Part shown: positions 1 to 64,000 of the stretch, piece after piece
Position numbering within the stretch: the stretch's first letter is position 1
How the letters are laid out: each line of letters opens with the position of its first letter
Assembly: GCA_963921795.1 (NCBI GenBank)
Contig: OY997651.1
Location: 55,426,642 to 55,490,641 of the forward strand
Length of the DNA stretch: 64,000 bases
Direction: 5' to 3'
DNA from: Nannobrachium achirus
Taxonomy: Eukaryota > Chordata > Actinopteri > Myctophiformes > Myctophidae
Notes under the pieces: model-generated
What the model was told of the DNA's origin: nothing
The model's database searches: none
Seen by the model: the letters and a program-made list of their open reading frames with translations, nothing else
Translations under genes and position numbers: made by a program

Positions 1-211
1 AGAACGGGGTAAGATGAACCACTTTTTGCTTAAGTTGCCCTGGAAGCAAGAAAAAGTGACATGGCAGTAAAATCAAAACATCTAGACATATTTCAGGATG
101 TCTTCTGTCATTTGAAATTTAGAGTTAGCATCTATGAAAAAGGGCCATAAAAATATGACTTATGTGGCTCAACTTGCCCCAGTTCAGGGGTAAATTGATC
201 CAAGTCAAGGG

Positions 212-345
212 GTAAATGGTAAATGGTGCATTTATGTAGCGCTTTTTATGCAAAGCGCTTTACATAGATTGTGCATTACAGGGGGAGCCCGGATTCGAAC
301 TGGGAACCCTTCGGGAACCCTTCGTGCTCTAATAACGGTTTTCTC
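212..345 (-). repeat. tRNA-derived SINE remnant
   Basis: On the minus strand a Pol III B-box-like stretch (GTTCGAATCC, near 293) is followed by a tail with the motif GCGCTACATAAATGCA and CATTTACCATTTACC. That tail is typical of abundant teleost SINEs, and related tails recur near 29,470-29,545 and 39,425-39,445. The A box is not clear, so the copy is 5'-truncated or degraded. Confidence 0.5.
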
Positions 346-525
346 CCAGGGGTAAGTTGCCCCACATGATATTCTTAACTTAACAGTTTAAACTTGAACA
401 AATAATGTATTTACTTCTCAGAAATATTTTAATAACACATTTCCCTTTTGCAAATAGTCTTATTTATTTTCTTACGGTTATTTAATCCTTAAGATTGGGG
501 GTGTATTCTCTCCTCCGCGTCATCA

Positions 526-604
526 GCGCCCACACCCTAGGTGGGGTTGGTGAAAGTTCCTTTTTGTGTGGAGTTTGCATGTTCTCCCCGTGTCTCCTAG
601 GGTA
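526..604 (+). repeat. Interspersed teleost repeat, arm 1
   Basis: Contains GGAGTTTGCATGTTCTCCCC with flanking CACCCTAGGTGGGGTTGG, a motif recognised as very common in teleost genomes. A second copy lies inverted at 1,271-1,340, so the two form arms about 670 bp apart. I cannot name the element class. Confidence 0.5.
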
Positions 605-839
605 GATACCAGGGATGTCCATACCAGGGAAATCAGCAGAGCCCAGGATTACATAGCTTAGACAATTGGCACTGGGTGAAAAAAATGGGTTACAAAATCG
701 TGGGATAGAAAGTAAAAAAAAAAACAATTAAATAAAATGTTATTCAGAACCTTTTAATATTTGCAATTGTTAATATAATATTGAAAACCTCTCTTAAAAG
801 AGTGTATTCATCAAAATGAAAGATCATTCAGCATAATTT

Positions 840-1270
840 GAGTAGCAAAGACCGAATAAAAAATATGAATGGTGATTCACATAGTTCAATTTACCTCAAG
901 GCATTTGGTTCATCTTGCCCCACGCGCAAGCTTAATGCTTCAGGCTGATATTTCGCCAAATAATGGCCCATCAGATCAGAAGAATACAGTAGAAATAATA
1001 TTATGTCCTATATGCCTATACATTAAACCACATCAAAGCCAAATAAGTAGACAAATTCAAACTTTGGGCATGCATTTATTGTACATACTGCACTCACACT
1101 GACAACACATACATACTAGTAAGACACCTGAGGGTGGAATGCGACCTCATGGTGACATGCAACCTCGGTCGCGCCAATTCTTGACTATCTGGCCAACCAC
1201 AGCGTTTCTCTGATGATTCTAGTTGTTATCATTCTGGGGGGAGTTTGTTCATGTTTTTGTGAGGGTATCA
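840..1270. other. AT-rich spacer, nothing recognised
   Basis: Lies between the two arms of the interspersed repeat. It contains short phrases such as CATCTTGCCCCAC that echo GTTGCCCCAC near 360, so the 1-1,340 interval may be one degraded element. I see no coding signal beyond short chance frames. Confidence 0.4.
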
Positions 1271-1340
1271 ACCCTAGGAGACACGGGGAGAACATGCAAA
1301 CTCCACACAGAAAGGCCAACCCCACCTAGGGTGTGAGCGA
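1271..1340 (-). repeat. Interspersed teleost repeat, arm 2 (inverted)
   Basis: Reverse complement of 526-604. It shares the tract GGGGAGAACATGCAAACTCC and the CACCTAGGGTGTGAGCG end. Confidence 0.5.
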
Positions 1341-1360
1341 TAGGGCCTAAACATGGAGTT

Positions 1361-2255
1361 GTGGAGAACACTATATATGGAGATAGTCCAGTCCATCATG
1401 TCATATGGGACTACCGTCATAGACAGTAGCCATTGTTAGGCCGGAGTCAATGGCTGTCTGTCTGACTGTCTGTACAGGAAGTGATGTCACATGACATACT
1501 TTTTATGCCCATATATGAGTCATTCTGTACCACATCTCCATGTTTAGGCCAAACAGGTTCGCTCCATTTCTCCATGTATAGGTCCAAATGACCAACGTCG
1601 AGCTTGACAAGGAGGATACCGCACATTGTACCTCATCCACCCTTTCTTCTCTCTCCTTTTGGTATCTTTATCCTCCTCCTCCTTTTTTTCTTTTTTATTC
1701 TTCTCTTTTTGCCAGACCCATGAAATGGGTAGGCCTACATAAGCAAATGTCTGTCCGGGTTTTCTATATAAAGGGTATATATGATGATGACATGATGATG
1801 ACATGCCTACAAAAGGCATGATGTCATAAATGATGATGACAGACAGGGGGTTGGCAGAACCGGGGTCTGGCACAACCAGGTTGACCTGGTCTAGTTTTCA
1901 CAGCCGCCCCCATATTTACTTTAGAAAATATATATTAAATTCTAAGAACGTTTCGAGTACCAGTTTGATACAAGAGCGAATAAGCGCTACACTTCTGGAA
2001 TCCTGTGCGTCGACTTGAAGTCGGATCCAGGCCTAATAACTTTATCTAGCCGCCCCCGTTGCCACCTCCTTTTATTTTCTGAGACACATTGTACCTCATC
2101 CACCCTTTCTTCTCTCTCCTTTTGGTATCTTTATCCTCCTCCTCCTTTTTTTGTCTTTCTTAGTCTTGTGTATCCTTCTCTTTTGGCTACTGTCTATGAC
2201 GGTAGTCCCATATGACATGATGGACTGGACTATCTCCATATATAGTGTTATCCAC
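1361..2255. repeat. Composite repeat with 71-bp inverted arms
   Basis: The arms at 1,361-1,431 and 2,185-2,255 are reverse complements with about one mismatch (GTGGAGAAC versus GTGGATAAC at the outer edge). Between them, a pyrimidine-rich block of about 65 bp (CACATTGTACCTCATCC through TCCTCCTCC) occurs twice in direct orientation at about 1,622-1,690 and 2,088-2,152. AGCCGCCCC recurs at about 1,903, 2,049 and 2,264. Translations of the CT-rich tracts have no coding character. The class is unknown; non-autonomous DNA transposon or foldback element is plausible. Confidence 0.55.
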
Positions 2256-2340
2256 ATTTCGTGTAGCCGCCCCGCACAGGAAGTGATGTCACAACTCGCT
2301 GACATCACACTGACATCACAGAGGTTACGGAAGGAAGGAC

Positions 2341-2375
2341 ACTCAAGCGACACAGTTTTTCAGAGTATATGCGAC
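2341..2375 (+). repeat. Family C repeat, 3' hairpin end only
   Basis: The hairpin GCGACCTTCGGTCGCAA matches the 3' end of the family C repeats at 6,659-6,675 and 28,966-28,982 (GCGACCTACGGTCGCAA). The upstream body is absent or unrecognisable. Confidence 0.45.
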
Positions 2376-2733
2376 CTTCGGTCGCAACAAGAAAAAGGTG
2401 CATAGCCAGCTTAGAATAATACATGTATAAATGCTTCATATGTTTTTCTGATAAGAGGTCACGCCTCTCACGCAAATGGACATGCATTGATCCCAAAACC
2501 CCCCAAGTTACTTCACACGTCAACAACGCTTTAGTATCAAAACAGGGTGTTTTAATAAAGAAAACAAGCCTGTATGCATACCAATAGACCTGTCTCCATA
2601 GTGGGTGTTAAGCGACGTGCGCATGGCATCCTGAAAACCGCTACACCCAAACATCAGCACTGCATCACTGTATTACACACAACACACACAAGAAAAAGGT
2701 GCATAGAATAGGGCTATTGTGCTCAGCGGCAGT

Positions 2734-3562
2734 TTAAAACAATGAATGTATACACACACAAAAGTAACACATAGCCAGGCCTATTCTGCACGGCGGCAGC
2801 TCCATTATAATAACAAGTAAGAGAATGTCAGGGTGGACGTGCATGAGGGACAAGTCAGTGAGTCGCTTCTGTGTCATGGTACTGCACAGCCAGGTTTTCA
2901 GGCGACGCAGGGCAGGAAAGTTGTGCTCAGATGAGGCCACAGAGATGGACAAACACAGGCATAGCTCCATTAGTTTTTCAGCTTCTGAAAGGAGGGTTCT
3001 CGTTTGTGGCTGGAGCTGGGAAACACAGGATGCTACTTCTTGTACTGTTTTGCATTCAGGATTTTACTCTTTGATAAAATCACCCTGCATTTTCAGCTGG
3101 AGATCAAGGCTCCTTTTATCTATCTTATTGGGTAGGTGGAGGCTCCCCAAATCAAAAGATTTCCCCTCTGCTGCCTGCATTAATGCAATCTCTCTGTTTG
3201 CAGCTATTTGCATAGTGTCTTGGTCAAATCTTCTGTTCACCTCCAACAACACCAAATCAACAGCCTCGTAAAAGCCACGTCGGCTTGGTTTGGCGATAAC
3301 GAGCGGGGCTTTTGCTCTCTCCGGCTGGCATTTTTAGGCCTGCTTGCGAGGAACACTTGCTCATCATCTCCTTCACTTTGTCAACACTTCTCAGACTTTC
3401 CATGCGCTTTTTGAGGTTATCAGTGTCAGTGCACTGGAGCGAACCGAGGGCACTATGCTTCGGGGCTCTGCAGCGTCTTTGCCACGGCTTCGCAGCTTGC
3501 ATAAAGCATAGCAATTTCATATGCGTTATTAATTTATGTAAATGAATGTGTGTGAATGCCAT
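2734..3562 (-). pseudogene. hAT transposase C-terminal relic (ZMYM1-like)
   Basis: On the minus strand the frames ending near 2,800-2,970 contain SVASSEHNFPALRRLKTWL followed by STMTQKRLTDLSLM. This has the pattern of the hAT C-terminal dimerisation region (S-ER-FS-L-IK-S-M-RL-L), with E-H-N in place of the usual E-R-S. Upstream, 3,064-3,255 encodes LLEVNRRFDQDTMQIAANRE, resembling the RRF-Q segment of ZMYM1-like hAT transposases. The piece before that (3,257-3,562) is in another frame, so a frameshift lies near 3,260-3,280. No zinc finger or catalytic region remains. It is a dead 5'-truncated fragment. Confidence 0.65.
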
Positions 3563-3818
3563 TAAATAAAAGCGAAACCTTGCTTATCGTTATTAACAAT
3601 GACAATGTTAATTTGTCTTCAAGATTTGCTACCTTTGAGCACCTGATGGCATTTTGGAACCTGATCGAACCATTCACAGCCAACATGATCACAGTCACCC
3701 GAGCACAGAGAGCCCAGCAGAGGAATGAGGAAATCATTTTTCCATGTACTTACTCAGTAAGTTTAGTCAGGCTGGTTTAATATTTTGTGGTGTGTTGTAT
3801 GTCTGTAATAATCGCTAT

Positions 3819-4183
3819 ACCAGAGGGGTAGGCAACCTTAGGCATACTGGTGCAAAATAATTGTGTATCTACTATCCTTGCATGTTTGGTTGAATCTTGA
3901 GAGCTGGCTTGACCTTTCACTGGGGCTGGTGGAGTGATAACCTGGTGCGAGTTGCTGTGAGCTTGTAGATGGGCTATTTTCACAGAGGTACAGGGGGAAA
4001 AAGAGCAGCTCAAGTACAAGGCAAACAGTCACCACGTATCCATCAATAAGTCTATAATGTGTGATATCGATTACCGGTCCATTGCTTGGCTGAATCCCGA
4101 GAGCTGTATTGGCACAGCGGTGGGCATTTGACTGGGGCTGGCAGTGAGAAGAGGGCAGGAACATGGACTATTTTCACAGAGGT

Positions 4184-4224
<41 letters not shown>

Positions 4225-4800
4225 TTGCTTGGCTGAATCCCGAGAGCTGTCTTGGCCGAGGTGTGGGGGGGAGCAGATTAATGAACAGAACAAACAGTCA
4301 AGTTTACCAGGTATGCAGCAATACTAAAGGCAATGTGTGCATCCATTACCTGTGCATTGCATGGCTGAATCCTGCCAGTTGGCTTAGCACAGTGATGGGC
4401 CTTTGTGCAAGTCTGTGTGAGCTTGTAGATTGGCTATATTCAAAGACTGTTTGGTGTAGAGGGGAACAAAATATCAGATCAAGCACAGAGCAACAGTCAA
4501 GTTTACCAAGTATCCAGCAAAAATGCAATCATGTGCAGGGCAGCCACAAAGCATTTTGGTGCCTGACTCACAACTGGCTGTTGGGTGAAACCCACAATGC
4601 AATGCCTTGTTGTTTTCAAGAGTGGATGGCGTGGGGGAAGGCAGTATTAAGTCTAGTAAAAAAGGAAAAGTTTTGCCAAGATGAGCACGGCAAAGAAGGC
4701 AAAAAACTATCACTTCCATCCAGAGTGGGAAGAAGATTATGTTTTCACCATGTCACATTCTAAATGTGAAAAACCCTGTCACATGCTGCCCTGTCACTGC
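3819..4800 (+). mobile_element. hAT element 5' part with start of BED-type transposase, copy 1
   Basis: Starts with CAGAGGGGTAGGCAACC, a Charlie-like hAT terminal repeat. The leader contains several diverged copies of CATTGCTTGGCTGAATCCCG (about 3,888, 4,080, 4,223, 4,360), a poly-G tract, and two single arms of the hairpin cassette. From 4,681 a frame begins MSTAKKAKNYHFHPEWEEDY, which looks like the N-terminus of a BED-finger hAT transposase (GTF2IRD2/ZBED-like). It loses similarity by about 4,790. A second copy of 4,300-4,760 lies at 6,930-7,400. Confidence 0.6.
4184..4222 (+). repeat. Poly-G tract
   Basis: Almost uninterrupted run of G, about 39 bases. The 225-residue open frame running through it (about 4,086-4,763) owes its length to this glycine run and is not a gene. 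Confidence 0.95.
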
Positions 4801-4987
4801 TGCTGCTGTCCGGCACACACAGAAGCTGCCGTGCCAACTGAGCGAGCCTGGGATAAACCGTGCTGTTTTTATTCCACCAGCACAGCAGATCCTTGTCGTC
4901 GCTATTTGGTGCTGTTGGCCTTTGGCTGCAAACATCTCTCCACCTCATCCTCCTCTGTTCCATCTCCTCCAAAACTGTTCTCCCACT

Positions 4988-5300
4988 CTGGGGTGTTGCA
5001 CCAAATCCTGGGCCCTGGTTACAAGGATTCACTGCGGGCCCCCCATGAATGTTCTTCATAGGGGGAGGAAGGGGTTTAACCCGTTTAGACTGGGAACGCA
5101 TTATTCTGTGTTATTTTGTGCTTTAACTATTGAAAATAGCAGATATACAAGCTCACAGCGCGGCACAGAGAGTGCCACGTGGTGAGCTTGTATATCGGCT
5201 ATTTTTCAATAGCTAAAGTATAAAATAATTAAGGTCCCTCCACCTTGGGCCCGCCTCCCACTTCCCCCCCCCCCCCCCCCCCCCCCTTGTGACGCCCCTG
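4988..5300. mobile_element. hAT MITE with 8-bp target duplication
   Basis: Flanked by CTCCCACT on both sides (4,980-4,987 and 5,301-5,308). The left end is CTGGGGTGTTGCACC and the right end GACGCCCCTG, approximating the terminal repeat CAGGGGCGTC. The interior holds a full hairpin cassette (5,127-5,212) and a poly-C tract near 5,267-5,286. It interrupts the minus-strand hAT transposase relic. Confidence 0.8.
5127..5212. repeat. Hairpin cassette (two-armed)
   Basis: The left arm GAAAATAGCAGATATACAAG pairs with the right arm CTTGTATATCGGCTATTTTTC. The loop is GC-rich (GCGCGGCACAGAGAGTGCCACG). The arm change GATAT for GATCT is matched on the other side (ATATC for AGATC), so the stem stays paired. 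Confidence 0.85.
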
Positions 5301-5901
5301 CTCCCACTCGTCAAACTGAGACTGAGTTGGAACTGTAGCAGCAGCAGCATCTTTTTTCTTCTGTCTCCTCTGGTGCTGTGCCCTTTCCTCGACAGAAAGC
5401 ATGCAGAGCTGGTTGAATTTTGGCCACAGAAATGTTGCAGCCCTGTGGAGATCTTAATGTCCAGTTTCTTATCCAGCCACAGCGCATGGCGCTGGCGCAC
5501 AAAGGCTTGCTCTGGTGCGTCTTATGCGTTAGGCTGACAGTGACACTTCAGTCTTTCTGCCCACAGACAGACAAGTTGCAGCGTGGGATATTTGTCCCCC
5601 TCCATTTCACGCTGTGCATCCCAAAAGGGCTTGAGGAAGGCCACTAGAAAGGCCACCTTATCCACCCTCTCCCACTCTCCACCAGACTCTGAGTATATAT
5701 CCTGAACTGATTTCAGGGACATATACACAGAGCTGAACCTGGTCTCAGCCACCTGCAGTGTGATCTGTGCTGCCAATCCAGACTGCTTGACATGCCTAGA
5801 CAGTGTAATGAAATAATAACTCATTAAAAACTGTATCAAATGACGCACATTTTAAGCACACACAGCCTATAATAACCTCAGAAATCAACATGACTAAAAG
5901 T

Positions 5902-6675
5902 ACCAGTAAGACTCCCTAATCGGGAGATAAGCGACCATAGGTCGCTTATCTCCACAAATAGGGCAAAAATGTGTTTTTCCAAAATCTTCCTGATCCATGT
6001 TGATGACATGAGTGTAGACATGCTGTGTAGTGATTTTCGTGATTTTAGGGCAAAATCTGTAGGAGCAGTGTCCAAAAATGTGTTTTTAAAAATCGGCCTG
6101 AAGGTGGCGCTATATGGGACAGATTCATGTTGATGGGATGAGTGTAGACATACTGTGTAGCGATTTGCGTGATTTGAGGGCAAAAACTGTAGGAGCAGTG
6201 TCCAAAAATGTGTTTTAAAAATCGGCCTGAAGGTGGCGCTAGAAGAGGGCCATGTGAGAAATGAGGGGTGGGGTCTCCGCGTTGCCTTGGCGGACGAATA
6301 GGTACCGGCCCCGGCTCTCCCGGACGCTCCTAGCTCGAGTTACGGCATTTTATGTGAGCTGCAGTGGAGGGGGTCCTCCACTGGGGGCGCCACCACTTTT
6401 GCATCCGTTCTGGAGCACCAGGAGTGGGTGGTCCCCAGGAATTCCCCGTGAGCAGCCCCGTTGGGGTGGTCATTTTTGCACATTTGGGGGTCCTTGGAGG
6501 TTGTAGTTTGGCAGGTAAGGAGTGTGTGTGCAAAATTTGGCATGGATGGGGGCAACGGTTGTGGAGATATGAGCAGGGCAAAAGTGTGACGTGTGACGTG
6601 TGACGGAGAGACAGACAGACAGACAGACAGACAGCCGGTGGAGGTTTCTGTAGTAAATGCGACCTACGGTCGCAA
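5902..6675 (+). mobile_element. Family C hairpin-ended repeat, copy 1
   Basis: Starts ACCAGTAAGACTCCCTAATC and then forms a hairpin (GATAAGCGACC / GGTCGCTTATC, 5,926-5,952). Diverged internal subrepeats follow, each with GTAGGAGCAGTGTCCAAAAA and GGTGGCGCTA (about 6,060-6,240). Further along is a GC-rich segment (GGGGGCGCCACCACTTTTGC) and an (ACAG)n run at 6,611-6,634. It ends in the hairpin GCGACCTACGGTCGCAA. There is no long coding frame. A copy at 28,131-28,982 shows the same architecture. A non-autonomous Helitron2/Helentron-like element is possible, but the ends do not show the CTRR signature. Confidence 0.7.
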
Positions 6676-6679
6676 CAAT

Positions 6680-6900
6680 AGCTACAATAACCTCTACAGC
6701 CTCAACCGTGGCCCCGTTGATTTTAGTAACAGTAAACAAAGCCTACCTCACTAGGGCAGCAGCCAGTGTTTCCGTGATGTCAGGAACATTCTCAGCAAGC
6801 GCGTCATTGCTGAGGCCATGCTTGAGGACTGTATTAAGGACTTGATCCTGGCAGTCAAGTCTGGCGTAGGTCTGAAGGGCTTTAATCATCAGGTGTGGGG
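6680..6900 (-). other. Unrecognised exon-like stretch
   Basis: The minus strand has an open stretch (about 6,743-6,890) reading MIKALQTYARLDCQDQVLNT and DALAENVPDITETLAAALVR. Its composition is protein-like but I do not recognise the family. No start or splice context settles it. It is probably a fragment of another repeat. Confidence 0.25.
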
Positions 6901-7680
6901 GGGTGTGAAGGTGGGGGGAGAGCAGATTAATGCATGAAACTACAGAACAAACAGTCAAGTTTACCAGGTATGCAGCAATAATAAATTGTGCATCCTGCAT
7001 TGCATGGCTGAATCATGCCAGTTGGCTTAGCACAGTGATGGGTCTTTGTGCGAGTCTGTGTGAGCTTGTAGATCGGCTATTTTCAAAGAGTGTTTGGTGT
7101 AGAGGGGAACAAAATAGAACAAGATCATGTACAGAGCAACAGCCAAGTTTACCAAGTATCCAGAGAAAATGCAATTATGTGCAGGGCAGCCACAAAGCAT
7201 TTTGGTGCCTGACTCACAACTGGCTGTTGGGTGAAACCCACAATGCAATGCCTTGTTGTTTTCAAGAGTGGATGGTGCGGGGGAAGGCAGTATTAAGTCT
7301 AGTAAAAAAGGAAAAGTTTTACCAAAGATGAGCACGGTAAAGAAGGCAAAAACCTTCCATCCAGAGTGGGAAGAAGATTATCTTTTCACCATGTCGCATT
7401 CTACAGTAAATGTGTTTGCCTTGTTTGTAAAGCGGCTGTGTTTCTAAAGATGGGAAACTTGGAGAGACATTTTACTTCACGTCATAAAGAGTACAACTAC
7501 AGTGAATACCTGCCCAACAGTGAATTGACAGCTTATAGATCTGCTATTTTTTTTTCATGTCAAGGACCCCCAAAATTACATGTATTTGGCCGCGGGGTTT
7601 CGCCATCTCAAAATACGTTGTTCCGGGGACCCCCCAGAAGCAAATATTTGAGTTACAAATGTTCGCTTTAAAAATTATAG
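6900..7680 (+). mobile_element. hAT element 5' part with BED finger, copy 2
   Basis: 6,930-7,400 repeats 4,300-4,760. From 7,329 the frame starts MSTVKKAKTFHPEWEEDYLF. After a frameshift near 7,400 it continues CVCLVCKAAVFLKMGNLERH and FTSRHKEYNYSEYLPNSEL. This is a BED/C2CH finger (C-x2-C, then H-x4-H) as found at the N-terminus of GTF2IRD2/ZBED-type hAT transposases. The rest of the transposase is missing. From about 7,555 a different hAT-like sequence (GGACCCCCAAAATTACATG) takes over; it recurs at 10,335 and 44,485. Confidence 0.65.
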
Positions 7681-7689
7681 ATCACGACT

Positions 7690-8085
7690 AGAACCAAGAC
7701 CACAATTTTTAAACACTGAAGTGCGCAGTCTCTGCAGCTTTATCCCTTCAACAGAGTAAGTGATGCAAGAACAGGAGTGGGCATAGCCATGTTCTCCCTG
7801 CAACACAACAAATTAAACATGGGAAAACACATTATACAACTAATACCACTATAATGTATTCTATATCACTGTCACCTCATCCCAAGCAGTCTGTACTGAC
7901 ACCTCTACAGTCTCAACCGTGGCCTTGTTGGCCTCAGCTAGCGCTACATCTCCAGCAGAGTCCCCTGGCCTCATCGCCCAAGCAGCCTGCACTGTTCCCT
8001 GGCTGCACCAGTGTAAGTAATGCACACAAACACAACACAGGAGTGTCTGTAACATGTTCCCCTGCAAGAAAATTTAAATATGGTT
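7690..8085. other. Spacer with a low-complexity exon-like repeat
   Basis: The block around 7,880-8,070 (CTACATCTCCAGCAGAGTCC, then CACCAGTGTAAGTAATGCAC) is repeated at about 10,570-10,690. Both copies end in the splice-donor-like GTGTAAGTAA. The encoded stretches are Ser/Thr/Ala-rich and unrecognised. Confidence 0.35.
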
Positions 8086-8400
8086 AATGTACTTGAGTAA
8101 AAGTAAAAAAAAAAAAAAGTATTGGTATCAAAATGTACGTCTTTTGAACGGCTCTTTGAAACGAACGGATCCCAGAGATCCGGCTCACTTCAAAGAACCA
8201 TAAATCCCATCTCTAGGAGGACTTGTCGTGTCTGTGCCTGCATGCGATGCAGCCTTAAGCTACCAAAATGATTCTATTCTGCATCTGGGAATGGGAGATG
8301 TAGTGGAGTAGAATTAAAAGTATTGGAAATACTCCAGTAAAGTAGGCTAGGCCTGTACTTAAATACAGTACTTTAGTAAATGTACTTTAGATAACTGGTT
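8085..8400. mobile_element. hAT MITE remnant with another hAT end inside
   Basis: The outer sequence (ACTTGAGTAAAAGTAAAAA at the left, CTTTAGTAAATGTACTTTAG at the right) is a familiar teleost hAT MITE pattern. Inside, 8,140-8,216 contains AGATCCGGCTCACTTCAAAG and ends TCCCATCTCTA, a hAT-like terminal repeat. Boundaries are approximate. Confidence 0.45.
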
Positions 8401-8462
8401 ATAATAATATTAATAATAATATATATAATAATATAATAATTATTATAATAATATATATATGC
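8398..8462. repeat. AT microsatellite-like tract
   Basis: Imperfect TAATAA and ATATAT repeats. Confidence 0.85.
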
Positions 8463-8464
8463 TT

Positions 8465-8965
8465 ACCCTTCTGTATGGAACAATGAACAATATGAAGAGG
8501 CTTATTATAGATATTTCCTTTAGGATTTCAATCATGTTTCATGTACAGTAAGTGTAATGCCGTTGCCTAATTCAGGTGTAGGACCTGTAGTGTTTTTATT
8601 GTGTGTATAACTGTGCCAAAATGCAGTTTTCTATGCATTTCAGGGGTTTTGGGGGGTTAGAGCCTCCCAATTTTTTTCGGCCGCGTAGCGACCCACTTTC
8701 ACCACTGGTTACAGGGAAGCTGTGCCCTATACACACACATACAATTGATGGCTTTCTATAATATGCAAGGACTAATGGTTTTAAACTGAACTGTATATGC
8801 ACTGATGACAGTAGGCTATGTATTGCATGGAAGCAACCAAACTCATATCCTTTGTTACCTATAGGTCTACTGACGCCCTGAAAATAGGCCTACAGATGGA
8901 TTTTAATTGCATTATTAATCAAATTACTCTGAAACTGATGCCAACAATTGCCATTCACCACTGTC
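8465..8965. other. Spacer, nothing recognised
   Basis: AT-rich sequence with no convincing coding frame. CCTCCCAATTTTTTTCGGCC near 8,665 may belong to an old DNA transposon. Confidence 0.3.
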
Positions 8966-8984
8966 ATTGTCTACTATCATTACC

Positions 8985-9430
8985 ATTCAGGGACCACTGG
9001 GAAAAGCGGGACAACTCCCGAACGGCCGGTTCATTCCCGGCCGGTCCAGGCCGGCCATTAGGAAAACATTAAAAATAAAATGTCGGCCTTCGTTCCATTT
9101 TGGGGGCTGGGCGGCCAACAAAGTAAATCGTCACTGTCGGGCAGAAACCTTGTATCTCCAAGTTTCAAATGTATACATTGCAAAGCAAAGCCCTGCTTCA
9201 TCAAACAAGGCCGTTGCACAAAAGTAGTGAAAACAGCAGAACTACAAGCACACAACGCGTGTGCTTGTAGATCGGCTGTTTTCACTAGTTTAACATTTTT
9301 TAAATGATAAATACAAAACAAACGGTTTTGGCCAAACAAGGTTTTCACCCGACGACAAAATATAAATCATGTACAGTAATTGGCCCACTGGCTTGTCACT
9401 TGTCATGATCTGAAATGGCAAATCTTTGAG
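8985..9430. repeat. Repeat with GGCCGG block, related inverted at 44,020-44,170
   Basis: CACTGGGAAAAGCGGGACAA and CCCGGCCGGTCCAGGCCGGC (8,996-9,056), and also TTGGCCCACTGGCTTGTC (9,379), reappear in reverse complement at about 44,020-44,170. A full hairpin cassette is embedded at 9,226-9,287. The class is uncertain; the CACTG start allows EnSpm/CACTA as one option. Confidence 0.45.
9226..9287. repeat. Hairpin cassette (two-armed)
   Basis: The left arm TAGTGAAAACAGC pairs with the right arm GCTGTTTTCACTA, and CTACAAGCACACAACGCG pairs with GTGTGCTTGTAG. The loop is short. The outer arms differ from other copies (AAACAGC instead of AAATAGC) but remain complementary to each other. Confidence 0.85.
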
Positions 9431-10084
9431 TTGCAGCAGCGCTATAGAGAGAGATCTCTCTCTATAGCGCACAATGAGGGCCTCTCCAACTCTTTTTCCC
9501 GTGCTGAATTCGGGCCCAGCATGTCCATGTTACCATCTGTGGTATGGGTATGCCCATAATTTACAATTATCGCTCTTGTTGTGGCGGGACGGCTCTCTAC
9601 ACTTTATTTCACATCACACACAGCAAGAGCACTTGTTACTGTCAGGTTACTTTTGGTGTAAGTGGGGAACAAACCGGCGACCTTGGAATCCATACTTACC
9701 CTTTTTGGAAAAGCTAGTGTTAACATTTCAGTGCTTTTTGAAAATATTCTGATACATAATCGCTTGCGGCAGGATTTCACATGAAGCTGCGTTAGAATTG
9801 CATCCTTTCCCTTCTTTTTCCTCAAGATTTCTCCCCCCCCCCCACCCCCACCCCCCACTAAGGCCCGGGTTCGATTCCCACTAACGGTAGATACATATTC
9901 GAGTAAACGTGTCGGCGCATGTGCACTATGTGCTCCCTCCGCATCTGACGGGATGACGCCAAAAGCGAGTTCAAAACGTGTCAGGGGGGTGAAGCAGGGG
10001 GGGTGAGAACGGACTGAAATGTTGCGTGCCTTCACTGCTGTCTCATGTGAAGGAATGTGTGGCAGCATTCCACAGCTATTGTCT
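9430..10084. other. Spacer with C-rich tract and a B-box-like motif
   Basis: Contains a small palindrome GAGAGAGATCTCTCTCTATAG (9,445-9,466), a C-rich tract at 9,833-9,858, and GGGTTCGATTCCC at 9,866-9,878, which resembles a tRNA T-arm. No A box or cloverleaf could be built. The long minus-strand open frame across the C tract has no recognisable domain. Confidence 0.35.
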
Positions 10085-10240
10085 ATAGGCGATAATTAAT
10101 CATCGGCCGCTGCCCAGTTTGTCAGTTTCTCTGCATTCCAATGCTAAAGGCAAGTTGACGCTGTTGGCTTTTGGGCGCAAATAGCTCTCCACCTCATCCT
10201 CCCTTTCTCCTCCAAAACTGTTCTCCCACTCAGGGGTGTC
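10085..10240 (-). pseudogene. hAT transposase fragment, second copy
   Basis: The minus strand encodes EWENSFGGEREDEVESYLRP and KANSVNLPL. This is the same segment that in the 4,760-5,848 relic lies just before the WW dimerisation motif. The hAT MITE start (CAGGGGTGTCGCACC at about 10,231) follows CTCCCACT, the same junction as at 4,980-4,988. The composite was therefore probably copied after the MITE had inserted. Confidence 0.6.
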
Positions 10241-10540
10241 GCACCAAATCCTGGGCCCTGGGTCAAAGGATTCACTGCGGTTTCGGTTTTCTGTTTCTAA
10301 GTCAGTGGTGCTCAAACTTTTTCACATAAAGGACACCCAAAATTATATGTATTTGGCCACGGAGCCTCCATCTCAAAATATTTCATTCCAGGGACCCCCA
10401 GAAGCAAAATGTTATGTTCGCTTAAAAAATACATATATTCAAAGATTTGCACACATTTTCACGACTTTTCAAAAATAGCAGATCTACAAGCTCGCATTGC
10501 GGCACTCGGTGCCGCGCTGTGCGCTTGTATATCTGCCTTG
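10231..10540. mobile_element. hAT remnants (two ends) with hairpin cassette
   Basis: The CAGGGGTGTCGCACC end at about 10,231 is cut after about 60 bp. A second hAT end, CAGTGGTGCTCAAACTTTTT, starts near 10,304 and runs through GGACACCCAAAATTATATG. A full hairpin cassette follows at 10,475-10,537. Right ends are not visible. Confidence 0.5.
10475..10537. repeat. Hairpin cassette (two-armed)
   Basis: AATAGCAGATCTACAAGCTC against GCGCTTGTATATCTGC, with loop GCGGCACTCGGTGCCGCG, itself a perfect palindrome. Confidence 0.75.
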
Positions 10541-10849
10541 GTCCCTAGTAACTCAGTCCCCCATCTCCATCTACATCTCCAGCAGAGTCCCCTTTTCTCA
10601 TCGCCCAAGCGGCACTGTTCCCTGGTTGCGCCAGTGTAAGTAATGCACACAAACACATCGTAACACAGGAGTGTCTGTAACATGTTCCCCTGCAACACAA
10701 CTTAAAGATGGGAAAACGCATTGTACAACTAATACCGCTAGAATATACCGGTATTCTATCCACTGTCACCTTTGCAGCCTCCACAGTGGCTTCCTCATCC
10801 CCAACAGCCTGTACTGACACCTCAACAGCCAGCAAAGTACTCCAGTCAA

Positions 10850-11035
10850 GGGCAAAAAAAGTAAAAAAAAAAAAATTGGAACTGAATAAGAAAAACCTCA
10901 AGGCTCACATTGATAGACGCCACTCATCATCTGTTTGTGACATCACTGCCAATCGCCATCTTCCATCGCAATGCTTAGACCAAAGAAAATCTATCTTTTG
11001 CTGTTGCAAGAACATTTGCTGGTCTGAGAAACCCC
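10850..11035 (+). pseudogene. Exon-like fragment, HMGXB3/KDZ-like Cys-rich gene
   Basis: The plus-strand frame reads KNLKAHIDRRHSSSVCDITA then NRHLPSQCLDQRKSIF. The pattern LK-HI-RRH followed by DRHL-CVD-NGIF is what I associate with fish multicopy Cys-rich proteins of the HMGXB3/KDZ-associated type. More downstream pieces of the same type occur at 18,240-18,870. The Gypsy element at 11,199-17,607 lies between them. The assignment rests on motif memory only. Confidence 0.4.
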
Positions 11036-11249
11036 ATACATGTACTTAAGTTCACCTGGGGAAAGAGCCACAAAGTCTGCGAATTAGAATTTTGCAAACA
11101 GTCAGAATTTGCCAGACTGTCATATATTGGGTGTTGTGCCTCATGGGCACCTGTAGCCAACCTACACTTAACGGCAGTGTTGTGCAGTGTTCAGTAGTTC
11201 ATGTTGGTATTATGAAGTGAATGAATGCTACGCTGTATGCTACACATCT

Positions 11250-11418
11250 TTTTCACGAGAGCACAGAAGCAGTCGGAGCCCATTGATTCTTACAGTATGT
11301 GACGGATTTAAAGAACAAGGCCAAGGACTGCAAATTTGGAGATCTGCACGATTCACTGGTACGTGACCGAATTGTGTGTGGCATTAATGACCAAGTGAGA
11401 GGCAGACTGTTAAAGGAC
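11250..11418 (+). pseudogene. Gypsy gag fragment
   Basis: Reads FFTRAQKQSEPIDSY, then after a frame change TDLKNKAKDCKFGDLHDSLV and RDRIVCGINDQVRGRLLKD. This is the conserved capsid segment of Ty3/Gypsy gag (Y-DLK-A-C-FG-L-DSLI-RD-RIV-CGI). It follows the LTR fragment directly, so the leader is deleted. Confidence 0.75.
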
Positions 11419-11856
11419 CGCTGTCATCCCCGAAATTATAATAGTATTATACAGTAGTTCATGTGTTCTCTTTCCCTGGTCTCTCTGTGCATCTCTGTGC
11501 AGTTTGAAACTGTCTCAGTGTAATCTGCCTAACAACAGCTGACCAGTACAGTAAGTAGTCATACAGTCAGGCTATGCAGACAATTAATTTGATTGGCTTA
11601 TAATTGCGCATCCCCACAATAACATCATAAAAATATTAACTTGTTTTTTAAGATGATTCTTAAAGTGACAGTAACCCCTTAGGTGACAGGCCTCCTTTAA
11701 GAGAAGCAGATTTGGGCAAGTGAATTAAGCCCCATATGGGAAGCCGGCTTCCCATGACCAGTCACCAAACTGTTCAGAGGTCAATAAATCAAAAGAGACA
11801 AAATCAAATTACAATTTCAATTTCATCCATGCATTATTCATATTACATTATTATTG
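11419..11856. other. Sequence inside Gypsy gag, nothing recognised
   Basis: Separates two gag pieces and so is probably part of a further insertion that also carries the Helitron-like element. I see no inverted ends or coding frame. Confidence 0.35.
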
Positions 11857-12968
11857 TCTCCACCAGCCGAAGGCTGAGGGGAGAGTATGTTTTCCCCTCC
11901 GTCCGTCCGTCCGTGCGTCCGTCCGTCCGTCCGTGCGTCCGTGCGTCCGTGAGTCCTCGCAGTTTGTGAGCACCTAATCTCAGTCGCCGTTGGCCCGGAC
12001 GCTGCCAAAGTGAACACACACACTCCCTGGATGCCAATCTAGAACCTCTGCCCTAAATTTTTCAAATGGGCCTTTTCTAGCGCCACCTAGTGGCCGATGT
12101 TTCGCGTCCGTGCGTCCTCGCAGTTTGTGAGCAGCTAATCTCAGTCGCTGTTGGCCCGGTTGCTGCCAAAGTGAGCACACACATTCCCTGGATGCCAATC
12201 TAGAACCTCTGCCCTAAATTTTTCAAATGGGCCTTTTCTAGCGCCACCTAGTGGCCGATGTTTGCAAAACACATTTCTGTGCACTATTCTTACAGATTTT
12301 GTCCAAAAATCCTTCAAGTCGGTAGGCAGTATCTCGACAGTCATGTGATCGACACGGATCTGTCCGATTTTGCATATTCCATCCTGATTGGCTAAGATTG
12401 GCTTCCAAAGTTTGTAGGATTGCGTGCGTCCTCGCAGTTTGTGAGCAGCTAATCTCAGTCGCCGTTGGCCCGGTCGCTGCCAAAGTGAGCACACACATTC
12501 CCTGGATGCCAAACTAGAACCTCTGCCCTAAATTTTTAAAATGGGCCTTTTCTAGCGCCACCTAGTGGCCGATGTTTGCAAAACACATTTCTGTGCACTA
12601 TTCTTACAGATTTTGTCCAAAAATCCTACAAATCGGTAGGCAGTATCTCGACAGTCATGTGATCGACACGGATCTTTCCGATTTGGCATATTCCATCCTG
12701 ATTGGCTAAGATTGGCTTCCAAAGTTTGTAGGATTGAGCCGTTTGGAACAAAATGCCTCAAATCACAAACGCAAAGTGCAATTATCATGAAATCGCGCAC
12801 ACACGTTCCCACTAGGCCGAGGAAGAAATGCCACGTATTCTTTTTTAAATCAGCCTCATGGTGGCGCTATAACAGGCTGATTTGTGGTTTTACCTATAAC
12901 TCCACCGATCAGTTCACAAGGACGCACGGGCTGGTGGAGACCTGTGCTCGGAAGAGCACTGCTTCTAG
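11857..12968 (+). mobile_element. Non-autonomous Helitron-like element (family A)
   Basis: The 5' end TCTCCACCAGCCGAAGGCTG begins with TC. The 3' end has a 6-bp-stem hairpin (GTGCTC-GGAA-GAGCAC, 12,944-12,959), then TGCTT and the terminal CTAG, followed by T. This is the canonical Helitron end: hairpin, then CTRR. A subterminal GGCTGGTGGAGAC (12,929-12,941) is the inverse of the 5' GTCTCCACCAGCC, as in Helitron2/HINE elements with asymmetric inverted repeats. The interior has (GTCC)n and three diverged tandem copies of a module containing CTCGCAGTTTGTGAGC and GGCGCTAG-type sequence. Confidence 0.8.
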
Positions 12969-13340
12969 TTACACATTATTTTTTACTTGCTTTCATCATT
13001 TTTCACCCTATACTTTTACATTACTAATTTTACAGCCCTACTCTCACTAAAACATGTAGAGTTTACATAGTTTGAAATATATTCATAAGATTTTGCCTAT
13101 CAATTGATGACACCTTAATGGACAATTTCTCTATTCCCTATATGTCTCCAATGAGTTCTTGAGTATGTTTCACTATTCAGAATGCAAATTTTCCATAGGG
13201 GGATTTTTCAGGGGTTAGTTTACATTTGGTGGGTCAAGAGTAGCCACAATCATTGTAGTTTTGTGTCCACAACTGTTCCAATTTGGGCATGCATTTTAGG
13301 CAGATTTTTCCCCTGGACCCCCCCTGGGGTTCAAGTGGTT
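12969..13340. other. Sequence inside Gypsy gag, nothing recognised
   Basis: Lies between the Helitron-like 3' end and the returning gag frame. AT-rich, no structure seen. CCCCTGGACCCCCCCTGGGG near 13,312 is a small palindrome. Confidence 0.35.
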
Positions 13341-13516
13341 AACGACTACTCAAATGAAAGCACTGACAGAAGTGGAAAAGCACACAGTACAAACTTTCAG
13401 GGAAAAATACTTTAGAGTGAAACCAAATACAGAACAGAGTGGTTCAAGTTGCAATAGATGTGGTTTCAAAATGTGTAACAATTGTTAAAAGAAAGATCAC
13501 TTTGCCAAAATGTACA
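13340..13516 (+). pseudogene. Gypsy gag C-terminal part with decayed zinc knuckle
   Basis: Gives MKALTEVEKHTVQTFRE and, in another frame, CNRCGFKMCNNC, a stop, then KKDHFAKM. The C-x2-C...DHFAKM pattern is the retroviral-type CCHC knuckle region preceding the gag end, now broken by stops. Confidence 0.55.
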
Positions 13517-13549
13517 GATAGTCTAGTGGTATTTCTGAAAAATGTGATT

Positions 13550-14823
13550 GTTAGAGGCATTTTGGGGTAAAAGTTGGGAACCAGTCTATTTTACACAATT
13601 CAAGGGTGCTGAATCTGAAAAAAATGGTTACCAAGCAAAATTTTGAGTTTTTGACATTCTAATTTGCATAACAAAATAGCTGCAGAATTGTCAATTTTAA
13701 ACTATTTCTTCAAGGGATATTTCACTTTCAAAAAACCTTTAGTAATTTTATCTTCTAATCAAGCTTTTGGGAACACCCAGGACAGTTTTTGAGTTGTTTG
13801 ATTCAGTTTAGATTTAGATATTTGATATTAATTTTATCAGACACGCCCCCTTCCTATACAAACCCATTGTAACTTCAAACTCCATTTTAACCATGATAGA
13901 TTTAATGAGAACACCCGTCCTTTTTTCTGGTGACTCCTGATATGCTCCTAATACATGAGCAGGTTATGTTTTGTCAATAACATTTTTCATTTATCTTTAA
14001 TAAGTTCTTAATTGTATTTTATTTCTTTCATTTTTCCAAATAATTACAGAAAATAAACTAAAAGGGTTATCGAAAGAACACTACCTGTTCGTGTATTAGA
14101 AGGGCATCAGGAGTCAGCAGAAAAAAGAATGGGTGTTTTCATTGAATCTATCATGGTTAAAATGTTTTATTTTGATTTAAAAGAGATATTTCACTTAAAT
14201 ACAAAAACATTTTAACCATGATAGATTCAATGAAAACACCCATTCTTTTTTTCTGGTGACTCCTGACGCCCTCTTAATACACGAACAGGCAGTGTTTTTC
14301 GATAACTTTTTTAATTTCTTTGTAATAATTATTTGGGAAAATGAAAAATAAATAAATACAAAAAATAAATTATTAAAAAGAAATGAAAGGAGTTATCAAA
14401 AGAACACGACCTGCTCACGTATTAGGAGGGCGTCAGGAGTCACCAGAAAAAAGGACGGGTGTTTTCATTAAATCTATCATGGTTTAAATGGAGTTTGAAG
14501 TTACAATGGGTTTGTATAGGAAGGGGGCGTGTCTGATACAATGAATATCAAATATCTAAATATAAACTGAATCAAGCAACTCAAAAACTGTCCTGGGTGT
14601 TCGCAAAACCCTGATTATATGATAAAATAATGAAAGGTTTTTTGAAAGAGAAATATTGCTTGAATAAATCGTTCAAAATCTACAATTCGGTAGCCACTTT
14701 GTTATGCAAATTAGAAGGTCAAAAACTCAAAATTTTGATTGGTAACCAGGTTTTTCAGATTCTGCACCCCTGAAATATGTAAAATGGCCTGGTTACCCAC
14801 TTTTACCCCCAAATGCCTCTAAC
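13550..14823. mobile_element. 1.27 kb foldback element with alternating internal modules
   Basis: The ends are GTTAGAGGCATTTTGGGG and CCCCAAATGCCTCTAAC. The two halves are diverged reverse complements over about 600 bp each. A module of about 110 bp, from AACCATGATAGAT through CTGGTGACTCCTGA to an (A/G)TAAC end, appears four times in alternating orientation (about 13,890-13,985, 14,066-14,166, 14,208-14,310, 14,394-14,495). It interrupts Gypsy between the zinc knuckle and protease. No target duplication is evident. Confidence 0.8.
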
Positions 14824-14944
14824 CTGCTTATAGAAGGCCTTTTTCCAGAATTTCCGCCTGACTAAGATCACAGAATCAGACACAGAGTCAGTCAGTCTAG
14901 TGGCAGCAACCAAATAGAAAGAGCAAAGTGAAGAGGAAAATGAC

Positions 14945-17385
14945 ATGTTCATTGGCACACTCAGTAAGGAGCATGACAAACACATTAGTGTGATGGAGTC
15001 AGCTGAGACTGAAACTGAGGGAGGAAAATGGATGGAAAGCCTAAAAATAAATACAAAAGTTGTGACTTTTAAATTGCCAGGCACAGACTGCGATGTCGGT
15101 GAAAACATTCAATGCACTGGAGGTCAGAGGCAAGCTCAAAGCGAGTAAGAGCAAACTTGTTGCTTTCTTTGGGCAGAAAATAGCACCGCTGGGCAAGAGA
15201 GCTCTAACCTGTGAATACAAAGGCCAAAAGCACAACATTGAGTTTGAAATCACTCAAGAAGATGTACCAGCTATACTGGGGAGCCACTTGTGTGAAACTA
15301 TAGGCTTGGTGAGGAGGATGCATCAAGTTGGAAAGGAGGATGACATCCTCAAAGAGTATGAGGAGTTATTAAATGGACTGGGTTCCATACCTGGTCAGCA
15401 CCATATTCAGATTGACCGGACTTAGGGTGAATGAAGCTACTAAACGGGAGCACTATCCATTACTGACTGTTGAGGAAGTAGTTTCCTGTATGCCAAACGC
15501 CAAGTATTTCTCAGTACTAGACACTAATAAAGGGTTTTGGCAAATCAAATTAGATGAAGAGAGTTCAAAGCTCTGCACCTAATACCCCAATCGGACAGTA
15601 ACGGTTCCTGCGGTTACAGTTTGGCATCTGTTCAGCACCCGAGGTGTTCCAGAGGGCCATTGCACATATGATAGAGGGGCTTGAAGGAGTTGTAAATATC
15701 ATTGATGACATGCTTGTGTGGGGAGACTCTGTAGAAGAACATGACCACAGGCTGAGATTGCTATTGGAGAGAAAATAACTTAAAGGTCAACAGAGATAAA
15801 TGCACAATCAGAACAACTGAAATAAAATACATTGGACACAAACTCAGTGCCAGTGGACTGAAACCGGATGAGAAAAAAATCAGAACAGTGACACAGCTTC
15901 CACCGCCACAGGATAAACAGGAATTACTGAGGTTCAACGGCATGATCAAGTATCTCGCAAAGTTTATTCCTAACCTGTCAGAGTGGCACTGGGAGGAACC
16001 ACAACAGAGGAGTTTTGAGCAACTCAAACAGCTGGTCACCAATACTCTGATGTTAAAGTTTTATGATGTGAACAAACCAGTTACTCTGTCAGTAGACACC
16101 AGCTCAGAAGGCATCAGAGCAGTCCTACTACAGGAGGGACAGCCAGAAGCGTGTGCGTCACAGGCACTCTGCAGTGACTGTCAGAGCCGTTATGCGCAAA
16201 TAGAAAAAGAGCTACTTGCCATTGTCTAAATGTCTATGGATGTGAGAAGTTTCACCAGTACGTTTAGGTCATTCAAGTTGAGAGTGACCATATGCCACTG
16301 GAGATCATCTTTAAAAAACCCTTACATCAAGCTCCAATGAGGCTACAGAGGATGCTGCTGAGGCTGCAAAGATACAGCCTTAAAGTCACCTATCATCCAG
16401 GCAAGGAGCTTCATATAGCAGACGCACTGAGCCGTGCATTCCTTAACAAGCAAAAAGAGGAGCTGCTGGAGAAAGATTTGGAAGTGAATTTGATCACACT
16501 TCAGCTACCTGTGTCAGAGGAGAAACTGCACACGTTCAGATCTGCATTGGCAGACAACCCCAAAATGCAATTACTGAAAGACATTACACGAACGGAGTGC
16601 AGTTAAGTACCAAAAACAATGCAGCCTTATTGGACCTTTAGGGATGAAATCACTCACACCTCAGGGATGATGTTTAAAGGAGCCATCCTCATTGTTCCAA
16701 CTCAGATAGACAGGAAATGCTGAACAAAATACATGAGTCACATCTAGGAATTGTGAATTGTAAAGAAAGAGCCAGAGACATTCTGTATTGGCCACACATG
16801 TCTTCAGAAATTGAGGAAATGGTGTCTCAATGTGCCATGTGTAATGAGAACCATAACAGCAACCCGAGAGAGCCGTTGCTCTCACACCCCCTACCTCACA
16901 GACCATGTGAGAAAGTAGGGACTGATCTCTTTCATTTTTGAGGATCTGACTTTCTACTGTGTGTGGATTATTTCTCTAAGTTAAAAACTTGCTGAAAAAA
17001 AGCAGAGGACAGCAATGGTGATACCTACATTTCACTATTGGAATATCGCAACACACCGCTTGAGGGTGTAGGATTATCACCAGCACAGCTGCTAATGGGG
17101 AGGCAGCTAAAAGGAAAATTGCCAACTTGAAGTACCCTGCTTACTCCAGAGGGGTCTGACCAGGTACGCAGCAAGCTGAGAGAATAACAGGATAAGCACA
17201 AACTGTACTTCGACAGGCAAACCAAGAACCTGTCTGATTTGCAAGCAGGAGACAATGTCAGGATGCAAAGAGGAAAGACCTGACAGCCAGCTGTGGTTCT
17301 GCAGAGACATGAGCTGCCGAGATCCTTTGTTATCCGTACACCTGATGGGAGACAGTACAGGAGAAACCCCAACATCTGAGGCCAA
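14945..17385 (+). pseudogene. Gypsy pol relic: protease, RT, RNase H, integrase
   Basis: 14,945 onward reads MFIGTLSKEHDKH and WMESLKINTKVVTFKLPGTD, the protease region; the usual LDTGA active site is replaced by LPGTD. RT pieces: REHYPLLTVEEVVSCMPNA (about 15,445) and the catalytic VVNIIDDMLVWGDSV (about 15,693-15,735, YxDD-type box as IIDD). RNase H follows: TLSVDTSSEGIRAVLLQEGQ (about 16,085) and VTYHPGKELHIADALSRAF. The integrase HHCC finger is H-ESHLG...YWPHM...CAMC (16,730-16,850). The integrase core is largely deleted after VGTDLF and CVDYFSK, and the C-terminal part returns at about 17,035 (YRNTPLEGVGLSPAQLLMGR). Several stops and frameshifts are present. Confidence 0.85.
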
Positions 17386-17486
17386 CTAGTGAGGAAACCT
17401 TTCCTATCACTAACGAACATGACATTGATCAGGACATTGATTGAAAGAAAAGAAAAAATCTATAAAAAGGGGGATTTCATATTAGG

Positions 17487-17607
17487 TGTTAGCCAAGATC
17501 ATGTTGGTATTATGAAGTGAATGAATGCTACGCTGTATGATACGCTGCTATGAGAAGTAAACTCACTCAACTATAAAGTCGTTGTCAAGCCTCGTCAATA
17601 TCTTACA
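17487..17607 (+). repeat. Gypsy 3' LTR
   Basis: Starts TGTTAGCCAAGATC right after the polypurine tract and ends ATCTTACA, giving TG...CA ends. It includes CTATAAAG. At 121 bp it is short, perhaps internally deleted. It is repeated in unit 2 at about 20,467-20,587. Confidence 0.65.
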
Positions 17608-18110
17608 CAGACAAAGTGGCTTACACTAGGGTTTCAGTGTGTTCATGTGAGGTCATTATAATGCTGTCCTACTCCATCCAAAGCCGTGGTCACACTGAAG
17701 GAAGACATTCTGTCTGATATGTTCAGAAAGAAGTGGATTTCTGAAAACACACAAACAAATGTGTCTCGTCAGAAAGGAGAAAGCGGACTTTGAAAACAGC
17801 CCACTGAGTACAGAGCTCACATTTTGCAGTGGAGAATCAAGAGTTTATTTGTCTTATATGAATGCGCACCATATTATTCTCGGTTGGGGAGAGTGAGTGG
17901 CTGTTTGTTATAACATAAAAAAGTATTATTGGCATTGTCCATGTTCAAAGCAGAGAAACACTTTTGCTCACAATAGCAAAATGGCACTTGAATCAGACCC
18001 GACCTGAAATGTTCCTAAAGGTTCGTTCTACAGACAGTGACGTGTTTGACACTTTTCAAGAATTGGCTCCTGAAGGTCACAGGATAATCTATATCTACCT
18101 GAGGGAGCTG
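17608..18110 (+). other. Region between Gypsy LTR and Cys-rich exon pieces
   Basis: No clear domain. CCTAAAGGTTCGTTCTACAG with VRSTDSDVFDTFQELAPEG downstream (about 18,020-18,080) could be an exon of the Cys-rich gene. It is carried in both duplication units. Confidence 0.3.
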
Positions 18111-18157
18111 CTTTGACCTCACTGATCAATTATTTTGGCAGCAAGAAATTGCCAGCT

Positions 18158-18232
18158 GTACTGTACTGTACTGTACTGTACTGTACTGTACTGTACTGTA
18201 CTGTACGTACTGTACTGTACTGTACTGTACTG
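18158..18232 (+). repeat. (TACTG)n pentanucleotide array
   Basis: About 14 repeats of TACTG with one GTAC interruption. It is longer and interrupted twice in unit 2 (21,134-21,232). Confidence 0.95.
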
Positions 18233-18522
18233 CCACCTGATGTGTCTTCACCACATAAAGTAATGCCAAAGGATGCATGTTCCCAGAGTGAAGAGAGACC
18301 GCCAAAGCGCCTCATACCTCTTGAGAACTTTTGCACTGTCTGCCCTGGAAAGATTCCTCTCTCAGATCCAATGTTGATAACCCACAAAGCCAACATAGTG
18401 ACATATAGTGGAATATTAGAGTATGTTTAGTTCATGAATACATTATTGATCCTTTAACTGGTTCTTTTGCTAAATGCAATGTAGCAATTTTTATTCACTC
18501 TACTTTTATGATCTCTCCCTCT

Positions 18523-18673
<151 letters not shown>

Positions 18674-18962
18674 TACATACTTGTATTTTGCATGCAGATG
18701 TGTCCACGTACTGCAACCGCTGTGGGATTTGTGGTCATTTCTTCCGTTACCAAGAATGGACAGAGGAGCTGCACGACTTTGAGGATCACACCATCCTGTC
18801 CCTGCACCTTTGATGATCACACCATCCTGTCCCTGCACCTTTGCCTTTTCTTGAGGCAGTCTTTCAGGGTAATCTACTGTACACTTAAGGCACTGATATA
18901 GCTTTAACCACTTTAAGCCAGCCTCCATATTTGTTGGGGGACATAACGGACGTTGGCTAGAG

Positions 18963-19027
18963 ATAACCTATCTACAAGCTTGCAGCGCATTGATTTGCTG
19001 TGAGCTTGTGCTTAGATCGGTTATTTT
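18963..19027. repeat. Hairpin cassette (degraded), unit 1
   Basis: ATAACCTATCTACAAGCTTG against GTGAGCTTGTGCTTAGATCG and GTTAT, with a small insertion in the right arm. The identical copy in unit 2 is at about 21,925-21,989, so the decay predates the duplication. Confidence 0.65.
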
Positions 19028-19227
19028 TGGCAGAGACATTTGGTATAATGGGGGGTGGGGTCCAAGTACTGTAAGTACCGGTAACTGTACCTTTGTACTA
19101 AGCGTTCTGCACACTGCAGGTGCAAAAGACATTCCAGGAACCAGACTGGTTCCACTCAGAGACAGCTGAGGATGTAAAGGATGTTAAGGCAGAAATGTGT
19201 AGCTCCTTGAAAGACCCTGACATCCAG

Positions 19228-19345
19228 GGGTGTCAATTGGGTATGGCAGGGGTATGCAGCTGCCATACCCTGGGTCCAGGGGGGGGGGGGGGGGGGGGGA
19301 TAAAAGTTACTTTTAAATATAAATCCATGAATGTCTCTTTGTGTC
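19228..19345 (+). mobile_element. hAT MITE left end, truncated by the unit 1 deletion
   Basis: CAGGGGTGTCAATTGGGTAT followed by GCTGCCATACCCTGGGTCC, as at 22,188 and 35,476. The G tract is longer here than in unit 2. It stops at 19,345 where the deletion joins it to the DUF6589-like sequence. Confidence 0.75.
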
Positions 19346-19879
19346 TCCCTGACACACAGAGCTTTACAGGTTTGGTTAAAGTTGTCCAGAATGAGCCTCG
19401 TCTCTCCCAAACTTTGGCTCATGGACTGCGCAATGCCAAAATTGATGTTTGCGGCAATCTGTGAAATGCACTCCTTCGTGTAGAGTATGTAGTGCTCACA
19501 ATTCATGTCCAGAGATGTGTTGTTCCCAGCACCTACGTTGACATTCACAGCCCTATTCCATCGCAGTCTATGGGCCTCACTCGGGCTAAGTAAAGCATCG
19601 AGATCTAACTGGAGTTTCAGTGCCTCCAAGCTGTACCGATGTCAACCGGCCTGTCTAAAATGAAGCATCTTAAATTTCCATAGCCGGCATCCCCCTCCTT
19701 CACCGAATCCTGGACATTTCTCTCTAGCATGGCCATCTTCAGTAAATGAGTGTGGTAATTATAAACACCATCAGTTATAAAACCACTCTGAGATGTGGTT
19801 GCTGTGGTTGGAGGAGTGTGATGGGAAAGTTGGAAACCATGTACTTCCTTTTCGTGTTTGAGATCTTTTAGATTAGCGA
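19346..19879 (-). pseudogene. DUF6589-like fragment, duplicate copy
   Basis: Near-identical to 23,286-23,820. The minus strand encodes SLEALKLQLDLDALLSPSEA, HRLRWNRAVNVNVGAGNNTS and LDMNCEHYILYTKECISQI, the conserved C-terminal part of DUF6589 proteins (LEAL-LQ...LSP-AH-L-WNR-VN-GG-G-NIP-DL-MEH). It is cut on both sides by the rearrangement junctions. Confidence 0.7.
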
Positions 19880-21089
19880 ACAGACCATGCGAGAAAGTAG
19901 GGACTGATCTCTTTCATTTTTGAGGATCTGACTTTCTACTGTGTGTGGATTATTTCTCTAAGTTAAAAACTTGCTGAAAAAAGCAGAGGACAGCAATGGT
20001 GATACCTACATTTCACTATTGGAATATCGCAACACACCGCTTGAGGGTGTAGGATTATCACCAGCACAGCTGCTAATGGGGAGGCAGCTAAAAGGAAAAT
20101 TGTCAACTTGAAGCACCCTGCTTACTCCAGAGGGGTCTGACCAGGTACGCAGCAAGCTGAGAGAATAACAGGATAAGCACAAACTGTACTTCGACAGGCA
20201 AACCAAGAACCTGTCTGATTTGCAAGCAGGAGACAATGTCAGGATGCAAAGAGGAAAGACCTGGCAGCCAGCTGTGGTTCTGCAGAGACATGAGCTGCCG
20301 AGATCCTTTGTTATCCGTACACCTGATGGGAGACAGTACAGGAGAAACCCCAACATCTGAGGCCAACTAGTGAGGAAACCTTTCCTATCACTAACGAACA
20401 TGACATTGATCAGGACATTGATTGAAAGAAAAGAAAAAATCTATAAAAAGGGGGATTTCATATTAGGTGTTAGCCAAGATCATGTTGGTATTATGAAGTG
20501 AATGAATGCTACGCTGTATGATACGCTGCTATGAGAAGTAAACTCACTCAACTATAAAGTCGTTGTCAAGCCTTGTCAATATCTTACACAAAGTGGCTTA
20601 CACTAGGGTTTCAGTGTGTTCATGTGAGGTCATTATAATGCTGTCCTGATCCATCCAAAGCCGTGGTCACACTGAAGGAAGACATTCTGTCTGATATGTT
20701 CAGAAAGAAGTGGATTTCTGAAAACACACAAACAAATGTGTCTCGTCAGAAAGGAGAAAGCGGACTTTGAAAACAGCCCACTGAGTACAGAGCTCACATT
20801 TTGCAGTGGAGAATCAAGAGTTTATTTGTCTTATAAGAATGCGCACCATATTATTCTCGGTTGGGGAGAGTGAGTGGCTGTTTGTTATAACATAAAAAAG
20901 TATTATTGGCATTGTCCATGTTCAAAGCAGAGAAACACTTTTGCTCACAATAGCAAAATGGCACTTGAATCAGACCCGACCTGAAATGTTCCTAAAGGTT
21001 TGTTCTACAGACAGTGACGTGTTTGACACTTTTCAAGAATTGGCTCCTGAAGGTCACAGGATAATCTATATCTACCTGAGGGAGCTGCT

Positions 21090-21870
<781 letters not shown>

Positions 21871-22187
21871 CCACTTTAAGCCAGCCTCCATATTTGTTGG
21901 GGGACATAACGGACGTTGGCTAGAGATAACCTATCTACAAGCTTGCAGCGCATTGATTTGCTGTGAGCTTGTGCTTAGATCGGTTATTTTTGGCAGAGAC
22001 ATTTGGTATAATGGGGGGTGGGGTCCAAGTACTGTAAGTACCGGTAACTGTACCTTTGTACTAAGCGTTCTGCACACTGCAGGTGCAAAAGACATTCCAG
22101 GAACCAGACTGGTTCCACTCAGAGACAGCTGAGGATGTAAAGGATGTTAAGGCAGAAATGTGTAGCTCCTTGAAAGACCCTGACATC

Positions 22188-22572
22188 CAGGGGTGTCAAT
22201 TGGGTATGGCAGGGGTATGCAGCTGCCATACCCTGGGTCCAGGGGGGGGGATAAAAGTTACTTTTAAATATAAATCCATGAATGTCTCTTTGTGTATCTG
22301 TGCTGGTTATTGTGTTTACAGTAAAATAACTACAAATGCAAAAAGAAACAATGTGGTCACTTTAACAAGGTATTATACACTTGTATTCTCCCCATCTTGA
22401 CAAAATGGTAGATTCCCAGGTTCCGCAGATCAGCTGCACTGGTGCAATGCATTATTGTTAATTGTGGCACGTTTACTAACATGCAGTGTTTAGCTGCACT
22501 TGAACAACCCTTTCAGGCTGCCATATCCAGCTCAAGAAACCCGGGGAAAAAACTTTGCCATACCCTAGCTAT
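22188..22572 (+). mobile_element. hAT MITE related to the element at 35,476
   Basis: The left end is CAGGGGTGTCAATTGGG. 22,188-22,470 is colinear with 35,476-35,790 upstream of the ZMYM1-like transposase, including GCAGCTGCCATACCCTGGG and CCCCATCTTGACAAAAT. The right end near 22,545-22,572 (GCCATACCCTAGCTATTGAG) is the inverse of the end at 46,741. It looks like an internally deleted derivative of that family. Confidence 0.7.
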
Positions 22573-22857
22573 TGAGGGACCGTATCTGATCCTTGATAGT
22601 AGAGAGTAGTGGACAAACCACTAAAAGCCATCATTTCGACAACGGAGCATCGGGAGGGTTAGCGACACATACCGGTAGAAAACAGCAAAATGCTCCCCCA
22701 CTAAAATAATTGGATCTTCATGCCATTTTGAAAATCCGTAAACATTAGACAGTACTCTGCAAGCTGTAGGCCATGTATGTTTTTTCAAAACCTGTCGGTA
22801 AGCACGCTAGAATGTCCCGGTCAAGAAGTAAATTCTTCAGACATGTTTTGAATAATA

Positions 22858-23083
22858 ACCAGTAAGACTCCCTAATCAGGAGATTAGCGACCGCCAGGTC
22901 ACATGTATACACAAATACGCCTGAGACATGCTGTGTACCGCTTTGTGTGACTTTAGGGCAAAATCTATAGGAGCAGTGTCCAAAAATGTGTTTTGCAAAA
23001 ATTGGCCTAATGGTGACACTAAATGGGACAGATCCATGTTGATGACATGACTATAGACATACTGTGTACCGCTTTGTGTGAAC
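22858..23083 (+). repeat. Family C repeat, 5' fragment
   Basis: ACCAGTAAGACTCCCTAATC start, then GGGCAAAATCTATAGGAGCA and GTGTCCAAAAATGTGTTTTG as in the full copies. The 5' hairpin is degraded and the 3' part is absent. Confidence 0.65.
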
Positions 23084-24890
23084 AGTGAAATAAGAATCTC
23101 TAAAACAATAGAAAGAAGTAAATTAAATAATTTTAACACTCATGTTTTATATTCTTTAATTACAATCAAAAATATGAACCATTGTTGTAAAAAAACTAAA
23201 GTTGTCCTTTAAAGTGGTGTTATATCCTGCCCGGCTTCTGCCTGAACACCTGGAGTTTGTGCAGCACACGGACGGTTGGCAGCTGTGTCTCCCTGACACA
23301 CAGAACTTTACAGGCTTGGTTAAAGTTGTCCAGAATGAGCCTCGTCTCTCCCAAACTTTGGCTCATGGACTGCGCAATGCCAAAATTGATGTTTGCGGCA
23401 ATCTGTGAAATGCACTCCTTCGTGTAGAGTATGTAGTGCTCACAATTCATGTCCAGAGATGTGTTGTTCCCAGCACCTACGTTGACATTCACAGCCCTAT
23501 TCCATCGCAGTCTATGGGCCTCACTTGGGCTAAGTAAAGCATGGAGATCTAACTGGAGTTTCAGTGCCTCCAAGCTGTACCGATGTCAACCGGCCTGTCT
23601 AAAATGAAGCATCTTAAATGTCCATAGCCGGCTCCCCCTCCTTCACCGAATCCTGGACATTTCTCTCTAGCATGGCCATCTTCAGTAAATGAGTGTGGTA
23701 ATTATAAACACCATCAGTTATAAAACCACTCTGAGATGTGGTTGCTGTGGTTGGAGGAGTGTGATGGGAAAGTTGGAAACCATGTACTTCCTTTTCGTGT
23801 TTGAGATCTTTTAGATTAGCGAATGGTGGATAGAGACACTCATCTAAATGGCATTTGTGTTGTGTTTCAGGCTGTCTCTTTGGTCTTGGAGCTGGTGCTG
23901 GGAAAATTGTTGGTGTGTGGTCATTCAAAATATAGCTCTCCACAATGATGCCAAGTTGAGTGTCAAACCATTGCTGTTTCTCTAATGGAGAGCTGAAATG
24001 ACTTGGTGGGGTGTTTTGTTTGGGCAAATCCTGCACATATGTCTAGTCCAAATGTAAGCCAAAATGTACTACTATTAATATCTCTGTCGTATCCAAAACA
24101 ACCCGTCAATGACAAAGTCAGAGACAGTGGTTTAAAGTTAGTTTTAAACCACTAGGGTGAAGTTAGTTCAAAGCCACTGGGGCAACACAAATTAAGTAGC
24201 AGCATAGACTGTACAAACAAAAAAGGGTAAAAAGAACAGCGGTTCACCGTCTAACAGGCACAATCTCTAGACCCATGTGTCTCATACACAGGGACGGCTC
24301 TAGTTTGTGGCTTGTTGACCCATCTATTGAAGACATAAACATGACCCATCTTTGCTTCTCTGAGCTTGTGTGCAAACACATGTCACTGACAGCTCAGACT
24401 TCTAGTCCTGAGCTCCAAAATGAATGTCATTATGCCACGAGCACAAACACAAGGCAACACACCGCCAGCAGCGTGAAGCAGGCAACCTGGACAAACGCAT
24501 TCTCACTCTGCCTGTACAGACACCTAATATGCCATTTTGAAAAGGCTGGTGCCATTGCACACACCAGGTACCAGTCCCACTGATTACTGTGGGACTGCCA
24601 TTGCACACACCTATCCCACTTATCACACAAAGCAGTCCAAAGTAGCTGTGGTTTGGAGGGCATATGACATCCTTGATGAATGCATCATTTGCTCTAAAAT
24701 GGTCTCCCAGTGCTGATGCGTTTACATTTCACCTGTCAGTTACATTCCTCAAGTGAAACAACATGCCAATCTCTGGTTTGGAGGAAACATTATAGAACTC
24801 TTTGAAAATGACTTAATTGAAGTTCATGCTGCAATGAAAGTCAGCAACAGAATTAACAATGCCAATGTTTCTCTCATACGCTGTCTTGCT

Positions 24891-25316
24891 TAGGGTGACC
24901 AGACGTCCCGGTTTGGCCGGGACCGTCCCGTTTTCAAGCTGCGTGTCCCGGTGTCCCGACAAATATCTCTAAAACACTAGTATGTCCCGATTTTCAACAT
25001 TCACTACAAAATTGTCCCGGTTTTCGGCAGAATTAAAATAATAGTAGCTGTTTTCAGTGTTCTTTTCATGTAAACATGCTCACCTAACCAATCAGAAAAC
25101 ATGAACAAATACATTGCGTGTTTGAATTCAACGCTGAGGCTGTTTGTCAATCACTCACTGCCTGCATGCAACCCTGCGGTGCGTGTGTGCGCGTGCACAA
25201 ACACTAGAAAATGGGCACGCGCGTGCACGGTAACGTGCACATTGCTTTTAGGGTCCCGGTTTTAGGCAACAGGGGTTTGTGTCCCAGTTTGAGCGGCTGA
25301 AAATATGGTCACCCTA
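24891..25316. mobile_element. hAT MITE with perfect 8-bp target duplication
   Basis: Flanked by GTCTTGCT (24,883-24,890 and 25,317-25,324). Terminal repeats are TAGGGTGACCAGACGTCCCG and ATATGGTCACCCTA. The interior contains repeated GTCCCGGTTT-type motifs near both ends. It lies within the DUF6589-like remnant. Confidence 0.9.
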
Positions 25317-25712
25317 GTCTTGCTGTTATCAAGAACTTATCAAGAAGAGTTCTGCTTTGTCTCCTGTGACAATGACCTTCACAGCTGGCTTCAATTTGGT
25401 GTTGTCATTGTCAACAGGCACATATGAGACATATCCGTCATTGATGTAGCGCATAGCTCGGATCATGTCAATGGATTTATTTTTGTATCCACATCCAGTA
25501 AACCCAGCGGTATTATCTGAATTTTAGGGCCATTTCACATGAATATTCATGAGGTAGGTGCCACTGGGCATTTTCTCTGAAGTTCTCTAATGACGTGAAG
25601 TGGGAGACTAACTCTACCAATCAGTTCCTGAAACTCAATTTGCAGGCAATTACGGTATACTTGAACGGTACATTGACGAGAGATGATGATCTGACATCTT
25701 GTGACAGATGTG

Positions 25713-26720
25713 TAGGGATGGGTATTGTTAAGATTTTAGCAATTCCGGTTCCAGTTCTGCTTATTGATCCGATTCCTTATCAATTATTTTATTGATTCTC
25801 TTTGGGCAAGGGGGTGGGAGAAAGAGTACTAATGGGTTCATTTAAGATACATTCTCTTTTATATGATATTCTCTGAATAGATTATGCACAGCATACACAG
25901 TGGTCATCTATTGTGCTATAGTATAGTGCTTGCAGCCATGCTGGGGGCTGGTCAGAAATAGTGGCCAATGGTCTTTTCTACCTCCTCCCCTCCATATGCT
26001 CCTCCTGTCATTTTCTTCTTTTTGTAGTTTTTATTTAAATGTATCGCCAAAAAAGTTTAGTTTTTACAGTGTGCTCAATCCAACATCCTGTTTTTGCAGT
26101 GCTCAGAATGTGAAGGCACAACGTAATTTATTTTACAGTGTACTCTATAACACGGCTGTGAAGCTTGTGGAGCTGCTGCTGTACACAGCTACAAGCAGAA
26201 TCACTGTCTTCTACAGATTGGATCAACGGATTTACACGCTTTTCTTTCTTGCACATTTGATGTATAGGAGAGCATTTTGCAACACTGAGCACATTGGACA
26301 TGCAGTTTTGTTGTAAGAACGTGGGAGGTGGTGGCTTGCAAAACAAACTTTTTAGGGCACGTCTAAGGGTCGATTCACACTCTAATAAGGAGCCTAACTA
26401 ATTTCGGTTCGGCACTGTCCAAATCCAAATATGGTCGTCCCCGGTTCGGGGGGTGTCAACCGAATAAACTCGGCTCCACGGTGCTGCAGAAATGTTGTGA
26501 CCTCCCGACTTAATTTTGGTACTCAGCGGTGTCTTCTCATTCATTCAGCCCGGCTTCAATTTCATTTTCTCAGCTATGAAGCCAAGGAAACAGCAGTAAT
26601 TTGGGAGGGAGACACGGCAACTTCCAAATGCTTGTGTGGCCGTGATTTGAGCGTCGCATAGCGGATACATTGTCAGCTGGTTCTCACTATGGCTGGAGAG
26701 TGGAGGCACGCGCGACGCGC

Positions 26721-26791
<71 letters not shown>

Positions 26792-27784
26792 CTTTGCTGC
26801 GTCTCGCTGACCGTTTTCAAGAGGAAAGAAGAGCTTAAAGTAAGCACAACTTTGCTAGTGTTCCGTGTTGATAGCCTGTTTCTATGGTTTATAGCCGATC
26901 TGCAAACTCCGCGACGAATTGTGACAGTGATGCACGCAGCAAGAGAGGCGGCACGTCTATAATGTGAGCTTGTAGATTCAGTGTTTTCGACGGAGCTTGC
27001 GCGTGTGTGAGAGTGATAAGAGAGACAGAGAGACCCCGACGCTGCGCTGCTGCTCACTGGACCTCCAGCGTGCAGCCGCGAGGGCCAGTCAGATATGTAT
27101 CCGCCCTGCAACGCTCATTTCTCGGCCACAAACGTTTTCATGCCACAGACCTCCAATATTTACATGCGACTTCGGCACTAGCCGTTAAGAAAGTATGGAT
27201 GAACTCCCCCCGAATCTAAATAATTTCGGGTTGGGGAGCCCTCCCGAACCGAAATTAGTTAGGCTCCTTATTAGAGTGTATAACGACCCTAACTCGGACG
27301 CAGAACGGGAAGACTTGTCCGTTCATGCAGTGAGCTTGAGTAACAACTGAACTAGGAAAGCTGTCTCATTATCAAAACTAGCATATAGCACACAGGTGCA
27401 GCCAATGCCAGTGTGACATTGGGAGCTTGTCACTGTTACTACATGTCATCTTTTCAACACCCGACTCTAACCCTCACCCTAACCCTAACCTCCGTGGAGT
27501 GAGTCGCTAACCCTCCGGTCGAAATGATGGTCGTTCGAAAGAGATCGATTTTACCGTGACATTAACATGTACATTCTTGCGAAATATAGAGCCAGACTTT
27601 ACAACGCTTCTACTTGGACGACATGTTGACTGCGCTCTAACAAAACAAGGCAGCGTGTGGGATGTCAGCGCGCATATGCAGGCATCGATAACGGAATCGT
27701 TAAGGACTTTGGCTTACGATTCCAAGGAATCGATCCACAGGGAACCGGTTCTCAACGAGAACCGCTTCTCGATACCCATCCCTA
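25713..27784. mobile_element. hAT element, 2.07 kb, with nested PIF MITE
   Basis: Terminal repeats are TAGGGATGGGTAT and ATACCCATCCCTA. The flanks are CAGATGTG and CAGATGAG, a target duplication with one mismatch. Subterminal sequences near both ends carry GATTCC/GGAATCG motifs (25,765-25,800 and 27,685-27,735). No transposase is recognised. It splits a DUF6589-like exon, whose frame continues on both sides. CCCTAACCCTAACC at 27,477-27,490 is telomere-like. Confidence 0.85.
26367..27289. mobile_element. PIF/Harbinger-type MITE nested in the hAT element
   Basis: Ends GGGTCGATTCACACTCTAAT and ATTAGAGTGTATAACGACCC, followed inward by AAGGAGCCTAACTAATTTCG and its inverse. It is flanked by TAA on both sides, the 3-bp duplication typical of PIF/Harbinger. 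Contains an (AC)n tract at about 26,725-26,790 and one arm of the hairpin cassette (26,961-26,985). A fragment of the same end is at 43,206. Confidence 0.85.
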
Positions 27785-28130
27785 CAGATGAGCAGCGTTG
27801 ACCCGCTCCTGGTTTGCAACCATAAGTAACCAATGGTCGATTCTTTGATGCTCCATTGATACAATGTGAGGTGTAACAGCACGGTTCAGGTTGTCGATCG
27901 TCACTTGGAATGGAGCAAAACGTTGGATACCCTGGGAAACAAATGAGGCAAAATTTTAGCCAAATGTTATTTTTAAATTTGTACAATGAACTGATTTATG
28001 TCTACAGTACTAACTACATCAGGAGTATACTAGAACAAAAAACTTAACCCATACTGCATTATGAAAATGGGTAGAATAGAAGCCCTATAGACATTACATT
28101 AAGTCCACATTTAACAGCCATTTCCTTATA

Positions 28131-28982
28131 ACCAGTAAGGCTCCCTAATCGGGAGATAAGCGACCGTAAGTCACTTATCTCCACAAATAGGGCAAAAATG
28201 TGTTTTGCCAAAATCTTCCTGATCCATGTTGATGACATGAGTGTAGACATACTGTGTAGTGATTTTCGTGATTTTAGGGCAAAATCTGTAGGAGCAGTGT
28301 CCAAAAATGTGTTTTTAAAAATCGGCCTGGAGGTGGCGCTATATGGGACAGATTCATGTTGATGGGATGAGTGTAGACATACTGTGTACCGATTTGCGTG
28401 ATTTTAGGGCAAAAATTGTAGGAGCAGTGTCCAAAAATGTGTTTTGCAAGAATCGGCCTCATGGTGGCGCTAGAAGAGGGCCATGTGAGAAATGAGGGGT
28501 GGGGTCTCCGCGCCGGCAAGGCGGACGAATAGGTACCGGCCCCCGGCTGTCCCGGTCGCTCCTAGCCGGAGTTACGGCATTTTATGTGAGCTGCAGTGTA
28601 GGGGGTCCTCCACTGGGGGCGCCACCACTTTTGCATCCGTTCTGGAGCACCAGGAGTCGGTGGTCCCCGGGAATTCCCCGTGAGCAGCCCCGTTGGGGTG
28701 GTCATTTGGTCATGTTTGCGCATTTGGTCATTTTTTACATCTGGGGGTCCCCCAGGGACCTGGGGGTCCCTGGAGCTCCGGGGGTCCTTGGAGGTTGTAG
28801 TTTGGCAGCCAAGGAACGTGTGTGCAAAATTTGGCATGGATCGGGGCAACGGTTGCGGAGATATAAGCAGGGAAAAAGTGTGACGTGTGAGGTGTGACAG
28901 ACAGACTGACAGACAGACGGAGGGACGGAGTTACTTACACTTTGTGGTGGTTTTGATAGTAAAGTGCGACCTACGGTCGCAA
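28131..28982 (+). mobile_element. Family C hairpin-ended repeat, copy 2
   Basis: Same layout as 5,902-6,675: start ACCAGTAAGGCTCCCTAATC, a 5' hairpin weakened by substitutions (GCGACCGTAAGTCAC), two or three GTAGGAGCAGTGTCCAAAAA subrepeats, the GC-rich segment, a GACAGACAG run, and end GCGACCTACGGTCGCAA. About 75 bp longer than copy 1 because of extra sequence near 28,715-28,785. Confidence 0.75.
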
Positions 28983-29350
28983 TAAAAACGTACCGGTATA
29001 TAAAAGGCTGCTGGTCAATAGAACCTAATAATGGCACCCTGGCCATTTCGATTCTGGGATCCCCCGGAGTTACTGTCTTGAGAAAGACTCTGAACCCCTA
29101 ACTGTGTTTTTTTATTTTACTTTTTCTTTATTGTTTTTTAAAATATTTTCCCTTTTTTTTCCTGACTATCTACTGCATAGTACTGTCTTCTATCTGTCTG
29201 TCTTTCAATGTTATATGAGATACTTCAATGGTTTCCTATGGAAATAAGCGTAGTCTTTTCTAGGATCTCCTTTTAGTAGACCTTGTACCAGTGAACTGTA
29301 CCGTCATGAAACTGTACCTTTTCCTATGCAAACTTCTAATGAAGTCTTCA
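28983..29350. other. Spacer, nothing recognised
   Basis: T-rich sequence without open frames of note. Confidence 0.3.
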
Positions 29351-29359
29351 ATCACTCAA

Positions 29360-29545
29360 TCAAAACTGCTCCTGATGTGCAGGTTGGTGCCTTGCATGGT
29401 TTCCTCTGACATCGGGGTATTAATGTGTTTGTGTGAATGGTTGACTACAATCATGTTAAATCGCCTTTGATAAAGGCACTACATAAATCCTTTGATAAAG
29501 GCACTACATAAATGCACTACATAAATGCATCATTTACCATTTAGA
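29360..29545 (+). repeat. SINE 3' portion with duplicated tail
   Basis: CTGCTCCTGATGTGCAGGTT, then TTGCATGG...GTGTGAATGG and AAAGGCACTACATAAATGCA, which belong to a common teleost tRNA-SINE body and tail. The tail segment TTTGATAAAGGCACTACATA is present twice. The tRNA-like head is missing. Confidence 0.6.
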
Positions 29546-30094
29546 TGTATAAGTATGATGTAAAAACAAATATTGCATGACACGAAGGCCCTTTGAGTTT
29601 TGATTCTGCACTTTTGTATCCTACTGACTCACCTGTTAATGTAACAGCGACACGATCCCAAGCTATACATGTATCGTGGCATCCAAGCCATGGTTATTGA
29701 ACATTGTGGAAAAGACATCGAGGTTAGGCAATTACCTTCTCCACTGAATCGCTGTGTGGCCCCAAGAGAGATTCTTCAGTTAGACCTGAAGCAGCATGGC
29801 CCTTTTGAACAAAACACATAATTGAACATGGTTAAAAAAGGTGCTGAGCAAATACTGTAGCAGTTCACTTCTAGAATGAGGGTAAAGATGTTGTGTGGCA
29901 TTAAATGTAATATAATTTCATTTTATCTTTGAAGGGTTTAATACAAATAAAGGGGGATCTTTATTATTTTACTAATTAAATGTACAAACCTCTTCACCAG
30001 TAGGACACGGCACATTGAGTGTCCATTCCATTTCCTGGCATTCTCCACTTGAATGACCTACTCTTTCCACTGATCAATTCCACTTTCACTTCTT
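29546..30094. other. Intron-like stretch of the DUF6589 remnant
   Basis: AT-rich, no recognised domain. A small conserved-looking block at 29,640-29,810 could be an exon, but I cannot assign it. Confidence 0.3.
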
Positions 30095-30801
30095 TCACAC
30101 AGGATCAATGAATTGATATACTGTGGTTTGTACACATGCATGGATAAGGGTTGCTCCAGCCATGGGCATAGCACACGTCTTGATTGTTGCGTTTGGGGTG
30201 TCTGAAGATGAGAGTTCAAATGTCACTTGACTTGCTTGCTGCAGGAATTTGAGAAAGGTTGGCGCATGATCTCTCCACTCAACCGTTGTCCATTTCAAGT
30301 TTTTCAAGTCTTCCCGGCTGGTTTATCGCAAGATGAACCCAAATCTGCAACTGACTAGTCTTTTTACTTCCTCCTTTACTTCTTTCAGCACTTCAGCAAT
30401 CATCCTTCTTTTATTTCAGGGATCTTCATTAGAGCAGGTGGGAGTCTGTGGTACTGGCCCCGAAACAGCCTATCTGCAACTTTTTCATATGGCCCAGTGA
30501 TGTGTCTTATTGATGTAGAATAGATGAACCAGCCTATCAGTTACTTTTTCATATGGCCTAGTGCTGTGTCTTATTGATGTAGATGTTGCATACTTCACAG
30601 TGACCTTAAACACAATTAATTATACCACAATCAAAAGGAGTGCAAGATAATGATGTACAGTAACACACTTTATGTAAGGGGCTTGAAAACAGACGCATTG
30701 TGTAATTATTTATTATATTAAAAAAAGAAGAAAAAAAAACCTACAGTGTGGTAACAACAATAGCAGTCTGCATCTTCTGGTGTAGGCTACGCAGTGCTAG
30801 C

Positions 30802-31754
30802 TAGGCCTGGGGCGGTATCGACATTTTGTTACCGCGATTACCGTCTTCCCATTTACCGCCGGTACTGCGGTAATTACCGCACCCCCGTATCTATTAATTA
30901 AGGTTCGGCGATAAGCCAAAATATTGCAATCATCTTCCCTAAAGTCGCCTCTCCACAGCCTGACTGCCCGAGTTATACTTCTCCGTACAGCACAGCGGGT
31001 ATGGCTTTGAAAGGAGCAGATCTACAAGCTCACAACAAATCGCATCCGCGACGCGTTCTGAGCTTTTAGATCTGCACTGTCGGGTTACCATAGTAACGTA
31101 GAATAGCTACTTGGGCTATTCAGACACAAACAGCTGTGTGAACAAACCAGAAGAGGACGGGTATTCAGATCGTGTACAGTGATTCTGTAAACTCACGTCA
31201 CGTCTCAACTCTCAAATCGCAGTGATTGAGTGCTGCTATATACAGGTTTTAGTTACAAGACTTGACAGAAAAGGTTATAAAATCGCCGACGCGCCGCCGG
31301 ACGGAGCACAACGTGCGACGCGGTGGAAAAAGTAAAATAGTTTCATTTTCGGTTTTAGTCCACGCGGCCCGCGCTCCGCCAGTAATCCGTATGAATAAAA
31401 AAAGATATGCCACAACACAAGGTATGTATTAACATCCTTGTGTCGTGTGGATTACAGAGAAAGTTTACGCTGCTCTGTACTCGCGGCTGCTGTGCTGCTC
31501 TGTGTAGGTCTGACTGTCTGTGTCTCTGAGAGTGAAAGTGACGTATGTGGCTTCCAACATGTGGTACACGGCCCAGAGCAGAGCGGCATGGAGTGCATGC
31601 GGTCCTCGCTTCTCCCCTGTTTTAAAACTCGCTTGTTTTCCAATAAAAAATATACTTTTTTTTGTCTTTTTTTACCGCGGTAAGCACACTGACACTGCGG
31701 TAGACCTCGGTTTACCGCGGTACGGCGGTACGGCGGTTACCGTGTCCAACCCTA
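30802..31754. mobile_element. hAT element with perfect 8-bp target duplication
   Basis: Flanked by GTGCTAGC (30,794-30,801 and 31,755-31,762). Ends are TAGGCCTGGGGCGGTATCG and GGTTACCGTGTCCAACCCTA. Subterminal regions are dense in ACCGCGGTA-type motifs on both sides. A hairpin cassette lies at 31,015-31,075. No transposase; the 81-residue open frame at 31,438-31,683 has no recognisable domain. Confidence 0.9.
31015..31075. repeat. Hairpin cassette (two-armed)
   Basis: GGAGCAGATCTACAAGCTCA against TGAGCTTTTAGATCTGC, loop containing CGCATCCGCGACGCG. Confidence 0.8.
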
Positions 31755-31762
31755 GTGCTAGC

Positions 31763-32388
31763 TATTAATAATAGGTTGGTGTTAGGGCACACATTGGCAC
31801 ACCTAAGTGTAACACTGTTACTGGCTTGTATTTGACCATGTATTTAACCATAACAGGAACACAAACGGCAAAAAGATTCATTACAGGGAGAGGTCTTTTA
31901 AAATTGAAGAGGGAGACACACATTAAGACACACATTAAGATGAAAACATGCTGTGGCGATTCACGTGGACACCGCCCCGCAGGTAGGCCCTGCACCTCGG
32001 TGAAACGCACCCTGGACGGGAGAGCGAGGCCAGGAGTGACAACGAGGAGGCTGGGACAGGCGATTGAAGGGCAGTACTTCCCCACTTACCTGCTTCATCA
32101 GACTGATCACCCCGCACCTGTGCCAGCCAGAAGAGGAAGGACAATAAAAGCCACCTACTCGCTCTCCCACAGTTAGTGCTGGGATGAATACAATGGGCAT
32201 GCAGGCGCTAAGTGAATGCCACTATGAAATCCATAGTGAACACCATCGTGACATGCTTTCTGTTTTCATCCTACGCCATATGGGGGAAATGGCTACTTTG
32301 ATATTAAATTTAATGAATCCATATCTCTTCAGTTTAACATGTCTTAGACAGTCCGTTCTTTTTCAATCCACACCAAATCTCTTTGCCT
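31763..32388. other. Spacer with a GC-rich block
   Basis: 31,950-32,175 is GC-rich with CACCGCCCCGCAGGTAGGCC and an AATAAAAGCC motif before CTCTCCCACAGTTA. It might be the 3' part of a solo LTR or another repeat, but no partner copy is present. No gene recognised. Confidence 0.3.
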
Positions 32389-32451
32389 AAATAGATGATC
32401 TACAACAAGCTCACAGCAACACATTGTGAGCATGTAGATCAGCTATTTTTG
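32389..32451. repeat. Hairpin cassette (two-armed)
   Basis: GATCTACAACAAGCTCACAG against TGTGAGCATGTAGATCAGC. The flank CACCAAATCTCTTTGCC (about 32,371) resembles flanks of the copies at 45,632 and 51,335, so it probably derives from the same hAT family. Confidence 0.75.
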
Positions 32452-32939
32452 GTGAATGTTCCCTCCAGAATGAGAGTACTGGGGTTCACGTGGTTAAACA
32501 TCAAGTATAACGTTGTCATAATGGAAACAGATATATCAAGACATGTTGTATTTTAGGGGGAAATATTTACATATTTCAGTAAATGTAATTCTGGGATGCT
32601 GTAGATTAAAACATTATTTACAGGGGTGACCTAAGCCAAAATGTATTTTAGAACCTCTGGCCTGGGGGAGAGCATTTATCCATCTTAGATGTTACAAATC
32701 TATATGCCTGGTCTGCAGAACAAAAGAACATACCCTACTTTATATAGTTTACCCAATACAGTTTATTCTAATTACGTATGCAGTATGGGAGTCAATTATT
32801 CGACATCCTTCTGTTTCCATTGAAAACTAAATCTCCACGCAAATCTACAAGCTCTTCATGCGTTGTTAAAGTGTTTTGAAGTTGTACATTTGCTATTTTT
32901 ACTGTTTATCCCAGTGGTTAATTTTGAAGTGTTTCTTTT

Positions 32940-33490
32940 CCAGAGAGCCTGAAACCGCTGACCCAGGTCCTGTGAAGGACAAGACGTATAAAGTCTTTGA
33001 ATCACAGCTAATGACCCTTTTCCAAACCTGTGTGGTGTGTTTTGAGGAGACACCTGGCAAAGTCAGAGTAAATGGAACAGCGGTCTGCATCACACAGTGC
33101 TGCAATTCTTGTAGCCATGTGAAAGAGTGGACGAGCCAGCCGAAGATTGGGAAGATTGCAGCTGGGAATTTGCTGCTCTCTGCTGCCATTCTTGTCTCAG
33201 GAAGCATGCCGACCAAAGCCCTACGAATGCTCAACATTATGGGAGTGATGACCATCCATCACAACACATTCTGTAGGCACCAGAAAGCACACCTTGTGTC
33301 TGCCATTGTCAATCTCTGGAGGGATGAGCAAAGTCACATCATCGCGTCCCTTAAAGAGATGGCTAGTGCACTTGTGTTGTTGTCAGGAGATGGAAGGAGG
33401 ACAGCCCTGGTCACTGTGCAAAGTCTGGAACGGTCAATGTTATTGAGCAGAGAATCAACCCAATTATTGATGTCCACATTGTACAGATAC
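32940..33490 (+). pseudogene. Transposase-like fragment with GDGR-DSPG motif
   Basis: After a splice-acceptor-like TTTTCCAG the frame runs TYKVFESQLMTLFQTCVVC, CCNSCSHVKEWTSQPKIGKI and LLSAAILVSGSMPTKALRML to LLSGDGR. A one-base loss then shifts the frame, and DSPGHCAKSGTVNVIEQRIN continues. The C-x2-C pairs, the W-S-QP-IG block and GDGR-DSPGH-AK are shared by a multicopy fish transposase-like family that I tentatively link to Kolobok; the Asp in GDGR would be the first catalytic acidic residue. The rest of the core is missing. Confidence 0.55.
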
Positions 33491-33613
33491 GCAATTATGT
33501 TATTTTCAACTTTTTTTCCTGTGATGACTGATCCATCTGGTCTCTCCTTTAGATTCAGTTCATAAGTCAATGTGTTGTGTTTTGTTTTGTTTGTTCTCTC
33601 CTAGAGTAAGGAA

Positions 33614-33998
33614 TAGGGATGGAGCTTGAAACATACTCAATAGCAAATGTATTGAGTACCCGGTATCAATAAGCTCTGGGCTTATCAAGCTTGTTATCAA
33701 TCATATAGCATCCCATGACATCATGTCTAAACAATCAAGATAAGAGGCACTCAAGACATTATTAGCACTTAACACTTATTGCACATGAATGAATGAATGA
33801 ATGAATGATAGGCAAAATATGTTTTACTTGTGTTAATTGTCATCTTCATAGATGGTTGTCTGCCACAAACTCACAGTCACAACAACTTTCCACGAAATAT
33901 TAGAAAACGCTCATTATTGGGCAGGATAAAAGCCCGGCTCAATAAGCAGGGTTGATAAGGTCCTCATTATCAATAAAAATGAACGAGCTCCATCCCTA
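33614..33998. mobile_element. hAT-like MITE
   Basis: Ends TAGGGATGGAGCTTG and GAGCTCCATCCCTA. The inner parts repeat CAATAAGC and TTATCAAT-type sequence near both ends. The flanks GTAAGGAA and GAAATGAG match at five of eight positions, so the target duplication is decayed or absent. A (GAAT)n run lies at 33,786-33,806. Confidence 0.7.
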
Positions 33999-34167
33999 GA
34001 AATGAGGTCAAGAACTCATCATGGTGTGAAGTGGTGGGACTGCAGAGGATCAAGGAGTTGCAAAGTGGTTGGGAGAGAAGTGGCAAGGAGTCGACCATGG
34101 TTTTGGCATAATATGGCATATTGCAAAAGGTTTGATGTAATGGGCATTTACAGTGCTTGTGTTAAAG

Positions 34168-34188
34168 GGGTTAGGGTTAGGGTTAGGG
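34168..34188 (+). repeat. Short interstitial telomere-like repeat
   Basis: Three perfect tandem GGTTAGG-type units (GGTTAGGGTTAGGGTTAGGG). Too short to indicate a telomere. Confidence 0.8.
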
Positions 34189-34200
34189 TCAACATTGAAC

Positions 34201-34371
34201 TGTCATTAATATACCTTTGAGTTTGTATTGAAAGTACACAGTGATGACATCACACCGCTGTACTTTGCAATACAAACCCCCAAATCAATCCTCTAGTTCT
34301 AGTCAACACAGAAGGGGGGACTTTTTTTTCTCCTTATTTCCACATAACAACTCAAAGGTATATTAATGACA
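34201..34371. mobile_element. Small TIR element (171 bp)
   Basis: Perfect inverted ends TGTCATTAATATACCTTTGA and TCAAAGGTATATTAATGACA. The target duplication cannot be defined because the outer bases are themselves palindromic (TTAATATA); a TA duplication is possible. Confidence 0.7.
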
Positions 34372-35055
34372 TAGTTGAAAATGGGTGGTTTAATAAGTGA
34401 ATCAGCACTAAAAAACAACTGTAGGCTACCACTCACCATCTAAACAAAAAAGTCACATGTACTTTGTGTAGGAAAGAAGATGGAGGCGCTGGCCATGAGG
34501 AGGGAATATATGTTGGGCTTTGGACATCATCCATCATCAACCATCATACAGGTCTGTTGGATCAAATCCATCATCAACCATCTGTACTGGTCTGCTGGAT
34601 CAAGCACAGAAGAAGATAGATACCTTTATGGGGGAAATCAGTCGCCTGGAGGCAGCACAGCAGTTAAAGGTTATTTACAAAGTTACAGAGAAGTATGAAA
34701 AGAAAAATAGTGTACAGTGTACAGTAAAAGAGCAAGGTACACAAAAAAGAGAATAAATGCATAAAGTGTCAAAACAGTCAACGCTCAAGTGTAATAGCCA
34801 TACTTAAAAAAGATAAAAGCAATACTTGAAGCACAACTTATCAATACAGTGCCAAACAAAAGTGTCCATAACAGTCAAAGCTAGTCAGTGCAAGAAGACT
34901 GGGACATGATTTTGGCCAAATGGCAGATTGTGCTTCATCATCTCCAGGAGCAACACACAGACCTGTCAGTTCCACTGATGCCTTCATGGCCCCGCCCCCA
35001 CCCTCCATTGCAAGAGCTGGAAAGACCCAAAGTGTGGCTGGAACCAAATAAGTTA
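34372..35055. other. Spacer, nothing recognised
   Basis: A phrase containing CATCATCAACCATC and GGTCTG(T/C)TGGATCAA occurs twice (34,528-34,566 and 34,570-34,606). No convincing gene. Confidence 0.3.
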
Positions 35056-35325
35056 TCATTAGTGTGGTTGCTATAGGCAACACACTAATGTTCTAGGTCA
35101 GAGAATCTTTATGCCAGCTAAAGTGAACATGTTTTTTTGTTAACCTTTGAACTGAATTTATCTGGGTTGTAGGCCAGATATCTTGGATTTAAAATGACCA
35201 GTCAGACAGGATTGGTCATGCTAATATACATTTTAAGACAGAATTAATGTAGGCCATCAGTGGATTCCTCTCTACTCACGTCAGTACAACCAGACTTGCA
35301 ATTTTCCAGAATTGCACATTTCTAG
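35056..35325 (+). mobile_element. Helitron-like element, family B short copy
   Basis: 5' end TCATTAGTGTGGTTGC followed by a hairpin (GTTGCTATAGGCAAC). The 3' end has a hairpin GCAATT-TTCCAG-AATTGC, then ACATTT and CTAG followed by T. Same family as 48,650-49,253 but lacking its tandem array. Confidence 0.7.
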
Positions 35326-35475
35326 TTTCAATTGGACCATAATGTAATTATTTCAATGTGAACGTGAAATGGCTTTAATGTTAATAGTGCATCCCTGGTG
35401 TTTGACATGTTATTGTGTTTGAACCCTGCTCCCTCAGACTCTGCCAGCTCAGTTGATCTAGAGAAGATTCTCCAG

Positions 35476-38175
35476 CAGAGGCGTCAATTGGGTATGGCAG
35501 GGGTATGCAGCTGCCATACCCTGGGTCCAGGGGGGGAAATAAAATTACTTTTGAAAATAAATCCATGAATGTCTCTTTGTCTATCTGTGCTCGTTAATAT
35601 GTTGTTAAATTACAGTAAAATAACTACAAATGCAAAAATTAATGTCGCTTCAACAAGGTATTATAATTATATTCTCCACACTTGTATTTTCCCCATCTTG
35701 ACAAAATTGTATATTCCCACCCACGTTCTGCACGCAGCGCAGGTCAGGTGCACAGGTGCAAAGCATTGTTGTTAATTGTGGCGCTTCTTTTCGAGATGCT
35801 GATACAGTTTGAGCTAAAATGAAAAGAAAGCAGACCTCCCTGTTAAATTTTTTCTGCAAAAAGACTGCCACAGCTGCAGCAGCAGCCCCAGAAGCAGATG
35901 ATGGAGATAGTTACAGTGACTTGCTGTTGATTAAAGAGCCGGGAAGCAACACCACCACCAGCGAAAACAATGCGGCTAATGCTAGCGGTGACGGTGACGC
36001 TCCTGACATGGAGCTGGAGGCCGTGGATTCTCATGACCCCGAGCCCGGACCAAGCAACAGCAGCGGCTGCTGCGGAAGTAATGCAGCCGAGACAGCGGAG
36101 CCGGTGCTGCTGGATATAAGTGAGTCGAAAGCGGACCAGCTCAGCCAGCCTAATTTGTCCACGTTCCCCACAACGAGTGGAAGACGATTCAATGTCTCTG
36201 TGTATATGAAACATGACTGGGTGGAATATTCAGTAAAACAAGATGCAATATTCTGTTTTGCATGCCGTCACTTTGGAGGGGCCTCCATCCAGCCAGGGGA
36301 GAGGGTAGGGCAGCGTGTATTCATAGACACAGGATATAAAGGATGGAGGAATATGTCACCGAATCTGAAAGACCACCAAGACAGCCAGAGACACAGAAAT
36401 GCTGCACTGGCGTGGGGAGAAGTGATCCCCACGTGATCAGCGGAGGTCAGGATTCCATCGCAAGTAAAATAGATTCAAATCGGACAACGGAGGTCCGGCA
36501 GAACAGAGCACACGTTAGTACCCTGATAAAAGTCGCATCCTTTCTGGGGAGACAGGGACTCCCTTTCCGAGGGCATCTCGAACAAGATGACTCAGAAAAC
36601 AAGGGACATTTCCTAGAACTGTTGGATGTATTTAAAGATGATAAGGATGTGATGAGCAAAGACGAACGCAGGTATGGGCATTATTCCTCCCCAGAGGCTC
36701 AGAACGATATGGTCAGAGTTATAGGAGAAAAAAATCAAGAACACAATAATCAGCGAAATAAAGGAAGCTGAGTACTTTGCTATTTTAGTTGATGAAACTA
36801 AAGATCTATCTAAGAAGGAGCAGTTGGCAATCTTGGTCCGTTATGTCAACAATGGGATGATAAAGGAACGAGCGATAGAGACATACCACATGAAGGATCT
36901 CACAGCTGAATCCCTGGCCCAGAGAATAGTACTTGAAACATCAAGTTTAGATCTCCAGTTGTGTGTTGCACAATGCTACGACGGAGCAAGTGTTATGCGG
37001 GGCCATGTACGTGGAGTGCAGACTATAATATGCGATAGGGTGCCTCATGCTGCTTATATCCACTGCCATGCTCATAGATTGAATCTTGTGCTTGTGAACT
37101 CAATAAGCGACATAGCAGAGGTGTCAGAGTTTTTTAGTGTTGTTAAAACACTATATACTTTAATTGCAAATAGCAATACCAGGCACACACTTTTCATTGA
37201 GGCTCAAACAAGGCTGGGCTCAAAACAAGTACTGCACTTGGAACGCACATGTCAAACTCGATGGCTGTACTGGTATAGAGCTGTGCAGAAAATCATGTTA
37301 TGCTACGAGGCAATAGCATGCAGATGGATCCACTGAGGCAACTGGGCTTAGGTCAAATATGGAGACATTCTCTTTTGTTTTGCGTCTTCATGCCCTAGAA
37401 CGAATCTTGAGTCTCACCTATGGATTGTCTGAGCAGCTTCAGGCAAAAAACCTTGCTATCACAATGGCTTCCAATCTCGTAAGGAGTAGGCTACTAAAGG
37501 CGACCTGCAACGTCTGAGATCAGATAAAGAGTGGCACGCTACAGTGAAGAATGCCAAGGCATTCGCCAAAAAACTCAACCTTGAATGTGACACCCAGCCT
37601 CCCACACAAGCGCGACCTGAAAGAACCCGGAGTGTATCGAGAGCTTTAATGGATTTTATTGTTGGATCCCCCACTGGCCAGAGAGAAACAACACTCACAG
37701 CAGGTGACCAAGAAAAGCAGACTGTTTTGATTGTATGTCACCCCATTTCATGGATGTGATCAGAATGGAACAGTTCGCACAACTGTACAATCAACTGATT
37801 GACATGAGCCTTCTCAAGTCCCAGTGTCAAACAGCAAAATCTTTCCTTGAATTGGACATGAAAGGAAATGAAGAGGAGGGTAGTATTATGCTGATACTCG
37901 AAAAACAGCAAAACGCCTCTCGCATTCTCACAGGTGATTAAACTATTCAAAATTGCTGCAACAATACCAGTTTCAATGGCATCAAACGAGAGATTCTTCT
38001 CCGTTTTAAAGAGAGTTAAAACTTACTTGAGGACCACCATGGGGGATGATGCTAATCGTGCTAATCGCTGCTAATCGCTGTGGAAGCTGCAGCTGTGAAA
38101 AAGCAGGACACTGATGAACTCGTTGACACCTTTGCCTGTCTGAGGCCTCGCCGTTATCCATTAATGGATTGATCT
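35476..38175 (+). mobile_element. hAT element with ZMYM1-like transposase
   Basis: Left end CAGAGGCGTCAATTGGGTAT, shared with the MITE at 22,188. The transposase relic starts 343 bp downstream. No matching right end is visible up to 39 kb, so the 3' boundary given is the end of coding similarity. Confidence 0.7.
35819..38173 (+). pseudogene. hAT transposase, ZMYM1-like with TTF-type zinc finger
   Basis: Starts MKRKQTSLLNFFCKK, a PCNA-box-like N-terminus common in this group, then an acidic low-complexity stretch. The TTF-type zinc finger is WVEYSVKQDAIFCFACRHFG through WRNMSPNLKDHQDSQRH (about 36,210-36,410). Core pieces: ADYFAI-type EAEYFAILVDETKDLSKKEQ (D of LVDET, frame change near 36,730), YDGASVMRGHVRGVQ and HCHAHRLNLVLVNSISDIAE, TCQTRWLYWYRAVQKI. 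The C-terminal dimerisation part is IPVSMASNERFFSVLKRVKT with YLRTTMGDD (about 37,965-38,050). At least four frameshifts or stops are present. Length and domain order match a nearly complete element, so this is a young or well-preserved relic. Confidence 0.85.
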
Positions 38176-38179
38176 CCAT

Positions 38180-39240
38180 GGATTAAATCAATACAAGTTC
38201 ATCTTAAGGTAAGACAAAAGACATCACTTGCCCGAATTGCCTTTCTTAAACTTTTGCTTCCTTATTGTGTGTCTGTCTGTGTGTGTGTGCCAAAATGTGT
38301 ACTACAGTATATGCCAGGGATTTCCAAACTTATTTGGCTCAGGTTACATATAAATATATTTTCCCTCCGAGGCACCCCTATATTATATTCATCATTTTGT
38401 AACAGTATGTAACTATTTTTAATCGAAATTGTTAAATGTTTTTTTATTAATTATTATAAGATGACAACAACATTATTCTCCTTGAGATTATATTGCGAGG
38501 ATAACATTGAGATAATAGCCATTTTCGTTAGAAATAAATGTGTACTCCAAGTTTAAAATGATACAAAATATAAATTTTTTAAAAAAAGTAATTGTTCAAA
38601 TAAATTCAAAATATTTTCAAATTATCTCGGCACACTTTGTAAACCCCATATGCTCACTTTTAATTCAGTTTTGGGTGCGTGCTTATTTATTTATTTGTTT
38701 ATTTTTGGTTATTACTCTACAGTTAAATACTGTACAACTTTCTCTATTCCTTACCCCACCTCCCCTGCCCTGTAGAGACCCACAGAACTGACAGAAGAGA
38801 GCAAGACACGCACATAGTCGACTCGGAGAGCGACTGTTTCAAAAGAACATAGTACACAGGATACCATTTATTATTTTGAAAGACAGACGTGTACAATCTT
38901 GTGAGTCTGTAATAAAAAAGACTAATTTGAAAGTATGCCCTATGTTGTTATTTACCACCAGTATGTCTGGAGCTATAGTGAAAAATATTGGTGGACACAA
39001 GGCCCTAGTTGACAAGAGGTCTTTACTAGGCCCTGTGCATTGTTCCATCTACATAAAATATTACTAAACCCTGTGCATTATTCCATCGACATAAAATATG
39101 ACTAAGCTTCGACTAAACTTAGTTGAACATTACTGATCTACAAAGCTTAAAACACGTTGCACTGTGACCTTGTAGATCTGTGAGTTTTGCTCTCTGTTTG
39201 ACTCGGGAATAGGGAAGCCTTTGTTCATGAGGGTTATGGG
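38180..39240. other. Spacer with one hAT-like end
   Basis: CAGGGATTTCCAAACTTATT at about 38,316 looks like a hAT terminal repeat (CAGGGGTTCCCAAACTT type) but no partner was found. A diverged two-armed hairpin cassette lies at 39,131-39,186. No gene. Confidence 0.35.
39131..39186. repeat. Hairpin cassette (degraded)
   Basis: CTGATCTACAAAGCTTAAAA and ACCTTGTAGATCTG with ACACGTTGCACTGTG between. Pairing remains in the outer 10-12 bp. Confidence 0.5.
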
Positions 39241-39269
39241 ATTGGAGACAAGTGTCCCTCAGTTGATAG

Positions 39270-39445
39270 TGGGTCAGCAGCGGCTCAGGAGGTTAGTGGT
39301 TCAATTCATGCCACCTCCTGGATTAGTGTTAAAAAGTTGTTGAACAAGACACTGAGCAAGTTAATGCCTTTCTTGGATTCCTTCAGCATGACTATGTTTA
39401 TGGGTGAATTCAAAGTGTACGGTAGCTTGGATAAAGGTCCTTTAT
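39270..39445 (+). repeat. tRNA-derived SINE
   Basis: A box-like GCGGCTCAGGAGGTTAG (39,282-39,298) and B box-like GTGGTTCAATTC (39,297-39,308) are followed by GTTGAACAAGACACTGAG and a tail GGATAAAGGTCCTTTATAAT. The distance between the boxes is short, suggesting a deletion in the tRNA head. Confidence 0.6.
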
Positions 39446-39502
39446 AATTGCACACTTTGTCAATGTTGTAATACTGCATCTTTTATTTGGTTTGTTTGTA
39501 AG

Positions 39503-39535
39503 TTGTTGCGACCGTAGGTCGCATTTACTATCAAA
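39503..39535 (-). repeat. Family C repeat, 3' end only (inverted)
   Basis: TTGCGACCGTAGGTCGC and TTTACTATCAAA are the reverse complement of the family C 3' end (TTTGATAGTAAA, then GCGACCTACGGTCGCAA). Confidence 0.6.
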
Positions 39536-41051
39536 CCCCATTTGAGAAACACTGTCTTATGGAATCTCGTACAAAAACATAAATATATGGCAAATCCATA
39601 AGCTTTGATTGCATACTTTATTAACAGTTTGCCAAAGATTACAGAGGTACAGTTTGACATTATTCCTTAAAGGACTACACAAATCCCTGAGGGCTTTTTT
39701 ACAGGTTACATTGATTTTATGGTAGCTTGAAACTGGTTTAAGGAATTCCAGGATTATTTGAAAGTCTGTCGAACAACATTTACAGAACGCGCTGCGCTGG
39801 AAGAGGAATCCTGTTGTACCTGCCAAGTCAGTTCCACCATACAAACTGTTTGTAGGCAATGTAACAGAACTTTCTGAGGAAGAAATACGAGAATTAAAGC
39901 TTGTATGTTTTTGGTGAAATATTTTGTTTTTGACATAGTGTTATGTTGTGGCACTAATAAAAAGTAATGTGTTGGTGTCAATTTGTGCCTTAAATTTTGT
40001 TAAATTAAAGTGTACAGTAACTGCCATTATGATTAGGTTAGTGGGGTACTTGAGAGATGTATCATCACTTTTACAAGGTATACATGCTGATTTATAAACT
40101 TATACTACACATTGGCAAGCAAAATAAGTATTAGGAGGTTGAGCTCTCCATGCGGTAAAGTGTTTGCTTGTGTATATTATAATACTCACTCATGCTCTTG
40201 CTGAGTGGAAAGGACATCAGCATCATCTCTGTACTCCTCAAACCATTGATGGTATGCTGTCCTCAGAACATGGACATCCAGACAGACAGATGGGAAACCA
40301 GGGTGGTCTGTGATGCATCTGCACTGCTGTGGAGCCTCTCTCATGGTGTTGAGTCTGTGTGTAACTATGACAGCAGATACTCTCTACATGGGTTGGCATC
40401 GGAACACACTTCCCACAGTTAAGCTGGTTGCACACTGCCCTGCGGTTTTTTGTTGCGTTTTGGAAATCTGAAATCCTCAAAAGCATTTTTCAGGCCAAGG
40501 AGAGAGAGAGAAGAGAGAGAGAGCAAGGGACCCAGTGGTGACAGTTGCGAAAATTGGAAAAAATAAACCCTGGTCTGAAAATAAATACGAAATGGGCGGC
40601 AGTGTGCAAATGAGATTGACATAACGTGAGGTTGATTTTTTTTTTATGCACTCCGAAATTCACTCATTCACGATATTTGGCCCGAAAAACGCAGCAGTGT
40701 GCAATGACCTTAACACCTACAGCAGAAATATAGTTTTGATTGATTGAATACTTCATTAGCAGTTTGCAGGATGAAAAAGCACATCAAAGTACAGTTCAAT
40801 GCAAGGTCTTCTAAGATGATTTAAACCCAAGAGGACACTTTGGCTTGTTTCCAATGGGGTCCTCTGTACTATTAGGCCAACTTAATCGATCTTAAAGTTT
40901 AAGACAATCAATCTTTTTTTTTAACAATTGGTGTTGCCCACTTGTGGAGATGGCTGTGGAAGGGGAGGTCCTGCTCCTGATGGCTGACGCTGAGATGCAA
41001 CAGGTTCAAACTTAAACGGTTGTAAGGCTGAAGCAGACGCAATCTCCACAT

Positions 41052-41470
41052 TAGGGCTGTCACAATTATTACATAATCGTCTAATCGTGATTTTTTTTAA
41101 ATAATCGTGATTATTTTTCATAATCGTCATAATCTTTCCATGTTGAAAAATGTTCATATATTTAAAAAAAAGTCAAAAAACAGTGGAAATAGCAGATCTA
41201 CAAGCTCACAACGCGTCGCATCGCGACGCGTTGTGAGCTTGTAGATCGGCTATTTCCACTATCAAAGTAATTCTTTAAGTAGTAAGTTGTCAAATATGTC
41301 AGTAATTTCTTTGTATATTTAGGTTATGTGTAATAGCATGTACAACTTCAAAGCCTAAAAGCCAAACAGAAATGTAATTATCAACGACAAAAACACAATT
41401 AAATCGTTAATCGCCAATTATTTGAGTGACAATTAATCGTCATGTAAAATGTCATATCGTGACAGCCCTA
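41052..41470. mobile_element. hAT MITE with perfect 8-bp target duplication
   Basis: Flanked by CTCCACAT (41,044-41,051 and 41,471-41,478). Ends are TAGGGCTGTCACAATTATTA and ATATCGTGACAGCCCTA. Subterminal regions carry repeated AATCGT/ACGATT motifs. The centre holds the most perfect hairpin cassette in the window. Inserted in exon 1 of the P2X7-like remnant. Confidence 0.92.
41182..41260. repeat. Hairpin cassette, best copy
   Basis: Near-perfect palindrome of about 78 bp. AGTGGAAATAGC pairs with GCTATTTCCACT. GATCTACAAGCTCACAACGC pairs with GCGTTGTGAGCTTGTAGATC. The centre is GTCGCATCGCGAC. The only stem mismatch is next to GATC (A versus G, giving GCAGATC / GATCGGC). Confidence 0.95.
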
Positions 41471-41530
41471 CTCCACATCATCATCATCGTCATCGTCCTA
41501 ATTTGAACCTGCAGAGGCGGCCTGCACACT

Positions 41531-42620
41531 TTGATCGCTCTCACTGTCCGACTTGTTCAAACTGTTAATGTACAGGTTAACCTCGCGTCACCTGACTTTC
41601 TACCTACAGCTACAGGTAGTTATCGCGGTCGCTCAGTTGTGACACTTACCGAAAATATCAAATCTGTAAGCTTACCAGCTTGTACATCAGTGTGTGTAAA
41701 ACTAGGAACCTATTGCTGCAGCTGGAATGACAATAGTGGCAATCTATCACTCAAAGTATTATGATGAGATTAGACTACAGTTAGGCCTATAGTAGGCCTA
41801 TTCTGAATAATATACATTGACATAACCTATTTGGCATAGGCCTAATTAAACATTTTAGCTGTTCAAACGTGTGGAAAAAATTAGTTGGAAGCTGAAAATG
41901 GTCACCTATAAGATTTGAATCAGCAAGGAAACTGCAGAATATGCACAGACTGCGACTGGTTATTCTTTGTCAACAGTTGCCTATGGAAGAAACTTTGATT
42001 GAATTCATATTAGAATAGATGCATGCCCCATTGTATCAGGAACGTACATCTGGATATGTAATTAAAGTGTATTATTGTGCTTTGATTGTGTACACGGTGG
42101 CACAATGCTTTTATACCAAATATGAATGCTGAATGAACCAATCTTTTTATTTTCCATACAGCCCATTACGGGATTATTCACATACATTTTAAAGAACACT
42201 ATATCTATTGACGAATAACACCATCTTTCAATGTGTTTCATGTCCCATCGGAAACACCAGCAGTTTTGTTAAATAAATAGGCTACTAATACTACATACTA
42301 TAGCGGCACACTGGTAGCTGGCAGCTAATGAAAGTTTTATTGTGGACACAGACAGAAACATGGACAACCATTCAGACAGACTGAGCTGCCTTCTTACAAT
42401 TTGTATTAATAAAACACGACCCCTGAAGGTTTATAAGACACAGAGAAATAGCCTAATAGATTATGGTAAATAAATGCGCACAGACACACGCCGACAATCT
42501 CAGCTTTTTGCGTTTGCTGCAAAAAAGAAATAATTCATATATTCTATTCTTATATATATCTATACATGCCTACATGTTTTTATTAAACAATAGCCTACTG
42601 ATTTATAACTCTCTAAATGA
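41531..42620. other. Spacer, nothing recognised
   Basis: AT-rich. No domain, no inverted ends. The piece next to the P2X7-like exon may be its 5' flank. Confidence 0.3.
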
Positions 42621-42627
42621 ATCAAAT

Positions 42628-42681
42628 CGGGAGCGTGTTGCTGTTACTACATGTCATCTTTTCGACACCCGACTCTAACCC
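42628..42681 (+). repeat. Repeat shared with 27,420-27,473
   Basis: CTGTTACTACATGTCATCTT followed by TTCGACACCCGACTCTAACC matches 27,433-27,473 inside the hAT element, so a piece of that family is present here without its ends. Confidence 0.6.
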
Positions 42682-42684
42682 ATC

Positions 42685-43140
42685 AAATTTTCCCATCAAA
42701 TCCTGGTTCATTATCTTGTCTTGAATCATTCCAGTCTCGGGCAAAGTGATTGGTTTAAATGTTTTATTTTAACTCTATCTTCTAATTATTATCAACTTTC
42801 CCTCACAAATAGGCTTCCTGCCCCATATTTATCTTATTTTCTCATCATTGTCCCAGGATCCACTGCTGGGGGACCTCCAGAACCAAACACTGAGTCCCCT
42901 CTGTTGTTCTTCCCACAGATGAGGCCTCATCTGGGGCTCACAAACTGTGCCAAAGTAAGATAGGCTGCACTCTTCCACACAGCAGGTTGAATAAGCTCTG
43001 CCGCGAGCTGTGCCCCTTCAGAGAAGCAGAACTTGTCGCAAGCTTTTGCCTTTCCAGTAGCCACTCATTCGTCGACATCAGTCCATCAACTGTTAGCTCT
43101 GGTTTGTTCCCAGCATAGTTTGAATTGACTACGTTGCTCA
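42685..43140. other. Unrecognised exon-like stretch
   Basis: The minus-strand frame 43,141-42,938 starts MSNVVNSNYAGNKPELTVDG and contains LMSTNEWLLERQKLATSSA. It reads like protein but I know no family for it, and no neighbouring exon supports it. Confidence 0.2.
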
Positions 43141-43156
43141 TTATGTCATCTCATAG

Positions 43157-43172
43157 AGTGCGCGCACACACA

Positions 43173-43206
<34 letters not shown>

Positions 43207-43250
43207 TAGGGTCGATTCATACCAAACGCTGCATCACTGCTAGGGGGGGG
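43157..43250 (+). repeat. (CGCA)n and PIF/Harbinger MITE fragment
   Basis: A (CGCA)n run at 43,172-43,204 is followed by TTAGGGTCGATTCATACC, which matches the terminal repeat of the PIF MITE at 26,367. A short direct repeat, ACGCTGCATCACTGCTAG, follows. Confidence 0.6.
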
Positions 43251-43312
43251 ACGCTGCATCACTGCTAGTAGACTGGTTTACACATTGTACTCCAGAATGT
43301 GTACACAGCATA

Positions 43313-43316
<4 letters not shown>

Positions 43317-43396
<80 letters not shown>
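43317..43396 (+). repeat. (CA)n microsatellite
   Basis: About 80 bp of uninterrupted CA. Confidence 0.97.
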
Positions 43397-43397
<1 letters not shown>

Positions 43398-43616
43398 CAA
43401 ACACTAAAATAGCATGTACAATATTTATGTATTAAATAATGTCCCTTTACATCTTCTCATTCCACAGCTGAGGAAATGAGGAAGAGGGCCATGGGAAATA
43501 ATGGGGCAGACAGAGAAAAGGGCAGGTTCAGATGAGGAGAGTGAGGGTGAGGGTATGAAAAGAAGAAGGAATGGGAATGACACCATAGAATATTTGAGAT
43601 GACAAAATGAGGGGGT

Positions 43617-43760
43617 GAAAAAAGTTAAAAAGGCAGGAGATTGAGCTGAAGAGGGCAGAGGTTGAGTTAAAGAGGGTGGAGCAGGGCCAGATGGCAGAAA
43701 TGATGAGAGGGATGCAGCGAGGGATGTGCTGGGCCCCTGATTCAGCCCGGAAAAAGGAGT
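43617..43760 (+). pseudogene. Coiled-coil fragment, perhaps Harbinger accessory protein
   Basis: The plus strand encodes KKLKRQEIELKRAEVELKRV and EQGQMAEMMRGMQ in one frame with a stop upstream. A heptad-rich E/K/R helix followed by M-E-M-M is common at the C-terminus of Myb/SANT-like proteins linked to PIF/Harbinger elements. A related QQQEMLSLVIQQQQQAMLAL stretch lies at 44,703-44,765. The family assignment is weak. Confidence 0.35.
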
Positions 43761-44019
43761 TAGAGAGACCCTCATTGCGCGCGGACATTTTGCATTCCGG
43801 ATGCGCCGTAAGGCCCCAAATACTAACCGATGAACGGTTATTGTGATTTTAGGTCTCATTGTTTTTCTGGTATAAAGAGAGTCTAGTGGTGTTGTATGTA
43901 GAGACCATCCAGGAGTAGTCAAGGAAGCTAGGGAGTAGTGGGCCGGTATTCAGATGATAGACAAGCCAGTGGGGCCAATGTGAGGCTCTGTGGGCTGCTG
44001 CTACTCAGCACTATAGAGA

Positions 44020-44180
44020 GATGGCCATTTCAGATCATGAGAGACAAGACAGTGGGCCAATTACATGAGTTATATTTACTTTGTGGGCCGGCCATTTTTT
44101 TAATGGCAGGCCTGGACCGGCCGGTAATGAACCGTCCTTTCGGGAGTTGTCCTGCTTTTCCCAATGGCCAGCACGTCATG
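44020..44180 (-). repeat. GGCCGG repeat, inverted copy of 8,990-9,430
   Basis: Shares CCTGGACCGGCCGGTAATGA, GGGAGTTGTCCTGCTTTTCC and TTTCAGATCATGA with the 9 kb copy in reverse complement. Confidence 0.5.
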
Positions 44181-44204
44181 CAGCAGCAGCAGGAGATGCT
44201 CAGC

Positions 44205-44697
44205 CTGGGGGTGTTGCACCAAATTCTGGGCCCTGGGTACAAGGATTCACTTCGGGCCCCCCATGAATGTTCTTCATAGGGGTAGGGGGTAACCGTTTAA
44301 CCCATTTAGATTGGGAACACATTATTACACATTATTTTGTGCTTTAACTATATCAGATACAGTATACAAGCTCACAGCGCTGCATGCGAGCTTGTAGATC
44401 TGCTATTCTTGAAAAATCGTGAACATTTGTCCAAGTCTTTGAATATTTCAAATTCTTATACGGTTTATAACTTTTTCATGTGAAGGACCCCCAAAATTAT
44501 ATGTATTTGGCCACGGACCCCCATCTCAAAATATTTACCCCCCCCCCCCCCCCCCCCCCCAAGCACATTTTTTGTTACAAATGTTCGCTTAAAAAATACA
44601 TATATTCAAAGATTTCCACACATTTTCACGACTTTTCAAAAATAGAAGATCTACAAGCTTCAATAGTATAAAATAATGACCCCCCCCCCCCCTTCTG
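44205..44697. mobile_element. hAT composite (GGGGTGTTGCACC...GATGCCCCTG) with nested hAT piece
   Basis: The left end GGGGTGTTGCACCAAATTCT matches the MITE at 4,988. The right end is CTTCTGATGCCCCTG. Inside are a hairpin cassette (44,352-44,407), a second hAT-like body (GGACCCCCAAAATTATATG), poly-C tracts at 44,538-44,561 and 44,680-44,692, and a single cassette arm (44,639-44,660). The element is bracketed by a direct repeat AGCAGCAGGAGATGCTCAGC (about 44,181 and 44,711), which is longer than a hAT duplication. Confidence 0.6.
44352..44407. repeat. Hairpin cassette (two-armed, shortened)
   Basis: TCAGATACAGTATACAAGCTC against GAGCTTGTAGATCTGC. The left arm is degraded near GATACAGTAT. Confidence 0.65.
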
Positions 44698-44699
44698 AT

Positions 44700-45050
44700 G
44701 CCCCTGCCAACAGCAGCAGGAGATGCTCAGCCTGGTCATCCAGCAGCAGCAGCAGGCTATGCTTGCCCTCAGGGTTCAGCTCCTCCAAAAGAGACAGCTG
44801 TTATATTGTTATGTTTTTGTTTTCCCATGACTGTGTGATTTTAGTTAGAATTAACCTTATTTATGTTACTTTTACTACAGAAGGTTCCTAGGTTTGATTT
44901 ATCTTTATTTTACCATTATCACGTAATTGTGGACATTCTTTTTCTTCTTCAAGATGTGTAATGTCTTATTTAAATGTTTTATTTATTCTGTGGCATATGG
45001 CCAAGTCTTGTTTTTGTTCTACCATCTGAGACATTTTGTAAATATGAAAT
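44700..45050 (+). other. Glu/Gln-rich coding fragment and spacer
   Basis: 44,703-44,790 encodes QQQEMLSLVIQQQQQAMLAL, a Gln-rich helix probably from the same accessory protein as 43,617-43,760. The rest is AT-rich with nothing recognised. Confidence 0.3.
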
Positions 45051-45631
45051 CAATACTTTTGAGTGTTTACTGAGCAGAATTGTTCAGTGTAATTAAAATA
45101 AATAACAGCCTATAGCTTATGAAAATAATCCTGAACACATGGGGGTTGCAGGTCGAAAAACTGGGAGGTCTGGTTCCCATACTTGGATGTGTGCCTTCCT
45201 CAGGAGAGCATGCACAGTACTGCTTCCCTACGCTACTCATTCCAATTTTCATGTCCTTTTTATAATCGATGAACTTAAAATAGTCAGAGATGTCCCCGAA
45301 CATCCACTCCACCGCCACTCTGACTTCACTCATGAGTGAGATTCACGATGCGGAAAGGGCCTTGGAGATTGGTGCGCAGAGGGTAGGCCGCGTCCCCGTA
45401 AATGCACATCCTCTGACCTGCTGAATGGAACTCAAAGGTTACAGTTAGCCTATTGTCCTTTACAGAAATGTCCTATATCACATTATAGCAGGGGTCTTCA
45501 ACAGGGGGTCCGGGACCCCAAGGGGGTCCTCAGAGTTACTACATGGGGCTGCCAAATCTTTGTGTGATAGGAACATTATTTTAAATTAACAACTTGAACC
45601 CTCGCATCCCTATTCTGAGGAGAACTTTGTA

Positions 45632-45705
45632 GCCAAAAAGAGCAGATCTACAGTATAAGCTCTCAACTGCGAGGCGTTGAGAGCTTGTAGATCGGCTATT
45701 TTGGG
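45632..45705. repeat. Hairpin cassette (two-armed)
   Basis: GCCAAAAAGAGCAGATCTAC then AAGCTCTCAAC, against GTTGAGAGCTTGTAGATCGG and CTATTTTGGGC. A 4-base insertion (AGTAT) lies in the left arm. AAGCTCTCAAC/GTTGAGAGCTT shows paired changes relative to AAGCTCACAAC/GTTGTGAGCTT. Confidence 0.85.
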
Positions 45706-45846
45706 CAAATAGGTTTGGTGTAGAGGTAAAAAAAAAAAAGAGTACAATGTGAAAGGTCAAATTTACTAAGTATTGATGATTTAAGTGGTTAAATATCACA
45801 TTAAAAACACATCAACATGACTGACAGTGCTGTCAAACAACTCTAT

Positions 45847-46096
45847 AGTAGGTTGGGAGTGGCTTATTGTCGGTATCAGCCGGTAACACGCGGGAGTCTG
45901 TCCCCGTTACAATGCGCTAGACCCCTGGGAGATGGACTGCTGAGGTGGAGCGCCACACCTACCATCAGCTCCCAGTACTTGCCGCACGACTTGCCAAGCC
46001 GTGCTACTCATACGCTGAGTTGGCGGTGCCCGGAATCGAACCCATGACCTTGCGGTACAAAGGCGAGAGCTCTACCGACTGAGCTACTTCGGGCAC
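45847..46096 (-). mobile_element. tRNA-derived SINE nested in the hAT element
   Basis: Flanked by an 11-bp duplication AACAACTCTAT (45,836-45,846 and 46,097-46,107). On the minus strand it begins GTGCCCGAAGTAGCTCAGTC (A box TAGCTCAGTCGG) and has the B box GGTTCGATTCC about 45 bp later, a tRNA-like head. The remaining 180 bp has no poly-A. The family is unknown to me. Confidence 0.85.
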
Positions 46097-46490
46097 AACA
46101 ACTCTATGAATCTATGTAAATCTGCAACACAGTTTCATACAACATGTAGAGGGGGTCCCTGCTTCTCTCTCTCTCTCAGCTAAGGGGTCCTTGGCCTGAA
46201 AACGTTGAAGAACCCTGCATTATAGTGACCTATTCAGTGCCTAGGTTACATAATACCTATTTGTGAATTGTAGCTCTGTGACTGTGTATGAGATTCAATA
46301 ATGAATTGTTTAGGCTTGTGTTTGTTTCTTACTAGGGGAGACTGCATGCTGCTCCAGGACAGGTAGCCAGCCGGAATCTGCCAGCATCCCGGCATCAATG
46401 TTTCCTTCCCTCTGAAAAGATGCAAAGGAATAACGTTAGCAAAGTATGGTGATGACACTAATGAACATTTGCTCCAATATGTCCCTATTG

Positions 46491-46578
46491 TAGCCTGGCC
46501 GGCCAACCCCTCCTATAGGTCACCAACCTGACCGCAGGGAAAGTTTGGTGACTTAGGAGGGGCTGGCTGGCCAGGCTA
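46491..46578. mobile_element. 88-bp foldback MITE
   Basis: TAGCCTGGCCGGCCAACCCC through TAGGTCACCAA pairs with TTGGTGACTTAGGAGGGGC through GGCTGGCCAGGCTA. The arms are about 37 bp with few mismatches and the loop about 13 bp. TA lies at both ends. Confidence 0.8.
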
Positions 46579-46740
46579 TATCCATATTGGCCTATAGCCA
46601 ACTGTAAATATGAGAATTTGCTGCAAATATTTAAATATACTGAGAACATGAATGGTTATGTATGCTTACCAACTGGACCATATAGGTTTGCTATCAGCCC
46701 GTTTGGGATGACAGTAGACTGAAACTTGAGACTATGGACC

Positions 46741-47700
46741 AGTGGCGTCAGTTCAGCAAAAGCTAGGGTATGGCAAATATGGGACATGGAGTCCTCATGC
46801 GCACGCCCACAGGTTTTGTCAGTTTTTTCCCCAGGTTTCTATCGTTTCTTGGGCTGGATATGGCATCCTGGAACGGTTGTTAGCAATGCCAGTAATATGT
46901 CTGGTAAATACAATGGATTGCAGGCGCACCTAAAAATAATCAATCCTTTAATTGGCTATATGTCCCATGTGCTTCCCATTCGTTGAATCTGGTAGGAGTC
47001 AACAGCATTGAAAACTGTGGCAATTTTGTTGGCAAATATTTTGCTGGAGCTGCCGCGCTGAATCAGCAAAAACACTGTGGAAAAATTATCAAAAGATTCA
47101 AGAGGGGCTCAGGATTTTGTCTGAGATTGAAGAAGAAACCAGGGGGACGCGCAAGGAAGCTTGTGCGCTCTAGTATGGAAACGCTGGAGATGGGCTTCAT
47201 TGCTGCATTTTGGGTACTCTCTCGAATTAATGCAACTAGCACTCGCCCTTACTGGAGAATTTGCAGCGAAGTGATATCACCCTTGATGCTTAACGTAAAA
47301 CGTAATTTTGTGGCTGCACAGAGGGATCTTTTTGACTGTTTTGAGACGATGGCTCTGGGTGCACCTGGCGTCAGCCACATTTACAGACATGAGAAAAAAA
47401 GAGACTTACAACCTTGGCTGACGAGAGTGGGGAGGGAGCAGGATGTCGATCTTGATGGAAGATGCAAGTTTTAGATAGAGACCTTCAATGTTGCTATCAA
47501 CACACTTGTCCAGAGCCTGAGACACCGCCTTCAGCCCTACGAGCACCTATTCAGTTTATACAGTGCGCTTTTCTGTGCGGAAGACGAGAAAACTGACATG
47601 GAGAACGCTGACACTCTTGCATCTGCATATCCGTCTGACCTAAATGAGGAATTAGGCAGTGAACAAATTCTGTTCCGATCTTTTGTGAAGTGGTGACAGT
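46741..47700 (+). pseudogene. hAT transposase relic, ZMYM1-like, second family member
   Basis: An end-like CAGTGGCGTCA is at about 46,739. Coding pieces: NASNMSGKYNGLQAHLKIIN (46,885-46,945), NLVGVNSIENCGNFV in the next frame (46,983), and about 47,480-47,690 NTLVQSLRHRLQPYEHLFSL with DLNEELGSEQILFRSFVK. The GASxMSG-YNGLQ and HxLNLVG blocks are typical of ZMYM1-like hAT transposases. A large internal part and the C-terminal dimerisation region are missing. The end sequence at 46,741 resembles the opposite (right) end of the 22,188 MITE, so the copy may be rearranged. Confidence 0.7.
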
Positions 47701-48029
47701 GACAGCGGCCCTAATGCAATGCTTCAAATTATCCTAGATGGTAGCCCCTCAATCAACGTTTCCAAATTTGTATGTGGTGCTGCGACTGTTCCTGACTCTA
47801 ACCCGTCACAAACTGCGAAGGGGAGCGCTCCTTCTCCCTCTTGTCCCGCATCACTTTCACTGATGGCCATAAAGAGTGAGATGACCAATCAATTGGACTT
47901 TGATGACATTGTGGATGACTTTGCACGGAGCAAAACCAGAAACAAATTCATAAGGTAAGACTATTTTCATGATTATTAGGCTTTTCTGTGTGACACCATA
48001 ACTTGATGTAATTGTTTTAGTTATTATTT
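47700..48029 (+). other. Unrecognised exon-like stretch
   Basis: The frame 47,719-47,958 ends DFDDIVDDFARSKTRNKFIR just before a donor-like GGTAAGA. It is preceded by a Ser/Pro-rich stretch. I recognise no family. It might be the continuation of the transposase gene or a separate exon. Confidence 0.25.
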
Positions 48030-48049
48030 TAATAGAAGTGGCTTGAAGG

Positions 48050-48347
48050 GAAGGCTTACGCACACCCAGTTCCTCTCTTAGCAGGTGCGTAGGTTACAAA
48101 ACATTAGGAGATCTGACTAGAAGACAGACTGACCCGCACACATGACTGTTAACACAGCTGCTCTAAATGATTGATCACTGTTTCTGATTGGTTGTTGGCA
48201 CCAGTGGAAATGTTTAAAGTGAATGTGTCAGCCACTTGTAAATCAGCTTGAGAAAGGTCTGGTGACCGAAACGTTGCTACATTAATACATTTTCTGAAAC
48301 GGACAAGCGGCAGTGTGCGGGTCAGTCTGTCTTCTAGTCAGATCTCC
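48050..48347. mobile_element. Insertion with 38-bp inverted segments and 20-bp flanking direct repeat
   Basis: TAATAGAAGTGGCTTGAAGG occurs at 48,030-48,049 and 48,348-48,367. Inside, TTAGGAGATCTGACTAGAAG with 18 further bases (48,104-48,141) pairs with its inverse ending GATCTCCTAA (48,350). ACCGAAACGTTGCTAC at 48,267 is a motif I associate with Penelope-like terminal regions. A long, variable target duplication would fit that class. Confidence 0.55.
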
Positions 48348-48649
48348 TAATAGAAGTGGCTTGAAGGTATTTGTGGTTTTAGGCCTACTGGTTGGTTGAG
48401 TGTGGTGTATTTGGTTAAATGTGTGCTGTTGGCTTTAATAGCTGTAAATCCTGTGTAGTGGAAATACAGGTGCATGTATATGTAGTTATTGCTGGGCTTT
48501 CCTTTTCTTCCCTCGTGGGAATCCCTTGCAGTAAATCCTGTAGAAATGCAGGTGAATTTTGCAGGCCTATGCACGTATGTGTTGCGCACACTGCCTGTCG
48601 CTGGTCCAGGGTCCCGTTTTCTCATGGTCCGCCTATGGCAACAGGCAGG

Positions 48650-49253
48650 TCCTTATTAGTGTGGTTGCCCAAAGGGCAACACACTGTAGTTCTGGGAAAA
48701 CTTTATTTGTTCTGGATAAACTTTTCACTGGTTAAACTTTTCTGCTGCCTTTGGAAATTGATGGAAACCAGATTTATTAGAGTTGTAATTCAATGGGGGG
48801 AAAGTGCAATTGGAAGTCAATGCGGGAAAAGTGCAATTGGAATTCAATGGGGGAAAAGTGCAATTGGAAGTCAATGGGGGAAAAAGTGCAATTGGAATTC
48901 AATGGGGGAAAAGTGCAATTGGAAATCAGTGGGAGAGAAATGCAATTGGAAGTCAATGGGGGAAAAGTGCAATTGGAAGTCAATGGGGGAAAAGTGGGAT
49001 TGGAATTCAATGGGGGAAAAGTGCAATTGGAAGTCAATGGGGGAAAAGTGCAATTGGAATTCAATGGGGGAAAGTGCGATTGGAATTCAATGGGGGAAAG
49101 TGCAATTGGAAGTCAATGGGGGAAAAGTGCAATTGGAAGTCAATGGCGGAGTGGTGCTAGCTCAAGGATTGGTCTGGCTTCATATTGATAGGTAGCTTGC
49201 TGCAGAAGTAGTCACAGCAACCACACTTGCAATTTCCAGTTGCATCTTTCTAG
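48650..49253 (+). mobile_element. Helitron-like element, family B with tandem array
   Basis: 5' ATTAGTGTGGTTGCCC followed by the hairpin GTTGCCCAAAGGGCAAC. Subterminal GCAACCACACT (49,217-49,227) is the inverse of the 5' AGTGTGGTTGC. The 3' end has GCAATTTCCAGTTGC, then ATCTTT and CTAG followed by T. The interior 48,790-49,150 is a tandem array of about 13 units of roughly 28 bp (GTGCAATTGGAAGTCAATGG plus GGGAAAA). The array creates long open frames in several phases that are not genes. Confidence 0.75.
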
Positions 49254-49289
49254 TTACCTGTCAGAGTAGGCAGTGTTCGCCGAACCACG

Positions 49290-49416
49290 GAAAAATGCAT
49301 GTGAAGGTTGTGGTGAGTACTGCTTCTCAAGCTGTGCCCTTCATGATCATGGGTACCACAGCCTCCACCCCATGGAGCCAGAGGCAGTACTCGCCACAAT
49401 GAAGAGCAAGGGGAAA
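49290..49416 (+). pseudogene. Cys/His-rich coding fragment split by a LINE
   Basis: The plus strand encodes KNACEGCGEYCFSSCALHDH then GYHSLHPMEPEAVLATMKSK. Four Cys and several His suggest a zinc-binding domain. I do not recognise the family; a piggyBac-type or other transposase tail is possible. The sequence after the LINE (49,935 on) probably continues it. Confidence 0.35.
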
Positions 49417-49919
49417 GTGTCCTAAGATGCAATTATTTTGGAAGAAGTCATAAAGTGTCTGTCCGGAATTTTTAAAATTACCATCCCACTAAGTGCCAAG
49501 CTCTGTATACTTGGAATTCACCCAAGGAACTTTATACATTCAGCAAAGCAAAAGTGTGGAAGCCCCAACATTGAGGATGTGGCATCGAGAACTCATGAAT
49601 TCCATCGGGCTGGAGAGGTTGACATTATGTAGTTAGAGGTAGACGGAGTGATTTTGAACAGCTTTGGGGGATGTATGTGGGTGCCATGGAGACAGCTACC
49701 GAAATATAATGACAACATATGGATAAGAAAGGGGGAAAAATGGAAGAAAAAAAATATTTATTTATGTATTTTTTCATTATTTGTATTATTTTCAATAACG
49801 CATGTGCAGGTGGTATATGTGTGTGTGAATGTGAGTGAATGCATGTGAGTATATGTATTGTATTGTATGTTTATTGTATGTAAAAAAAATATATATATCA
49901 ATACAAATATATTTAAAAA
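49417..49919 (+). mobile_element. 5'-truncated LINE with 15-bp target duplication
   Basis: Flanked by AAGAGCAAGGGGAAA (49,402-49,416 and 49,920-49,934). The coding end reads ILEEVIKCLSGIFKITIPLS, then KLCILGIHPRNFIHSAKQK and WRQLPKYNDNIWIRKGEKW. This resembles the extreme C-terminus of fish L1/Tx1-type ORF2 (LLGI...KQ). An AT-rich 3' region ends in TTTAAAAAA next to the right duplication. Confidence 0.75.
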
Positions 49920-49934
49920 AAGAGCAAGGGGAAA

Positions 49935-50454
49935 CTGCTCCACCCTTCCAGGGATGTCCATCAGCTCCACATGAAGCTCCACAGCCAGCACTCCTCACTA
50001 AGGAGAATCCTTTAGAAGTCATTATGAGAGGGATGGACTCCACCACCACCTGGCCCCCACCATGCCATAAAGTGACCAGAAGAGTTATTAAGAGACCACT
50101 TACACATGCTGTTAAAGCAAAAAACAAGCCAGGCTGGAGAAATCAGACAATTCCACAGCAAGTCTGCTCTTAGAGCCACTTCTGTCAAGTAAGTGTTGTG
50201 AGCCTGTAGATGGGCTTATTTAAGTTTCTTACAGGGCTTAAATGGTTAATCAGACAAATTATGTTTTGATTTATATTTTTGGTTAATTGAACAGCCCTAT
50301 TGCAGGACCCTTATTCTGCAAATCACAATAGGAAAAAAAGAGAAAAGTTTATGTTTGAGCTTTTTTGGTGGCTCTTATATGTGGCTCTTGTTTTTTCTCC
50401 TCATGCACTGAGCTCAGTTTGGGGCTCTCCCAGTGACTAACAAGAGATCAGGGG
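49935..50454. other. Spacer; first part may continue the Cys/His-rich fragment
   Basis: 49,935-50,170 is open in the plus strand (GCPSAPHEAPQPALLTKENP) without a recognised domain. A single right arm of the hairpin cassette is at 50,196-50,225. The remainder is unremarkable. Confidence 0.3.
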
Positions 50455-50750
50455 ACTCATATAACATTGAATGACAGACAGAGAGAACACAGTACTATGA
50501 TAGATATTTAACTCATATAACATTGAATGACAGACAGACAGAACACAGTACTATGATATATATTTAACTAATATAACATTGAATGACAGACAGACAGAAC
50601 ACAGTACTATGCAGAAGATATCATCAGAAAAAAAAACACAATGCAAAATAAATGGTATTTACAATAGAAAGGTGGCTTTTCAGTGCCGTTTTAAAGGAAA
50701 GGTATTTACATTCCTTTAAGGCCTACGGTAGGAGCTTCCACATTTTAGCA
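50455..50750 (+). repeat. 52-bp minisatellite with shared 3' flank
   Basis: Three to four units of CTCATATAACATTGAATGAC plus AGACAGAACACAGTACTATG and GATATTTAA. The following 150 bp (GAAGATATCATCAGAAAAA through CCTACGGTAGGAGCTTCCAC) recur at 60,110-60,240, so array and flank form one dispersed repeat. Confidence 0.8.
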
Positions 50751-50811
50751 GCATAGCAGGAGAACACATTTGACCCTTTTTTTGTGCCAAATCTACAGTG
50801 GAGGATATCAG

Positions 50812-51180
50812 TGCAGTGGCTAGGTATAGGAGGTATAGACAACCGCCTAGAGCGGTTCTCAAGGGGGGCGCCGCCGACAGTTAATGAGCCACCCAAACCG
50901 ACCCAAAACTGACCAAAAACACCCCAAAACCCGCAAGAATCGTGTGCGCACGAGTGGAGAGAGGCACATTCGAGAGAGCTGGCAGAGAGCGCTGATTAGG
51001 CTGGCCACGGGTCTGGAGCATATTGAAGGGAGCGCTGGCTGCTGACACGTGCACATATTGACATCAAAGGGGGCTTGAGCCCCTGCCCTTTTACCCTGCT
51101 GTAAAAAGGTGCCCTCACCATGAATGCATGCTTTTACTATGGAGAAAGAAGTGCAAAAGCCCCCCTTTCCAGGTCCTACA
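50812..51180. other. Possible hAT element, boundaries unclear
   Basis: CAGTGGCTAGGTATAGGAGG and GAGGGGGGCGCCGCCGAC-type sequence look like a hAT left end. AAGCCCCCCTTTCCAGG near 51,157 could be the other side. No target duplication was found. Confidence 0.3.
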
Positions 51181-51183
51181 GCA

Positions 51184-51400
51184 GGGGTCTTCAACGTTTT
51201 GAGGCCAAGGACCCCTTAACTGAGAGGGAGATAATGCAGGGACCCCCACTACATATACTGTATCAAATTGTGTTGCAAAATCTTGGACACTTAATAAATT
51301 TGACCTTTTCACTCTACACCAAACCTATTTGCCAACAATAGCAGCTCTACAAGCTCTCAACGCGTCGCAGCGCGAGGCGTTGAGATTTTGTAGATTTTGT
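51184..51400 (+). mobile_element. hAT fragment, same family as 45,489-46,217, inverted
   Basis: CAGGGGTCTTCAACGTTTTG, then GGCCAAGGACCCCTTAACTG and CACTCTACACCAAACCTATTTG, is the reverse complement of the right half of the element at 45,489, down to a hairpin cassette at 51,335-51,398. It is truncated after the hairpin. Confidence 0.75.
51335..51398. repeat. Hairpin cassette (two-armed)
   Basis: AATAGCAGCTCTACAAGCTC with TCAACGCG, against CGCGAGGCGTTGAGATTTTG and TAGATT. The right arm has lost AGCTTG. Confidence 0.7.
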
Positions 51401-51594
51401 TGAATGCAACATTTTATGTTGAAAGAATGTGTCCTCCGTCTAGAAATCCACGTCATAGGCCGCACACCAAAAATAGCTGATCTACAAGAGTGTCAGGGAT
51501 TGAACTCTGTTGTAGGACAAGACAGGCCAAACTGGACAAACACGTTTTGGGTGTTTCAGGGGAGCGGCTTGACCATGTTTAAGGCTTTGGGTTA

Positions 51595-51595
51595 G

Positions 51596-51639
<44 letters not shown>
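51595..51639 (+). repeat. (CT)n microsatellite
   Basis: About 45 bp of CT, lying just downstream of the LINE 3' end on the minus strand. Confidence 0.95.
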
Positions 51640-51642
<3 letters not shown>

Positions 51643-51690
51643 GGTGTGAGTGCACGGAGCGTTTGAGTTCGGTGTTCGGTGGATTTTTTA

Positions 51691-52345
51691 TCAAACTTTA
51701 CTGCTGCTTTGTTTCCCTTGTTTTCTCCATGAACAGGTAAGGCTACCGTTTTTGCGCCAATTGTTCCACAGTCTAGATGAGAACCTGACAGAACTGCGTG
51801 TAGGGTCCGTTATAACAGCAATGATGTAATTAACTGACTCAGATGCCCTACACATAAACCTGTACATAAGGTTGCGTAGTACAGCAGAGCAGGTGGGAAC
51901 CCCGACACGACAAACATCTGGCTCGCACTGGAGCTTCTCGGAGCTCGATCTTAACAGCAGCCTCATACAGTCATTATAGGCCACTGTGAGACGTCTGATG
52001 CTGCCTTGTCTGTAGTGACACCAAAGCTGGGCGGTATACAGTGGTGTACAAAAGGATCTAAAAAGAGATATCTTCACAGGTTCTGAGCACATGCTAAATC
52101 TGCGACACAGCATGTTGGCTTGGGCATACAGCTTCTGCTGCTGTCTATAGATGATGTCCTTGTCATCTGAAAGGTCATTGGAAATAATATGACCCAAATA
52201 AGTAATCTCGCTACATACATTTAGGGTAGAGCCAGCTAGATTGAAGTCAGGGAAGTTAGATTGTCTGTCCTACCTACTTCGGATAATCATGATTTTACTC
52301 TTTTTAGCATTGTATTTAATATCAAAATCAAGGCCATACTAAGGC
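51691..52345 (-). pseudogene. LINE reverse transcriptase C-terminal fragment
   Basis: Minus-strand reading gives NAKKSKIMIIRSR, a stop, FNLAGSTLNVCSEITYLGHI, ISNDLSDDKDI and KLYAQANMLCRRFSMCSEPV, then FRSFCTPLYTAQLWCHYRQG and LTVAYNDCMRLLLR. The YLGHII-D, F-SFC-PLY-LW and L-VAYN-MR-L blocks follow the YADD box in Rex1/L2/jockey-type ORF2 proteins. The element is 5'-truncated; about 168 residues are open. The exact clade is not determined. Confidence 0.75.
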
Positions 52346-52871
52346 CATGAATAAACAGTGGTTGTCTTTTTTGAAAGATGTGGCTTTAGTCAGTCAGCTG
52401 GTGGAAAACGGAGTGTTTATAATCCAAGTTTCACCCTTGGCTGTTGCGTGAACCAGAGTGACTGTGTGTCAAGCCTCATTCAGACCGTTCGTGTGTTGTG
52501 TGGGAGAGCACACGCATCCTATTAATTTCCAATGGAGGCTTGCGTGCAGTCCGTCTAGCACGATACGTCAAAATTCGCGCTGAACGCACACTGACAAGGA
52601 CAGATCTAATTTGATTGACGTTCATCTCAACCGACTTTATTAAAATCTTGTGCGTGTGTGAGCTCTTGAAGCCAATGAAAGCAGTGCTGCTCTGCGTGTA
52701 GGTGTGGCTGTGGGGAATGACAGGGACGTGATCCGACAGAGTGATTGTCAATCACGGCTGTTGCGTACTGGAGGCGCACATAATGTGTTGTGTTCGTATG
52801 CGCTTAGACTGCGTGCATGTTTCTTTGGTGTGAATGTAGGTTCAGGTCAATGGTGTGATATGGAAGTATAG
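52346..52871. other. Spacer, nothing firm
   Basis: GCCTCATTCAGACCGTTCG (52,473) and CTTTGGTGTGAATGTAGG (52,823) look like possible ends of a degraded TIR element with GTGTG-rich subtermini. Not convincing. Confidence 0.3.
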
Positions 52872-53168
52872 AGTAGAAGTGGTTTACTGGTCCCACTAAA
52901 AAATCTCCCATTCATTTTCCCCATAGACTTTTACATAAATATTTATAACATATTTTAATATTACATTATTTTATATACTACATTTAATAACTTCCCTTTG
53001 TTTAGCGATTTTCAAAATGTTAGAAACAAAGGTTGCATGTTCATGATTCACTGCCATCCTGGATGGCTTGGTTCTAGGCTTAACATAATTGTTATAAATA
53101 TTTTCCTGAAAGTCTATGAGGAAAATCAACAGGATATTTTTTAGTGGGACCAGTAAACCACGCCCACT
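52872..53168. mobile_element. TIR/foldback MITE (about 300 bp)
   Basis: GTGGTTTACTGGTCCCACTA then AAAAATCTCCC and CCCCATAGACTTT at the left pairs with AAAGTCTATGAGG, GGATATTTTTTAGTGG and GACCAGTAAACCAC at the right. Arms are about 55 bp. Target duplication unclear. Confidence 0.75.
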
Positions 53169-53569
53169 GCGATGCTCTATATAGGAACTCTAAATTCATG
53201 ACGTCACGTGCACTTCACGTGCACGCGGCATACCACTCGGTGCTAGAAATACTGTATTCAACACACGTGATGGATTTTTTTTATGGAGACACCCATAAGT
53301 CACTTCAGCAGGGGGTGGAACAACACAGCAAGGTAACCAAGTAAAATATATATAATAACAGTGAAACAGTGTTCATCATCATATTTCAATACACAACAGT
53401 GAAACAAACAAACAGATAAGACATGATTATTACAAAAGGAATAATTAAAAATCTAGAAAATCATATTTATTTTTTCTTCTTTTTTGGCAACAAGAGAAAC
53501 AATACAAAAATGCAAGGGAATGTATAAATAAATACATACACCAGGGATGGAGATACAGAGTGACAATTA
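53169..53569. other. Spacer, nothing recognised
   Basis: Contains a small palindromic motif (CACGTGCACTTCACGTGCACG, 53,205-53,225). AT-rich after 53,340. Confidence 0.3.
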
Positions 53570-54450
53570 TAGAAAATGGCTGATATAAAAATCTTCATTC
53601 ATATCCTTGGGAGACATGGTATTTATGGTAAAAATCCAAAAAGATTCCCGCTGCAATAATAGTCTGTTTATATCACCACCTCTTCTAGGGCATTTGACCT
53701 GTTCAATGCCCTGGTATCTAAGGGTGGAAACACTGTGCCCAGCGGCCAAGAAGTGCATAGCAACGGGGCTCTTGGGATCTTGGTTACGGATGCTGCTCCT
53801 GTGCTCGCAAATGCGCGTTTTGCGCGCTCTGTTGGTCTTGCCAACGTAGCCAAGACCACACGGGCATTTTAAGAGATAAATGACATTTTTGGTTGTGCAT
53901 GTTATAATCCCTTTTATATCAAAGTGCCTGCCCGTGAGGGGATGCGTAAAGGTATAGCTTTTGGTCGTGAAATTACATTGTGCGCAATGTGCGCACCTAT
54001 AATTCCCTTCAATTGGATTCAGACACTATACGGGTGAGATCGGATTTCATTACAGTTTGTCTGATATTGGGCGGGCGTTTGTGGACCACTCTGGGCATGT
54101 CTGTGAAGGTATTAGCCAATTTAGGGTCACTGCTGAGGATGTGCCAGCTGTTTTTTAATATTACGTTCAAAATCTTGTCCGAGGGCTGAGTACTGTAAAA
54201 TGCATAAAGGACCGTTATTAGAGGAGGGGTCTTGCTTCGACTGTAAGGCTTCCTCCTGTGTACAGCCACTGAATCTGTCTTGTGCCTTTTTTGAGCGGTG
54301 GTCACACCGTCTCCATAGTGTGGCCGTGTGTGTAGGTATGTTTGTGGGTGGGTGGGTGGGTCTGTATGTAGCCTCAAGCCTGTGGTGTAGTACCTTTTAT
54401 GACCACACATGTTAAGGGAGGGGCGCTGTTTTCAGGTCAGGCCAGGCCAG

Positions 54451-54451
<1 letters not shown>

Positions 54452-54531
<80 letters not shown>

Positions 54532-54552
54532 GGGGAAAGGGGGGGGGGGGGG
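54452..54552 (+). repeat. (AC)n plus poly-G tract inside the Penelope-like element
   Basis: About 76 bp of AC followed by G-rich sequence interrupted by AAA. It separates two parts of the Penelope-like coding region. Confidence 0.95.
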
Positions 54553-55618
54553 TTGGTGGGTAAACCACCGCTCAGTTCACACGGGTGTGATTTTTAACCA
54601 CTCCTCTGGATAACCTCTGCTTCTGAAGCGCATATCTAAAACGTCAGCCTGCTTTTGGTAGTCCGCTGTGTCACTGCACAGTCTCCTAATGCGGCTATGC
54701 TGGCTTACCGGCAGACTGCGCTTCAGAGGTAGAGGATGGAAACTGTCGGCTCATAGCAGGGAATTCCTGTCTGTAGGTTTTCTGTACACATCTGTTTTAA
54801 AACTTTTGCCATCCCGCATAATGCGTATGTCCAAAAAATTAATTTCAATTTGATCGGAATTGATAGTGAACTTGAGTGTTTGCATAGTCGAAAAACATTT
54901 TTAATTTGTGTTCATCACTCCCCCAAATCAGAAATGTCATCAACATAACGACGCCACAATTTGATATGGGTAAGATAGGGATTTTGTGCGCCAAATACAC
55001 AATCTTTCTCAAATAGGCCCATAAAGAGACCTGCGTAATTTGGGGCCATGCGGCTGCCCATAGCTGTGCCGCGTATTTGGAGATAATAATCATTCTCAAA
55101 CATAAGTAATTTCTTGTGAGAACCAGTTCGGCCAACTCTTTAATACAATTAGTGCTTGGAGAGATCTGGGTATCACGTTGGTTCAAGAAAAAGGTGAGTG
55201 CTTCCAAACCACCTGTGTGTGGTATACAAGTGTATAAGCTTTCCACATCAAGGGTGGCCATAATAACTTCTCCTTCAATATCTCCCAGTTCTTTTAAGGT
55301 ATTGATCATGTCCATAGAATCTCTCACATATGCTGGGAGAGAAGTGACATGTGGTTTTAAAAAAGAATCTACATAGGTAGAGATTTTGTCTGTTAGAGAC
55401 CTTATAGACGGTCTACCTAGGTCTACCTGGAGGTGATTCTAAGCGTTTGTGGATCTTAGGCAAGGTGTAAATTACTGCTATAACAGGATGTTCGACTTTC
55501 ATGAACTCAAAATCATTTTTATCAATTTCGTGATTATCCAAAAAGTATTGTAGTTTTTTGTGTATTTCAGCTAGTTGTCTTGTAATTTCATTTACATAAT
55601 CCACCCGGTTCTGAATAG

Positions 55619-56029
55619 CAATGGTTCTCAACCTGTGGGTTGGGACCCCCAGGGGGGTCCCCAAATTATTTTGGGGGGTCCCCAGATGATTAACTTAATG
55701 TGAAACATTGTTTTCTCGCTCAACAGTCCTCAAGTTAATAAGGGTATCTGCATGTTTCTAAAGTGAGAATTTAAGGAGAAAAATAATAAATAAAAAGACA
55801 AATTAAACATTGTTCAAATTGTCAATTAGAGGCAGAAATTATGAAAATAGCTGATCTACATGCTCACAATGCCTCGCGTTGTGAGCATGTAGATCTGCTA
55901 TTTTCACAATAGAACCGTGTTATACAAAATGAAATGCCTCAACTCTTAGTGCTCGTCAGGGTGGGGGGGTCCCCAGTTAAAATATGATTATTATGGGGGT
56001 CACGGCCTGAAAAAGGTTGAGAACCACTG
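55619..56029. mobile_element. hAT MITE inside the Penelope-like element
   Basis: Ends CAATGGTTCTCAACCTGTGG and AAAAGGTTGAGAACCACTG, a classic hAT terminal repeat. Flanks CTGAATAG and CACTATAG agree at five of eight positions. GGGTTGGGACCCCCAGGGGG at the left and TGGGGGTCACGGCC at the right form the subterminal region. A hairpin cassette is at 55,841-55,908. The coding frame on either side (GGAIV, then IQNRVDY) shows the insertion point. Confidence 0.9.
55841..55908. repeat. Hairpin cassette (two-armed)
   Basis: ATGAAAATAGCTGATCTACA pairs with TGTAGATCTGCTATTTTCAC. GCTCACAATGC pairs with GCGTTGTGAGC. ACATGCTC/GAGCATGT differs from the usual ACAAGCTC/GAGCTTGT in both arms together. Confidence 0.9.
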
Positions 56030-56829
56030 CACTATAGCACCGCCTTTATCTGCGGGCTTCACAATCACATTAACATCATTCTTCAAGTCAGACAAAGCAT
56101 TTCTCTGTTCTTTAGGGAGGTTATTCATTGTTTTGTATTCACGTTTTTTATTCAAGATTTGGGATACAGCTTTTTCCACCAATCTACAGTAGGTATCAAG
56201 AGAAGGGTTCCTATATTTCTAGGTGGACAAAAAGTAGACTTTGCACGAAAGGGATGTTGTGCAACTTGTGCAGTAGTTCCAGTCTCATTTACAGTTCTTT
56301 TATTCTGTAGCTCATTGGGGCTGGGCTTAGAGCTGAAAGATTCCCTTAATCTGAGAGTGCGGAAAAACTTGTGGAAATCAATAATGGTGTTAAAGTCATT
56401 GCATTGTGTGGTAGGTACAAAGGAAATCCCTTTACTAAGGGCTAACTTACTTGGAGTGCTTATGGATTTATTAGACAGATTGATCACATTCAGTGATTCT
56501 CCAGTAGTGGGGAGGGTGGGGGTTGTGAGGACGTCTTCCTCTTACCCCTCCGGTATTTTCTCCAGGGCCGTTTCTCCCTTGGCCTCTCAGGCCTCTGCCG
56601 CCTCTCCGTTGTGGCCTCGACACAACAACGGAGATGTAACTTGATGAACATCAAAGCTGATACCCGTTCAACCATTAACTTTGTACGGATTGGAGTAATG
56701 ATTAAATTAATCTGGCTGAATCCCCCTTTCGCACTCTGCAGTGCTGCATGGAATGATTTTTGCACAATTTAACAAAGACATTAGGCCACCAGGTATAGTT
56801 TCTCCGTTGCTATGTTTGAAGGCCCTGAA

Positions 56830-58270
56830 TGCAATAATTTAACTAAATGCTGGTAGCCTGAATCTTTCGCACACTTCAATTATTTCCTCCTCTCCAAATC
56901 TGAGGAGCCTATACTCTGCTGGGGGCCAGCTGCTAGGTTCCAGAACTTGGAGTAGTCTAACCAAGTCAGCATACTGTGTTGCACACTGATCCTGTAATGC
57001 AGAGCCAACATACGATTGCTTAGATTATCACAAAGACCTCTGATGAATTGTTTGTGGTTCATGGACACAATCTTTGGGTGGTCACTCAGCTCAACTGTTT
57101 TAAATCTGCCTGCTGATATTGCAATATTGCCATTGCGCACTTTGGCAGCTGGATCTTCTAGCATTTCCTCAAGGAGGTCCACAGTCTCCTTGATAAATCT
57201 GTCTGCAAGGGCTAGTAGTTTTGTGATTCTGTAAAGATTCTGATAGTGTTTTTTAACAGTGATAGTGTGTCATGCATGAGTGCTATGTCTAACAACAACT
57301 GCTTTGAAGTTAGTTGCCTTAACACACCTGCATAAGTGCCCTTATCCAAGTCTGATTTGGTTGCATCTTTTTTTGCTTTACTGAAGTGAGCAGAGCACAT
57401 AGTGACTCCAAATTATTCCACACAGCAGACACTGTGCGAAAAGAAATTTCTACCCATCTTGTGCTCAAGACCCGGTCAATTTTTCCCACTTGGGTGTCAA
57501 GATTGGCAGCACACTCTCTCAGTTCGATTTGGTTTTGAGGTGATTTACTGTAAACAGAATACAATTTATCCATAAATTACCTTGACACACTTTTGCAGTG
57601 TCATCCACAGCCAGCTCCAGACGGTGGTTTAAACAATGCCAGGTCAATATAGTAGGATAAAGATCAGACAACTGTTTAGCTACTCCAGATCTCCGGCCCA
57701 ACATGACACAGGCACCATCGCTTGCAAATGCAACAAAGTGGTTCTTCAAATATGTATGATTAAAGCCATGTCCAGAGAAGCATTGCAACAGATGCTTTGT
57801 AGTTGTATCAGCTTTTTGGTTGGGGAGCTCAATCAAATCTAGAAACAAAGTGTATGGTTCTTCGTCCTTTTATAATTCACAATTGATTGTAGTTGTATCC
57901 CCCCTGGTAGTTGATTCATCTATCATAATAGATATTTTACCTTCTATTGCTTGATAATGCTTGGAGATGATTTTGCACATTTCTGAACCAACGCGGTCTG
58001 TCATATTTGCTGCACTGAATCTTGAGTGCAGGTTAAGGCCAATATCAAACCCATTCTTTTTCAGTAACCTCAGACCTTGGTAATGATCTGTGAAAGGCCT
58101 GTTGTTTTGTGCCATGTGGTATGCAGCGGTGAAAACAGCAGTAGTAGCCCTCAGGGATGATACATGACGTTTGTCATTGGCTATTTGGCTTTCTCAATTG
58201 GCTGGGTTTTTGCAGTTGCTTGGATCTGTTCTGCCGCCTTGTGAACATGTGAATTTATGTGTATTCATAT
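56830..58270 (-). pseudogene. hAT transposase relic, KIAA1586-like
   Basis: From 58,140 downward: TTAVFTAAYHMAQNNRPFTD, NLHSRFSAANMTDRVGSEMC and GKISIMIDESTTRGDTTTIN (D of MIDEST); 57,848 onward FVAFASDGACVMLGRRSGVA (D of SDGA) and LTWHCLNHRLELAVDD; then LDKLYSVYSKSPQNQIELRE, RVLSTRWVEISFRTVSAVWN and the later part down to 56,880. HCLNHRLELAV-D and LSTRWV-SSFR-VSAVW identify the hAT group that includes domesticated KIAA1586. Frames change several times. No C-terminal dimerisation motif or terminal repeats were found. Confidence 0.8.
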
Positions 58271-58713
58271 TGTCTTCTTAAGATAAGTCAGCATTTGTTG
58301 TTTGTCCTTTCCGTATGGTGCAATGTTGTAGCTACCCCAATGGTCTGACAAAAGTTCCTCTTGGGAGCTATCATGTAGCCTACACATTCCACCACATTCC
58401 ATGGCTTATGTTAATATGGGGGGAACAGGTTTTGAGCCAAATAGTCTACTTAGAACATGAACACAATAGGACTAGGTTAAATGAAAAGCAAAAACAAACA
58501 ATTCATTCAATGTTTATTTCACTTAATTGTTTTAGAATTCACAGACACGCAACACTAGTTTAAATGATAGCCATGAGGAGCTGATATTTATAAATAATAA
58601 TAAATATAATAGAAGTAGAATCAGAATATAATATGCATCTTTGTAGGACTCATATCCACGAGTTTCCTACGCCCCATAGTGCATTGCGCAAACGTTTGCA
58701 TCGATCTTCCGGC
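58271..58713. other. Spacer, nothing recognised
   Basis: Possible 5' part of the KIAA1586-like element, then AT-rich sequence. Confidence 0.3.
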
Positions 58714-58777
58714 GCCGATTTACAAGCTCTCAACGGGTTGCATCTGCGACGCGACGTGAGCTTGTATGTCTGCTGTT
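58714..58777. repeat. Hairpin cassette (two-armed)
   Basis: CCGATTTACAAGCTCTCAAC and GGGTTGCATCTGCGACGCGA, against CGTGAGCTTGTATGTCTGC. Flanked by TTCCGGCG and CCCGGAAG, themselves roughly complementary, so the stem may extend outward. Confidence 0.75.
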
Positions 58778-59159
58778 AAACCCGGAAGTTTGGTCCGGAT
58801 AGTCTCCAGTAAACTCCCGCGGAAACTTGTGGATAGATATGGACTTAAACATAAACTCGCATTAATGAAGATTATGCCTAAAAATAGTAGCCCATCTGAT
58901 AATAGGCCTAAATAACTGACTGTGATGCTGTTTTAGGCTCTTCTACAACAGCAGCAGCTGCTTTCTTTCCCAACAGCTGGAATCCACAGGCACGGCAGGC
59001 AGGCAGGTGGCGGTAGACGTAAAACAGAGTTTCCTTTGGACCCCAGTGCTGTGGATGTACTGGACGCTTAGTGGCTTCTTGGTCTTCTTCTTCGGTGTAT
59101 GTCCCACGGGCAAGACAGTAGATACCAGGCAGGCAGTAGACTGTAAAGAATGATGGACG

Positions 59160-59690
59160 AACGTCCTGCTGACCGTTTATACAGTGTAAATGAGGACGTA
59201 GGTGAGGCCTGCGTTGCCCGAGGATCGTTTTGCAAAGTTTATTGCCTGGTTCTAGACCATAGCCCCCGCCCACTCTCAGAGTGGACTGTTTTTCTGGTCT
59301 GGAGCTGAGTACATGAATCGGCCGTTTAGCAGCCAAAAACTGCGGCTGATCCAATGAGCGCAGGGGGTGGGGGTTTAACAAATATCCAATCCGTGCAGCA
59401 GTTGAAACGATTCAAACAAAGTTCACACACACAGGCGGGCTGAGGCAGGCACACACACACACACACGCGTGCGCGCACACGCTGATTTCACCGAGCCTCG
59501 CGTTCACCGTGCGTTGCGATCACCGTGCGTCGCGATCACTCCACGCGTGCACGCTCGCAAAAAAGTAAATCGCTCAAAATAGGGCACAGTTTTAGACTAA
59601 AGCGTGAGCTGAGTCTGAAATCAGGCTACAAAGTTTATACAGTGTAAATGAGGACATCAGCGAGGCCTGCTTTGGCAGAGTATTCTTATG
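59160..59690 (+). repeat. Diverged direct repeat
   Basis: GTTTATACAGTGTAAATGAG and a following AGGCCTGC-type segment occur at 59,175-59,215 and 59,634-59,675. CG-rich phrases CACCGTGCGTTGCGATC and CACCGTGCGTCGCGATC repeat near 59,506-59,538. No coding signal. Confidence 0.55.
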
Positions 59691-60044
59691 CAAAGCAGCC
59701 AGGTAGGGGAATTGAAACATTGACTACGCCATCACACATCTTGACGGCGTGTGTGCACGCGTGTGCATATGTGGCACGCGCGCATGCAGCTTGAAAAGAA
59801 TGGGAACGTCGTTCCTGTGCGCTCCCACGGCATCTCACCGCTGGTTCAGGTGTACCGTTTATCCCTAACGCTGCGTTAGAGCAAACTAGAGCTCCGACGC
59901 TTTGGGAAATTTGCAAGTCCATTTAGAACACTAAAGCTGGGATGCAGAACTCCCAATCTAGTCCATGTACAGTCTCTTCGTTGACAGGGTTTCATGTTCC
60001 TCGACTGCCCGAAACAAACACTAGAGGTGTCTTTCAAAGTTAAG

Positions 60045-60240
60045 CATGGAGATGTACTATGATAGATATTTAACTCATATAACATTGCATTCCAGACAGA
60101 CAGTACTATGTAGAAGATATCATCAGAAAAACAGTTGCTAAATAAATTGTATTTACAATAGAAAGGTGGCTTTTCAGTGCCGTTTTTAAGGAAAGGGATT
60201 TACATTCCTTTAAGGCCTTCGGTAGGGAGTTCCACATTAG
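60045..60240 (+). repeat. Minisatellite-flank repeat, copy 2
   Basis: One or two decayed units (ATGATAGATATTTAACTCAT) followed by GAAGATATCATCAGAAAAAC through TTTAAGGCCTTCGGTAGG, colinear with 50,500-50,740. Confidence 0.75.
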
Positions 60241-60467
60241 TGCTGTGGAAAACCTTTTTTTTTATTTATTTTTTATGTAAAAGTAAATGTTCTTGCTGTC
60301 AACATAATCAGCTTGTGTCAAAGGAAATTGATTCAGGGAGAACATTTTGTATCATACATGTTGATGAACTACCAACATATAAATCCATGTGATAGATGCT
60401 AGCTGAAGATTACCCTGAATTGATAAGAGATGTCCTTTTTCCCAAAATGTGGCTGTGGGGTAAAGTG

Positions 60468-60622
60468 CAGTGTTATTTTGTAATTTTGTTGACCAAGACT
60501 AAGACTAAAGACTAAGTCGGCTAAGATTTTGATATTTAGTCAACTAAGACTAGACTAGACTAGACCAAAACAATTTCAGAAGACTAAGACTAAATGTGTG
60601 TTATTAAAACGTCTAAGACTAA
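60468..60622 (+). repeat. hAT-like repeat rich in ACTAAGACT
   Basis: CAGTGTTATTTTGTAATTTT, GTTGACCAAGACTAAGACTA and GACTAGACTAGACTAG resemble a common teleost hAT MITE with (GACTAA)-like subrepeats. It resumes after the foldback element at 61,676. Confidence 0.5.
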
Positions 60623-61675
60623 TAAGTCCGGGAAAAATGGGGGTGAACGTGGATTTGCCTGTTAAAGTTTTTTTCTCAACTGATTCTTGTAGCTTGGGGT
60701 CACCTCTTAAGGATTCAAGAGGATGACCAGTGATATCCATTGAGCATTTTTTATTATTAACCCCTTAATGCCTGAAACATGGGCTCCCATTGACTTTCTA
60801 TACAGGAGGAAAATACCCAGAAAAAGATTATTTTTCGGGGTATTTATTTTTAGATCTGAGGGGTCTAACTAGGGGTTTGTCATGATGCTGAATCCATTGC
60901 AGGCATTTGTTTTGCACAAAAAACATTCCCTGGGCTAGAAATAGCCTCAGAACACGTATGGGTGAGTATTCATGTTAGTCGGAGGCCTTAGGGTTTTTTT
61001 TCTCGTGCTAATAGTCTAAAAGTGCAAAATTTTGCACAGATGTAGCTCAGGGCATGCTCTAATGATTTAGCTAGGTCGGCGACCTTCGGGGTCACCACAA
61101 CACCCACAAAACTCTGAAAAGTGATGACTCATCACTTTTCATCACTAAAGTCGATGGGAGCCCAACTTGATTTGGCCGATGTGGAGACCCCGAATGTCGC
61201 AGACTCGGGCGCCCTAGCTAAATCATTAGAGCAAGCCCTGAGCTACATCTGTGCAAAATGTTGCACTTTTAGACTGATTAGCACGAGAAAAAAAAAGGCC
61301 TCCGACTAACATGAATACTCACCCATACGTGTATTGTTTTCTGAGGCTATTTCTAGCCCACGGAATGTTTTTTGTGCAAAACAAATGCCTGCAATGGATT
61401 CGGCATCATGACAAACCCCTAGTTAGACCCCTCAGATCCTCCTTAAATACCCAGAAGAATAATCTTTTTCTGGGTATTTTCCTCCTGTATAGAAAGTCAA
61501 TGGGAGCCCATGTTTCAGGCATTAAGGGGTTAATAATAAAAAATGCTCAATGGATATCACTGGTCATCCTCTTGAATCCTTAAGAGGTGACCCCAAGCTA
61601 CAAGAATCAGTTGAGAAAAAAACTTTTACCGACGAAACCACGTTCAGCCAAAAATCACCGTTTTTTTCCCGGACT
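60623..61675. mobile_element. 1.05 kb near-palindromic foldback element with 11-bp target duplication
   Basis: Flanked by TCTAAGACTAA (60,612-60,622 and 61,676-61,686). The arms, AGTCCGGGAAAAATGG at the left and CCGTTTTTTTCCCGGACT at the right, extend about 470 bp on each side with high similarity to a loop near 61,090-61,180. There is no transposase. Very long inverted repeats with a 9-11 bp duplication suggest a Mutator-like (MULE) non-autonomous element. The open frames in the arms are mirror artefacts. Confidence 0.85.
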
Positions 61676-61894
61676 TCTAAGACTAAAAGGAATTAAACCC
61701 AAATACATATTCTATCTTTCATTTGAGAATGTAGGCACTTATATGTTCTTTTCAAATCTTGTTGGTTTTGCTCAGAGAGTAGTAGACAGTGTCAGATGTG
61801 ATTGATACTGTTACTATTTGCAGAGCAGAGATTTTGTACCTCATATACTGTAACATTGAATATAACATTGAATGACAGACAGAACACAGTACAG

Positions 61895-63639
61895 TAGCCC
61901 CGTTTACATGCACGCATCTAATCGTATTAAAAACAAGATTTTAGATAAACCCGATCTAATTCTGCATGTATACACCTAAATAAACCCGATCAAAACCAAC
62001 ACGATTTAAATTCTGATCGGATGCAGAGGGGTGGTCTAGACTTTTTTACGACCCGATCAAAAGGAAAATCCTTCCATGTAAACACCTAACCCGATTAGAA
62101 TGTGACATGTTCTTTCAGCGCAGGCTTCCTGGCCATTTATTGTGGCACTTTTTGTGATGTTTCACCACATCTATTTAGTTTATAAACGCATTTTTTAATC
62201 AATCTATAAATGTGCAGACTATCTGTGTAGCCTGCCTACGTTAGTGTGCGTGTTTGCGTGCGCTCACGCGAGTCCCAACTAAGACTCCTGTCTCAATTGA
62301 GAAGAACCGTAGGCTAGAGATCTTCACAGGTCCAAAAAATGGTCCCGAAAACTAAATGGACCGTCAAATTTTGACCGATTCCGACCTGTTATGAAACAAT
62401 AATCAAATTACAAAACCAAACCTGAGTGGCCCCGTAACGGTCTCGTCCGATTCCGTCCCGTTCCGACGTTCATTCTTTTTTTACAGACCGAAACCCGTGA
62501 CATGTTGTCCCGAGATCCTTTTATTTCCAAGGTTCCGAGAGACCCGACCATTTAATCATTATTAAAACCCTCTTTTATGTAACTCACTGCAGCCGTGCAG
62601 CGTGCTGTTAACTGATTGACAGGCAGAAGAAGGCTGCCAAGGAATCTATAATATTAAGATCGAAACAAAAGTCAGGGATAAAGGAATACTTATAGGCTAC
62701 TTTCTAACTACAGAGGTAAGTCATTTTCGGTTTGTTTGACATGTTTAACTTGTACGCGGTCGCGGGTGCCTTCTCATCAAAAAATAGCCGATCTACAAGC
62801 TCACAACGCGTCTCAAATCCTGGCAGCAGGCTACGCATCACGTTAAACTGATCCTAGACCAGCATTATCATCTCACTTACACAGCCATTCATTCATCTCG
62901 CGGCCTCACGGCTAACAGACCTGATCCTAGGTCAGCCTAAACACAGCACACACGAAACAGAACTCCAGTAGTTCGGTGAGAGAAAGAGAAAGATATTCTA
63001 GCGCGACTGGACGCTACGTCCTCGTTCATCTATCCTCCTGTGCGTCTTTGCCCAGGTCAGATTGATCTGGCCACTAACTAATTGTCGTCTTGCGATCATA
63101 AATAGCCTAAGAAACCACCAGCAAAACATCCTATATTCTTCATCAGATAAATAATATTTAAAGGGGCCTGGGGTAAGTGGATATAGCTAAGAGAGTCAAT
63201 TTTAAAAGTATTATAGACTTTTTGTTTATTATCGTGAATGCACTTGTCAATGAAGCCATATGTTCTATGGGCCGTCGCCCGTCGGGAGCAAATATGGATT
63301 GTGACGTGATGATGATGATGATGATTATAATGATAATATAGGCCTAATACATACAGAACAACGCACATCCCCAATAATCTAATTAAAAGAGCATTGCAGC
63401 TTATTTTTTCACTTTGGTGGGGCTGTGTATTTGCTTAGGCTCCATTATTATTACTATTATTATTAATGGATACAGGGAAATGCGATCTATTTAATCATTT
63501 GCGTCACAACACGATTTAAAAGTGGGCACATGTAAACACCAGATCGGATTGATCTCACCCCATGTATACACTTGATCCAATCCTTCAATCGGGTTTATTT
63601 AGATCAGATTGGAATGAGGCTGTCATGTATACACAGCTA
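61895..63639. mobile_element. TIR-like insertion inside the minisatellite
   Basis: Left TAGCCCCGTTTACATGCACG and right GGCTGTCATGTATACACAGCTA are imperfect inverses. Both subterminal regions carry GGGTTTAT and GATC(T/A)AAT-type motifs (AAACCCGATCTAATTC versus AATCGGGTTTATTTAGATC). The interior includes a separate GGTCCCGA-rich piece at 62,330-62,520 and one hairpin arm (62,783-62,816). The minisatellite ends at 61,890 and restarts at 63,641, showing the insertion point. Confidence 0.6.
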
Positions 63640-63640
63640 G

Positions 63641-63885
63641 TGATAGATATTTAACTCATATAACATTGAATGACAGACAGAACACAGTACTATGATAGAT
63701 ATTTAACTCATATAACATTGAATGACAGACAGAACACAGTACTATGATAGATATTTAACTCATATAACATTGAATGACAGACAGAACACAGTACTATGAT
63801 AGATATTTAACTCATATAACATTGAATGACAGACAGAACACAGTACTATGATAGATATTTAACTCATAACATTGCATGACAGCAG
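63641..63885 (+). repeat. 52-bp minisatellite array
   Basis: About five tandem units of GATAGATATTTAACTCATAT plus AACATTGAATGACAGACAG and AACACAGTACTAT, nearly identical to each other. The last unit is shortened. Confidence 0.93.
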
Positions 63886-63892
63886 GGCCGGA

Positions 63893-64000
63893 TTTAGCCT
63901 TCAGCACTAGGTGGGGCAGGACGACATGACAGGGGGTTACCTCCAGCCCATGCTGCTTTGTGGCGCGGGCGGAAAATAATTGGGGGGGACAAACCCCCTA
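63893..64000 (+). mobile_element. hAT element left end, cut by the window edge
   Basis: CAGGGCCGGATTTAGCC is a well-known vertebrate hAT terminal repeat, followed by CACTAGGTGGGGCAGG and a GGGGGGGACAAACCCCC stretch. The rest lies outside the window. Confidence 0.6.

Follow-up and report, generated by a model that had tools for sequence, protein, structure and literature searches.

A non-autonomous, hAT-like transposon occupies positions 41,052-41,470 of the window, by which is meant the whole stretch of 64 kb that was analysed (C14:55,426,642-55,490,641). Within it, at 41,182-41,260, lies a hairpin whose 16-bp core, GATCTACAAGCTCACA / TGTGAGCTTGTAGATC, is the palindrome named in the initial annotation of this DNA and the subject of the present analysis. 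All fourteen two-arm sites of that annotation are present, although several have decayed arms: both arms of the site at 18,963, and of its duplicate at 21,925, are affected, with 3 and 4 mismatches; at 32,389 and at 51,335 a single arm has 4; and at 39,131 and 45,632 it is the left arm that has insertions or more changes. The nine single arms were also found, but the one at 51,469 is truncated, with about ten core letters. The paired arm changes at 5,127, 9,226, 45,632 and 55,841 are as originally written. Host families are named by flank: F1 (AAAACAGC, GCACACA), F2 (CATGCTCACA), F3 (inner stem GCGCGGCAC), F4, F5, F6, F8 (the host of the 41,182 hairpin) and others. The features of the window are as follows.

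41052..41470, host of the F8 hairpin, non-autonomous and hAT-like; ends TAGGGCTGTCAC...GTGACAGCCCTA, exact 8-bp duplication CTCCACAT
41182..41260, F8 hairpin, the best preserved in the window; arms of 38 bp that pair except for one A/G mismatch, loop of 3 nt
5133..5205, F3 hairpin; GATAT/ATATC in both arms, similar host flank on each side
9221..9291, F1 hairpin with its centre deleted; AAACAGC/GCTGTTT, GCACACA
10471..10543, F3 hairpin; right outer stem changed
18963..19018 (ends approximate), decayed hairpin
21925..21981 (ends approximate), duplicate of the 18,963 hairpin
31015..31076, older hairpin; a single host end, TAGGCCTGGGGCGG, recognised at 30,802
32389..32446, hairpin with F5-like flanks; one arm decayed
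39131..39182, decayed hairpin
44352..44406, F3 hairpin
45489..46217, hAT-like host of the 45,632 hairpin; CAGGGGTCTTCAA ends, exact 8-bp duplication CATTATAG
45632..45700, hairpin with the pair CTCTCAAC/GTTGAGAG
51335..51400, F5-like hairpin with one decayed arm; host end CAGGGGTCTTCAAC at 51,182
55838..55910, F2 hairpin, ACATGCTC/GAGCATGT; between CAATGGTTCTCAACC ends at 55,619 and 56,029
58714..58776, F6 hairpin; TATCCACAAGTTTCC-like ends on either side, at 58,653 (5 of 20 letters mismatched) and 58,835
3956..3971, minus strand, single arm
4416..4431, minus strand, single arm
7059..7074, minus strand, single arm
7526..7541, minus strand, single arm, 3 mismatches
26963..26978, minus strand, single arm
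44648..44663, plus strand, single arm, 3 mismatches, near the F3 hairpin at 44,352
50197..50212, minus strand, single arm
62790..62805, plus strand, single arm

Open frames for a hAT-like transposase lie at 35813-37336 of the window, with a match to DUF4371, which we take to be hAT-related, in 36,725-37,336 (E 1.5e-12). The core, at up to 3 mismatches, is absent between 32,440 and 39,163, the region that holds these frames.

Structure and abundance of the hairpin

A full copy is a near-perfect hairpin with a 9-bp inner stem, the 16-bp core, a 9-bp outer stem, AAAATAGC(A/C), and a 3-nt loop. The unit shared between hosts is about 71 nt, made up of 34-bp arms and the loop, with a typical arm reading AAAATAGC(A/C)GATCTACAAGCTCACAACGC(G/C)TCGC; of the 46 core pairs found at first, 28 had a spacing of 21 nt between the cores. 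Folding of the 41,182-41,260 copy gives a single stem with 37 pairs and the one A/G mismatch, at -46.7 kcal/mol as DNA (z -15.9) and at a predicted -68 kcal/mol as RNA.

The recurring palindrome is real, and the phenomenon is far larger than the window. Thirty core matches with up to 3 mismatches lie in the 64 kb, where 0.65 were expected and the largest number in 100 shuffles was 3. Across the 1.66-Gb assembly (1.6585 Gb, 564 contigs) there are 548,047 core matches with at most one mismatch, 274,643 on the forward and 273,404 on the reverse strand, against 8 (4 + 4) for the reversed-pattern control, or about one core arm in every 3 kb on average. Intact hairpins were counted with a strict 35-nt pattern, which covers the inner hairpin and leaves the loop and several stem letters free; it occurs at 28,106 sites with a control of 0, and an exact F3 53-mer that is outside the reach of this pattern occurs at 18,445. 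The 50 listed sites of the 35-nt pattern, which lie at the beginning of C1, differ at a stem pair that the pattern leaves free: 26 read GCACACA/TGTGTGC, 23 read GCTCACA/TGTGAGC, and the remaining one is unmatched. In the loop of these sites the middle base varies freely from copy to copy; most stem letters are fixed by the pattern, so that they offer no contrast with the stem.

The hairpin also dominates the strong short palindromes of a 264-kb sample, composed of the window and twenty 10-kb pieces from hand-chosen places on 19 other contigs (C1 twice): in 34 of 41 the final 13 core letters are present with up to 3 mismatches, one of the 34, at L023:1309, looking like a different palindrome. 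Palindromes that do not have the stem of this hairpin, with arms of 21-33 bp and loops of 0-5 nt, lie at L012:632-689, L027:8451-8513, L015:4383-4426 and L023:1309-1378, and are perhaps fresh fold-back copies.

Host elements and the limits of the shared unit

The proposal that the cassette recurs in hosts with unrelated ends and flanks is borne out. In the window the elements at 41,052-41,470 and 45,489-46,217 are complete and differ in their ends, and the end at 30,802 is recognised on one side only. Outside it, inverted ends with an exact 8-bp duplication are found at L013:7612-8180, L021:1941-2500, L027:3392-3833 and L028:1863-2396; these hosts and the two complete ones of the window are hAT-like. 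For most remaining cassettes the automatic duplication test gave no pairs or doubtful pairs only. F6 carries TATCCACAAGTTTCC-like ends. F1 is 259 bp when full, with ends ATATCGTCG...CGACGATAT, its copies mostly terminating as ATA-TCGTCG...CGACGA-TAT (with T or A variants), and no 8-bp flank duplication was seen when the listed copies were searched by eye. In duplication and ends, therefore, F1 is not hAT-like. The further suggestion that the cassette targets hAT DNA is thus not supported: its presence in many hosts, including F1, means that it is not a hAT speciality.

The number of host families can be given only roughly by flank similarity, since the 39 groups into which the 102 core loci of the 264 kb fell, 28 of them single, both over- and under-count. 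The largest group (41 loci) merges F1-F3 by chaining, and some ungrouped single loci belong to known families; the locus at L027:6349 is F1-like, and the host at 41,195 has relatives at L109 and L112.

Several host copies have an arrangement of their own. The F3 host in L028:1863-2396 and L021:1941-2500 resembles an inverted dimer with one hairpin place in each half; the former has two hairpins within one element, and in the latter the place is filled in one half and empty in the other. In the F3 copies at L170 and at 5133-5205 of the window, the palindrome is lengthened by host flank that is similar to the left and to the right of the hairpin, and this doubling could be due to recombination between two halves or to fold-back copying. 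At most about 200 bp separate an F1 copy at L010:4143 from what looks, by eye, like a coding exon of an ELAV-type RNA-binding protein.

The limits of the shared unit are sharp. When 13 hand-chosen hosts were aligned outward from the loop, identity between families was 0.70 at arm positions 1-9, 0.85 at 10-25 and 0.67 at 26-34, and then 0.32 at 35-41, 0.31 at 42-60 and 0.29 at 61-99, the background being 0.30-0.34. This fall to background at position 35 places the end of the shared unit near position 34, for a total of about 71 nt.

Just beyond this limit, the two arms of a single copy resemble one another. At positions 35-41, in 12 of the 13 hand-chosen hosts (one with a 20-nt gap was dropped), the arms of the same copy match in 43 of 84 cells, against 25.0 +/- 4.6 with arms exchanged between hosts, and 43 was reached in none of 5000 arm rearrangements. 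F5, L024 and perhaps L019, among these 12 hosts, look related to each other, a relatedness that could raise only the control. At positions 42-55 of the same hosts no matching beyond chance was found (46/168, expected 45.4). The inverted copy of local flank that marks template switching is thus present at positions 35-41 in these 12 hosts, and a stem that is extended by letters specific to each host supports the view that one arm was copied from the other. The clearest mechanistic hint in the data is this mirroring, on one side of the cassette, of a few bases belonging to the host itself.

Pairing, deletion and empty sites

Between families, arm changes come as complementary pairs, as the initial annotation had held. 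The table of stem pairs was built from 34 of the 38 hairpins with a 21-nt gap, four being left out for small indels. Over 45 stem pairs in these 34 ungapped copies, standard pairs fill 81.5% of cells, against 74.2% when shuffled and 31-43% when the arms are slid past one another; changes on both sides were found at 28 of the 45 pairs, in 154 cells against 84.7 shuffled. Related rows are counted many times, so what can be read from the table is pairing between families, not how many events there were.

Support for continuing arm correction within families is mixed. F1 has 32 single-arm changes, 3 complementary doubles and no non-complementary double, where 0.3-0.8 doubles were expected, and two of the three are transversions outside CpG; as 20 of the 44 F1 copies (32 of them full) were picked for an intact inner stem, this set is biased against inner changes. 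The 15 F2 copies have 41 single changes and 1 double (0.8-2.7 expected), and no double was seen in the 6 full copies among 22 of F4 (0.33 expected). The stem of F3 has a standing mismatch, and 5 of 13 sampled copies have changed on one side, restoring the pair every time; no doubles beyond this were found in the 13.

Genome-wide, 18,445 exact F3 sites keep the mismatch and 703 restore the pair by a one-arm change, compared with 52 exact sites that have a G-to-T change elsewhere in the same arm. With flanks typed by eye, one type accounts for 12 of 20 restored and 3 of 20 unrestored copies (permutation p 0.042), and the restored state is also found in at least three other flank types. The excess of restored pairs is therefore partly one subfamily, a matter of history and not of correction. 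The double change at the control site was found at no site, where independent changes would give about 0.15 (assuming that the other arm's uncounted single change is just as frequent) and 2-4 if correction proceeded at 3.8%, the rate seen at the F3 mismatch. Strong continuing correction in F3 finds no support in this absence of doubles, the restored pair itself being partly a subfamily trait. Palindrome correction, one of the explanations originally offered, is thus favoured by the host-specific stem extension and by the F1 doubles but not by F2, F4 or the double-change test in F3.

Copies without the hairpin were sought with joined-flank queries, which select empty copies and so show their existence and not their frequency. 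The F1 search gave 596 candidates, of which 40 were scored and 16 that span the junction were fetched. Nearly all of the 16 keep remnants of the stem, one (L032) being almost clean; they are mostly unlike each other, five having a nearly identical remnant. For F4 there were 103 candidates, 40 scored, and the 6 long junction-spanning copies fetched are all partial deletions. The stem pieces make these F1 and F4 copies look like deletions, and clean insertion finds no support in these two families, as nearly all fetched 'empty' copies bear remnants. The F3 search yielded 592 candidates, and all 40 scored cross the junction, a proportion that says nothing on frequency given the selective query; 5 were fetched, with a junction common to all. 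F3 hairpins lie between direct repeats of ATTTTTCAA (or its complement), exact over 9 bp in 4 copies and shorter in others, and the hairpin-less copies carry the repeat once. This single repeat fits either insertion with duplication or exact deletion between the repeats. No constant direct repeat surrounds the hairpin in the other families; a recurring 8-9-bp repeat is found in F3 only.

Internal rearrangements of the hairpin were also seen. Two F2 copies on L017 have collapsed to a single GATC, and central deletions of the hairpin were found in F1 and F4. Arms are repeated in tandem at L029, L030, L031, L103 and L115, and together with the central deletions these suggest slips of replication at the hairpin. 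At L029:164-715 the core is the unit of a tandem array of 45 bp x 12.4 copies, and a shorter array of similar units lies at L030.

Proposed spread of the hairpin between transposons

What is observed is one sharp-ended module in many hosts, at least one of them not hAT-like, at huge copy number, whose arms stay paired though they differ between families and whose loss proceeds by deletion around the centre. The account that we tentatively favour, and that is quite possibly correct, is of a hairpin module of about 71 nt that is handed from one non-autonomous transposon to another, probably by template switching; its hosts raise its copy number, and deletions remove it. The hosts, in transposing, would multiply the module. 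Its passage from host to host would be linked to replication: during DNA synthesis a nascent strand would copy the hairpin from another element and then fold back on itself. Before turning back, the folded strand would extend into the host sequence upstream on that same strand, by between a few and about ten bases, so that the outermost bases of the new stem would mirror the host that received it. Copying of this kind would also re-match the arms once one of them had changed. It would account for the sharp ends and the host mirror bases, for the paired differences, and for target duplications being usually absent. Passages of one published report describe template switching as able to create, maintain and repair hairpins (PMC8794818). 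Against fold-back copying count the clean empty site and flanking direct repeat of F3, which look like ordinary insertion. A bolder form of this account, possible though doubtful, is that the hairpin is a selfish DNA structure with neither gene nor end sequence, spread by fold-back at stalled replication, which leaves a mirror of each host in its stem and has been carried by hAT and other transposons to hundreds of thousands of places.

The F3 evidence is what a tiny self-mobile hairpin element, moved by some unknown enzyme and inserting into other transposons, would be expected to leave: direct repeats of ATTTTTCAA around the hairpin, and one repeat where the hairpin is lacking. The sharp ends at position 34 and the many hosts suit it equally. 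This idea was put forward in the initial annotation, and its F3 part is compatible with the data; the other families, however, have no constant direct repeat, nearly all of the 16 F1 and 6 F4 near-empty copies keep stem pieces and are partial deletions, and exact deletion is likewise favoured where a 9-bp repeat encloses a palindrome, which together make such an element unlikely. Slightly better placed, yet still rather doubtful, is a putative functional module in which selection would maintain the pairing, acting perhaps as a replication, transposition or insulator signal or as a structured small RNA that aids the spread of its host. The pairing kept across families, the very stable predicted fold and the great number of hairpin-bearing hosts (18,445 exact 53-mers and 28,106 sites of the 35-nt pattern) would all agree with such a role, against which stand the many copies with a broken hairpin or none and the result for Rfam, in which no family matched the window at gathering scores.

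Least probable is that the hairpin has long been an internal part of a single transposon lineage, in which flanks and ends later diverged. Several hosts are hAT-like, and outer-stem letters like TAGTGAAAATAGC are common to F1, F2 and F8, as descent from one lineage would have it. This improbable reading must however accommodate flank identity of 0.29-0.31, that is background, beside a core at 0.85, as well as F1, with its different ends and no 8-bp duplication seen. For the same reasons, background-identity flanks next to a conserved core and an F1 that is not hAT-like, a relic of a single hAT lineage was rejected as the main reading.

The hairpin was also sought elsewhere. The exact 20-mer of core plus ACGC has no match in a collection of viral contigs, and two exact cores 15-30 bases apart have none in a collection of prokaryotic genome contigs. 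Among the papers whose text was searched, none contained either 16-nt core string and three contained a 12-nt part, and the core is not mentioned in the titles or abstract openings of the papers that literature searches returned.

MITEs and foldback transposons are short, non-coding, high-copy elements with inverted repeats, and the hosts of the hairpin are of that kind. The inverted repeats of such elements are, however, their own ends, whereas the present hairpin is internal and common to families with different ends. The closest precedent found is Angel, an internal inverted repeat contained in Tol2, a hAT element of a fish (medaka) (PMC8151067); the likeness lies in the arrangement, both being internal repeats able to form a hairpin. 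Unlike Angel in Tol2, the present 71-nt unit recurs in many families, not all of them hAT-like. Angel is also longer than this unit. In template-switch hairpins, or quasi-palindrome correction, one arm is copied from the other, which yields paired changes and longer perfect stems, according to parts of two reports (PMC8794818, PMC8604942). As far as those parts go, such cases concern single genes or loci, whereas here the module is dispersed and very abundant, and template switching is proposed to help it enter new transposons. Bacterial REP palindromes are also short, dispersed and of high copy number, as portions of one paper describe them (PMC3733652), but they are prokaryotic, and the present hairpin lies inside eukaryotic transposons.

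The hairpin is thus a sub-element common to transposon families with unrelated ends, one that family-by-family repeat annotation could hide. At about one core arm per 3 kb, it is abundant enough for palindrome instability, arm correction and movement from one transposon to another to be counted within one genome. Should it aid the spread of its hosts, the hairpin would be a portable amplification signal; if it does not, it would be a parasite of parasites.
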